Below the pieces are notes generated by a model. The model was not told where the DNA came from. It made no database searches and saw only the letters and a program-made list of their open reading frames with translations. A stretch of 40,653 bases of DNA from positions 1 through 40,653 of IMG/VR virus record IMGVR_UViG_3300044825_003312; one strand, 5' to 3'. This document shows positions 1 to 40,653 of the stretch, piece after piece. This DNA comes from a virus. A program made the translations under genes and the position numbers. Each line of letters opens with the position of its first letter. The stretch's first letter is position 1.

Positions 1-291
1 TTCTTGGTAAATGGACAACAAACAGTTGTTCCATTTGTAACTATTGACCCTAAGCCAACAGACAAGGTCTTTGTCTATAAAGTAGGTAGGAGTAGATTGG
101 ACAGGGCTTCTCAAGAATTTTACGGTTCACCATTTTTTGGTTGGTTGATTCTTCAAGCCAATCCTCAATTCGGTGGATTAGAAAATAACATATACGACGG
201 GGCAATTCTCACTATTCCATTTCCTTTGGTGGCTTCTTTACAAGATTACAAAGCTTCGGTAGAAAACTACTTCTATTATTATGGCAGGTAA
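1..291 (+). CDS. gp53-like LysM baseplate wedge protein (5' partial)
   Basis: The reading frame is open from the first base, so the true start is probably outside the window; a TTG at position 4 could be read as a start but there is no reason to prefer it. The visible 95 residues contain a LysM-like unit: a Val-Tyr-Lys-Val strand, a helix with Asp-Arg-Ala-Ser, a Trp-Leu-Ile-Leu-Gln-Ala-Asn-Pro stretch and a closing Gly-Ala-Ile-Leu-Thr-Ile-Pro strand. T4 gp53, a baseplate wedge subunit, carries this kind of fold at its C-terminus, and the position next to a hub-like gene and upstream of gp25/gp6 fits. The stop overlaps the next start by 11 bp, suggesting coupled translation. It could be another LysM tail protein; the gp53 label is inference. 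Confidence 0.55.
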   Translation, partial: FLVNGQQTVVPFVTIDPKPTDKVFVYKVGRSRLDRASQEFYGSPFFGWLILQANPQFGGLENNIYDGAILTIPFPLVASLQDYKASVENYFYYYGR

Positions 292-3200
292 TGGACTTTC
301 AGATAACTCAGGGAACATCTTTGTTGAAGAGGCTTACAATAACATCATTCTTGTAGACCCAAACAAGACTTCAACAAACGCTACCAATGGTCAAAAAATC
401 ATTCAAGAACGTTTGGTTGACCACGAAAACTTGGTAATGTTTGCTAATTTGGAAGTAGATTTACTTCCAAGAACAAAACTTGCCGTTGGAGGAACTCCGC
501 AAGACAACATAAGAACAATTTCAATTGCGAAGATTAATTTTCTTAAACCAAACAACGACCAATTCCTAAATTCAGGTTATTACGATGACTTGACAGGTCT
601 CGGTTCAATTAATGGACAGGCTCGTCTCCAAAGGAATGAAGCAATTGTATCTAACCCAGACGGTACTACTTTTTACAAACAGTCCATTTCAACAGATGAA
701 AGGGGAATGACAATAGACCCAGGACTCTTGGGAATTACTCAAATTTCTGTTAGAACGAGTTTGAATTTTGTGCCTGAAGTTACAATAGAATTAGAGGATG
801 TTCAAGGTAGGGCACTTTTTGAACAAGGGGACCAATCACCATATGCCGCATTTTTTCAGTTACCCTATCCACAATTCTATCTTACTCTAAAAGGTTGGTA
901 TGGACAGGCGATAAGATATCAACTGAACCTCCACACGTTCAATGCTCGATTCAACACATTCAGTGGGAATTATCAAATTACTTGTAAATTTTTCGGATAC
1001 AAATACAATATCCTTAATGAAATTACTTTAGGTCACCTCACTGCGTTACCTAACATGTACACCACAACGTATAATGTAACGAGAACTCCGGTAGATAGTC
1101 AACAAAATGATGCGACAACAAGAGGTCAATTGAATTCACAATTGGCAAATTCACTTGATGCTCAAAATTCAGATTACTCAACCTCCGAAACAGTTATAAG
1201 TTCAAAAGGGTATCAAAAGATAAGGGAAATATACAATGAATATAAAGTTAAAGGGCTAATACCACAGGATTTTCCCGAATTAACTTTACCAGAGTTAGGA
1301 TATCGTTTAAAGAATTTCCAAGAAAAAATTGTTGCGTCATACAATAAAGTAGACCTCCAAGCCCTTACTGAAGCAGAAACATATCGCAAAACACTTAAAG
1401 AGTATTATAATAAAATAAGAGGTGGTGCGGATTCTTGGTTTACCAAATACGTGAATGACCGCCCTTATGTTTTACAGAACACTGGACAAGAAATTTACGC
1501 ATTTAAGACTGAGTTGGGTCCTGAACGAAGACAACAAGCACTTTCAGAACTTACTGCAATTACTCAAACCTATAACACTCGGTTATCGGAAAATAGTACT
1601 TACGGGAAATCCGCACAGAAGAATTTCAAGATTACTAATTCAATTAATAAAGATACTTTTTACATTCAACTTGACCCGTCTTTGATAGATTGGACACGTA
1701 CGATAAGTTTCCAAACAGGAATCTTGGCACCAACACCTCAACAAGTGTCTGACTTTGTAAAACAACAATATCAACGTTTATTTTTTATTACTGTTGAATT
1801 AACTCCTGACGGATTGAAAGAAGTTAAACAACCTTTCTTTAGTTTTGTGGGTCCCCAAAGGTTCGATACGCTTATACGAGCCATGGAGGGTGATTTGGAT
1901 AAAATTGTAAACCAAGAAGAAAATCGTATCACAGAAGAACTTTCGGCAAAAATAATTAGTTCCGATACAGGTATTGGTTTTAGACCAACTATACGTAATA
2001 TCAGTGCGGTTATTATGGCTTCGACGGAAGCATTCATTCGTCTAATGGATGAGGTCCATGAGAAGGCGTGGAATGTTAAAACTGACCCCGTAAGAAAAAG
2101 TATTATATTCAGAAATGATACGTCAGTCCCCAATAGTGATGGTGTTGATAGAGTCCAATATGCTGCAAACGCAGACCAAGCTGCGGTAGAAAACTCTGAA
2201 GTTTTTGTATACCCATGGCCTCAGGTGTTTGTCGAAAATACTGACCAAAATAAAAACAAGTATGAGTTAGCGTATCCTGGTGACCCATCAATAGTAAATT
2301 TGACAAAAGGGTTCTTGTACGATAAATGGCCGGAAGTAGAATTTGTTGAAGAATATTTGAAAGGTACTGCCCAAAGATTGACCTCAATTAACCAAAGACC
2401 GCCTCAACAAAACGATGCACAAGTTTCTACAAAATTAAATTTAAATGCGATTGAATTTCCACTTGTAAACTTGGCTTACAGGAATACGGAAGAGTTAAGA
2501 TTTTTTTATGAAATCTATGAAAGACAATTTATGTATTCTTTCTATACAGGTTTTGGAAGGTTAATTAATAGCCCAATAAAAACATCTCTGATTACTACAA
2601 TAGGTTCATTGGAGGCAGGTAACATTATTTCTTCTTTGGGAGTTAGTAGTCCGTATTTGATAAACAAATTGAAAAATACCGTTTTAACTTCAGCAAATTA
2701 CGAGGCTAATTTAGAAAACTTTTCAAATCAGGGGACAGGCACTTTTTGGCAAGAGTTCATCAGAGACATATTTGTAACGGAATACTTGAGAAGGGAAGTT
2801 GCAAATAATTTTAGTATTTTATCTACGGATTCGTTATCAAGTTTGATTTTAGCTCCTGATACAAATTTACCTGGGGAAGACACCGTAAAAGAACTTTTAG
2901 GTTCGACAATAACCAACCAAGTTCAGTTTATTGACACATATCCTTTTACAAACCAACTTTGGAATGTAACTAACCTAAATGGATATCTTGCAGTTGGTGA
3001 TGTTGCCAATGCAAACAACACAAGTAGAACTTACAAAATCTTCGAACCAAAAAATTTAATTTCAAATTTTACTGAAGTTAATAATGTAACGAACATAAGA
3101 CCTGTTACAAGTTTCAATTATTTATCAACTACTTCACCGAATCCTGCGAACAATTTAACCAATTTTTACGTAAATCGCACTGTTGATAATTTATTACCCA

Positions 3201-6200
3201 CGGAAGGTATTATTAGGGGGAACAACGAGACATTACCTTTCGAAAGAACGACTTCGATGTTGAATACACCATATTTTGTTAATTCAATTTTGGTTGGTGT
3301 ACAAAATGAAAAGAACAACGTTGTTAATCCTTACACAGCTGCAGCATACCTTTTTATTAATTCTTTACCTCTTGCAACGTTCAGAGAAAAATACAAGAGT
3401 TATGATAACAACGTAACGGTTTCACTTGATTACATTTTTGCTTCCTTCAAAAAATTCGGTGCAATTCATAAAGTTCCTTACGTGTGGGTTTTAAAATATG
3501 GTTCGATATGGCATAGGTACAAAACCTACATACAGAGTGGTGCACTACAAACGGATATTTTGAGTCCTGTTTGGACTGATTTCAATTTTGCACAAAATTT
3601 CGACCCGATTGGTGGTAATACAAATAAAGTTTACAACTTGAATATTGGTAATATCCAACTTCAAAATCAAACTAACGTTCTTGGTGTTCAATACACCGAC
3701 TTGAGTGTTGGTTTTTATCCAAAGGCTATTAACGATTTCAATTACTTCTTAAATGGGAGTAATCTTTACACAAACTACTCTGATTCTGAAATTAACCAAT
3801 CAATCAGTAATGGATTAAAAGTACAAAATCTTGTTGACTCAAATATTAATACAAATGGATTGAACGCGTTTGGTCAGGTAGCCGTGGTCAACATGTACAC
3901 TTATAGTTGTATTATTCCTGATGGTATTCCAAGTTCGGACCCCAATATACTCACGTGTGATAATCCTGCCGCAACACCTCAAGTAAACTATTACATTTTA
4001 CCTTCTTTTGGAACACAACAAAACGAAGTAAGAGAAGCTTGTTACTCAGTACAAGGAGTTTTAGGTCAAGACCTTTATAACAACTCCTCAGTTTATAATG
4101 GTTCGGTGAGATTATTTTGGAAAATGCCAAACTATGGTTATTTTGATTCTTCGGATATTGTAAGACCTGCCTATGATGAATATTTGAATTTAATTCCATT
4201 GGTTGGAACAACACCGGCTTTTGATTTGAAAACTAATTCGTTGGGCTTTACTCAAAACTATTCTGCAATCGACGATATGTTTTCAGTTTTTGAAAGAAGT
4301 GTGTTAGACAAATTAGAAGAGGAATTTTTGAAATTCTCTCAGTCTGTGTCGAATTACAAAAATGACACAGTCGTTGACCCATTGGCAATCTTAGACCCGA
4401 CAGTTTCAACAACAAATCGAGGAGTCGGACAATCTTTCCAAGACACAGATTACATCTACAAAAACTTTCAAGGGCTTTTCAGAGAATTGATGAGTGTTCC
4501 TTTACCACCAAGTTATTCTGATGATGAAGATTTATTTATTAAAATAATTGATAATCAGTTTGGAAGTGTTGTTGCTAAGTTACAAAACCTTATGGGTTAT
4601 GATGTTGCACTTAGAATGGGTAACCCTACGGTATACCGTAGAAGAACTGTTGAATCTTATATCAGTTACGTCACCGGTAACCTAACAGTTGCGGACCCAA
4701 TACCGTTTAGCCCATATGTACAAGGTTCGTTACCTGATGGTGGTGGGGCAACAACGTTCCTAATATCCCGTACACTTAATCAAAACGCATGGGAAGCTTT
4801 GGATTTGAATGTTGGATTTTCGACAATACCGGAGTTAAACTACATAGGTAACAGTTCGTACATTACAGACTTTTTCATTTCATCAAATATTCAATTCAAT
4901 GAATTCAATGCGACGGAGTTAAGTCAATTGGTAAAATTATACGCGACTCAGAAACTTGATAATCCAAATTTAACGGCTCAAGATTTTGCTGGTCAATTAC
5001 AAGGATACTTGAATGGATATCAAGATTTCTTTGACCAAACATTAAACCAAACAATTATTCTAACTCAGAAAGGGTTACCTGAAATTAGTCAAATATCGGA
5101 AGGTTCTATACAATCACAATTCGATGGTACTCAACCAAAGGTCGAATTATATGAGGTTTTCAAAGCCCTTAATGATAAATGGATTGCGGGGTCCAATTTC
5201 AGAGAAAGTTCCTTGTTTGAAGATGTAATGTTTTTAGACCGAGCTTCACGTGATATAGGACAAAAAATATTAATTGACATCTTTGATTTGGAAAGAATCA
5301 CAGATGCAGAATCAATTAACTATAACATGAGTGTGTTTGTATTCTTGGCGGGTATTCTAACCAAGAATCATTTTTCTGTCATGCCGTTACCTGCTTATGT
5401 CAACTTCTACAACCAAACTCAGGATGTTGCCGGTAATAATGCAAATGATGCCGACCAAACTCCACAAAATTTTGCCAATGACATGTGGGGGACTTTCTTG
5501 AATGTTGATTACAGAAACTCGGGACCGAAACTCATTTGTTTTTATAGTGGTCGACCTTCGAGTTATTTGGATATGAAAGGAAATAAAAACTTCTTATTCA
5601 GAAGTGATGCCTTTGATATTAGAGCCAACAACAACCCTCTTGTAAGACAAGAGGAAAATGTAAATACGTTGTTGAATAACAAGGTTGTAGGTTTTAATGT
5701 TGATATTGGAACAAGAAACCAAAATATCTTCTATTCGTTCAGAGTTGACCAAAACATGGGTAAAGCAACTTCGGAGTCAATTCAACAAATAAATCAGATG
5801 GCTGACTTCGCTTCGGGTAGAAATACTGCAACACAGAACGTTTCTTTGTATAACATCTACAAGAACATGAGTTACAACTGTGAGGTTGTCGCTTTTGGTA
5901 ATGCATTGATTCAACCAACAATGTATTTCAACTTGAGACATGTTCCCATGTTTAATGGTTCTTATATGATTACAGAAGTTAATCATACTGTTACACCTGG
6001 TACTTTCCAAACGGCATTCACAGGTATAAGACAAAGTGTTTTTGATTTACCATTGATTGACAACTATTTGATGAGTATCAACAAGAATTTAGTTTCTAAA
6101 GTAATTAGTGCGGTTAAACAAAGAAAAGACAACGTCACCGCTTCCACAACAACACAACAGAAGAATGCTAATCAATCGACAAATCCAAACACAACTACTG

Positions 6201-7477
6201 CAGAACAAAACTCTTGTACTGCTAAAGTGAAGGATTACCCTTATTTAGATGTTTTAGGATTCCAAAGTGTTGCGGGTACTGATACAAAATTGAATGCGGA
6301 ACAACTATATCAAGAAATTAAAAACGTAACACCTGACCAAAATCTGCAGTTTGTGATATTCTGTATTTGTTATGTTTCGAGTTTCAGTGACAATAGATTT
6401 AATGGATACGATAACAACTATGGTAAAGTTACTTTGGAGTACAATTATTCAGATTTGATTGAAAAATATTTCTTGAGAACATATTCATGTAGAAATTTCC
6501 AAACCAATCAAGGTACTAAAAATTCTGTGCCGGTAGCCATGTTCGCATCGACTTCGGAATTTTTACAATTCATGAGGGATAGACTCAGAGACAAAATTGG
6601 TCAAATTCGACAGAAGTCTTTGGAAACATTCTATCTCCAAAATTGGCCGTACCCGACTGGTGTTAGTCAAACAAGGAATACTGATATTGCTGCTTCATTG
6701 GTAAAGGCGAAGTTGTTAATCGACAAACTCCAACAAAAGGAAACTCCTCCTTTCACTTCTAATATCCCAATTATACCGACCCCACAACCATCACCTCAGG
6801 CGAATAATGTTAATACTACAAGCTCAATAGTTCCAACTTGTACCCCAACTCCATCAAACGTTGTCTTCACTTTTGGTGTGGGACCAAACACAGGAAATCC
6901 AGTACCAACACCAACTCCAAGTTCAACAAATCAAGTACCACAAAGTTCTGATGACATTCTGTTGAGTAATTTACAAATAACGGGTGGTGGAACTTTGTTA
7001 CGAATTGGTTATGGTACTACTACTGACAACCTTACCGGACTATTTAGAATCGCCACAACTTTAAGTCAATCTTACCCTGCAAGAATCTACATAGTAGGTA
7101 GTGGAATCGTTGGAAACTTGACCATTTCCAACTTCACTTTGTCCGCTGGTACAACGGCTTCTGAAGGTAACTTTACCTCAGCTTTGAATGGTTTCAGATT
7201 GGCATTAAGTGATATTACTCGGAATAAACCGGACTATTCAGTTATTTTCATGGTTTCGGTAACAACTCCAACAAGAACTTACAACTTCCCATTTCTAAGG
7301 TCCATTATTCCTTACGATTGTCCCGATTACGGTTATAAACCTGATGACATTATAGATTCGAATGACATGCAAACCATTCTTCAAAATCCGTGTTGTGAAT
7401 GCTATCCGAACGGAACTAATGGTAGAACAATCGTATTGGAAGGTACTACTTGTGACTTAACAGGTGCAAATTGTTGA
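281..7477 (+). CDS. Giant baseplate hub-like virion protein, 2,398 aa
   Basis: This is the largest complete gene in the window. Near residues 150-250 is a region (FYLTLKGWYG, followed by FNARF and GYKYNIL) resembling the first beta domain of phage hub proteins of the gp27/gp44 type. Near residues 1860-1920 a second hub-like signature appears: a polar strand, then FNGSYMITEVNHTVTPGTF and a Thr-Ala-Phe-Thr-Gly-Ile-Arg strand, as in hub domains that pack around the spike. A Thr/Pro-rich linker follows (about residues 2164-2216), then a beta-rich C-terminal domain ending in a Cys-rich tail (CCECYPNG). T4 gp27 is about 390 residues, so at least 1,500 residues are extra and unexplained. No lysozyme or peptidase motif was seen. 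It may combine hub and other tail-tip roles; hub assignment is inference from motif shape and from its gp53-like neighbour. Confidence 0.5.
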   Translation: MAGNGLSDNSGNIFVEEAYNNIILVDPNKTSTNATNGQKIIQERLVDHENLVMFANLEVDLLPRTKLAVGGTPQDNIRTISIAKINFLKPNNDQFLNSGYYDDLTGLGSINGQARLQRNEAIVSNPDGTTFYKQSISTDERGMTIDPGLLGITQISVRTSLNFVPEVTIELEDVQGRALFEQGDQSPYAAFFQLPYPQFYLTLKGWYGQAIRYQLNLHTFNARFNTFSGNYQITCKFFGYKYNILNEITLGHLTALPNMYTTTYNVTRTPVDSQQNDATTRGQLNSQLANSLDAQNSDYSTSETVISSKGYQKIREIYNEYKVKGLIPQDFPELTLPELGYRLKNFQEKIVASYNKVDLQALTEAETYRKTLKEYYNKIRGGADSWFTKYVNDRPYVLQNTGQEIYAFKTELGPERRQQALSELTAITQTYNTRLSENSTYGKSAQKNFKITNSINKDTFYIQLDPSLIDWTRTISFQTGILAPTPQQVSDFVKQQYQRLFFITVELTPDGLKEVKQPFFSFVGPQRFDTLIRAMEGDLDKIVNQEENRITEELSAKIISSDTGIGFRPTIRNISAVIMASTEAFIRLMDEVHEKAWNVKTDPVRKSIIFRNDTSVPNSDGVDRVQYAANADQAAVENSEVFVYPWPQVFVENTDQNKNKYELAYPGDPSIVNLTKGFLYDKWPEVEFVEEYLKGTAQRLTSINQRPPQQNDAQVSTKLNLNAIEFPLVNLAYRNTEELRFFYEIYERQFMYSFYTGFGRLINSPIKTSLITTIGSLEAGNIISSLGVSSPYLINKLKNTVLTSANYEANLENFSNQGTGTFWQEFIRDIFVTEYLRREVANNFSILSTDSLSSLILAPDTNLPGEDTVKELLGSTITNQVQFIDTYPFTNQLWNVTNLNGYLAVGDVANANNTSRTYKIFEPKNLISNFTEVNNVTNIRPVTSFNYLSTTSPNPANNLTNFYVNRTVDNLLPTEGIIRGNNETLPFERTTSMLNTPYFVNSILVGVQNEKNNVVNPYTAAAYLFINSLPLATFREKYKSYDNNVTVSLDYIFASFKKFGAIHKVPYVWVLKYGSIWHRYKTYIQSGALQTDILSPVWTDFNFAQNFDPIGGNTNKVYNLNIGNIQLQNQTNVLGVQYTDLSVGFYPKAINDFNYFLNGSNLYTNYSDSEINQSISNGLKVQNLVDSNINTNGLNAFGQVAVVNMYTYSCIIPDGIPSSDPNILTCDNPAATPQVNYYILPSFGTQQNEVREACYSVQGVLGQDLYNNSSVYNGSVRLFWKMPNYGYFDSSDIVRPAYDEYLNLIPLVGTTPAFDLKTNSLGFTQNYSAIDDMFSVFERSVLDKLEEEFLKFSQSVSNYKNDTVVDPLAILDPTVSTTNRGVGQSFQDTDYIYKNFQGLFRELMSVPLPPSYSDDEDLFIKIIDNQFGSVVAKLQNLMGYDVALRMGNPTVYRRRTVESYISYVTGNLTVADPIPFSPYVQGSLPDGGGATTFLISRTLNQNAWEALDLNVGFSTIPELNYIGNSSYITDFFISSNIQFNEFNATELSQLVKLYATQKLDNPNLTAQDFAGQLQGYLNGYQDFFDQTLNQTIILTQKGLPEISQISEGSIQSQFDGTQPKVELYEVFKALNDKWIAGSNFRESSLFEDVMFLDRASRDIGQKILIDIFDLERITDAESINYNMSVFVFLAGILTKNHFSVMPLPAYVNFYNQTQDVAGNNANDADQTPQNFANDMWGTFLNVDYRNSGPKLICFYSGRPSSYLDMKGNKNFLFRSDAFDIRANNNPLVRQEENVNTLLNNKVVGFNVDIGTRNQNIFYSFRVDQNMGKATSESIQQINQMADFASGRNTATQNVSLYNIYKNMSYNCEVVAFGNALIQPTMYFNLRHVPMFNGSYMITEVNHTVTPGTFQTAFTGIRQSVFDLPLIDNYLMSINKNLVSKVISAVKQRKDNVTASTTTQQKNANQSTNPNTTTAEQNSCTAKVKDYPYLDVLGFQSVAGTDTKLNAEQLYQEIKNVTPDQNLQFVIFCICYVSSFSDNRFNGYDNNYGKVTLEYNYSDLIEKYFLRTYSCRNFQTNQGTKNSVPVAMFASTSEFLQFMRDRLRDKIGQIRQKSLETFYLQNWPYPTGVSQTRNTDIAASLVKAKLLIDKLQQKETPPFTSNIPIIPTPQPSPQANNVNTTSSIVPTCTPTPSNVVFTFGVGPNTGNPVPTPTPSSTNQVPQSSDDILLSNLQITGGGTLLRIGYGTTTDNLTGLFRIATTLSQSYPARIYIVGSGIVGNLTISNFTLSAGTTASEGNFTSALNGFRLALSDITRNKPDYSVIFMVSVTTPTRTYNFPFLRSIIPYDCPDYGYKPDDIIDSNDMQTILQNPCCECYPNGTNGRTIVLEGTTCDLTGANC
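6770..6930 (+). repeat. Thr/Pro-rich linker near the C-terminus of the hub-like protein
   Basis: Encodes short Pro-Thr-Pro and Thr-Pro-Thr-Pro-Ser runs (PTPQPSP, CTPTPS, PVPTPTPSS) separated by Asn/Val-rich residues. It marks the joint between the hub-like body and a separate C-terminal domain. The same kind of linker occurs in the genes at 31452 and 35490. Confidence 0.7.
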
Positions 7478-7495
7478 TGTTTGTGTATAAGTGGA

Positions 7496-7503
7496 TATTT
7501 ATA
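7496..7503 (+). promoter_or_regulatory. TATTTATA box, candidate late promoter
   Basis: The 41-bp gap before the 74-residue gene contains TATTTATA, ending 15 bp before the ATG. The same TATTTAT core lies in the other gaps before structural genes. T4 late promoters use a short AT-only box (TATAAATA), so an analogous role is possible, but AT-rich DNA produces such boxes by chance. Confidence 0.3.
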
Positions 7504-7518
7504 GTAAAATCTTAGACT

Positions 7519-7743
7519 ATGGATTTAAATATGAAATTGAACCAGTACCTTGGTAAAAACGCCAGAATTTCCTCAAGGAGTAATGGTGATGGTACAACTG
7601 AAGTTTGTGACCTTGACACGGGGGATTGTTATGTCGTTCGTGAAAGAGATGGGTTAATTGAAAGAGCCGGACATTCTGTAACAGCTAACAGAAAAGTAAA
7701 AGTTGAAACTGCTCACGGTATAAAGACATTATTAAACGGCTAA
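7519..7743 (+). CDS. Small uncharacterised protein, 74 aa
   Basis: Not recognised. The product is short, mixed in charge and predicted by eye to be mostly beta: strands around NARISSRSNG, TEVCDLDTGDCYVVRERDG and RKVKVETAHGI. Two Cys residues flank an Asp-Leu-Asp-Thr-Gly-Asp turn (C-x6-C). There is no signal peptide or membrane helix. It begins 41 bp after the hub-like gene, behind a TATTTATA box, and ends 5 bp before the next gene, so the two small genes are probably cotranscribed. It could be a small virion component or a chaperone; nothing in the sequence decides this. Confidence 0.6.
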   Translation: MDLNMKLNQYLGKNARISSRSNGDGTTEVCDLDTGDCYVVRERDGLIERAGHSVTANRKVKVETAHGIKTLLNG

Positions 7744-7748
7744 TCAAA

Positions 7749-8387
7749 ATGGAAATCGACAAAAAGATTTTAAGAGAAATCGAAAGACACCACAAAATTA
7801 ACAAGTATATCACTGAGCAAGCCGATTTGGCTTTGGAACCAGCAGATGCACCTGCGACTCCTGAGGTTGGTGCTGAGGAAACCCCCACCCAACCTAATAC
7901 ACCTCCCGTGAAAATCGATGTGGCTCAAGACACTGAGGTTGAAAAAATCGATGGAGAGGGAGAGTCTCAAGAGACAGAAGGTAGTGGTACAGAAGAATTG
8001 GAGATTACAGATTTGGTAAACTCACAAAAAGGTATCGAGAAAAAACAAGACGACTATTTCCAACAGTTGTTTGGTTATTTGAATAATCTTGAAACAAAAC
8101 TTGCTGACATGGATAATTTGGTTAACAAGTTAAACGACATTGAAACTAAAATTGAAAAGTATAGAGAGAAGACTCCACAAGAGAAACTTGAACTCAGAAG
8201 TTTGGACTCAGGACCTTTCAATCAAAAGTTAACCGACTTCTTTGAAGACAAGAAAGATGACTTCGAAAAGGCGGGTAAACACGAATACGTTTTGACTTCA
8301 GATGAGGTTGAAAGTATTTCTCCTGCGGAAATCAAGAAGACGTTTGACGCCTTCGATGATGGATACAAAAATCCATTCAAGTACTGA
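7749..8387 (+). CDS. Uncharacterised acidic coiled-coil protein, 212 aa
   Basis: Not recognised. Residues 1-30 are a charged helix. Residues about 30-90 are a low-complexity Pro/Thr/Glu-rich acidic segment. Residues about 95-145 form a likely coiled coil (heptad-like LNNLETKLADMDNLVNKLNDIE), and the C-terminal 60 residues are charged and helical with a segment that looks folded (EYVLTSDEVESISP). This architecture of disordered acidic N-terminus plus coiled coil is common in phage structural and assembly proteins. It follows the 74-residue gene by 5 bp and is the last gene before the terminator at 8415, so it belongs to the upstream structural unit and not to the SSB gene that follows. Confidence 0.65.
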   Translation: MEIDKKILREIERHHKINKYITEQADLALEPADAPATPEVGAEETPTQPNTPPVKIDVAQDTEVEKIDGEGESQETEGSGTEELEITDLVNSQKGIEKKQDDYFQQLFGYLNNLETKLADMDNLVNKLNDIETKIEKYREKTPQEKLELRSLDSGPFNQKLTDFFEDKKDDFEKAGKHEYVLTSDEVESISPAEIKKTFDAFDDGYKNPFKY

Positions 8388-8414
8388 TTTTCTATGGAAA
8401 CATGATTATATTTG

Positions 8415-8440
8415 GGGTTGTGGTAACACAACCCTTTTTT
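8415..8440 (+). terminator. Rho-independent terminator after the 212-aa gene
   Basis: A perfect 8-bp stem (GGGTTGTG / CACAACCC) closes a GTAA loop, a GNRA-type tetraloop, and is followed by six T. It separates the hub-side transcription unit from the SSB gene. Confidence 0.9.
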
Positions 8441-8514
8441 ATTTTCATGATAGAATTTGACTACGTTCATTTTTTTTATTAACATTAAACAACTAACTTA
8501 ATTTTTTATTTCCT

Positions 8515-9375
8515 ATGAGTTCTTTAGATGCAGTTTTAGCACAGTATGAAAAATCCCAACAAGCCAGTGGTGGTGGACAGGGAAAGATGTCACAGGACGA
8601 GAGAATGAAGAAATACTTCGCTCTTATCTTGGATGACAAATCAAATTCGGGCACACGTCGTGTTCGTATCCTCCCTACCAAAGATGGTAGTTCACCTTTC
8701 AAGGAGGCTTGGTATCATGAAATCCAAGTAGGTGGTAAATGGCAAAAGTTTTACGACCCGGGTAAGAATGACAACGAACGTTCACCACTCAACGAAGTTT
8801 ATGAAGAACTTATGTCAACTGGTAAAGAATCAGACAAAGAATTGGCAAAACAATACAAGTCACGTAAGTTTTACATTGTAAAAGTTGTTGACCGTGATGC
8901 TGAGGAAGATGGTGTAAAGTTTTGGCGTTTCAAACACAATTACAAAAACGAAGGTATCTTAGATAAGATTATTCCTATTTGGCGTAATAAAGGTGATATT
9001 ACCGACCCCGACAAAGGACGTGATTTGATTATCGAACTCACCAAACAAAAAACCCCAAAGGGTGCTGCGTACACTACCGTATCAACTGTAATGTATGATG
9101 ACCCCACCCCAATTCACGAAGATGCTAAGGTGATGAAAGAGTGGGTTGATGATGAATTGACCTGGTTGGATGTATATTCTAAAAAACCTGTTGAGTACCT
9201 TGAGGCGATTGCTCGTGGTGAAGTACCACGTTGGGATAGCGACAAAGGTGGTTATGTTTACGGTAACGATGAAGAGGGAACTGAAACCTATGGAGGTTCA
9301 AGTTCAAGTAGTTCTTCTACTTCCTACAAAGACCCCCAAGCTGACTCACCTGCTGACGAGGACCTACCGTTCTAA
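8515..9375 (+). CDS. gp32-like single-stranded DNA-binding protein, zinc-less
   Basis: Binds and protects single-stranded DNA during replication and recombination; in T4 this protein works with UvsX and the gp41 helicase, both encoded just downstream. The core (residues about 45-100) matches the gp32 pattern: RRVRILPTKDGSSPF, then Trp-Tyr-His-Glu-Ile and KWQKFYDP. The T4 zinc site is absent: the equivalent of its CPVC motif reads S90-P-L-N93 and the whole protein has no cysteine. A Gly/Ser-rich linker (about 258-268) leads to an acidic C-terminus ending in DEDLPF, which looks like the tip of bacterial SSB (DDDIPF) more than gp32. The start is the ATG after an AT-rich leader without a Shine-Dalgarno sequence. 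The gene is bracketed by terminators on both sides, so it is probably a monocistronic, highly expressed unit. Length (286) is close to T4 gp32 (301). Confidence 0.87.
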   Translation: MSSLDAVLAQYEKSQQASGGGQGKMSQDERMKKYFALILDDKSNSGTRRVRILPTKDGSSPFKEAWYHEIQVGGKWQKFYDPGKNDNERSPLNEVYEELMSTGKESDKELAKQYKSRKFYIVKVVDRDAEEDGVKFWRFKHNYKNEGILDKIIPIWRNKGDITDPDKGRDLIIELTKQKTPKGAAYTTVSTVMYDDPTPIHEDAKVMKEWVDDELTWLDVYSKKPVEYLEAIARGEVPRWDSDKGGYVYGNDEEGTETYGGSSSSSSSTSYKDPQADSPADEDLPF

Positions 9376-9381
9376 TCTAAC

Positions 9382-9406
9382 GGGGCAGACGTTGTCTGCC
9401 CCTTTT
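9382..9406 (+). terminator. Rho-independent terminator after the SSB gene
   Basis: A perfect 9-bp GC-rich stem (GGGGCAGAC / GTCTGCCCC) with a GTT loop and a TTTT tail, starting 7 bp after the SSB stop codon. It isolates the SSB transcript from the UvsX operon. Confidence 0.93.
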
Positions 9407-9419
9407 ACTTTTTATTACA

Positions 9420-9656
9420 ATGACAAAAGAAACAAGAGAAAAAATGATTAACAGTCTCAAACGAAAGTATGAGGCTGAGATTTTGGAAGCCGAGGCAACT
9501 CTTATGATTTATCTTGAGAATGCTGCGGGTATTGGAGAACATCCCCAAATGTTGGAAGAGATGGATAACTTTGTTGAGAAGTTAGCCAATGCAAGTGATA
9601 AGTTACAAACCCTAACAGAATTTTGGAAATACAATGGCAATCAAAAAACAGAATGA
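9420..9656 (+). CDS. Small helical protein upstream of uvsX, 78 aa
   Basis: Not recognised. The product is almost wholly helical and charged, with a heptad-like pattern across residues 1-35 and 45-70, so it may be a small coiled-coil or four-helix protein. It has no Cys, no signal peptide and no membrane segment. It begins 13 bp after the SSB terminator and its last 23 bp overlap the UvsX start, which implies translational coupling and a link to recombination or replication. In T4 a small mediator (UvsY) loads UvsX, but it is larger and not obviously similar, so that equivalence should not be assumed. Confidence 0.65.
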   Translation: MTKETREKMINSLKRKYEAEILEAEATLMIYLENAAGIGEHPQMLEEMDNFVEKLANASDKLQTLTEFWKYNGNQKTE

Positions 9657-10641
9657 TTTTGGTTCAATAAAGAAGAAGTTTTCCACTTCAGCCAAATACA
9701 AACCACAACGTTTCTTTGATTGTGGTCAAGAGTTTTTGGACGCGGTGGGTCTTCCCGGTCCTGCTATCGGACACATCAACATGTTCTTGGGTCACTCTGA
9801 CACAGGAAAAACAACCGCAATGATTAAGACTGCGGTGGATGCTCAGAAGAAAGAAATTCTTCCTGTGTTTATTATCACCGAACAGAAATGGAGTTTTGAA
9901 CACGCTCGTCTTATGGGACTTCAGTGTGAGGAAGTGGTTGACCCTGAGACCGGTGAATTGGATTGGGACGGGTTCTTTATCTTCAATAACAACTTCGAGT
10001 ACATCGAACAAATCACCGATTACATCAACGATTTGTTGGATGCCCAAGAGAAGGGTGAGCTCGACTATAGTTTGTGTTTCCTGTGGGATTCTGTGGGGTC
10101 TGTGCCCTGTAAGATGACCTATGAAGGCAAGGGTGGTAAACAACATAACGCTTCGGTTCTATCTGACAAGATTGGTATGGGTATCAACCAAAGAATTTCG
10201 GGCTCACGTAAAGCGGATTCCAAGTTTGAGAACTCCTTGATTATTGTTAACCAACCTTGGGTAGAACTCCCTGATAATCCTTTTGGACAACCGAAGATTA
10301 AGGCTAAGGGTGGTGAGTCTGTTTGGCTCAACTCTTCTTTGGTATTCTTGTTTGGAAACCAAAAAGGTGCGGGTACAACAAAGATTACAGCAACTAAGGA
10401 TAAGCGCACTGTTAAGTTCGCCTCTCGTACCAAAATCTCTGTCATGAAAAACCACATCAACGGATTGGGTTATGAAGACGGAAAGATTATTGTTACCCCC
10501 CACGGTTTCTTGGCAGGTAAGGAAGCTGCAGAGGAGAAAGCATCGATTGAAGCTTATAAGAAAGAGTACTCAGATTATTGGAAAGAGATAATCGGTTCTG
10601 ATGGGGACTTTGTGTTGAAGGAAGAAAAAGAAGACAATTAA
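9634..10641 (+). CDS. uvsX: UvsX-like RecA-family recombinase
   Basis: ATP-dependent strand-exchange protein that drives phage recombination and recombination-dependent replication. The Walker A motif is G53-H-S-D-T-G-K59-T-T61, the Walker B is at CFLWDSV with Asp152, and the EQKWSFEHARLMG segment (from E83) sits where RecA proteins place their catalytic Glu. A disordered, DNA-loop-like region (about 160-190, rich in Gly/Lys) and a conserved NQPW strand follow. The acidic C-terminus (KEEKEDN) resembles the acidic tails of RecA proteins. Length 335 is close to T4 UvsX (391) and bacterial RecA (about 350). The start ATG lies within the end of the preceding 78-residue gene. The neighbouring SSB, RNase H and helicase genes are its expected functional partners. 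Confidence 0.9.
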   Translation: MAIKKQNDFGSIKKKFSTSAKYKPQRFFDCGQEFLDAVGLPGPAIGHINMFLGHSDTGKTTAMIKTAVDAQKKEILPVFIITEQKWSFEHARLMGLQCEEVVDPETGELDWDGFFIFNNNFEYIEQITDYINDLLDAQEKGELDYSLCFLWDSVGSVPCKMTYEGKGGKQHNASVLSDKIGMGINQRISGSRKADSKFENSLIIVNQPWVELPDNPFGQPKIKAKGGESVWLNSSLVFLFGNQKGAGTTKITATKDKRTVKFASRTKISVMKNHINGLGYEDGKIIVTPHGFLAGKEAAEEKASIEAYKKEYSDYWKEIIGSDGDFVLKEEKEDN

Positions 10642-10652
10642 TTTGCCTTCTT

Positions 10653-11666
10653 GTGAGAACACTACTTGTTGATGGAGATAATCTATTTAAAATCGGATTC
10701 CACGGAGTCAAGGACTTATTCGTGGAAGGAAATCACATTGGGGGTGTATTCCATTTCCTTAACACCCTTCGTCGGCAACTGGACCGAAACGAGTACGACA
10801 AAATCATTGTCTTTTGGGATGGAGTTAATAACTCCTCCCATAGACGTGAGTTATATCCTCAGTACAAACTGAATCGTAGGAATGATATGAACGAGGCAAA
10901 ACTCGAATCATATTATTCTCAAAAAAAACGAACCAAGGAGTATCTTGAGGAATGTTTCGTCCGACAAATTGAAGTCGAAAAAAATGAGTCAGATGACTTA
11001 ATTGCTTATTATTGTTTTATTTCTGAAGATGAAGAAAAAACTATTCTTTCTTCTGACAAAGATTTATTGCAACTTGTTAGCGAAAAAACATCGGTTTTTT
11101 CTCCCATAAAAAAAGAAACATATGTTTACGGGGACCGAGTCAAAATGGGGGATTATTTTATCCCCCATCAGAATGTTTTTGCGACAAAAGTATTGATGGG
11201 TGACAAGTCTGACAACATTGACGGCATTAAGTTGTTGGGTGAAAAAACTTTTGTGAAATTTTTTCCTGAGGTGCTTGAAAACGTTATTTCTGTTGATGAT
11301 ATTTTAACAAAGACAAAAGAATTGGTTAAAGAACACAAGGAAGTTGTCTTGAGGAATATTTTACAAGGTGTAACTAAAAATGGAGAACTAGGTGAAAAAT
11401 TTTACATAACAAACCAAACCATTGTGGACTTAAAAAATCCACTTATCACCGAGGAAGCTAAACTTATCGTTGAACAATATTATTCAGAATCTCTTGACCC
11501 TGAAGGTCGGAATTTCCGTAATATAATTGTCATGATGACACAGGATGGTTTCTTCAAATATCTACCAAAAGATGACGAGGCTTTTGTAGATTTTTTAAAA
11601 CCTTTTATGAAACTAACTCGTAAAGAAAAACGTAATTTTAATCAACAAAATCAATCACAATTATGA
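10653..11666 (+). CDS. rnh: T4 RNase H-like 5'-3' exonuclease (FEN family)
   Basis: Flap/5' exonuclease that removes RNA primers and short DNA from lagging-strand fragments. The acidic metal-binding set of the FEN family is visible: D7 and D9 (LLVDGDN), D56 (VFWDG), E112/D114/D115 (ESDDLIAYY), D135/D137 (SSDKDLLQL), and D184/D187 (MGDKSDNI). The last motif is the start of the helix-hairpin-helix-like element. Spacing matches T4 RNase H, and the length (337) is near its 305. The start is GTG, 11 bp after the UvsX stop; no ATG in frame upstream would keep the LLVDGD strand near the N-terminus. The stop overlaps the next gene as ATGA. Confidence 0.88.
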   Translation: MRTLLVDGDNLFKIGFHGVKDLFVEGNHIGGVFHFLNTLRRQLDRNEYDKIIVFWDGVNNSSHRRELYPQYKLNRRNDMNEAKLESYYSQKKRTKEYLEECFVRQIEVEKNESDDLIAYYCFISEDEEKTILSSDKDLLQLVSEKTSVFSPIKKETYVYGDRVKMGDYFIPHQNVFATKVLMGDKSDNIDGIKLLGEKTFVKFFPEVLENVISVDDILTKTKELVKEHKEVVLRNILQGVTKNGELGEKFYITNQTIVDLKNPLITEEAKLIVEQYYSESLDPEGRNFRNIIVMMTQDGFFKYLPKDDEAFVDFLKPFMKLTRKEKRNFNQQNQSQL

Positions 11667-12115
11667 AAGAAGAATCCGTAGTAAAGATGGAATTCCTTTT
11701 GACTCTGAATGAAAACATCGTTGTTCAGAGATTTTATAACGTACGTAACTATAATCCAAAGGCACGTCGTTCTGTTCAACTTCATGAGATGATGAAGGAC
11801 ATTGAGGGTATCTTGGTGGATGACCTTAAAATGAAAACCGTCACCTACATGCTTGATAATCAAGAGGCGATTTTCTTGGACCCTGACTTGATGAATACCT
11901 CAAATACTGATGGTCCTGAGAACTTCAATATGTATGTCAAAATTTCCGATGAAATTATTTTTCACCGTATTTTTGATGGTAAAATGTTCCCTCCAAAAGT
12001 AAGATATACGGTTGACGTACGTCCCAGCCTGAAAAATATTTTGAAGGGTTTGACTGACATTTTTTCAGGCGAAAATTTGTCTTACTCGCTTCTTGGATAT
12101 GACCTTTCTCGGTAA
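11663..12115 (+). CDS. Uncharacterised protein between RNase H and helicase, 150 aa
   Basis: Not recognised. It is a soluble alpha/beta protein with strands at VKMEFLLTLNENIVVQRFY, TVTYMLDNQEAIFLDP and NMYVKISDEIIFHRIFDG, and a C-terminal helix. There are no Cys residues, catalytic motif or membrane segment. It starts inside the RNase H stop codon (ATGA), so it is translated from the same mRNA, and it ends 24 bp before the helicase. T4 carries the small gene 40 just before the helicase gene 41, but no similarity can be claimed. A role in replication is suggested by position only. Confidence 0.65.
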   Translation: MKEESVVKMEFLLTLNENIVVQRFYNVRNYNPKARRSVQLHEMMKDIEGILVDDLKMKTVTYMLDNQEAIFLDPDLMNTSNTDGPENFNMYVKISDEIIFHRIFDGKMFPPKVRYTVDVRPSLKNILKGLTDIFSGENLSYSLLGYDLSR

Positions 12116-12139
12116 TATTTAATTGATACACGCGACTCT

Positions 12140-13519
12140 ATGAATAAGAATTTTGAATACCTCGGAAATACATTTCAACTACAATTAATCAACCAAATCA
12201 TTACAGACAAAGAGTTCGCACAATCCATTATCGATGTTTTAGAATCCTCTTATTTCGACAACAAGTACTTCAAGTTGATTGTACAAATGGTCCGTGAATA
12301 TTACGGAAAATACCAAACAACTCCCAACTTTGAAACCTTGGAACAAATTGCCAAGACGGAAATTTCTCAAGAGTTGGCATTGAAGATTGTTGTCGATACT
12401 CTCAAACAAATCCAAGAGGCTCCGTTCGAAGGTGCTCCCTTTGTTCAGGAAAAAGCTTTGAAGTTCTGTAAACAACAAGAACTTCAGAAGGCGATGAACA
12501 AAGCTCAAAAAATCATCGACCAAGGTGATTTTGAATCTTACGATGCTGTTGAAGGTATGGTAAGAGAGGCACTTCAAGTTGGAGAAAGAGAAACTGGACT
12601 TACAGATATCTTCACAGGTTTAGACGACGTTCTCAACGATGACTTCAGACATCCGATTCCGATGGGAATCGAGGGTATTGATAGACTCCTTAAAGGTGGT
12701 TTAGCAAAAGGGGAAATCGGAGTTATATTGGCTCCAACTGGGGTTGGAAAAACAACTTTGATGACCAAGATTGCGAACACCGCGTTCAATTTGGGGTACA
12801 ATGTTTTACAGATATTTTTTGAGGACAACCCAAAAATTATCCAAAGAAAACACTTTACCATTTGGACGGGTATTGAACCCGATAACCTCGCTCTGAAAAA
12901 AGAAGAGGTTATGTCTAAAGTCGAAGAGATTAAGAATACGATGCCAAACAGACTGATTCTTAAAAAACTACCCTCTGATACAATGACAATGAATCAGATA
13001 AAAAACCAAGTTCGTAAGATGATTGCAGACGGAACAAAAATTGATATGATTACTTTGGATTATATCGACTGTGTTGTTCCTGACAATCTGAAGACGGATG
13101 AATGGAAAGCAGAAGGTTCTGTGATGAGACACTTTGAGGCTATGTGTCATGAACTCGGAATTGCAGGATGGACGGCAACTCAAGGAAACCGTTCTTCAAT
13201 CTCTTCTGAGGTTGTGACTACAGACCAAATGGGTGGCTCAATCAAAAAGGCACAAGTGGGACACGTGATTATATCGGTGGCAAAGACACTACAACAAAAA
13301 GAGTTGAAGTTGGCTACCATCGCAATTACAAAGTCTCGACTTGGGCAAGATGGAATCGTGTTCGAGAACTGTAAGTTCGATAACGAGTTGTTAGAAATTG
13401 ACACTGAGTCATCGATTACATTCCTTGGATTCGAAGAGAATCAAGAACAGAAGAAGGGCGATAGGGTAAGAGAACTTATGGAAAAACGTCGTCAAAGAGA
13501 ACAACAGCAACCTCGATAA
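12140..13519 (+). CDS. gp41/DnaB-like replicative helicase
   Basis: Hexameric 5'-3' helicase that unwinds the replication fork and normally works with a primase (not in this window). An N-terminal helical domain (about 1-150) precedes a RecA-like ATPase domain. Walker A is A198-P-T-G-V-G-K204-T-T206, the Walker B segment is MITLDYIDC (about 284-292), and a TQGNRSS segment (sensor-like Gln) follows, as in DnaB/gp41 proteins. The C-terminus ends in a charged Lys/Arg/Glu/Gln helix. Length 459 is very close to T4 gp41 (475). It lies downstream of UvsX and RNase H in the same direction. There is no intein or inserted domain. Confidence 0.9.
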   Translation: MNKNFEYLGNTFQLQLINQIITDKEFAQSIIDVLESSYFDNKYFKLIVQMVREYYGKYQTTPNFETLEQIAKTEISQELALKIVVDTLKQIQEAPFEGAPFVQEKALKFCKQQELQKAMNKAQKIIDQGDFESYDAVEGMVREALQVGERETGLTDIFTGLDDVLNDDFRHPIPMGIEGIDRLLKGGLAKGEIGVILAPTGVGKTTLMTKIANTAFNLGYNVLQIFFEDNPKIIQRKHFTIWTGIEPDNLALKKEEVMSKVEEIKNTMPNRLILKKLPSDTMTMNQIKNQVRKMIADGTKIDMITLDYIDCVVPDNLKTDEWKAEGSVMRHFEAMCHELGIAGWTATQGNRSSISSEVVTTDQMGGSIKKAQVGHVIISVAKTLQQKELKLATIAITKSRLGQDGIVFENCKFDNELLEIDTESSITFLGFEENQEQKKGDRVRELMEKRRQREQQQPR

Positions 13520-13552
13520 TTCTCTTGTAAAAATTTATTAAAAGTCAAAACT

Positions 13553-14833
13553 ATGAATAATTCAGATATTATTAATTCTAACGAACCACGTTACGTAATC
13601 AAAAGAAGTGGTGATAAAGTACCTTTCGAGGAAAACAAAATCGAAAAGGCGGTTCTCAAGGCAATGAACTCTACGGGTAAAGTTGACCACGAGATGGCAG
13701 AAAAGATTGCTCGTTTAACTAAGAAAAGTATTTTTAGAAATAACAAAATCTACATCCCACATGTTGATGAAATTCACGACATGGTGGAAAACAAGTTGAT
13801 GGACAACGGTCTTAATGATGTTGCTAAAGAATACATCATTTATCGTTCAAAGCATCAACCAAACATTTTTACAAAAAGAATTAACCTCAAACCCTACGAA
13901 TATCCTAATTTGGTTGAGTATGTGGATGCGATTCGTCACTCTTATTGGGTTCACACTGAATTCAATTTTACTTCAGACATTCAGGACTTCAAAGTTCACT
14001 TAAATGAGAAGGAACAAATGGCGGTACAGAGGGCTATGTTGGCGATTTCTCAAATCGAGATTGCGGTTAAGACCTTTTGGGGTGATATCTACAAGAGATT
14101 ACCAAAACCCGAAATCGGTAGTGTGGGAGCAACATTCGCAGAATCAGAGGTCAGACACGCTGATGCGTACTCTCACTTGATTCAGTTGTTGGGATTGAAC
14201 AGAGAATTCGAGAACTTGTTGGAAGTACCGGCAATCAGAAGAAGAATTAAGTACTTGGAAAAGTCTATCTCAAATTCCAAATCAGTTGAAAACCAAGATT
14301 ACTTTGAATCGGTTGTTTTGTTTTCAATGTTTGTTGAAAACGTATCATTATTCTCTCAGTTCTTGGTAATCATGTCGTTCAACAAACACAAGAATGTTCT
14401 CAAAGGTATGAGTAACGCTGTTGAGGCAACCTCAAAAGAAGAAAACATTCACGCTGAATTCGGTTTTGACTTGGTTAACCTTATTAAAAAGGAAAACCCA
14501 AGTTGGTGGACTCCTGAGTTGATTGAAGACTTGGTTGAAGCAACCAAAGACGCCTTCGAGGCGGAATCAGAAATCATTGATTGGATTTTTGAAAAAGGAG
14601 ATTTAGATTTTCTTACGAAAGCTCAAACAATTGAATTTATTAAACATCGTTTCAACGTATCTTTGAATTCTATAGGAATAGAAAATATTTTTGAAATTGA
14701 TGAAAAGTTATTGGAGACTACGGAATGGTTTGATGATGAAATCTTAACAACCAAACATACCGACTTCTTCAATAAAAGAAGTATCAACTACAGTAAAAAA
14801 TCAAAATCAATTACACTTAACGACCTATTCTAA
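13553..14833 (+). CDS. nrdB: Ribonucleotide reductase radical subunit with N-terminal ATP-cone
   Basis: Generates the radical needed by NrdA to make deoxyribonucleotides for phage DNA synthesis. Residues about 13-102 are an ATP-cone (RYVIKRSGDKVPFEENKIEKAV to AKEYIIYRSK region), the allosteric on/off switch that is usually on NrdA. The ferritin-like body follows with likely metal ligands E169, E199, H202, E262, E297 and H300 (AESEVRH and EENIH motifs). A Tyr four residues after the first His (Y206, HADAY) is at the position of E. coli Tyr122. The first ligand is Glu rather than Asp. Spacing between ligands matches NrdB/NrdF proteins. An ATP-cone on NrdB is known experimentally from Leeuwenhoekiella blandensis, a flavobacterium. 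nrdB precedes nrdA by 21 bp. Confidence 0.95.
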   Translation: MNNSDIINSNEPRYVIKRSGDKVPFEENKIEKAVLKAMNSTGKVDHEMAEKIARLTKKSIFRNNKIYIPHVDEIHDMVENKLMDNGLNDVAKEYIIYRSKHQPNIFTKRINLKPYEYPNLVEYVDAIRHSYWVHTEFNFTSDIQDFKVHLNEKEQMAVQRAMLAISQIEIAVKTFWGDIYKRLPKPEIGSVGATFAESEVRHADAYSHLIQLLGLNREFENLLEVPAIRRRIKYLEKSISNSKSVENQDYFESVVLFSMFVENVSLFSQFLVIMSFNKHKNVLKGMSNAVEATSKEENIHAEFGFDLVNLIKKENPSWWTPELIEDLVEATKDAFEAESEIIDWIFEKGDLDFLTKAQTIEFIKHRFNVSLNSIGIENIFEIDEKLLETTEWFDDEILTTKHTDFFNKRSINYSKKSKSITLNDLF

Positions 14834-14854
14834 TTTAAAAACTTCTAAAATAAT

Positions 14855-16561
14855 ATGGAAAATAGACAACCTTTTGACTGGATTAATGATGAGTCAATTA
14901 CATTTCTCCGCAGAGGATATTTGAGTGAGGGTGAAGAACCTTTGGACAGAATTAAAACAATTGCAGAACACGCAGAGAAACTTCTTGGAATGGAAGGATT
15001 TGCAGAAAAGTTCTACGAATATATGGGTAAGGGGTGGTACTCACTTTCTTCTCCTGTATGGGCAAACTTCGGAAAGAAAAGAGGTTTACCTGTAAGTTGT
15101 TTTGGTTCCAACGTAGGTGACAATATTGAGTCAATCCTTTACACTCAGGCTGAAGTAGGTGAAATGAGTAAGATGGGTGGAGGAACTTCCGGTTATTTCG
15201 GAAATATCCGTGGTCGTGGTGCGGAAATCACTGACAATGGACACGCACCCGGTTCGGTTCACTTTATGAACTTGTTCCAAAGTGTGGTGGACAACATCTC
15301 TCAGGGTTCAACCCGTAGAGGACGATTCTCTCCTTACCTTCCTGTAGAACACCCTGACATCATGGAGTTCTTGGAAATTGGAACCGAAGGATTCCCTATT
15401 CAAGATTTGACTCACGCGGTTACTGTAACCGACCAGTTCATGGAAGAAATGATTGATGGTGACAAAGAGAAACGTGCAATTTGGGCTAAAGTAATTCAAA
15501 GACGAGGTGAGATTGGTTATCCATACATTATGTTCACCGATACGATGAATAACAAGGCACCTGAGGTGTACAAGGATAAGGACATGAAAATCTATAACTC
15601 AAATCTTTGTTCCGAGATTGCACTTCACAACTCTGAAGAAGAATCGTTTGTTTGTGTTTTGTCCTCTATGAATCTTCTTCACTATGATGAGTGGAAAGAC
15701 ACCGATGCTGTTGAAATGATGATTTACTTCCTCGATGCGGTTGTGTCGGAGTTTTTGACAAAGATTGAAAATATCAGAGACAACGGAACCTTGGAAGGTA
15801 AAAGAGCGTTTTTCTACCTTGAAAAGGCGTACAACTTCGCTAAAAGACAAAGAGCTCTCGGTCTTGGTGTTTTGGGTTGGCACTCACTTCTTCAATCTAA
15901 AAACCTCCCATTCGACAGTCGTGAAACGGCAAGATTGAATGTTGAAGTTTTCAAATTGATTAAAGAAAAGTCCTACAAGGCTTCAGGAGAGTTGGCTAAA
16001 ATCTTTGGTGAACCCGAAACCTTGGTAGGATATGGAAGAAGAAATGTTACCCTAAATGCGATTGCACCAACTACTTCCTCGGCATTTATCTTGGGTCAGG
16101 TATCACAATCAATTGAACCAATTTGGTCAAATTGTTATGTGAAAGACGTGGCAAAACTCAAGGTTACTATCAAGAACCCGGTGTTGAAAAAACTTTTGGG
16201 TGAACTTGGTAAAGATAACAAAACAACTTGGGAGAGTATTAAAAAACACGATGGTTCGGTTCAACATTTGGACTTCTTAACAGAAGAACAAAAAGATGTT
16301 TTCAGAACTTTCGCTGAAATCAACCAGTCATCGATTATCAACCAAGCGGCGGTAAGACAAGATTACATTGACCAAGCACAGTCACTCAACCTTATGATTT
16401 CACCTGACATGCCAACCAAGGATGTCAATAAATTGTTGGTTGACGCTTGGCAACTTGGAGTCAAGACACTCTACTATCAACACTCAATGAACTCGGCTCA
16501 AGCTTTTGCAAGAAAGAAACTCAATGTTAATGACTTACATTGTGTGGCTTGTGAGGCTTAA
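14855..16561 (+). CDS. nrdA: Class I ribonucleotide reductase catalytic subunit, short form without ATP-cone
   Basis: Reduces ribonucleoside diphosphates to deoxyribonucleotides using the radical supplied by NrdB. The redox Cys pair is C82 (PVSCFGSN) and C267 (FVCVLSSMN). The active site is N250-L-C252-S-E254. The GTSGYFGNIRGRG segment (about 110-122) is the glycine-rich loop near the substrate site, and PTTSSAFILGQ is the phosphate-binding turn. The radical-transfer Tyr pair is Y540-Y541, and the C-terminal tail carries the shuttle Cys pair C563 and C566. At 568 residues it is far shorter than E. coli NrdA (761) and has no N-terminal ATP-cone, consistent with the cone being on the partner NrdB. 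It is complete and all catalytic residues are present. A terminator follows 28 bp after the stop. Confidence 0.96.
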   Translation: MENRQPFDWINDESITFLRRGYLSEGEEPLDRIKTIAEHAEKLLGMEGFAEKFYEYMGKGWYSLSSPVWANFGKKRGLPVSCFGSNVGDNIESILYTQAEVGEMSKMGGGTSGYFGNIRGRGAEITDNGHAPGSVHFMNLFQSVVDNISQGSTRRGRFSPYLPVEHPDIMEFLEIGTEGFPIQDLTHAVTVTDQFMEEMIDGDKEKRAIWAKVIQRRGEIGYPYIMFTDTMNNKAPEVYKDKDMKIYNSNLCSEIALHNSEEESFVCVLSSMNLLHYDEWKDTDAVEMMIYFLDAVVSEFLTKIENIRDNGTLEGKRAFFYLEKAYNFAKRQRALGLGVLGWHSLLQSKNLPFDSRETARLNVEVFKLIKEKSYKASGELAKIFGEPETLVGYGRRNVTLNAIAPTTSSAFILGQVSQSIEPIWSNCYVKDVAKLKVTIKNPVLKKLLGELGKDNKTTWESIKKHDGSVQHLDFLTEEQKDVFRTFAEINQSSIINQAAVRQDYIDQAQSLNLMISPDMPTKDVNKLLVDAWQLGVKTLYYQHSMNSAQAFARKKLNVNDLHCVACEA

Positions 16562-16588
16562 AAGTTGAAATACTCATTAAAAAAAGAA

Positions 16589-16616
16589 ACCCGACACATA
16601 TGTGTTGGGTTTTTTG
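16589..16616 (+). terminator. Rho-independent terminator after nrdA
   Basis: A 10-bp stem (AACCCGACAC / GTGTTGGGTT, one G-T pair) with an ATAT loop, followed by T-rich sequence. It closes the replication and nucleotide operon before the gp25 gene. Confidence 0.9.
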
Positions 16617-16641
16617 TTTTATTATAAAAAGTTTCAGGGTA

Positions 16642-16648
16642 TATTTAT
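16642..16648 (+). promoter_or_regulatory. TATTTAT box before gp25, candidate late signal
   Basis: TATTTAT lies between the nrdA terminator and the gp25 ATG, ending 5 bp before it. Because the terminator should stop readthrough, a promoter for the baseplate operon is needed here. The short spacing would give an almost leaderless transcript, so either the true promoter is slightly upstream or the box acts in translation. Confidence 0.3.
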
Positions 16649-16653
16649 CTGAT

Positions 16654-17124
16654 ATGGCAGATGGAATTACATATGGTTTAGCATTTCCCTTCCAAGATTC
16701 AACTCAAGGGGATTTCTTACTTTTGACTGAAACACAATATGCACAAATCAAAAGTGATTTGATTCATTTGTTGTTAACAAGAAAAGGTTCAAGATATTTT
16801 CTCCCTGATTTTGGAACTCGGATATATGAATTTTTATTTGAACCTTATGATGGACTCACCTTCAATGCAATTGAAGCGGATATTCGAGATTCGGTATCTA
16901 AGTATATTCCCAATTTGTTGATTAATAACATAACCATCGAGCCAGCAGACCCTTCTGTGGAGGTAGAAAATGCTCAAGGGAGAGCACAACTCGCTCAAGA
17001 TGCAAATACTCCGTATAGGGTACCTGGTAAAGGAACATCTGAATATACCGCTAAAGTAAGAATAGATTTTTCAGTTGACAACTTGGCTTTTGCTCAGAGT
17101 GATTTTGTCATCCTCAATATTTAA
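16654..17124 (+). CDS. Baseplate wedge protein gp25
   Basis: Core component of contractile-tail baseplates: gp25 joins the wedge to the inner ring and primes sheath assembly. The family signature is clear across residues about 20-75: a helix with IKSDLIHLLLT, then RKGSRYFLPDFGTRIYEFLF and DIRDSVSKYIP. The ATG at 16654 was chosen because the longer in-frame start at 16600 lies inside the terminator hairpin and would add an unrelated hydrophobic leader. Length is 156 residues against 132 in T4; the extra sequence is a loop around residues 90-130 (EVENAQGRAQLAQDAN). It is the first gene of the baseplate block and is followed 5 bp later by the gp6-like gene, the same order as in P2 (W then J) and related tails. 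Confidence 0.88.
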   Translation: MADGITYGLAFPFQDSTQGDFLLLTETQYAQIKSDLIHLLLTRKGSRYFLPDFGTRIYEFLFEPYDGLTFNAIEADIRDSVSKYIPNLLINNITIEPADPSVEVENAQGRAQLAQDANTPYRVPGKGTSEYTAKVRIDFSVDNLAFAQSDFVILNI

Positions 17125-17129
17125 CATAT

Positions 17130-18968
17130 ATGGCAAACAACAAAATATCCTATACAGTACGAGATTACGAAAGTATTAGGATTGAACTCCAAAACTACGT
17201 AAGAACATATTATCCTGAATTGATTCAGGATTTCAATGATGCTTCGGTATTCTCAGTATTTTTGGATTTGAACGCCGCTGTCGCCGACAACCTTCACTAC
17301 CATATTGATAGAAGTATCCAAGAAACGGTTCTTCAATATGCACAACAAAGGTCGTCAATCTATAATATAGCAAGAACTTATGGATTAAAGATACCAGGTC
17401 AAAGACCTTCAGTATCTTTGGTAGACTTCTCAATTACTGTTCCTGCATTTGGAGACAAGGAGGACGAAAGATATTTGGGAACATTAACAAGAGGGTCTCA
17501 AGTCTTTGGTGCGGGTATTGTGTTTGAAACTCAATATGATGTGGATTTTGCATCACCGTATAATTCACAAGGTTTTCCCAATAGATTAAAGATTCCAAAC
17601 TTTGATGGAAATGGAAACCTTGTTAACTATACCATCACTAAAAGAGAACAAGTTGTTAATGGTCTAACAAAAGTTTTCAAAAGAGTAATCAATGCCAGTG
17701 ACGTAAAACCATTCTTTGAACTTTTCTTACCTGATAAGAATGTTCTTGGTGTTACGAGTGTTCTTCTTAAGAACGGAACTAACTATACCAACGTACCAAC
17801 TGCTGCAGAATTCTTGGGTGTTGAGAATAGATGGTATGAAGTTGATGCGTTAGCCGAAGATAGGATATTCATAGAAGACCCAACAAAAGTTTCAGACCAA
17901 CCAGGTGTAAAGGTTGGAAGATACATTCAAACGAACAACAGATTCATTACAGAGTTTACCCCCGAAGGTTTCATGAAAATGACATTCGGAGGTGGTTCAA
18001 CATCTGCTCAAGACCAATTGAATGCCTTTACCACTTTGGGATTACCTGTGACATTACAGACCATCCAAAACAATTTTTCTTTAGGTTCAACTCTTATTCC
18101 AAACACTACTTTGTTTGTTCAATATAGAGTTGGTGGTGGATTGGCAACAAACTTAGGAACAAATGTTATCAACCAAGTTGGTACCGTGACTTTCTTTGTT
18201 AATGGACCATCTCAGAATATTAACAATAGTGTTATTCAATCTTTGAGGTGTAATAACGTTACTGCGGCTATTGGAGGTGCAAATCCACCATCAGTTGAGG
18301 AAGTTAGAAATTATGTAACGTTTAACTTTGCAGCTCAAAAAAGAGCGGTAACAGTTAATGATTATGACTCTTTATTGAGAACAATGCCAGCACAATTTGG
18401 TGCACCTGCCAAGGTGGCTATAACCGAAAATAATAACAAGATTGTTATCAGTTTATTGTCATACGATACCTCAGGAAAATTAACACCAATTGTTTCGAAT
18501 ACATTGAGACAAAATGTTGCAAATTATTTGTCCAACTATAGAATGATGAATGACTATATTCAGGTTACATCTGCTGAAGTTCTTGATTTAGGAATCGAAA
18601 TTTCTGTGGTGTTAGATGCAACACAAAATTCAGGTCAAATTATTTCGGAGATTGTTAATAGAATCTCAGCTTACATGGACCCTCAGTTTAGACAACTTGG
18701 ACAAAATGTTTATTTATCAGAACTTAGAACAATTGTTCAACAACAAACAGGTGTAATTACCGTTGCGGATTTAGTAATCGAAAATAAAGTTGGGGGACAA
18801 TATTCTTCAGCTCAAACTTCGATGAGTTATTCTGACCCGGAACTAAGAATTATTCAACCTGTAGATGATACTTTATTTGCACAACCAAACCAAGCATATC
18901 AAGTAAGATTTCCTCAAAAGGACATCAAGGTTAAGGTCAAGAACTTCCAAAATGTTTCTTTTTCTTAA
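17130..18968 (+). CDS. Baseplate wedge protein gp6 (baseplate J family)
   Basis: Structural wedge protein that forms the inner baseplate ring and transmits the conformational change that fires the sheath. The N-terminus has the typical start of the family: a YTVRDYESIRIELQNYV helix followed by DFNDASVFSVFLDLNAAVADNL and a HIDRSIQETVL helix. The C-terminal half carries the J-like domain, with KRAVTVNDYDSLLRTMP and a ferredoxin-like strand set ending in VYLSELRTIVQQQTGV. Length 612 is close to T4 gp6 (660). No Cys-rich or repeat insert is present. The gene directly follows gp25, the conserved order of contractile tails. Confidence 0.8.
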   Translation: MANNKISYTVRDYESIRIELQNYVRTYYPELIQDFNDASVFSVFLDLNAAVADNLHYHIDRSIQETVLQYAQQRSSIYNIARTYGLKIPGQRPSVSLVDFSITVPAFGDKEDERYLGTLTRGSQVFGAGIVFETQYDVDFASPYNSQGFPNRLKIPNFDGNGNLVNYTITKREQVVNGLTKVFKRVINASDVKPFFELFLPDKNVLGVTSVLLKNGTNYTNVPTAAEFLGVENRWYEVDALAEDRIFIEDPTKVSDQPGVKVGRYIQTNNRFITEFTPEGFMKMTFGGGSTSAQDQLNAFTTLGLPVTLQTIQNNFSLGSTLIPNTTLFVQYRVGGGLATNLGTNVINQVGTVTFFVNGPSQNINNSVIQSLRCNNVTAAIGGANPPSVEEVRNYVTFNFAAQKRAVTVNDYDSLLRTMPAQFGAPAKVAITENNNKIVISLLSYDTSGKLTPIVSNTLRQNVANYLSNYRMMNDYIQVTSAEVLDLGIEISVVLDATQNSGQIISEIVNRISAYMDPQFRQLGQNVYLSELRTIVQQQTGVITVADLVIENKVGGQYSSAQTSMSYSDPELRIIQPVDDTLFAQPNQAYQVRFPQKDIKVKVKNFQNVSFS

Positions 18969-19012
18969 CACCTTTATTTAATTTTCCATCAGGGTATATT
19001 TTCTTTATGATA

Positions 19013-19036
19013 TTGGGTTTTCTAAGAAAAACCCAA
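19013..19036 (+). other. Intergenic hairpin without T-tract
   Basis: A 9-bp inverted repeat (TTGGGTTTT / AAAACCCAA) with a CTAAGA loop lies in the 95-bp gap between the gp6-like gene and the 1,619-residue gene. It is not followed by a T-run, so it is a poor terminator; a weak terminator, an RNA-processing site or an mRNA-stabilising hairpin are possible. The remaining gap is AT-rich. Confidence 0.5.
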
Positions 19037-19042
19037 AATAAC

Positions 19043-19049
19043 TATTTAT
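19043..19049 (+). promoter_or_regulatory. TATTTAT box, candidate late promoter
   Basis: TATTTAT ends 14 bp before the ATG of the 1,619-residue gene, just downstream of the intergenic hairpin. It belongs to the set of boxes found in gaps before structural genes. Confidence 0.3.
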
Positions 19050-19063
19050 TTGAAAAAGTCTGA

Positions 19064-22000
19064 ATGGGAAAATCTTACAGGATAAAAACTGACGTTGGTA
19101 TCAACAAATCTCTATCATTTGAGTTAGACCAAGATTTCGAATTCTTAGAAATTCTCTCCCTCCAGATTGGTCAAGCGGATGTTTACAACCGTGACTGTTC
19201 TCAATATGGGGTTGTTGTTGGTAGAGTGGTTGCAAATAGTGGACTCGGTGTACCAAACGTAAAGGTAACCATTTTTGTTCCTATTCTTGAAACTGATGCG
19301 GTTAACGAAGAAATTGTTGCGGTATATCCTTACGTAAATCCTGATGATAGAAATACCGATGGTTACAGATTTAACGTTCTTCCATATACCCCATCGTATA
19401 CAAACCATGCCGCCACAGGAACATTTCCCACAAGGGATGATATCTTGAAAGACCCACTCGTAGGAGAAATTTATGACAAGTATTACAAGTATACCGTAAA
19501 AACAAACGAGAGTGGGGACTATATGATTTTTGGTGTTCCTGTTGGGGTTCAAACAATTCTAATGGATTTAGATTTGAGTGATATCGGAGAATTTTCCTTA
19601 ACACCTCAAGATTTAATAAGAATGGGTAGAGCCACAGCTGAACAAGTTGCTGGTGACAGATTTTTATCCTCTCCTGACATTGATACTTTACCTCAAATTG
19701 TTTCATTGAGAAAACAATTCGAGGTTAGCCCATTTTGGGGTGACCCTTCACAGTGCCAAGCGGCAGTAAATCGTGTTGATTTTGATTTAAGAAGTGAGGC
19801 GAACATTGAGATATCCCCGTCTTCTGTCTTTATGGGTTCCATGTTTTCGACAATAGACAAATACAGAGTCAATGCACCGAGAATACAAACAAATATTCCA
19901 CCAAGTATTTTAAGCTCAGGTTGTAAACCTAAAGATAACTTTGGTAATCTATGTGAATTACAAGCAGGACCTGGTCAAATTTTAGCTATCAGACAAACTA
20001 TTTTCCAAGACAATCAGGGTAGACCTATTTTAGAGGAATACAGACTTGAAAATTCGGGTAACGTAATTGACGAAAATGGAACATGGTTGACTGAACTTCC
20101 AATGAACTTGGATTACGTAACAACAGCTGAAGACGGTACAAGAATTTTTAGTAATGACCCTACAGTCGGTATTCCCACAAAGGCAAAATACAGATTCAAA
20201 GTTAAATGGCAACAACCATCTTCAAATATTGAACAAGTTAAAAGACCGTATTATTTGTTACCAAACGTAAGGGAAATGGGTTGGGTTACGTCAACTTCGG
20301 ACCCAAACTATTCTAATAACACAACAATCCAAAGACAGTTAGCGAGTTCGTATTATTTTGGTTTAGATTGGACTGGGTATACACAAGGTTATTCAGGAGC
20401 ACTTCAAACAAGACGTGAGACAGAAATATTCAATTGTGAGGACACTTTCTACGAGTTCAATTACAATAAGGTTTACACTGTTTCATCTTTGATTGACCAA
20501 TACAAAAGAAATTTACCACCAGTATTTAGTCTTGGTGTTGGGGGTAGAGGTAGATTTGTTGGAATCAAAGAAATTGATGACAATGAATGTGCATCAACAG
20601 TTAACAAATTTCCTGTTAATGAAGGGTTCAAGAATTTTGACTTGATTTACTTTTTGTTTTCTTTGATTTTACAACTTTTCCAAGTCATTTTTCCTGTCAT
20701 AATTATTATCTATCAAATCGTAAATAAATTAACCCAACTATCTGTTGGTGGTTCTCAACTCAGAGGATTTGGTTTACCAATGTTGACTTATCCCGAGTGT
20801 CAGGGATGTTCTTGTGATAATTCGACTTATGCCTCTTCAACTACTTCTGAAGTTCTGACAACTTTTAGTCAACTGTCAAATGCAACTTATTATACAGAAG
20901 GTTTGTTAGCAACCAATCTACCTTATCAGTTTGATGACCAAAACCAAATATCAGAGGCAAACAAGAATGCCGTTGCTTTGGCTTTTTCACAAACAATTGG
21001 TACAAGGACTGCAAATTTTCAAGTCAGAGGTGAAGTAAGAACTACGGAGTCTGTGACTGTTGGTATTCCTGACCAATCAGCCAGTTTCAATACAAATTCC
21101 CTCAAACTATTTTCCTATTCTTATGACCTCCCTTTAGCTGAAAGAATTAATATCTTCAATGGAAGAAAGAAATTTTTTGATGGATTAAATAAAATTAGTG
21201 TTTCATTTGATAATCCCTCGAACACGACTGTAAGTCACTTTGACAATACTCTTACGTTTCTTTCAGAACAAAATTATGCTCCGGGAACTTTACTTACTTT
21301 TGTGAATCCAATTAGTAGTAGAGACCCGAATTATTTTTATCCTGAACCTTTAGGTGGAACTTTACTAAAACAAGGGATTACTGGAACCACAAAACTTCCA
21401 AATGGAGGTACGGTACAAGTAAGGTATGCAACTAGCCAAACTACTCAATCTGCACCAATAAGTTATTTGTTGAGTCAAGGTTCTGATATAACCAATTACA
21501 ACTTTCCGATGGACATTGAATATTACCAAGTTTTAACTGGTATGACAATTTCACAAGCAAGACAAATTTGGAATACTTCATCACCTGTTGGAAGTTTACC
21601 TAATATTTTACAGTCAGATGTTGAAGTTTTATACTCATCAAGAGATGTTATTGTGAACTGGAGAAATCCCATAACAAATGGGTTTGTTGCTGACTACAAT
21701 TATGAAGATATTTTCAACAATTTTGAGAACCAATACATTATAATTTTACAAAGAGGTGTTGACCCATACTCACCTCTGTATAAAAACAAGTATGGGGTAG
21801 GTAAGTTATTTGGTTACACGAATGAAAACGCAATCACATTTACTGCGGAAACAAGATTAAATGTGCCAATTCAAAGTGTACCATCGGGAGGTAATTCAGT
21901 TCAAAATCACAAGGTTCAAAATAATATTTACAACTCGTCATACTTCTTTGAGGCGGGTACAGGATTCTCTTCATTTACGACTTACAACACGGGTTATTTC

Positions 22001-23923
22001 AGTGCAATTGATGCAACACTAGATTTTAATAACTACAGAATCAAAAACACTAACACTAGTACCTTACAACCCATGGGGTCTGTTGCATTCCTTTTTAATC
22101 GACCAACTATTAATGGAGTAACGTGTATGACAAGTGTGTCCGCAAACAATGCGTTTGTTGGTACGGGTATAGGAACTAACACTCCTCCTGCAAAGTATAT
22201 TTCATCGGATGATTTATCGGGTGTAAGCTATTATTACATGAGAGACTTACCGGGTAATGGACCGAATGATGTTGAAATAGACTATTTTAGTCTTGCTTTA
22301 TTACCAGAATTCACGGGTACGGGACAAACATCGATTACTAGTAAAGTCAACAATATTATGAGGAGTGATAGACTACCTATTTCTGATTTATGGACGGGAG
22401 ATTGGGAGAGTATTGTTCCATTATTTCAACAATATGCTGGGTTCCAAGTTTATGAAATAATTCCTGGTAGTGCTACTTTAACTGCTCAACAATACAATAC
22501 GGGTGCTAGTACAGTAAGTCCTGACATTGAAGATTTACCGGCTCAATCTAACGTAGTAGACACATTCGATTGTAACAGTATGGTTAGTTTGTATTGTTAT
22601 AGTGGAGAAGGTTCTACCTTTGGAGTTTCAACTAATTGTAGTAACAACGATTATGTTGAAAACGGGTGTTATAGATTCGGTAAAGACCAAGGTTCATTAT
22701 CAGAAAACATTGAGAGAGACCTCAGAGCATTCTCTGAATGGTCCCTTAGATATAGATTGTTCTATGCGTTGTGTAGGGGAATACTGTCTCAAACATTTAC
22801 AAACAACTGGGTGAATGGAAGTTTGTTTGCCTTCCCAATTCAAATCAAACCAATTTACGGTGCAAATAATCAATTAGCGGATGTTCTTTATTGTAAAGAT
22901 TTAGTTTTTTATGATGATGAAACTAACAATTATTATTATAGAAGTAGTCCTTACAACTTCTCAACAAGTCAGTTTATTGGAAGAACTGCTCAAGCATTGA
23001 CGGGTTCTCTGAATACAAAAAATTTATTGTACCCAACCACCTTAATAAATTTAGGACCTAAGAGTCAAATATTTGCTGAGTTATCCCTGAACCCTTCGGA
23101 TAGTGGGTATGTTGTAAACCAATTAACACCCACAAGTTATGGAGACCAATCTGATTTGGTTAATCTATACGTTATTTCGAGAGTTTCATCTTCGAGATTT
23201 TTCACTTTATACCTACTTCCAACGTACAACGCTTTAGGTTCAACAGTATTAGCGAATTTGGCAATTGATTCTTTCTTCTCAAGACCTGGAGAAAGAGTTG
23301 ATGGTGACTTAGCACAGTTGATGTCAATAAACTCAGAATTTGGTGTAATCAAGTTTTCACCTGAAACTTATTCAAATGCACCTAATGACCCTGACAATCC
23401 AATTTATTATTTGTCAAATCCAAATGGTGAAATGACTTTAGGTGTATTCTTCTCATCTACAACTGAAGATTTACAATATAAAGATTTTATTTCACCTGGA
23501 AGAATTTTATTTAGACCCTCACCAACTGCAAACGCTTTCCCATATGTTTATGGTATCAAATCTCAAAAAGTTCCATTCTATAGATGGAAAACAAATCCAC
23601 CTGCTAATTTGCCTAATATTTTTGGTAGTCAATCAAATAACTGGGAAACTGCAACGACAGGAATTTTTGCAGATTACTATCAAAATTTAGACAGAACAAG
23701 ACAGGCACAGCCAACTTACTTTATTGGTTCAAACTCCCAACTTAACGACACATTCGCTAGAGGTTATATTTGGAATGCTGACAACAATGGGAACGTAAGT
23801 ATTAATAATGGAAATTACCCATCAACTTTCTTGGTTGGTGCACCAAACCATTTCTATTTTGGTTTGATAAACGGGGCAACAGCTCTTGACAGATTTAAGA
23901 GTTTCTATTTATCCGATGAGTGA
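19064..23923 (+). CDS. Large virion protein with Ig-like N-terminus and membrane-like helix, 1,619 aa
   Basis: Probably a baseplate or tail protein; by gene order it occupies the slot of T4 gp7, which follows gp6, but no direct similarity can be claimed. Residues about 46-178 look like a carboxypeptidase-regulatory/Ig-type beta sandwich (GRVVANSGLGVPNVKVTIFVP and ESGDYMIFGVPVG). Residues 527-553 form an uninterrupted hydrophobic helix (FLFSLILQLFQVIFPVIIII), followed by a Cys-rich turn (CQGCSC). The rest is beta-rich with many Asn/Tyr and no recognisable catalytic motif. There is no signal peptide. A membrane-type helix inside a large soluble virion protein is unusual. Its last 8 bp overlap the start of the next gene. 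Confidence 0.6.
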   Translation: MGKSYRIKTDVGINKSLSFELDQDFEFLEILSLQIGQADVYNRDCSQYGVVVGRVVANSGLGVPNVKVTIFVPILETDAVNEEIVAVYPYVNPDDRNTDGYRFNVLPYTPSYTNHAATGTFPTRDDILKDPLVGEIYDKYYKYTVKTNESGDYMIFGVPVGVQTILMDLDLSDIGEFSLTPQDLIRMGRATAEQVAGDRFLSSPDIDTLPQIVSLRKQFEVSPFWGDPSQCQAAVNRVDFDLRSEANIEISPSSVFMGSMFSTIDKYRVNAPRIQTNIPPSILSSGCKPKDNFGNLCELQAGPGQILAIRQTIFQDNQGRPILEEYRLENSGNVIDENGTWLTELPMNLDYVTTAEDGTRIFSNDPTVGIPTKAKYRFKVKWQQPSSNIEQVKRPYYLLPNVREMGWVTSTSDPNYSNNTTIQRQLASSYYFGLDWTGYTQGYSGALQTRRETEIFNCEDTFYEFNYNKVYTVSSLIDQYKRNLPPVFSLGVGGRGRFVGIKEIDDNECASTVNKFPVNEGFKNFDLIYFLFSLILQLFQVIFPVIIIIYQIVNKLTQLSVGGSQLRGFGLPMLTYPECQGCSCDNSTYASSTTSEVLTTFSQLSNATYYTEGLLATNLPYQFDDQNQISEANKNAVALAFSQTIGTRTANFQVRGEVRTTESVTVGIPDQSASFNTNSLKLFSYSYDLPLAERINIFNGRKKFFDGLNKISVSFDNPSNTTVSHFDNTLTFLSEQNYAPGTLLTFVNPISSRDPNYFYPEPLGGTLLKQGITGTTKLPNGGTVQVRYATSQTTQSAPISYLLSQGSDITNYNFPMDIEYYQVLTGMTISQARQIWNTSSPVGSLPNILQSDVEVLYSSRDVIVNWRNPITNGFVADYNYEDIFNNFENQYIIILQRGVDPYSPLYKNKYGVGKLFGYTNENAITFTAETRLNVPIQSVPSGGNSVQNHKVQNNIYNSSYFFEAGTGFSSFTTYNTGYFSAIDATLDFNNYRIKNTNTSTLQPMGSVAFLFNRPTINGVTCMTSVSANNAFVGTGIGTNTPPAKYISSDDLSGVSYYYMRDLPGNGPNDVEIDYFSLALLPEFTGTGQTSITSKVNNIMRSDRLPISDLWTGDWESIVPLFQQYAGFQVYEIIPGSATLTAQQYNTGASTVSPDIEDLPAQSNVVDTFDCNSMVSLYCYSGEGSTFGVSTNCSNNDYVENGCYRFGKDQGSLSENIERDLRAFSEWSLRYRLFYALCRGILSQTFTNNWVNGSLFAFPIQIKPIYGANNQLADVLYCKDLVFYDDETNNYYYRSSPYNFSTSQFIGRTAQALTGSLNTKNLLYPTTLINLGPKSQIFAELSLNPSDSGYVVNQLTPTSYGDQSDLVNLYVISRVSSSRFFTLYLLPTYNALGSTVLANLAIDSFFSRPGERVDGDLAQLMSINSEFGVIKFSPETYSNAPNDPDNPIYYLSNPNGEMTLGVFFSSTTEDLQYKDFISPGRILFRPSPTANAFPYVYGIKSQKVPFYRWKTNPPANLPNIFGSQSNNWETATTGIFADYYQNLDRTRQAQPTYFIGSNSQLNDTFARGYIWNADNNGNVSINNGNYPSTFLVGAPNHFYFGLINGATALDRFKSFYLSDE

Positions 23924-25610
23924 TTTTACAATAATACCCTCTTCTTTACAGTATAAGTCGGCACCAACTGTTGACCAACAAGTGAACATTTCTCTTGAAG
24001 AAAAACAAGAGGAAATGGTTCAGTTTGTACGTAACACTACCCTCAACCTACAACAACTTTATACTGACGAAAGACAAGCGAGCCAAAATTTCAGACCAAC
24101 TTTCAAAGTTAACTTTATTTACGACAATACTCTAACAGGTACTACAGAATATTCTCCTTTTAAAGATTTCTTATACTACGTAGAACCCATACAATCAAAA
24201 GTAAGTGGGGTTTGGAAAGGTTATCCACAGTATTATGAATTTGATTTTTTCAGACCAAACGTTTCAGACGGGCATATCAATTATGTTCCTAAGAGTGCTT
24301 ACACTTACAACTGGACATATTACATTACCTACCCATATCAGAATGACTATACCAAGCAACTTCAAGTTAATATTGAAAACAAAACAGTAAATTGGGTTGC
24401 TCAAGATGGTATTCCATTTGTAATATCGAACTCTTCAGAGGGGGGACTTAATACAATTTCATTTCAGTGTCCTGTACCTCATGGTCTGACTGCAAATGAA
24501 TTTGTTGAGTTATCATTTGATTACGAGGGACAATTTTTGTTTGACGTATTATCTTTGGGAAATCAAAACTATGGTAGTAGTGATTATGTTTTCAACATCC
24601 AAAATTTAGGTTATACGGGAAACACATTCTTCAATGGTAGAACGGGTACTTTTAGAAGAGTTGTAGAAGCCGATAACCCTATTGAAACTCGTTCAAAATA
24701 TTACATTCGTCAACATAGAGTTCTCAAAAATCAAAACGATATTGAGGTGACTAAAACAGGATTCGAATTAAATGCACTTCAAAACGAAAAAAAGTTAGAG
24801 TTTAGTTCCATAACACCAAATAATGTTACTAGAATTTCTCAGAAAACAAGTTCATTGAACTATGATTTCACTCTTTCTGAAGATTTGGTTTTGACAGGAC
24901 TTACTAATAATTTGAAACAGGAAATCAATGAAATCTTTTTAACAGTTGTAAATAAAGGTTACAGTGGATATTTTAACCAACCTTTCAATGGGACCGGTTT
25001 GAAACAGGGTTGGTTGTTCAATATTAATAAAGATGTTAGTGCTTGGTGGGATGATAATAACCTTTTATCTAACACAAACATTGGATTTTTGTCTTACAAC
25101 AAAACTACCAACAGAACCTACACTTTTTACTACAACCGAGTATTGAATCAAGGAGATATTCTTGACGGTGACTTTTGTGAGTTCAATGATTACTACCAAG
25201 TGGAACGAGTTGTTTCACCCTACGTACAAAAAATTAAGTTTAATCAAAACATTTTTGCTACGGTAAATCAACCTAATTCGAACCCCCAAGGTTACTATTA
25301 TTTCCCCCATCTTCCGATGACTTTGAAATATTACTCTAACTATGTTGAGACTGCACCTGCAACTCAGGTGGAGAACATTCCTTCTTGGGCGTATTTTTCA
25401 GAGACAGACCAAGAGTTTCGTTGGAGGGAACCTTATTTATATGGTGAGTTCGACAACTTGGATAGGGGCGTTAACTACCCATATTTGAATCAGGCTCATT
25501 ATCCTTTTGAAAATAGTTTCTTCAGATTAATTCCTGAGGGAAGTAACTATCAAGCCGTTCCATTCGGAGTAAACTTAGACATTCAACCAATCATCGATGA
25601 CTGTGAATAA
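23916..25610 (+). CDS. Uncharacterised virion protein, 564 aa (gp8 slot)
   Basis: No family recognised. The start is the ATG at 23916, which overlaps the end of the preceding gene by 8 bp; a TTG 30 bp upstream is in frame but adds only an out-of-context tail. Residues 1-60 contain a helical stretch with many Gln/Glu (EEKQEEMVQFVRNTTLNLQQLY); the rest is beta-rich with abundant Tyr, Asn and Trp, as in wedge and fibre-attachment proteins. No Cys-rich module, signal peptide or membrane helix. It is third in line after gp6, the place of T4 gp8, but the size (T4 gp8 is 334) and sequence do not allow that name. Confidence 0.6.
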   Translation: MSDFTIIPSSLQYKSAPTVDQQVNISLEEKQEEMVQFVRNTTLNLQQLYTDERQASQNFRPTFKVNFIYDNTLTGTTEYSPFKDFLYYVEPIQSKVSGVWKGYPQYYEFDFFRPNVSDGHINYVPKSAYTYNWTYYITYPYQNDYTKQLQVNIENKTVNWVAQDGIPFVISNSSEGGLNTISFQCPVPHGLTANEFVELSFDYEGQFLFDVLSLGNQNYGSSDYVFNIQNLGYTGNTFFNGRTGTFRRVVEADNPIETRSKYYIRQHRVLKNQNDIEVTKTGFELNALQNEKKLEFSSITPNNVTRISQKTSSLNYDFTLSEDLVLTGLTNNLKQEINEIFLTVVNKGYSGYFNQPFNGTGLKQGWLFNINKDVSAWWDDNNLLSNTNIGFLSYNKTTNRTYTFYYNRVLNQGDILDGDFCEFNDYYQVERVVSPYVQKIKFNQNIFATVNQPNSNPQGYYYFPHLPMTLKYYSNYVETAPATQVENIPSWAYFSETDQEFRWREPYLYGEFDNLDRGVNYPYLNQAHYPFENSFFRLIPEGSNYQAVPFGVNLDIQPIIDDCE

Positions 25611-26448
25611 AATTCAATTGACCATACCACGTAATCAGGACCGAGTAATTCAGATTCCTGTGATGTTGGATTGGGATTTGTTGGACCCCGAGAATGAGAT
25701 TACTGCGATTGAAAACAAAATCACTGCTGAGGTTGCGGGTAGACCAATTGATTTTGAGACTGACCGTTTTTCTCATTCAGGACATACAAGACCTATTCAA
25801 AGGTCGGTAAATCAAAATCCTGTTCCGGTACCTGGTTCCCCTGATATTATTACCGACATCAACTACGAGTTCAGATTCTTTTCGGGGGGTAGTGTAAACG
25901 GTCAGAGTTCGGTATCTAATTGGGTTTTGGATTACAGGGCTTTGGGATTCAACACGGATGAGGTCTATTACTTTTCCAACGGGTTTAAGAATAGTTTTTT
26001 CAAGTTGGATTTTTATGATACTCCTGTTGAGAGTGACCAAACAAACTATTTGACAATTATTTTACCGACAACTCAAGGGGAAAGAATGCCTGCGGTTATG
26101 CAGGGTACCAATGTGACAATCAAAAAACCTCAGTACAAATTGGATTGGGTTGGTGATAGAAAGGGGTATTTCATCTATTGGGTGAAGACAAGAACGTATG
26201 TTAATATCAATACGTTTTATATGTCGTGTAAGTTTTGGGATGCCAAGACGGGTACTTTTATTCGTATGATTAACCGTCCACAAGCCCTTCAAGTAACTAA
26301 TAGTTTTTCACCAAACCAAGTGTTTAACTTTTACTACCAAGTAGTTTTGGATTACCCAACTCAAACTTATACGGTTTACGACACAATCAGTTTTGAAAGG
26401 GTGGGGACAAGTGTTCCCATAAAATGGTATGAATACGTTACCCCATGA
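25597..26448 (+). CDS. Uncharacterised virion protein, 283 aa
   Basis: Not recognised. The product is soluble, beta-rich and aromatic, with regularly spaced strands (KIQLTIPRNQDRVIQIPVML, YEFRFFSGGSV, YKLDWVGDRKGYFIYWV, YTVYDTISFERVG). It has a single Cys and no catalytic motif. Its start overlaps the preceding gene by 14 bp and its stop overlaps the next by 4 bp (ATGA), so the three genes are probably translated as a coupled set. Position between wedge-type genes and the tail-protein-I-like gene suggests a baseplate-periphery component. Confidence 0.6.
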   Translation: MTVNKIQLTIPRNQDRVIQIPVMLDWDLLDPENEITAIENKITAEVAGRPIDFETDRFSHSGHTRPIQRSVNQNPVPVPGSPDIITDINYEFRFFSGGSVNGQSSVSNWVLDYRALGFNTDEVYYFSNGFKNSFFKLDFYDTPVESDQTNYLTIILPTTQGERMPAVMQGTNVTIKKPQYKLDWVGDRKGYFIYWVKTRTYVNINTFYMSCKFWDAKTGTFIRMINRPQALQVTNSFSPNQVFNFYYQVVLDYPTQTYTVYDTISFERVGTSVPIKWYEYVTP

Positions 26449-27539
26449 CGGATTATAGATTTGTTGTAGGTCCTGCAAATATTCAAAGTGATTTGAGTAT
26501 TCAAACCGCTTTGGTACAAGATGGTACAACATTACGTGCGGTACAGGTTGGGGTTTATTCCTCAATGACTCAAGTCCTAACAAGTGGAATCAACGGGGCA
26601 TCTGTGATGACAGGTCTTACTGTTCCTATTATGTTGACACAAACAACCATCGACATGGGATATTATTCTCCTTTCGATGGTGCTGCAGAACAAGCCGATG
26701 TGGTGACGAACTTTTATTTCTCGTCCAATACCGTTACTCCTTATGTCTATACCGTTTTGAATACTTCAGACAGGGCTAAGAATTTCTTGGAGTTTTCTGC
26801 GTATCAAGTGGATTGGGGTGATGGTTCTCCTTTGGAAACAATGGTTACAGATACACTTAACCACACGTATCCTTCAATCACTTCGGGTTATACCATTACC
26901 CTTAAACAAACAACAAGTTTTGGTATTAATACTGTCACCAAAAAAATACAGGTTCCCTATACCAACGCTGTAATTATCAATCCAAAAGGCACTGCGTTTT
27001 TCACTCCTTTGGGAGGAAGTTGGGCATCGACTCCTGTAAGTTATAACTACATCTTCACAGGAGACCAAGAAAACACCGTGGCACAACAGGTCAGTGAAGA
27101 TTATACAACTGTTCCGTTTATCGTTTCGGGAGAGGGACCTTCGAGGATTACTGAACTTGCTCTTTACGGACAACAAGAATATATGGTTGGAGTACCTGTA
27201 ATTGGGGGTGATGGAATCTTGGGGGCAATCACGGATATGAATCCGATATACACAGCCTACACAATTCAAGATGTTAATTACTATGATTATGTGGATGGAC
27301 AAACAATTTATTTCCAAAATAGTAGTGGATTTACCTCAGAATCAATTACGGCAGTTCCCATTACAAAGGAGGAAATTTTAATAAAAATTGTGGACCAACC
27401 ACAGATTACCACAGACCTTTATGTTGAAAGGGGAAAGAATACAGGTTACGAACAAATAAGAAGACTTGGGGAAATTGATAATTTATCCGAAATGCTCAAT
27501 TATGGATATGGATATTTTCTCATAGAAAAAAAGGCATAA
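26445..27539 (+). CDS. Virion protein with a PKD-like domain, 364 aa
   Basis: A PKD-type Ig domain is visible around residues 112-172: the signature VDWGDGS (122-128) and the closing NHTYPS (139-144) are those of PKD domains, which mediate protein or carbohydrate contacts on surface and virion proteins. Residues 1-110 are beta-rich with a Thr/Val-rich stretch. The C-terminal third has TTDLYVERGKNTGYEQIRRLGEIDN, a motif with an alternating charged pattern that could be a docking helix. No membrane segment. It starts in the stop of the previous gene. A role in displaying or attaching receptor-contact proteins is inference. Confidence 0.65.
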   Translation: MTDYRFVVGPANIQSDLSIQTALVQDGTTLRAVQVGVYSSMTQVLTSGINGASVMTGLTVPIMLTQTTIDMGYYSPFDGAAEQADVVTNFYFSSNTVTPYVYTVLNTSDRAKNFLEFSAYQVDWGDGSPLETMVTDTLNHTYPSITSGYTITLKQTTSFGINTVTKKIQVPYTNAVIINPKGTAFFTPLGGSWASTPVSYNYIFTGDQENTVAQQVSEDYTTVPFIVSGEGPSRITELALYGQQEYMVGVPVIGGDGILGAITDMNPIYTAYTIQDVNYYDYVDGQTIYFQNSSGFTSESITAVPITKEEILIKIVDQPQITTDLYVERGKNTGYEQIRRLGEIDNLSEMLNYGYGYFLIEKKA

Positions 27540-27541
27540 AC

Positions 27542-27548
27542 TATTTAT
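27542..27548 (+). promoter_or_regulatory. TATTTAT box, candidate late promoter
   Basis: TATTTAT, extended by A, lies in the 29-bp gap between the PKD gene and the 302-residue gene, ending 20 bp before the ATG. The start is also preceded by an A-rich stretch (GATAAAAG). Confidence 0.3.
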
Positions 27549-27568
27549 AAAAATAACACAGATAAAAG

Positions 27569-28477
27569 ATGGCAATTGGAACCTACGGAACAATAAGACC
27601 GGCGGATGTTTCTCCTGAAGATGTAGAAATTATTCTGAACTACACACCTTCAAGAGATGTGACTGAAGATTTCGTTTTGAAAACTTTGGATGCACCATCA
27701 ATTTTGAGACCTTACTTCAATAATAGTCAAACTGGCGGAAATGCTGGTGTGGAAGTATTGGGTGGACTCTATAACTTAACTCTTCCTGCTGAGGAGTTCA
27801 ACGCGGTGGGTATCTACACGTTGATGATTCGTCCCGCACAAATCAGAACATCAATTACAGATTGTGGTGTCTTAAGTGCTCTCCCCAACGTAAAAGGAAT
27901 AATCATTGATATTACCAATGTACCGAGCCAATACAGAAACAAGTTTGTACCTCAGGGTCTGATTGGATTTAGAATTGAATACCTAAATGCTGATGGTTCT
28001 AAGATTCCGAATTTCTTCAGAATTGTAACTTCTTCATTTTACTGTGAACCTGTTGTTGTAAACCAAACGAATACTTCACAAAAAGCTATTCGTTATCGTT
28101 ATGTTGATGGTGCATCGAATTTGATTTTCTTAACTGTTTCACCTTCTTCGTCACCTACGAACAGACCAAATGCTACACCATACATCGGACAACCGGGTCA
28201 GAGTATTATTATTTCTAATACTTTCTTCAACCCAACTACAATTGAGATTGATATGGTTGAATATGATGTGTCGTCTCTTGCAATTGCCCTTTACGGAAAT
28301 CAGACCAAGAGTATTGAAGATGGTGTTTACACAATTTACGATACTCAAAACAACATTTACAAGCAATACAACCTTTACGAAATTCGTGACCAATTCAATG
28401 AACTTCTTTACGAGGTTCGTCAGGATAGAGGTGCTAATATTGATTACACTAAAAACTTCACCACGATTACTGGATAA
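27569..28477 (+). CDS. Uncharacterised virion protein, 302 aa
   Basis: Not recognised. The N-terminal quarter (EDVEIILNYTPSRDVTEDFVLKTLD) is helical or mixed; the middle contains regular beta strands (GIYTLMIRPAQI, VKGIIIDITNV, GLIGFRIEYL), and the end is charged (YEIRDQFNELLYEVRQDRG). There are only two Cys and no repeat. The stop codon overlaps the next start by 1 bp (TAATG), so expression is coupled to the tail-protein-I-like gene. It may be a wedge or fibre-connector protein; this is only by position. Confidence 0.6.
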   Translation: MAIGTYGTIRPADVSPEDVEIILNYTPSRDVTEDFVLKTLDAPSILRPYFNNSQTGGNAGVEVLGGLYNLTLPAEEFNAVGIYTLMIRPAQIRTSITDCGVLSALPNVKGIIIDITNVPSQYRNKFVPQGLIGFRIEYLNADGSKIPNFFRIVTSSFYCEPVVVNQTNTSQKAIRYRYVDGASNLIFLTVSPSSSPTNRPNATPYIGQPGQSIIISNTFFNPTTIEIDMVEYDVSSLAIALYGNQTKSIEDGVYTIYDTQNNIYKQYNLYEIRDQFNELLYEVRQDRGANIDYTKNFTTITG

Positions 28478-31452
28478 TGGCGGTTAATACGACAAAGTTT
28501 TTCTACCCACCTGCACCTGGCACGGGTATCGGTACCTTTGACAACATTGTAGGTTTACAACTTGTCGAGGGTGGTGGACTAACTACGTCTGTGTTTGATT
28601 TTACAAGTAGTGTCACTGAAAAAGTTAATAGAACCTTTTCCATAGGCACCTTTTCAAATCCGATATCTTTGGAGGATTTGGATTTACAATCTTTAGAGGA
28701 AAGTAGAAGAATTCAACAAACACAATTTAGGGTTTATCCAAACTATGATGTTTCACAAGTACTTAACTTTTCCCTATACGGTTCTTTGAATAAAAGGTTA
28801 AGTGTCTCGGTAAATAAGATTATCAATTTTTTCCCAGCGGCTTTAGATGTTAGATACGTAATGCCCGACTTTACAACAGGACAAACGGCAACCAACATTT
28901 CATTTAATCCTGTAGACAACGAAACAACTTTTAGAATTCCTGCCAGTAACATATTCAATCCATTTATGATTGAATATTCTGTTAGTGCCACAACCAATAT
29001 GATGGTTCGTGAAATTGTCACTTCAGAATATAGAGATTTTACAAAGACATATCTCAGTTACGTTTTAGATTACCAAGGAGTGTTGTACCCTGTGGTTGGG
29101 TTCACTCCGTCAGTTAGTTTGACAACCGGATACATTGAGTTGGTTGTGGAAGGTGAACCATTCAATGGAATAACAACAACACAAGACAATTACCTTGTTC
29201 GTCCCAATAACCTTACGGTTGATAAGGTTTTTTCTGAAGACTTTGACGAGGTAGAGAAATTTTTGATGAACAGGTTGATTCAACCTGAATACACCGCCAG
29301 TTTCCAAGTACCACTTCAGAACGAAGCCGGACAATTCTACACGGGTTATGTTCAAGTTACATTCCCAAAAGATGGAACATGGAACTTAGATATTCGTTCA
29401 ACGAAGTTTGATGATTACTTGGCTCAGTTGGCTGATTTAGCAACGAATTTGGATTCGTTCAAAACCAACTTAGTTTCAAGATTTTTGGTTACAGATTCAA
29501 TCAAAGAGTTTGATACATTGGGACACAAAGTTGAAAAAGTTCTACAAATTTATGGAAGAAGTTTTGACCAAATCAAACAATTCATCGATGCCTTGGCATA
29601 CATGAATAATGTAAATTACTTCCCACAGAACGACATTCCATCACAATTATTATTTAATTTGTCTCAAACTTTGGGTTGGGAAAATAATTTCTCACCAATT
29701 ACCAATGAAAACTTCTTAGATAGTGTTTTTGGAACCACACCATCTTTGGAATTTCCAGGTTACGCCCGTTCACAAACTCCAACAGAACTTAACTATCAAT
29801 TCTATAGAAATCTTATTCTTAACTCGGCATATCTTTTCAAGTCAAAAGGTACAAGACGTTCAATCGAATTTTTGTTGAGATTAATTGGAGCACCTGACGC
29901 ACTTATTGATTACAACGAATACATCTACTTAGCGGACCAAAAAATTGATATGGCTAAGTTTGATTTACAATACGCTTCCTTATCGGGGGGAACTTATATC
30001 AACGAGGTTCCCGCACTTCAACCAGGTGATACATTTAAAATCAAAGGTCAAACATTCACGGCATTTACAACAAACACCACATTCACTGATGTAAACGTTC
30101 AAAGAGCCGACTACCCTGTTGACGCAGAGGGTTTCCCACAAGCACCGACACCACTTGGTGACAACGGAGTATTCTTCCAAGAAGGTGCGGGTTGGTACGA
30201 ACAAACGCCACAACACAGAAGTCCTGACCAAGTTACTGTTACAGGTGATGTCTTTACTGGACAAAACTTTGATGTTCAGACGTCACTTCAACCTTTTACC
30301 TATGGTGGAATTTATTTGAACAGATACGAACAATTCCCATATATGATTGATGGGTTCAAATTACAGAGAGTGCCTGACAATAAGAAATCTTGGTTAGACA
30401 CCGATGACAAATTAAGAATTGACACCCAAGCGGGATACGAAGCCTACTACTATACTCAAACCGAAAAGTTGGTTCTCAACGTAAAGAATGTTGATATACA
30501 CCTAAACGTCGGACAAGGATTTACTTATGACGTTTGGGACATGTCAAGACAATATAACTACCCAATTCCTGAGTCAGGTTTTACGGCTAACTACCCGTCA
30601 CCCGGTGGTATTGATGATACGTTCATCGACCCTGAGCCACAGAAGAAAACATTCTTTGAATTCAGTCAAACTTTTTGGCAGAACATGATTAACACTCGTA
30701 ACCGTCTATACATCACAGATGGTAAGACGGGTGGATATCCAACACTACAATCTATTTTTTGGAAATACTTGGAATCTGAACAGACCGTAGGTATTCCAAC
30801 AAACAAATACACATACCAAAAGTTGATTGAGTACGTTGATGCCTTAGGTCCTTATTGGACAAGACTTATCGAACAGATGATTCCTGCAACAACTCTTTGG
30901 ATGGGGGGAATAAAGTTAGAAAACTCTATCTTCCACAAACAAAAATTTGTTTACAGAAGACAACGTGGTTGTCAGATTGTACCAGTACCGGCACAACCTT
31001 GTTTCATTATTTCCAATATATTTGACTACGATTGTAATACCCAATATGCAACCTTCTTTATTTATCCGTGGTTGAATGGTGATGAAACCGTGTCGGATTT
31101 TGCATCGATTCTCAATAATAGGGTTAATAACTTTTTGACGACAAATAACCTGACTTATACTGAATGTGTGCAGGATACGATAAGTTCAGAGTGGTACATG
31201 ACTTTGACAGTTGGTTCTCAGACAATATTTAGTGTTATGTTCTACACAGGTTATGGAATTGCCGATGCTCCAACAACTGCACTTTGGAGGCAAACTTTAA
31301 TTGATAATCTTTATCTACTTTACCAATACGGCTACACTTATACCTTGAATGGTAATAACTTGACAGTAACGAATTTAAAGACTGTGAGTAATAACACCGT
31401 AGAATCTGTAACCCTTAGTGTCGGGATAAACTTAAGTATTAATTGTGACTGA
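28477..31452 (+). CDS. Large baseplate protein with tail-protein-I/gp7-like segment, 991 aa
   Basis: Residues about 325-475 resemble the tail protein I (P2 gpI / T4 gp7 wedge) arrangement: a long helix with EFDTLGHKVEKVLQIYG, a conserved Leu-Gly-Trp-Glu turn, and YLFKSKGTRRSIEFLLRLIG (about 453-472). In simple contractile tails this protein completes the wedge with gp25 and gp6, both encoded upstream. Flanking regions are beta-rich. The C-terminal 60 residues form a small module ending in a Cys, whose pattern recurs in the next gene. T4 gp7 is 1,032 residues, close to this length. The stop overlaps the next start (TGATG). The identification is by motif shape and context, not by alignment. Confidence 0.5.
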   Translation: MAVNTTKFFYPPAPGTGIGTFDNIVGLQLVEGGGLTTSVFDFTSSVTEKVNRTFSIGTFSNPISLEDLDLQSLEESRRIQQTQFRVYPNYDVSQVLNFSLYGSLNKRLSVSVNKIINFFPAALDVRYVMPDFTTGQTATNISFNPVDNETTFRIPASNIFNPFMIEYSVSATTNMMVREIVTSEYRDFTKTYLSYVLDYQGVLYPVVGFTPSVSLTTGYIELVVEGEPFNGITTTQDNYLVRPNNLTVDKVFSEDFDEVEKFLMNRLIQPEYTASFQVPLQNEAGQFYTGYVQVTFPKDGTWNLDIRSTKFDDYLAQLADLATNLDSFKTNLVSRFLVTDSIKEFDTLGHKVEKVLQIYGRSFDQIKQFIDALAYMNNVNYFPQNDIPSQLLFNLSQTLGWENNFSPITNENFLDSVFGTTPSLEFPGYARSQTPTELNYQFYRNLILNSAYLFKSKGTRRSIEFLLRLIGAPDALIDYNEYIYLADQKIDMAKFDLQYASLSGGTYINEVPALQPGDTFKIKGQTFTAFTTNTTFTDVNVQRADYPVDAEGFPQAPTPLGDNGVFFQEGAGWYEQTPQHRSPDQVTVTGDVFTGQNFDVQTSLQPFTYGGIYLNRYEQFPYMIDGFKLQRVPDNKKSWLDTDDKLRIDTQAGYEAYYYTQTEKLVLNVKNVDIHLNVGQGFTYDVWDMSRQYNYPIPESGFTANYPSPGGIDDTFIDPEPQKKTFFEFSQTFWQNMINTRNRLYITDGKTGGYPTLQSIFWKYLESEQTVGIPTNKYTYQKLIEYVDALGPYWTRLIEQMIPATTLWMGGIKLENSIFHKQKFVYRRQRGCQIVPVPAQPCFIISNIFDYDCNTQYATFFIYPWLNGDETVSDFASILNNRVNNFLTTNNLTYTECVQDTISSEWYMTLTVGSQTIFSVMFYTGYGIADAPTTALWRQTLIDNLYLLYQYGYTYTLNGNNLTVTNLKTVSNNTVESVTLSVGINLSINCD

Positions 31453-34400
31453 TGCCTTGTAGTAATAATAAGTACTTAGTTTGTTGTAGTGAAACTCCAC
31501 CAACAAAGTCGTTTTCGGTATGTAACCCAACCATAGACGGAGTTCCTAATTCTAATTTTGCGGTTGGTCCAACCTATGTTTCGCTTGACCCTGTAAATGG
31601 AAACGTTTGTTTTTCTGCGGTCACATCACCTGTGGGGACTGTATACAATTATGCCATCACTAATTTTCAAACAATAACAAATGGTACTGCTGATTGCGTT
31701 CAATGTACCTTGGATTATGGGGGTAGTTGCCCAATTGTATCTAGTTTTGCAAACGCAATTTTAGTTAATTGCTGTGATGGTACAGATACCCTTCAAGCCA
31801 GTGTCCCAAGTACGTACACACCAGGTACAGTTTCTTTCAGATACAATGATAAATGTTGGACTCTTCAGTCTTACGGAGGTTCTGGGGGTGTAAACTTAAT
31901 TGCTGGTTATGATGGATGTGGAGGTTGTACAGCGGCATTCCCTTGTACGGAACCTTCACCATCACCAACACCCACACCCACGGTGACACCTGGATATGTT
32001 TATTACTTTAGTGGTTGTTGTACACCAGCAATTCAATACGAAGTTATATCAGGAATTGACTTGTTTGTCGGTCCTGGTAATTTCTATTTTTTAGAAATTC
32101 CGAGCCTTAATTTTACGGGATGTACTGAAGCGGTGGCGTCTTTACCAGGTCCTTATTCATCGTATGTATGGAACTCTGGAACTGATACAATTAATGGTAC
32201 TTATTTTGATTGTGGAGATTGTTTAGCGTTCAATCCGACTGCGGTTTGTCCTTCACCGACTCCTACAAAGACTCCTACTCCAACTCCTACACCGTCAACA
32301 AGTTTAACACCAACACCAACTCTCACAAAAACTCCAACTCCAACACCTGGAGGTTCTCCCAGTAGTACACCAACACCAACATTAACACCATCGTCATCTT
32401 CTTTTGGTAATGGAAATGTTTTTGATTACACGTTAGAAATAACGGGAGCGTGTGAAACAGGATTTGGTACGGTTGAAATTGTCGCTAGTGGAGGTGTTCC
32501 ACCTTATACGTTTGATTGGTACAGTCCTAATTTAGGTTTAGGTAACTACAAAACAAACTTACTTCCAGGAACTTATCTTGTTAGAGCCAATGACTCTGCA
32601 GTGCCAACCAACAGTCAGTTTTTTATAAACGTAACTGTTGGAAGTTGTATTTGTGTTTCAATTGTTAATGTAGACCCAACAACTTGTGGTTTGGACAACG
32701 GAGCTGTTACTGCAACAACAACTTCAACAACATCCTACGTTACTTATGACCTTTACGACTCAACGGACACGTTAGTTAGTACAGTCACATCACTTCAACC
32801 TTACGGTATCTTCTCAAATTTAAGTGCGGGAGTCTACTATATTATTGCCACTGATACAAGTGGGGGTCAAGGTACAAGTTCAACCTTTATTATCCAAGAT
32901 TCAAATCCATTAGATTTTGGTTTGTATGTTGTACCAAATTCTGCATGTAATGGAAATAATGATATTGGTAAAATATATGTTACAGGTTTAACTGGAAATG
33001 CCCCATATACTTATCTGTGGAGTAATGGTAAAACCACGAGTTCTATTACAGGACTCACCGCAGGGGTTTACTCTGTTCAAGTAACGGATTCGGGTGGATG
33101 TTCAACAACAAAACAAGGAAGTGTTGTAGATATTGAACCTTTGGCTTTTGGTTCATTCACAGCCGTTAATCCTACATGTTACGATGCGAATGGTTCTCTC
33201 ACATTGAATATTGTTGATGGAACGGCACCTTATTATTATTCGGCTTCGACAGGTGAAGTTTTAATCACTTACGCCACTTCGTTTACAATTAATAACTTAT
33301 CAAACGGAACCTATAACTTTGTTGTTACCGACGCAGGACTTTGTCAAATCTATGTTGGTACTACACTTCAAAGCGCGGGTGGAGTTTCCTCTGTTTTGGT
33401 TTCAACACAGAATTCAACTTGTAATTCAAATGACGGACAAATAACTGTGTCTTTGGTGGGAGGAGTTTCTCCTTACATCATAACTTTAGTAAATCCCGAC
33501 GGAGATTCTACGGCAATTACAACAAATCAAACGGTAGAGGTATTTTCAAACCTTGGACCTGGAACTTACTCGGTGTTTGTTCAAGATTCCACAGGATGTG
33601 TCTACACTCAAGAAGTTACTTTAGTTTCAGAAGATAAGTTTGCGGTCACTTATTCTATTATCCCCTCGACTTGTGGATTGTCGAATGGAACTATTGAGAT
33701 TACCGTATCAGGTGGTTACGAATTACCATTGACATATAGTATTGATGGTGTTCAAACAATTATCAATTCGAGCCTTACGGTTGTAAGTTACAACAACGTT
33801 TCAAATGGACAACATTTAATTGGTGTTACAGACAACACAGGGTGTACCATTGAAGTTCCGTTCACAATGTTCGGAAGTAACCCTGTTCAGTTCTCATTAT
33901 ATTCTACTTCTTGTGGAACAGGAAATCAGGGTAGTATTACTGCATTGATTTCTCAAGGAACTCCGCCATTTACGTTTAATTGGTCACCAAATATCCCATC
34001 TAATCCGCAACAAATAACGGTGAATAATTTAACAGGGGGAACCTACAGTTTAGTTATTCAAGATGCTAATAATTGTTCATTTGGTGCACTGACAACTATT
34101 GAATGTACACAAACATATGTTTCTTTCCAGACTTACACAATGGGTAGTGATGAGTTTGTAATTGTTTCACCAACAAAATGTGGAATTATTCAAATTCTAA
34201 ACGACGGGTTTGCGGATTTGACTTCAGGATTTACAGGTTGTGTTCTTTTGAATGCTGAATACATCGCTAAAGTACAGGTTCAACCACAAGGTACAGTGTT
34301 AACAAACTCATTCTACAATGGAACAAGTTTGATTGATGTACCAAGTGACAACCTTTGGTACACCACAATCGAAAATATGTTGGAAAGTATTGTTGGTATT

Positions 34401-35057
34401 GTAGATGTGGTTATTGACCCATTGAATAATCAGATTACAATCAAAGCCGACCCAAGCAGTTCAATTATTGACCAACAAATTATTGTTGAATTGGTAATTG
34501 TTTATGACATTGAATGTGAATCTACGGTTCCACCAACTCCAAGCCCAACTGCAACACCAACTATTACCCCAAGTATAACTCCAAGTGTTTCTTTGACCCC
34601 AAGTGTTACGCCAACAAAATCAGTTACACCATCAGTTACACCTTCGACCTCAGTCACTCCCACAGTAACTCCCACCAAAACCTTGACACCAACACCTAGT
34701 ATGACACCTGGATTAAATTTGTCTACCTCCTTTATTTATCAAGTGTCCTACGACCTCTTACCAACAATAACAACCAACAGTATAGCAAACGCCGCGGCGG
34801 CTAAGACTTTGATATGTGATTGGTGGAATGGTTCAGACCAAACAAGCACAGCGTACGGAAGTAATTTTGCGAATCCTCTGAATGTTGGAACCTATGTAGG
34901 TTTTTCGAACACTCCTGGTAATGGACCGATGTTTGCGGGTAATTACATCGTGGGAGATTTCACGACAGTTACAGGACCAAGTAGTGTAAACTATTGGGTG
35001 GTAATTGACGGTTCAGGATTTGTAACAGAATATACCCTAATCGACCCTAATTGTTGA
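31452..35057 (+). CDS. Cys-rich, SprB-repeat adhesin-like virion protein, 1,201 aa
   Basis: Probable surface-exposed tail protein for host contact. Domains in order: (1) residues about 1-260, three Cys-rich modules, each with a CC pair and a later CxxC (C11-C12/C82-C85, C107-C108/C156-C159, C189-C190/C254-C257); (2) Thr/Pro linkers before and after the third module; (3) residues about 321-893, seven Ig-like units of 70-90 residues with the SprB-repeat pattern (Cys, Asn-Gly, Gly-x-x-Pro-Tyr-x-Tyr, Leu-x-x-Gly-x-Tyr, Val-x-Asp-x-x-Gly-Cys); (4) a small module (about 968-1023) like the end of the previous protein; (5) a 60-residue Thr/Pro/Ser linker; (6) a C-terminal globular domain. There is no signal peptide. 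SprB is a gliding-motility adhesin of flavobacteria. The virion role is inferred from its place among tail genes. Confidence 0.7.
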   Translation: MPCSNNKYLVCCSETPPTKSFSVCNPTIDGVPNSNFAVGPTYVSLDPVNGNVCFSAVTSPVGTVYNYAITNFQTITNGTADCVQCTLDYGGSCPIVSSFANAILVNCCDGTDTLQASVPSTYTPGTVSFRYNDKCWTLQSYGGSGGVNLIAGYDGCGGCTAAFPCTEPSPSPTPTPTVTPGYVYYFSGCCTPAIQYEVISGIDLFVGPGNFYFLEIPSLNFTGCTEAVASLPGPYSSYVWNSGTDTINGTYFDCGDCLAFNPTAVCPSPTPTKTPTPTPTPSTSLTPTPTLTKTPTPTPGGSPSSTPTPTLTPSSSSFGNGNVFDYTLEITGACETGFGTVEIVASGGVPPYTFDWYSPNLGLGNYKTNLLPGTYLVRANDSAVPTNSQFFINVTVGSCICVSIVNVDPTTCGLDNGAVTATTTSTTSYVTYDLYDSTDTLVSTVTSLQPYGIFSNLSAGVYYIIATDTSGGQGTSSTFIIQDSNPLDFGLYVVPNSACNGNNDIGKIYVTGLTGNAPYTYLWSNGKTTSSITGLTAGVYSVQVTDSGGCSTTKQGSVVDIEPLAFGSFTAVNPTCYDANGSLTLNIVDGTAPYYYSASTGEVLITYATSFTINNLSNGTYNFVVTDAGLCQIYVGTTLQSAGGVSSVLVSTQNSTCNSNDGQITVSLVGGVSPYIITLVNPDGDSTAITTNQTVEVFSNLGPGTYSVFVQDSTGCVYTQEVTLVSEDKFAVTYSIIPSTCGLSNGTIEITVSGGYELPLTYSIDGVQTIINSSLTVVSYNNVSNGQHLIGVTDNTGCTIEVPFTMFGSNPVQFSLYSTSCGTGNQGSITALISQGTPPFTFNWSPNIPSNPQQITVNNLTGGTYSLVIQDANNCSFGALTTIECTQTYVSFQTYTMGSDEFVIVSPTKCGIIQILNDGFADLTSGFTGCVLLNAEYIAKVQVQPQGTVLTNSFYNGTSLIDVPSDNLWYTTIENMLESIVGIVDVVIDPLNNQITIKADPSSSIIDQQIIVELVIVYDIECESTVPPTPSPTATPTITPSITPSVSLTPSVTPTKSVTPSVTPSTSVTPTVTPTKTLTPTPSMTPGLNLSTSFIYQVSYDLLPTITTNSIANAAAAKTLICDWWNGSDQTSTAYGSNFANPLNVGTYVGFSNTPGNGPMFAGNYIVGDFTTVTGPSSVNYWVVIDGSGFVTEYTLIDPNC
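31948..31993 (+). repeat. Thr/Pro linker after Cys-module 2
   Basis: Encodes a short EPSPSPTPTPTVTPG run joining the second and third Cys-rich modules of the SprB-repeat protein. It is probably extended and flexible. Confidence 0.75.
32251..32400 (+). repeat. Thr/Pro linker between Cys modules and SprB-like repeats
   Basis: About 50 residues made almost wholly of Thr-Pro units with Ser, Lys and Leu, including TPTPTPTPS. It separates the N-terminal Cys-rich part from the Ig-like repeats and probably acts as a stalk. Confidence 0.8.
32413..34132 (+). repeat. Seven SprB-like Ig repeats
   Basis: Tandem protein repeats of 70-90 residues. The clearest copy (near 32930-33130) has Ala-Cys-Asn-Gly, APYTYLWSNG, LTAGVYSVQVTDSGGC. 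Most copies keep the entry Cys, the Gly-Thr/Val-x-Pro-Tyr turn, the Leu-x-x-Gly-x-Tyr strand and the Asp-x-x-Gly-Cys end; copies differ widely in sequence, so they are old rather than freshly duplicated. The pattern is that of the SprB repeat family known from Bacteroidota cell-surface proteins. Confidence 0.75.
34529..34713 (+). repeat. Thr/Pro/Ser linker after SprB-like repeats
   Basis: About 60 residues built on a Thr-Pro-Ser-Val/Ile-Thr-Pro theme (ITPSITPSVSLTPSVTP and similar). Codons for the repeated residues vary, so the DNA is not a perfect repeat. Confidence 0.8.
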
Positions 35058-35063
35058 TAAGAA

Positions 35064-35432
35064 ATGACACAAGTAAGAATTGAATCAGTATCAGGGGCAG
35101 TACCAATTTTGGTATACGTTGCAGACGTTTATGGTAACAATCAAAGTCTGATTGGAACCATCACAAATACAGGTGTTATTCCACCCGCTGCAAGATTCTA
35201 TCCACCATCTTTATTCAACAGTGCACCTGCCATCATGCTCAAACTTGTTGACAACAATGGGTGTGAAAAATTTGCCATTTTAGATTGTACATTTGGTTGT
35301 GGATTTGACATTTCAGTACAACTTGCTTCTTGTGTTGTTAATATATCTGTAACCGAGTCATCTTGTACATTTGATTTCACTGCGGAAGCTGCGACTTGTA
35401 CACCTGAGTCATCATTGACTCTAATTGTTTAA
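35064..35432 (+). CDS. Small Cys-containing virion-type protein, 122 aa
   Basis: Not recognised. The product is beta-rich with a strand-turn-strand N-terminal half (TQVRIESVSGAVPILVYVADVYG) and a C-terminal half holding six Cys in a regular pattern (GCEKFAILDCTFGCGF, then ASC, SSC, ATC), likely disulfide or metal linked. It lies 6 bp after the SprB-repeat protein in the same direction and probably shares its mRNA. It could be a fibre-attachment or chaperone protein for its large neighbours. No signal peptide or membrane helix. Confidence 0.6.
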   Translation: MTQVRIESVSGAVPILVYVADVYGNNQSLIGTITNTGVIPPAARFYPPSLFNSAPAIMLKLVDNNGCEKFAILDCTFGCGFDISVQLASCVVNISVTESSCTFDFTAEAATCTPESSLTLIV

Positions 35433-35470
35433 TTATATTTTTCGGAATAATAAAAAGGCTCAGGTCATTG

Positions 35471-35477
35471 TATTTAT
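35471..35477 (+). promoter_or_regulatory. TATTTAT box, candidate late promoter
   Basis: TATTTAT lies in the 57-bp gap before the 332-residue gene and ends 12 bp before its ATG. No terminator hairpin was seen in this gap. Confidence 0.3.
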
Positions 35478-35489
35478 TGTTAAAATGCC

Positions 35490-36488
35490 ATGTCGTTAGA
35501 GTCAATTATTGTAGTTAATACAGCCACGGGATGTGATACTTCTGTCGAGCAACAGATAGAGGTTACGGGATATCAGTGTTTTATAGTCAGACTCCCTGCA
35601 GAATCGGACGCTATAGGTCCTTTTGACGTTTATACGGGTTCTACAGGGGAAACCGCAGTATACGTGGGGGTAACAAGAAATGAAATGATTGATGGGGTTA
35701 CCATTTGTTTTGGTGTTGCACCAAGTAATACACCTACACCAACTCCAACAGCAACACCTACACCAACACCATCAATAACACCTACAATAACACCGACTCC
35801 AGGAGTTTCTCCAAGTGTAACACCAACAGGAACTGTTACACCTACTCCAACACCTTCATCTTCACCAGGTCCTGTTTATTCGGCATACATTTTCCCTGAA
35901 CCTCAGGATGCAACATCTCAGGCTAACTTGGGTAACTACATGTTCACCAACGGTGCTGTCAACTATTACGGATATGCTAACTCAGGAAGTTATCCTGCGG
36001 GACCAAACTACGCTAGTGACCTTAACATTTACGTTCAGTATACTGATTGGGCTGGTGGTTCAGGAAACTTCATATCAGACGTTGGTACTCTCAAGGGTGG
36101 AATTCGTCAAGCTTCAGGTTCAGGAACCGATTCATTCGGATGTAACCAATCTCAATATACTTTTGGTACGGTAGAAATTACTACTTCATCCGTCAATCCT
36201 AATATACAATACGTTTACTCAGTTTGGTTACCACTTGCGGGTGTTGGTGGAACTCTTAATAATATGACTTTGGACGTGGGTACAGGTACTCCTTGTACTT
36301 CTGACATATCTAATGGTGGAATTCCTGATATTATTAACTCTTCGGTAAACGTAACAGTCCCATCGGGATGTGCAATTCCTACCGGAACCTATCGAGTTCT
36401 TTGGATGACAGAACTCGTTAATTTACCTGCAATTGCTAACCTTCCTTTGGGTGCATCAATATTTATCAAAGGTGAAAGCAAATCATAA
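35490..36488 (+). CDS. Tail protein with Thr/Pro stalk, 332 aa
   Basis: Two-domain protein. Residues 1-77 are a small beta domain with three Cys. Residues about 78-128 are a Thr/Pro-rich stalk, and residues about 129-332 are a beta-rich C-terminal domain with Tyr/Gly/Ser-rich strands and a few Cys ([29 protein letters not shown]). The linker is of the same kind as in the SprB-repeat and hub-like proteins. Its place between the SprB-repeat protein and the collagen-like fibre suggests a receptor-contact or fibre-linked role. No signal peptide and no recognised enzymatic motif. The fold of the C-terminal domain is unknown. Confidence 0.65.
35721..35872 (+). repeat. Thr/Pro linker in the 332-aa tail protein
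   Basis: About 50 residues of Thr-Pro units ([15 protein letters not shown], then [10 protein letters not shown] and similar) form the stalk between the two domains. Codons are mixed, so the DNA is not a simple repeat. Confidence 0.8.
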
Positions 36489-36517
36489 ATAAAAAATGAA
36501 TTAAAAAAAAATCGCTA

Positions 36518-39500
36518 ATGTCTTCTCTCTATAAGAACCCTATAAGTTCATCACAGCAATCAGGTCCAGAATCGGTAGCTTCTACCTCAGTTTTTGGCAC
36601 TAATTTCTCTGTTTTACAAACGGGGGGTTATATGGAAGTTTACAACCTCTCAGATTTGGAGCTTGTATTAACAGCTGCGACTTATCCAACTTTGATTCAA
36701 AATTCGGGTAATACCATACCCATCGCTTTCACTAAAGGGACGGGTTCAGCGTTTTCTCCTGATATTATCCAACTTAATTCTGATAATATATCTTCAGGAC
36801 GTAGGAGACTTGGAATGCAGGTTTACGTTTATGAAACTGACCAAGTTTATCAATACCATATTGACAATTATAGTACTCTGTTTGGTAATGTAACAGGTTT
36901 AACCGGTGCTTCGGCAATTACCGTTACAGAGTACTCTACTGCCGTTAACAATCGTTCTGCTGCGGGACAAACTTTTATTAATGCTTGGACAGGTTCAACT
37001 ATTGAAGGTATAGCCGGTGCGACTGCAACAACTGCTCGTTGGAGAAAAGTTTATACCACTGACGTTCAAATCACAGGTGGAACATATTTTTCTGCGACAA
37101 CACCAAATGCCAACTATGTCGAATTAGAAAATAGTACAGGAGGTACTATAACAATCACAGGATTTACAGCACCAGTCACAGGTGGTACTTTCGATTCGGG
37201 TACAAAAATCTTAACGCTCAACAGTAGTGATGGTACATCCATTTCTATAGCTGGATTTAGTGGTGCGGACTTACAAGTAGGTGATGGAGTAACAACAGTT
37301 TCTGCGGTTACTGGAATGACTTTCGTAGGGGCTTCAGTAACAAACAATGGTAGTGGAAATATAACTGTAACAATTACAGGTACTGCAACAAGCTCAGGTA
37401 CTTCTGGAACCTCAGGTTCTTCAGGAATAAATGGTACATCAGGTTCAAGCGGGACTTCAGGAATAAGTGGTACAAGTGGAACTTCAGGTTCAAGTGGATT
37501 GAATGGAACTTCAGGAACAAGCGGACTTGATGGAACAAGTGGTACAAGTGGACTTGATGGGACCTCAGGCTCAAGTGGGACTAGCGGAATTGATGGTAGC
37601 TCAGGTACTTCAGGAATCAATGGTACTTCAGGTACATCAGGATTGGATGGTACTTCGGGAACAAGTGGTAGTTCAGGCATTTCGGGGACTAATGGTACTT
37701 CAGGTACTAGTGGAGTGGACGGAACATCGGGTACTAGCGGAATAGATGGAACATCAGGTACTTCAGGAATCGATGGTACTTCGGGTACATCAGGATTAGA
37801 TGGCACCTCAGGAACAAGTGGAATTGATGGTTCCTCGGGTACTAGTGGAGTAGATGGTACATCAGGAACAAGTGGTAGTTCAGGTGTTGATGGTACTTCC
37901 GGAATTGATGGTTCTTCAGGTACTAGTGGTTCATCAGGTACAACAGGTACCTCAGGGACAAGTGGTTCTTCAGGTTTAAGTGGAGTTGACGGAACTGCCG
38001 GTACATCTGGAACAAGCGGTACATCAGGAACGAGTGGTACTTCAGGTATCGATGGTACTTCAGGGACAAGTGGTAGTTCAGGTATCAATGGAACTTCAGG
38101 TACGAGTGGCACTTCAGGAATCAATGGAACTTCAGGAACAAGCGGTACAACAGGAACCTCGGGTACTTCAGGAACAAGTGGAACTAGTGGAATTGACGGA
38201 ACTTCAGGCACAAGTGGTTCATCAGGAGTCAACGGAACTTCAGGAACAAGCGGTACAACAGGAACTTCGGGTACTTCAGGAACAAGTGGTACTTCAGGTA
38301 CTACCGGAACTTCGGGTACATCTGGAACATCAGGATTGGATGGTACATCAGGAACAAGCGGAATTAGTGGAACATCAGGAACAAGTGGTACCTCGGGTAC
38401 TTCAGGAACTTCAGGTACTAGTGGTACTACGGGAACAAGCGGAACTTCAGGTACAAGTGGAACTTCAGGTACTACGGGAACAAGTGGTACTTCAGGTACT
38501 TCAGGAACAAGTGGGACTTCAGGTACAACAGGAACTTCAGGAACAAGCGGTGTTGATGGTACTTCAGGCACATCAGGTACAAGTGGCACGACAGGAACTA
38601 GTGGTACTTCAGGAACAAGTGGTGTAGACGGAACTTCAGGTACCTCAGGTACAACAGGAACAAGTGGAACTTCAGGAACGACAGGAACCTCAGGAACCTC
38701 AGGAACAAGCGGTACAACAGGAACCTCAGGAACGAGCGGTACAACAGGTACCTCAGGAACGAGTGGTGTTGATGGTACTTCAGGGACATCCGGTACAAGC
38801 GGAACAACAGGTACATCAGGAACAAGTGGTATTGATGGCACTTCAGGAACCTCAGGTACAAGTGGTACTTCAGGAACTAGTGGTACTTCGGGTACGAGTG
38901 GTATTGATGGTACTTCAGGAACAAGTGGAACATCAGGAACAACAGGTACTTCAGGAACATCAGGAACAACTGGAACTTCAGGTACTAGTGGGACATCAGG
39001 TACAACAGGAACAAGTGGAACATCCGGTACTTCAGGTACTACAGGAACTAGTGGAACAAGTGGTGTTGATGGAACATCGGGGACTTCGGGAACCTCAGGA
39101 ACCTCAGGAACTTCAGGAACAACTGGAACGAGTGGAACTTCGGGTACAACAGGAACAAGTGGAACATCAGGTACTTCGGGTACGACAGGAACATCAGGAA
39201 CAAGTGGAATTGACGGTACATCGGGAACTTCTGGTACGTCAGGTACATCCGGTACATCGGGAACTTCAGGTACTAGCGGAATTGATGGAACATCGGGAAC
39301 ATCAGGTACAAGTGGAAGTGCTGGCACTTCAGGATTAAGTGGTGTAAACGGAACATCAGGTACTTCAGGAAGTACAGGAACAAGTGGAACATCAGGGACA
39401 ACTGGTACGTCCGGTACAAGTGGGACATCAGGTACTACAGGAACTAGTGGTACATCGGGAACTTCAGGAACTAGTGGTACATCGGGCACTTCAGGAACTT

Positions 39501-40653
39501 CGGGCACAACAGGAACGAGTGGTACATCAGGTACAACCGGCACAAGTGGTACATCAGGTACTACAGGAACATCAGGTTCAAGTGGAACAACAGGAACAAG
39601 TGGAACTTCAGGTACGAGTGGAACCACCGGTACATCAGGTACTTCAGGAACTACAGGCACCTCAGGGACTAGTGGTACATCAGGTACTACAGGAACTAGT
39701 GGTACAAGTGGAGTTGATGGAACTTCCGGCACATCTGGAACAAGTGGCACAACAGGAACATCCGGTACGAGTGGAACTTCAGGAACAACAGGAACCTCAG
39801 GAACAAGTGGTACTTCGGGAACTACAGGTACCTCAGGAACTAGCGGTACATCAGGAACTACAGGTACATCAGGTACTTCGGGAACAACGGGCACTTCAGG
39901 TACTAGTGGAACTTCAGGTTCAAGCGGTACGAGTGGAATTGATGGGACTTCAGGTACAAGTGGTACATCTGGAACATCAGGAAGTAGTGGCACTTCAGGA
40001 ACATCAGGCACAACAGGAACGTCAGGAACGTCAGGAACAACAGGAACGAGTGGTACTTCAGGAACTTCGGGAACAACAGGAACCAGTGGTACTTCAGGTA
40101 CAACAGGTACTAGTGGAACTTCAGGTTCAAGTGGTACAAGTGGAATAGATGGTACATCAGGAACTAGTGGTACTTCAGGTACAACAGGAACTTCAGGAAC
40201 GAGTGGTACTAGTGGAACCTCGGGTTCAAGTGGTACTAGTGGAATAGATGGTACATCAGGAACTAGTGGTACTTCAGGTACAACAGGAACTTCAGGAACG
40301 AGTGGAACTTCAGGAACGACTGGTACTTCAGGAACTAGTGGGACTTCAGGAACTACGGGTACAAGTGGAACTTCAGGAACCTCAGGTACAACAGGAACAA
40401 GTGGAACTTCAGGAACGACTGGTACTAGCGGAACTTCAGGAACCTCAGGTACAAGCGGTACGACAGGAACTAGTGGAACTTCGGGTACAAGTGGAATTGA
40501 TGGTACTTCAGGAACTTCAGGTACTTCAGGTACGACAGGAACGAGTGGAACTTCTGGCACGAGTGGAATCGATGGTACTTCAGGAACATCAGGTACTTCA
40601 GGAACGTCAGGTACGACAGGAACAAGTGGAACTTCAGGAACGACTGGTACTAG
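36518..40653 (+). CDS. Collagen-like Gly-Thr-Ser tail fibre (3' partial)
   Basis: Very long fibre protein, still open at the right edge; 1,378 codons are visible. Residues 1-293 are a globular N-terminal region with beta-strand modules (GTITITGFTAPVTGGTFDSG and KILTLNSSDGTSISIAGF) like those of phage fibre heads that attach to the baseplate. From residue 294 (37397) every third residue is Gly: (G-T-S) units dominate, broken by G-S-S, G-T-T, and G-hydrophobic-Asp/Asn units such as GID, GLD, GVD and GIN. Gly-X-Y repeats in phage form trimeric collagen-like rods. The first part is richer in GID/GLD/GIN units, the later part in GTT. The last bases (TAG) are not an in-frame stop. Start: the ATG after an A-rich leader; 29 bp separate it from the previous gene. 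The C-terminal tip, likely receptor binding, is outside the window. Confidence 0.85.
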   Translation, partial: MSSLYKNPISSSQQSGPESVASTSVFGTNFSVLQTGGYMEVYNLSDLELVLTAATYPTLIQNSGNTIPIAFTKGTGSAFSPDIIQLNSDNISSGRRRLGMQVYVYETDQVYQYHIDNYSTLFGNVTGLTGASAITVTEYSTAVNNRSAAGQTFINAWTGSTIEGIAGATATTARWRKVYTTDVQITGGTYFSATTPNANYVELENSTGGTITITGFTAPVTGGTFDSGTKILTLNSSDGTSISIAGFSGADLQVGDGVTTVSAVTGMTFVGASVTNNGSGNITVTITGTATSSGTSGTSGSSGINGTSGSSGTSGISGTSGTSGSSGLNGTSGTSGLDGTSGTSGLDGTSGSSGTSGIDGSSGTSGINGTSGTSGLDGTSGTSGSSGISGTNGTSGTSGVDGTSGTSGIDGTSGTSGIDGTSGTSGLDGTSGTSGIDGSSGTSGVDGTSGTSGSSGVDGTSGIDGSSGTSGSSGTTGTSGTSGSSGLSGVDGTAGTSGTSGTSGTSGTSGIDGTSGTSGSSGINGTSGTSGTSGINGTSGTSGTTGTSGTSGTSGTSGIDGTSGTSGSSGVNGTSGTSGTTGTSGTSGTSGTSGTTGTSGTSGTSGLDGTSGTSGISGTSGTSGTSGTSGTSGTSGTTGTSGTSGTSGTSGTTGTSGTSGTSGTSGTSGTTGTSGTSGVDGTSGTSGTSGTTGTSGTSGTSGVDGTSGTSGTTGTSGTSGTTGTSGTSGTSGTTGTSGTSGTTGTSGTSGVDGTSGTSGTSGTTGTSGTSGIDGTSGTSGTSGTSGTSGTSGTSGIDGTSGTSGTSGTTGTSGTSGTTGTSGTSGTSGTTGTSGTSGTSGTTGTSGTSGVDGTSGTSGTSGTSGTSGTTGTSGTSGTTGTSGTSGTSGTTGTSGTSGIDGTSGTSGTSGTSGTSGTSGTSGIDGTSGTSGTSGSAGTSGLSGVNGTSGTSGSTGTSGTSGTTGTSGTSGTSGTTGTSGTSGTSGTSGTSGTSGTSGTTGTSGTSGTTGTSGTSGTTGTSGSSGTTGTSGTSGTSGTTGTSGTSGTTGTSGTSGTSGTTGTSGTSGVDGTSGTSGTSGTTGTSGTSGTSGTTGTSGTSGTSGTTGTSGTSGTSGTTGTSGTSGTTGTSGTSGTSGSSGTSGIDGTSGTSGTSGTSGSSGTSGTSGTTGTSGTSGTTGTSGTSGTSGTTGTSGTSGTTGTSGTSGSSGTSGIDGTSGTSGTSGTTGTSGTSGTSGTSGSSGTSGIDGTSGTSGTSGTTGTSGTSGTSGTTGTSGTSGTSGTTGTSGTSGTSGTTGTSGTSGTTGTSGTSGTSGTSGTTGTSGTSGTSGIDGTSGTSGTSGTTGTSGTSGTSGIDGTSGTSGTSGTSGTTGTSGTSGTTGT
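37397..40653 (+). repeat. (Gly-X-Y)n coding repeat, mainly Gly-Thr-Ser
   Basis: More than 3.2 kb (about 361 triplets) of collagen-like repeat. At protein level most units are identical; at DNA level the codons for Gly, Thr and Ser vary freely, including both the TCN and AGY families for Ser. It continues past the window edge. Confidence 0.95.
40139..40305 (+). repeat. 99-bp period duplication inside the fibre repeat
   Basis: The 68-bp block at 40139-40206 recurs without change at 40238-40305, an offset of 99 bp (33 codons, 11 Gly-X-Y triplets). The flanking sequence is similar but has synonymous changes. This is a recent in-frame expansion, unlike the scrambled sequence of most of the repeat. 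Confidence 0.85.

Follow-up and report, generated by a model that had tools for sequence, protein, structure and literature searches.

A fixed seven-unit array of SprB-type repeats in the tail operon of large freshwater phages, proposed as a structural rod at the baseplate edge

We analysed a 40.6-kb virus fragment (the whole stretch of DNA, called the window here) in which a protein of 1201 residues with SprB-type repeats is encoded among tail genes (Table 1). Homologues of two baseplate wedge proteins lie upstream on the same strand, and a close relative with 75% identity in the array gene (G002) has a tail sheath (E=2.3e-54) and a tail tube (E=5.7e-24) further upstream. Judged from these genes, gp25 and gp6 in the window and sheath and tube in the relative, the tail is contractile (T4-type), and the array gene sits in a baseplate/tail operon as the first-pass annotation had proposed. 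The gene directly upstream of the array gene matched a large baseplate-region protein of Microcystis phage Mel-JY01 over about 180 residues (hhalign probability 89%) and matched the large baseplate-region protein of Flavobacterium phage immuto weakly (hhalign probability 37%). We tried to place the array gene itself by homology to T4 gp7-gp12 or to the fibre genes of immuto and obtained no match. Since no T4 baseplate or fibre protein matches the array protein in sequence, the baseplate position of the latter is not fixed by homology.

Downstream of the array gene, the counterparts of the 35490-36488 gene in relatives (loci L038-L116) had a conserved N-terminus, and C-terminal domains that seemed to be of two or more classes by sequence. 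From their sequences, these classes seem to resemble exchanged receptor-binding tips. The collagen-like fibre was at least 2,897 aa long in a near-identical contig (G001; L019, reverse strand), where it contained an internal globular domain. An antisense ORF of 1179 aa (37114-40653) probably arises artefactually from the fibre repeats. The NrdA encoded at 14855-16561 was 63.7% identical to NrdA of Staphylococcus and Mammaliicoccus phages, and was far nearer to cultured phages than any structural gene tested.

Table 1. Features of the array gene and its neighbours in the window.
Feature	Position	Strand	Remarks and evidence
Baseplate wedge gp25 homologue	16600..17124	+	
Baseplate wedge gp6 / Baseplate_J homologue	17130..18968	+	
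Gene directly upstream of array gene, 991 aa	28477..31452	+	
Array gene, 1201 aa	31452..35057	+	SprB-type array flanked by additional modules at both termini; ORF, Pfam, alignment
N-terminal extension	31452..32420	+	Two Cys-rich modules, Pro/Thr-rich linkers between and after; in ~10% of unique homologues
Unit 1	32421..32651	+	SprB-type beta-sandwich; Pfam, alignment, predicted structure
Unit 2	32652..32909	+	Second Cys of pair lost (Gly472); alignment, predicted strands; no Pfam match
Unit 3	32910..33140	+	Above Pfam SprB cut-off; nearest to most cellular units; Pfam, alignment
Unit 4	33141..33383	+	Above Pfam SprB cut-off; Pfam, alignment
Unit 5	33384..33635	+	Above Pfam SprB cut-off; Pfam, alignment
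Unit 6	33636..33884	+	SprB, alone under cut-off; Pfam, alignment
Unit 7	33885..34115	+	SprB, alone under cut-off; Pfam, alignment
Conserved C-terminal alpha/beta domain	34116..34529	+	About 137-138 aa; no significant PDB fold match
Linker to C-terminal tip	34530..34712	+	Pro/Thr-rich
C-terminal tip module	34713..35054	+	Missing from most homologues
Small conserved gene, 122 aa	35064..35432	+	Next after array gene in most relatives
Fibre-like protein	35490..36488	+	Pro/Thr-linked; homologues 332 to 855 aa
Collagen-like tail fibre protein (start)	36518..40653	+	GTS-rich; PF01391 E=9.3e-150

The Pfam SprB family (PF13573) matched the 1201-aa protein at E=1.4e-23 and 82.6 bits (cut-off 28) over six stretches. 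In the single-stretch search, units 1, 3, 4, 5, 6 and 7 were matched, with units 3, 4 and 5 passing the cut-off alone, and unit 2 showed no PF13573 match. Unit borders were set by alignment of 45 unique homologues. The alignment placed seven units at 32421-34115, which upheld the count and the SprB-type assignment given in the first-pass annotation for 32413-34132, with 6/7 units detected by Pfam. The copies were also divergent as claimed there, with a pairwise identity of 22-39% among the units of the window protein. From unit 1 to the C-terminal domain, 16 Cys positions were invariant in 45/45 unique sequences. Units 3-7 have two conserved Cys each, 51-59 residues apart, and unit 7 has one extra. 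Disulfides among these Cys are conceivable, though the protein is assembled in the cytoplasm. The array units of LR756502.1, a 642-kb phage, showed a like Cys pairing by eye.

A PF13573 search of 14 well-known control genomes gave zero matches, and SprB was matched in 27/27 members of a diverse homologue alignment (best E 2e-30). An AlphaFold2 prediction on this 27-member alignment returned a run of beta-sandwich units, an all-beta array of the expected length, and after it a C-terminal domain of alpha/beta type (mean pLDDT 79.6). With a pTM of 0.30, the model does not fix how the domains are arranged along the rod. The top PDB fold matches were GhpA fragments (E down to 3.7e-19); GhpA is a grappling-hook protein from Aureispira, a genus of Bacteroidota. 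The matches of the array were chains of tandem Ig domains, as for a tandem Ig-like beta-sandwich protein. The C-terminal sorting domains of the type 9 secretion system (T9SS; CHU_C and Por_Secre_tail) were absent from the window protein at Pfam E<=1, and Por_Secre_tail was touched by 5/27 aligned members (best 4.8e-4). By eye, the window protein and the short homologues showed no hydrophobic segment of an N-terminal signal peptide. As neither a signal peptide nor a T9SS sorting domain turned up, the array protein is not an SprB adhesin; it has the repeat family and the fold in common with the SprB adhesin, and not its identity.

The C-terminal domain gave a fair model of its own (pLDDT 82.6, pTM 0.75). 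We could not name it by fold, the best match being not significant (E 7.5e-3, TM 0.36), or by PHROG, where matches were marginal. Terminal add-ons occurred in about 6-14% of sequences, and the window protein was among the most decorated. The C-terminal tip after the linker differed, by eye, between the window phage and its nearest relative G002, with the rest of the protein ~76% identical, and in sequence this is the pattern of exchanged tip modules. Small Cys-rich modules joined by Pro/Thr linkers (CC...C...CxxC, by eye) were seen at window 31452-32250, in the tip of the G002 protein and in L207, from another relative (described below). Such modules recur within and between the tail proteins of the clade and are possibly exchangeable binding modules.

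A search of IMG/VR with the upstream gene gave 216 relatives, 80 of which were kept. With the two nearest contigs set aside, 73 of 78 had SprB matches, and the other five are contigs that stop ahead of or just within the array gene, so the repeats were present in 73/73 relatives whose contig reaches the gene. The family search gave zero SprB matches in immuto, Mel-JY01 and LR756508.1, which have the gp6 baseplate gene in common with the window. A search with the C-terminal domain gave 312 IMG/VR relatives. Seven position-specific unit models matched in order in all 80 homologues kept from this search (80/80), which were picked via the C-terminal domain and not via the array, and some of which are repeat samplings of the same populations (in the first set, 45 of 64 full-length sequences were unique). 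The span from unit 1 to the C-terminal domain was 563-585 aa in those 80.

Across the 45 unique sequences, the length of units 2-7 varied by 0 to 2 residues. In 16 phage proteins, the best match of each unit was the unit at the same position in every other protein (1680/1680 comparisons). Mean identity to the window protein, calculated in 25-residue bins over the units and the C-terminal domain, was 24-71% with all sequences present. Among the clade homologues compared, units showed no trace of having been gained, lost or homogenised later. Because the seven units are in order everywhere and the position-wise orthology is complete, we place the array before the diversification of the clade. 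From this conservation, it looks like an old, fixed part of a large phage clade and not like a recently captured host gene.

Similar arrays were found at six cellular loci, titled as Bacteroidales, Bacteroides, Saprospiraceae, Flavobacteriales or Bacteroidetes MAGs; one of the six has a Ruminococcus title and is probably a mislabelled bin. The longer cellular matches were 25-28% identical to the phage protein, and the cellular units were not collinear with phage units 1-7, many of them being closest to unit 3, the unit of most canonical type. We rejected a recent host-to-phage capture on this identity and lack of collinearity, and among the cellular arrays found there is no nameable donor by sequence. 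The first-pass annotation had suggested that the phage captured, or mimics, a host adhesin module. The repeat type is indeed that of Bacteroidota surface adhesins, in a tail operon of a phage with a likely Bacteroidota host, but no capture event is visible: the seven units are fixed clade-wide, and even the closest cellular arrays found have just ~27% identity and lack collinearity. We also considered that host arrays are homogenised and phage arrays are not; this was discarded, as the cellular arrays found also average ~30% between units, and only the array of LR756502.1 was more uniform (0.50).

SprB-type units were seen in other settings in phages. LR756502.1 encodes a protein of 1670 aa (L017:9970-14982) with a signal-like start, fourteen SprB-type units, PKD and CHU_C (E=5.1e-14), and no tail genes were recognised by eye around it. 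The signal-like start, SprB repeats, PKD and CHU_C T9SS domain make this a host-type secreted protein. Another huge phage, LR745206.1, encodes a host-type secreted protein with one SprB unit (L018:11020-13218), the C-terminus of which is like that of the LR756502.1 protein by eye. In a 317-kb relative of the window phage (G075), a Pro/Thr-linked protein of 984 aa (L207:5510-8464, minus strand) has two SprB-like units and lies distant from the tail operon; Pfam SprB gave nothing at E<=0.001 on the whole protein. With this second protein, the SprB-like module seems to be reused within the G075 genome.

A Shine-Dalgarno-like motif was found at 0/19 gene starts checked in the window, and a missing Shine-Dalgarno motif is expected for Bacteroidota. 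Ribosomal protein bS21 (PF01165) was encoded in 8/15 relatives, these being all eight records of at least 128 kb. In G075, the major capsid, portal and large terminase genes belong to a block that also holds the bS21 gene, which is read from the opposite strand. In freshwater Bacteroidetes myoviruses of 293-331 kb, bS21 is likewise on the reverse strand within the terL/portal/protease/MCP block (PMC9723584). The likeness concerns the relatives of the window phage, beyond the 40.6-kb window itself, and SprB, in contrast, is nowhere mentioned in that paper. Because of the bS21 arrangement of the relatives and the lack of Shine-Dalgarno-like motifs in the window, the host is likely to belong to the Bacteroidota.

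We propose, at a probability of roughly 0.62, that the array protein is a structural rod of the virion, with seven SprB-type Ig-like domains and a C-terminal docking domain, at the baseplate edge of a contractile-tail freshwater Bacteroidota phage. Gene order suggests that the protein sits in the virus particle. The conserved C-terminal domain, or unit 1, would dock the rod onto the baseplate, although the fold of the C-terminal domain did not significantly match that of any docking domain. With an estimated 4 nm or so for each of the seven domains, the rod would hold the reach constant at very roughly 25-30 nm, and it would carry or flank variable tips that touch the host, namely the Pro/Thr-linked add-ons, the product of the 35490 gene and the collagen-like fibre. 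Contact of the units themselves with host-surface sugars is possible and would be secondary here. We favour a structural rod because a structural part has to be of constant length, and all 80 homologues have seven units. Fixed unit number, core-wide conservation, universal presence and operon position make a rod at the baseplate edge a better fit than a tip adhesin, and a tip role is available elsewhere, because changing modules are found at the ends of the array protein and in the next genes.

As the main alternative, the SprB-type units may themselves attach to the gliding machinery or to polysaccharide on the host surface, so that the first reversible contact is made through the host's own adhesin fold. 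Bacteroidota surface adhesins have this repeat family and this fold, and the closest solved structures are those of GhpA. For F. columnare, as for F. johnsoniae, phage receptors have been proposed to belong to the gliding apparatus (PMC7345892), and Bacteroidota gut phages have Ig-like adhesins such as BACON and PKD (PMC13370021). However, tip domains are usually swapped, whereas these units are conserved and fixed in number, and it is the add-ons and the next gene that clearly vary. We therefore consider direct host binding by the units conceivable and on balance unlikely.

It is improbable in our assessment that the array serves to keep virions on mucus, extracellular polysaccharide or particles, as proposed for T4 Hoc and Flavobacterium phage Ig-like domains. 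Freshwater Bacteroidota are often particle-associated, which would suit such a role, and Hoc-type decoration is dispensable and head-borne, which counts against it. Ig-like domains of phage structural proteins have been tied to mucin binding, including those of F. columnare phage FCL-2 (PMC6867891). The array gene, however, was in every relative checked and lies inside the baseplate operon. A rod built from the gliding-adhesin fold of the host might engage the moving surface adhesins or their tracks, homotypically or through a polysaccharide bound by both, and the virion would be carried along the cell before irreversible binding; we attach very little credence to this idea. An accessory-gene adhesin that is secreted and displayed on the infected cell, a case that seems real in LR756502.1 with its SprB repeats, PKD and CHU_C T9SS domain, is barely credible here, where the window protein has no T9SS domain, neither it nor its homologues have a signal peptide visible by eye, and the array gene is locked in the tail operon.

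The proposed structural rod can be set beside several known systems. With the SprB-repeat adhesins (SprB of F. johnsoniae and GhpA) the window protein shares the PF13573 family and the beta-sandwich fold; in contrast to them, it is free of a T9SS domain or visible signal peptide, is encoded in a phage tail operon and has its units fixed at seven. SprB itself is far larger. A protein of 714 aa from an uncultured Caudovirales phage (UniProt A0A6J5LD72, 'SprB repeat') matched almost the whole core by fold (E=4.2e-59) but is more distant in sequence (32% identity). It very probably belongs to the same family, and the family is therefore already in the databases under an automatic name. The literature searched, open-access papers as opposed to subscription ones, held no account of SprB repeats in phage tails or of A0A6J5LD72.

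T4 Hoc and the Hoc-like decoration proteins of T5 type carry Ig-like domains on the phage particle, as the array protein probably does, and a T5-type decoration protein showed a weak match to the SprB units of LR756502.1 (E=7e-4). Those proteins are head-borne, whereas the window gene lies in a baseplate operon. The nearest published kind is the BACON/PKD adhesins of gut Bacteroidota phages (crAss-like and Flandersviridae-like), which have Ig-like domains near structural genes (PMC13370021). The domains described there are BACON, PKD, Big-2 and unspecified Ig-like, with SprB absent from the text, and their arrays are mixed and modular, in contrast to the fixed array of the window clade.

That phage particles bear Ig-like domains is well established; here, a repeat of Bacteroidota surface and gliding adhesins forms an invariant seven-unit part of the tail region in a widespread group of large freshwater phages. 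SprB-type repeats are thus not restricted to secreted host proteins, and a gene named only 'SprB repeat' by automatic pipelines is given a reading. The array protein offers a concrete protein for asking how phages first touch gliding Bacteroidota, the receptors of which are mostly unknown.
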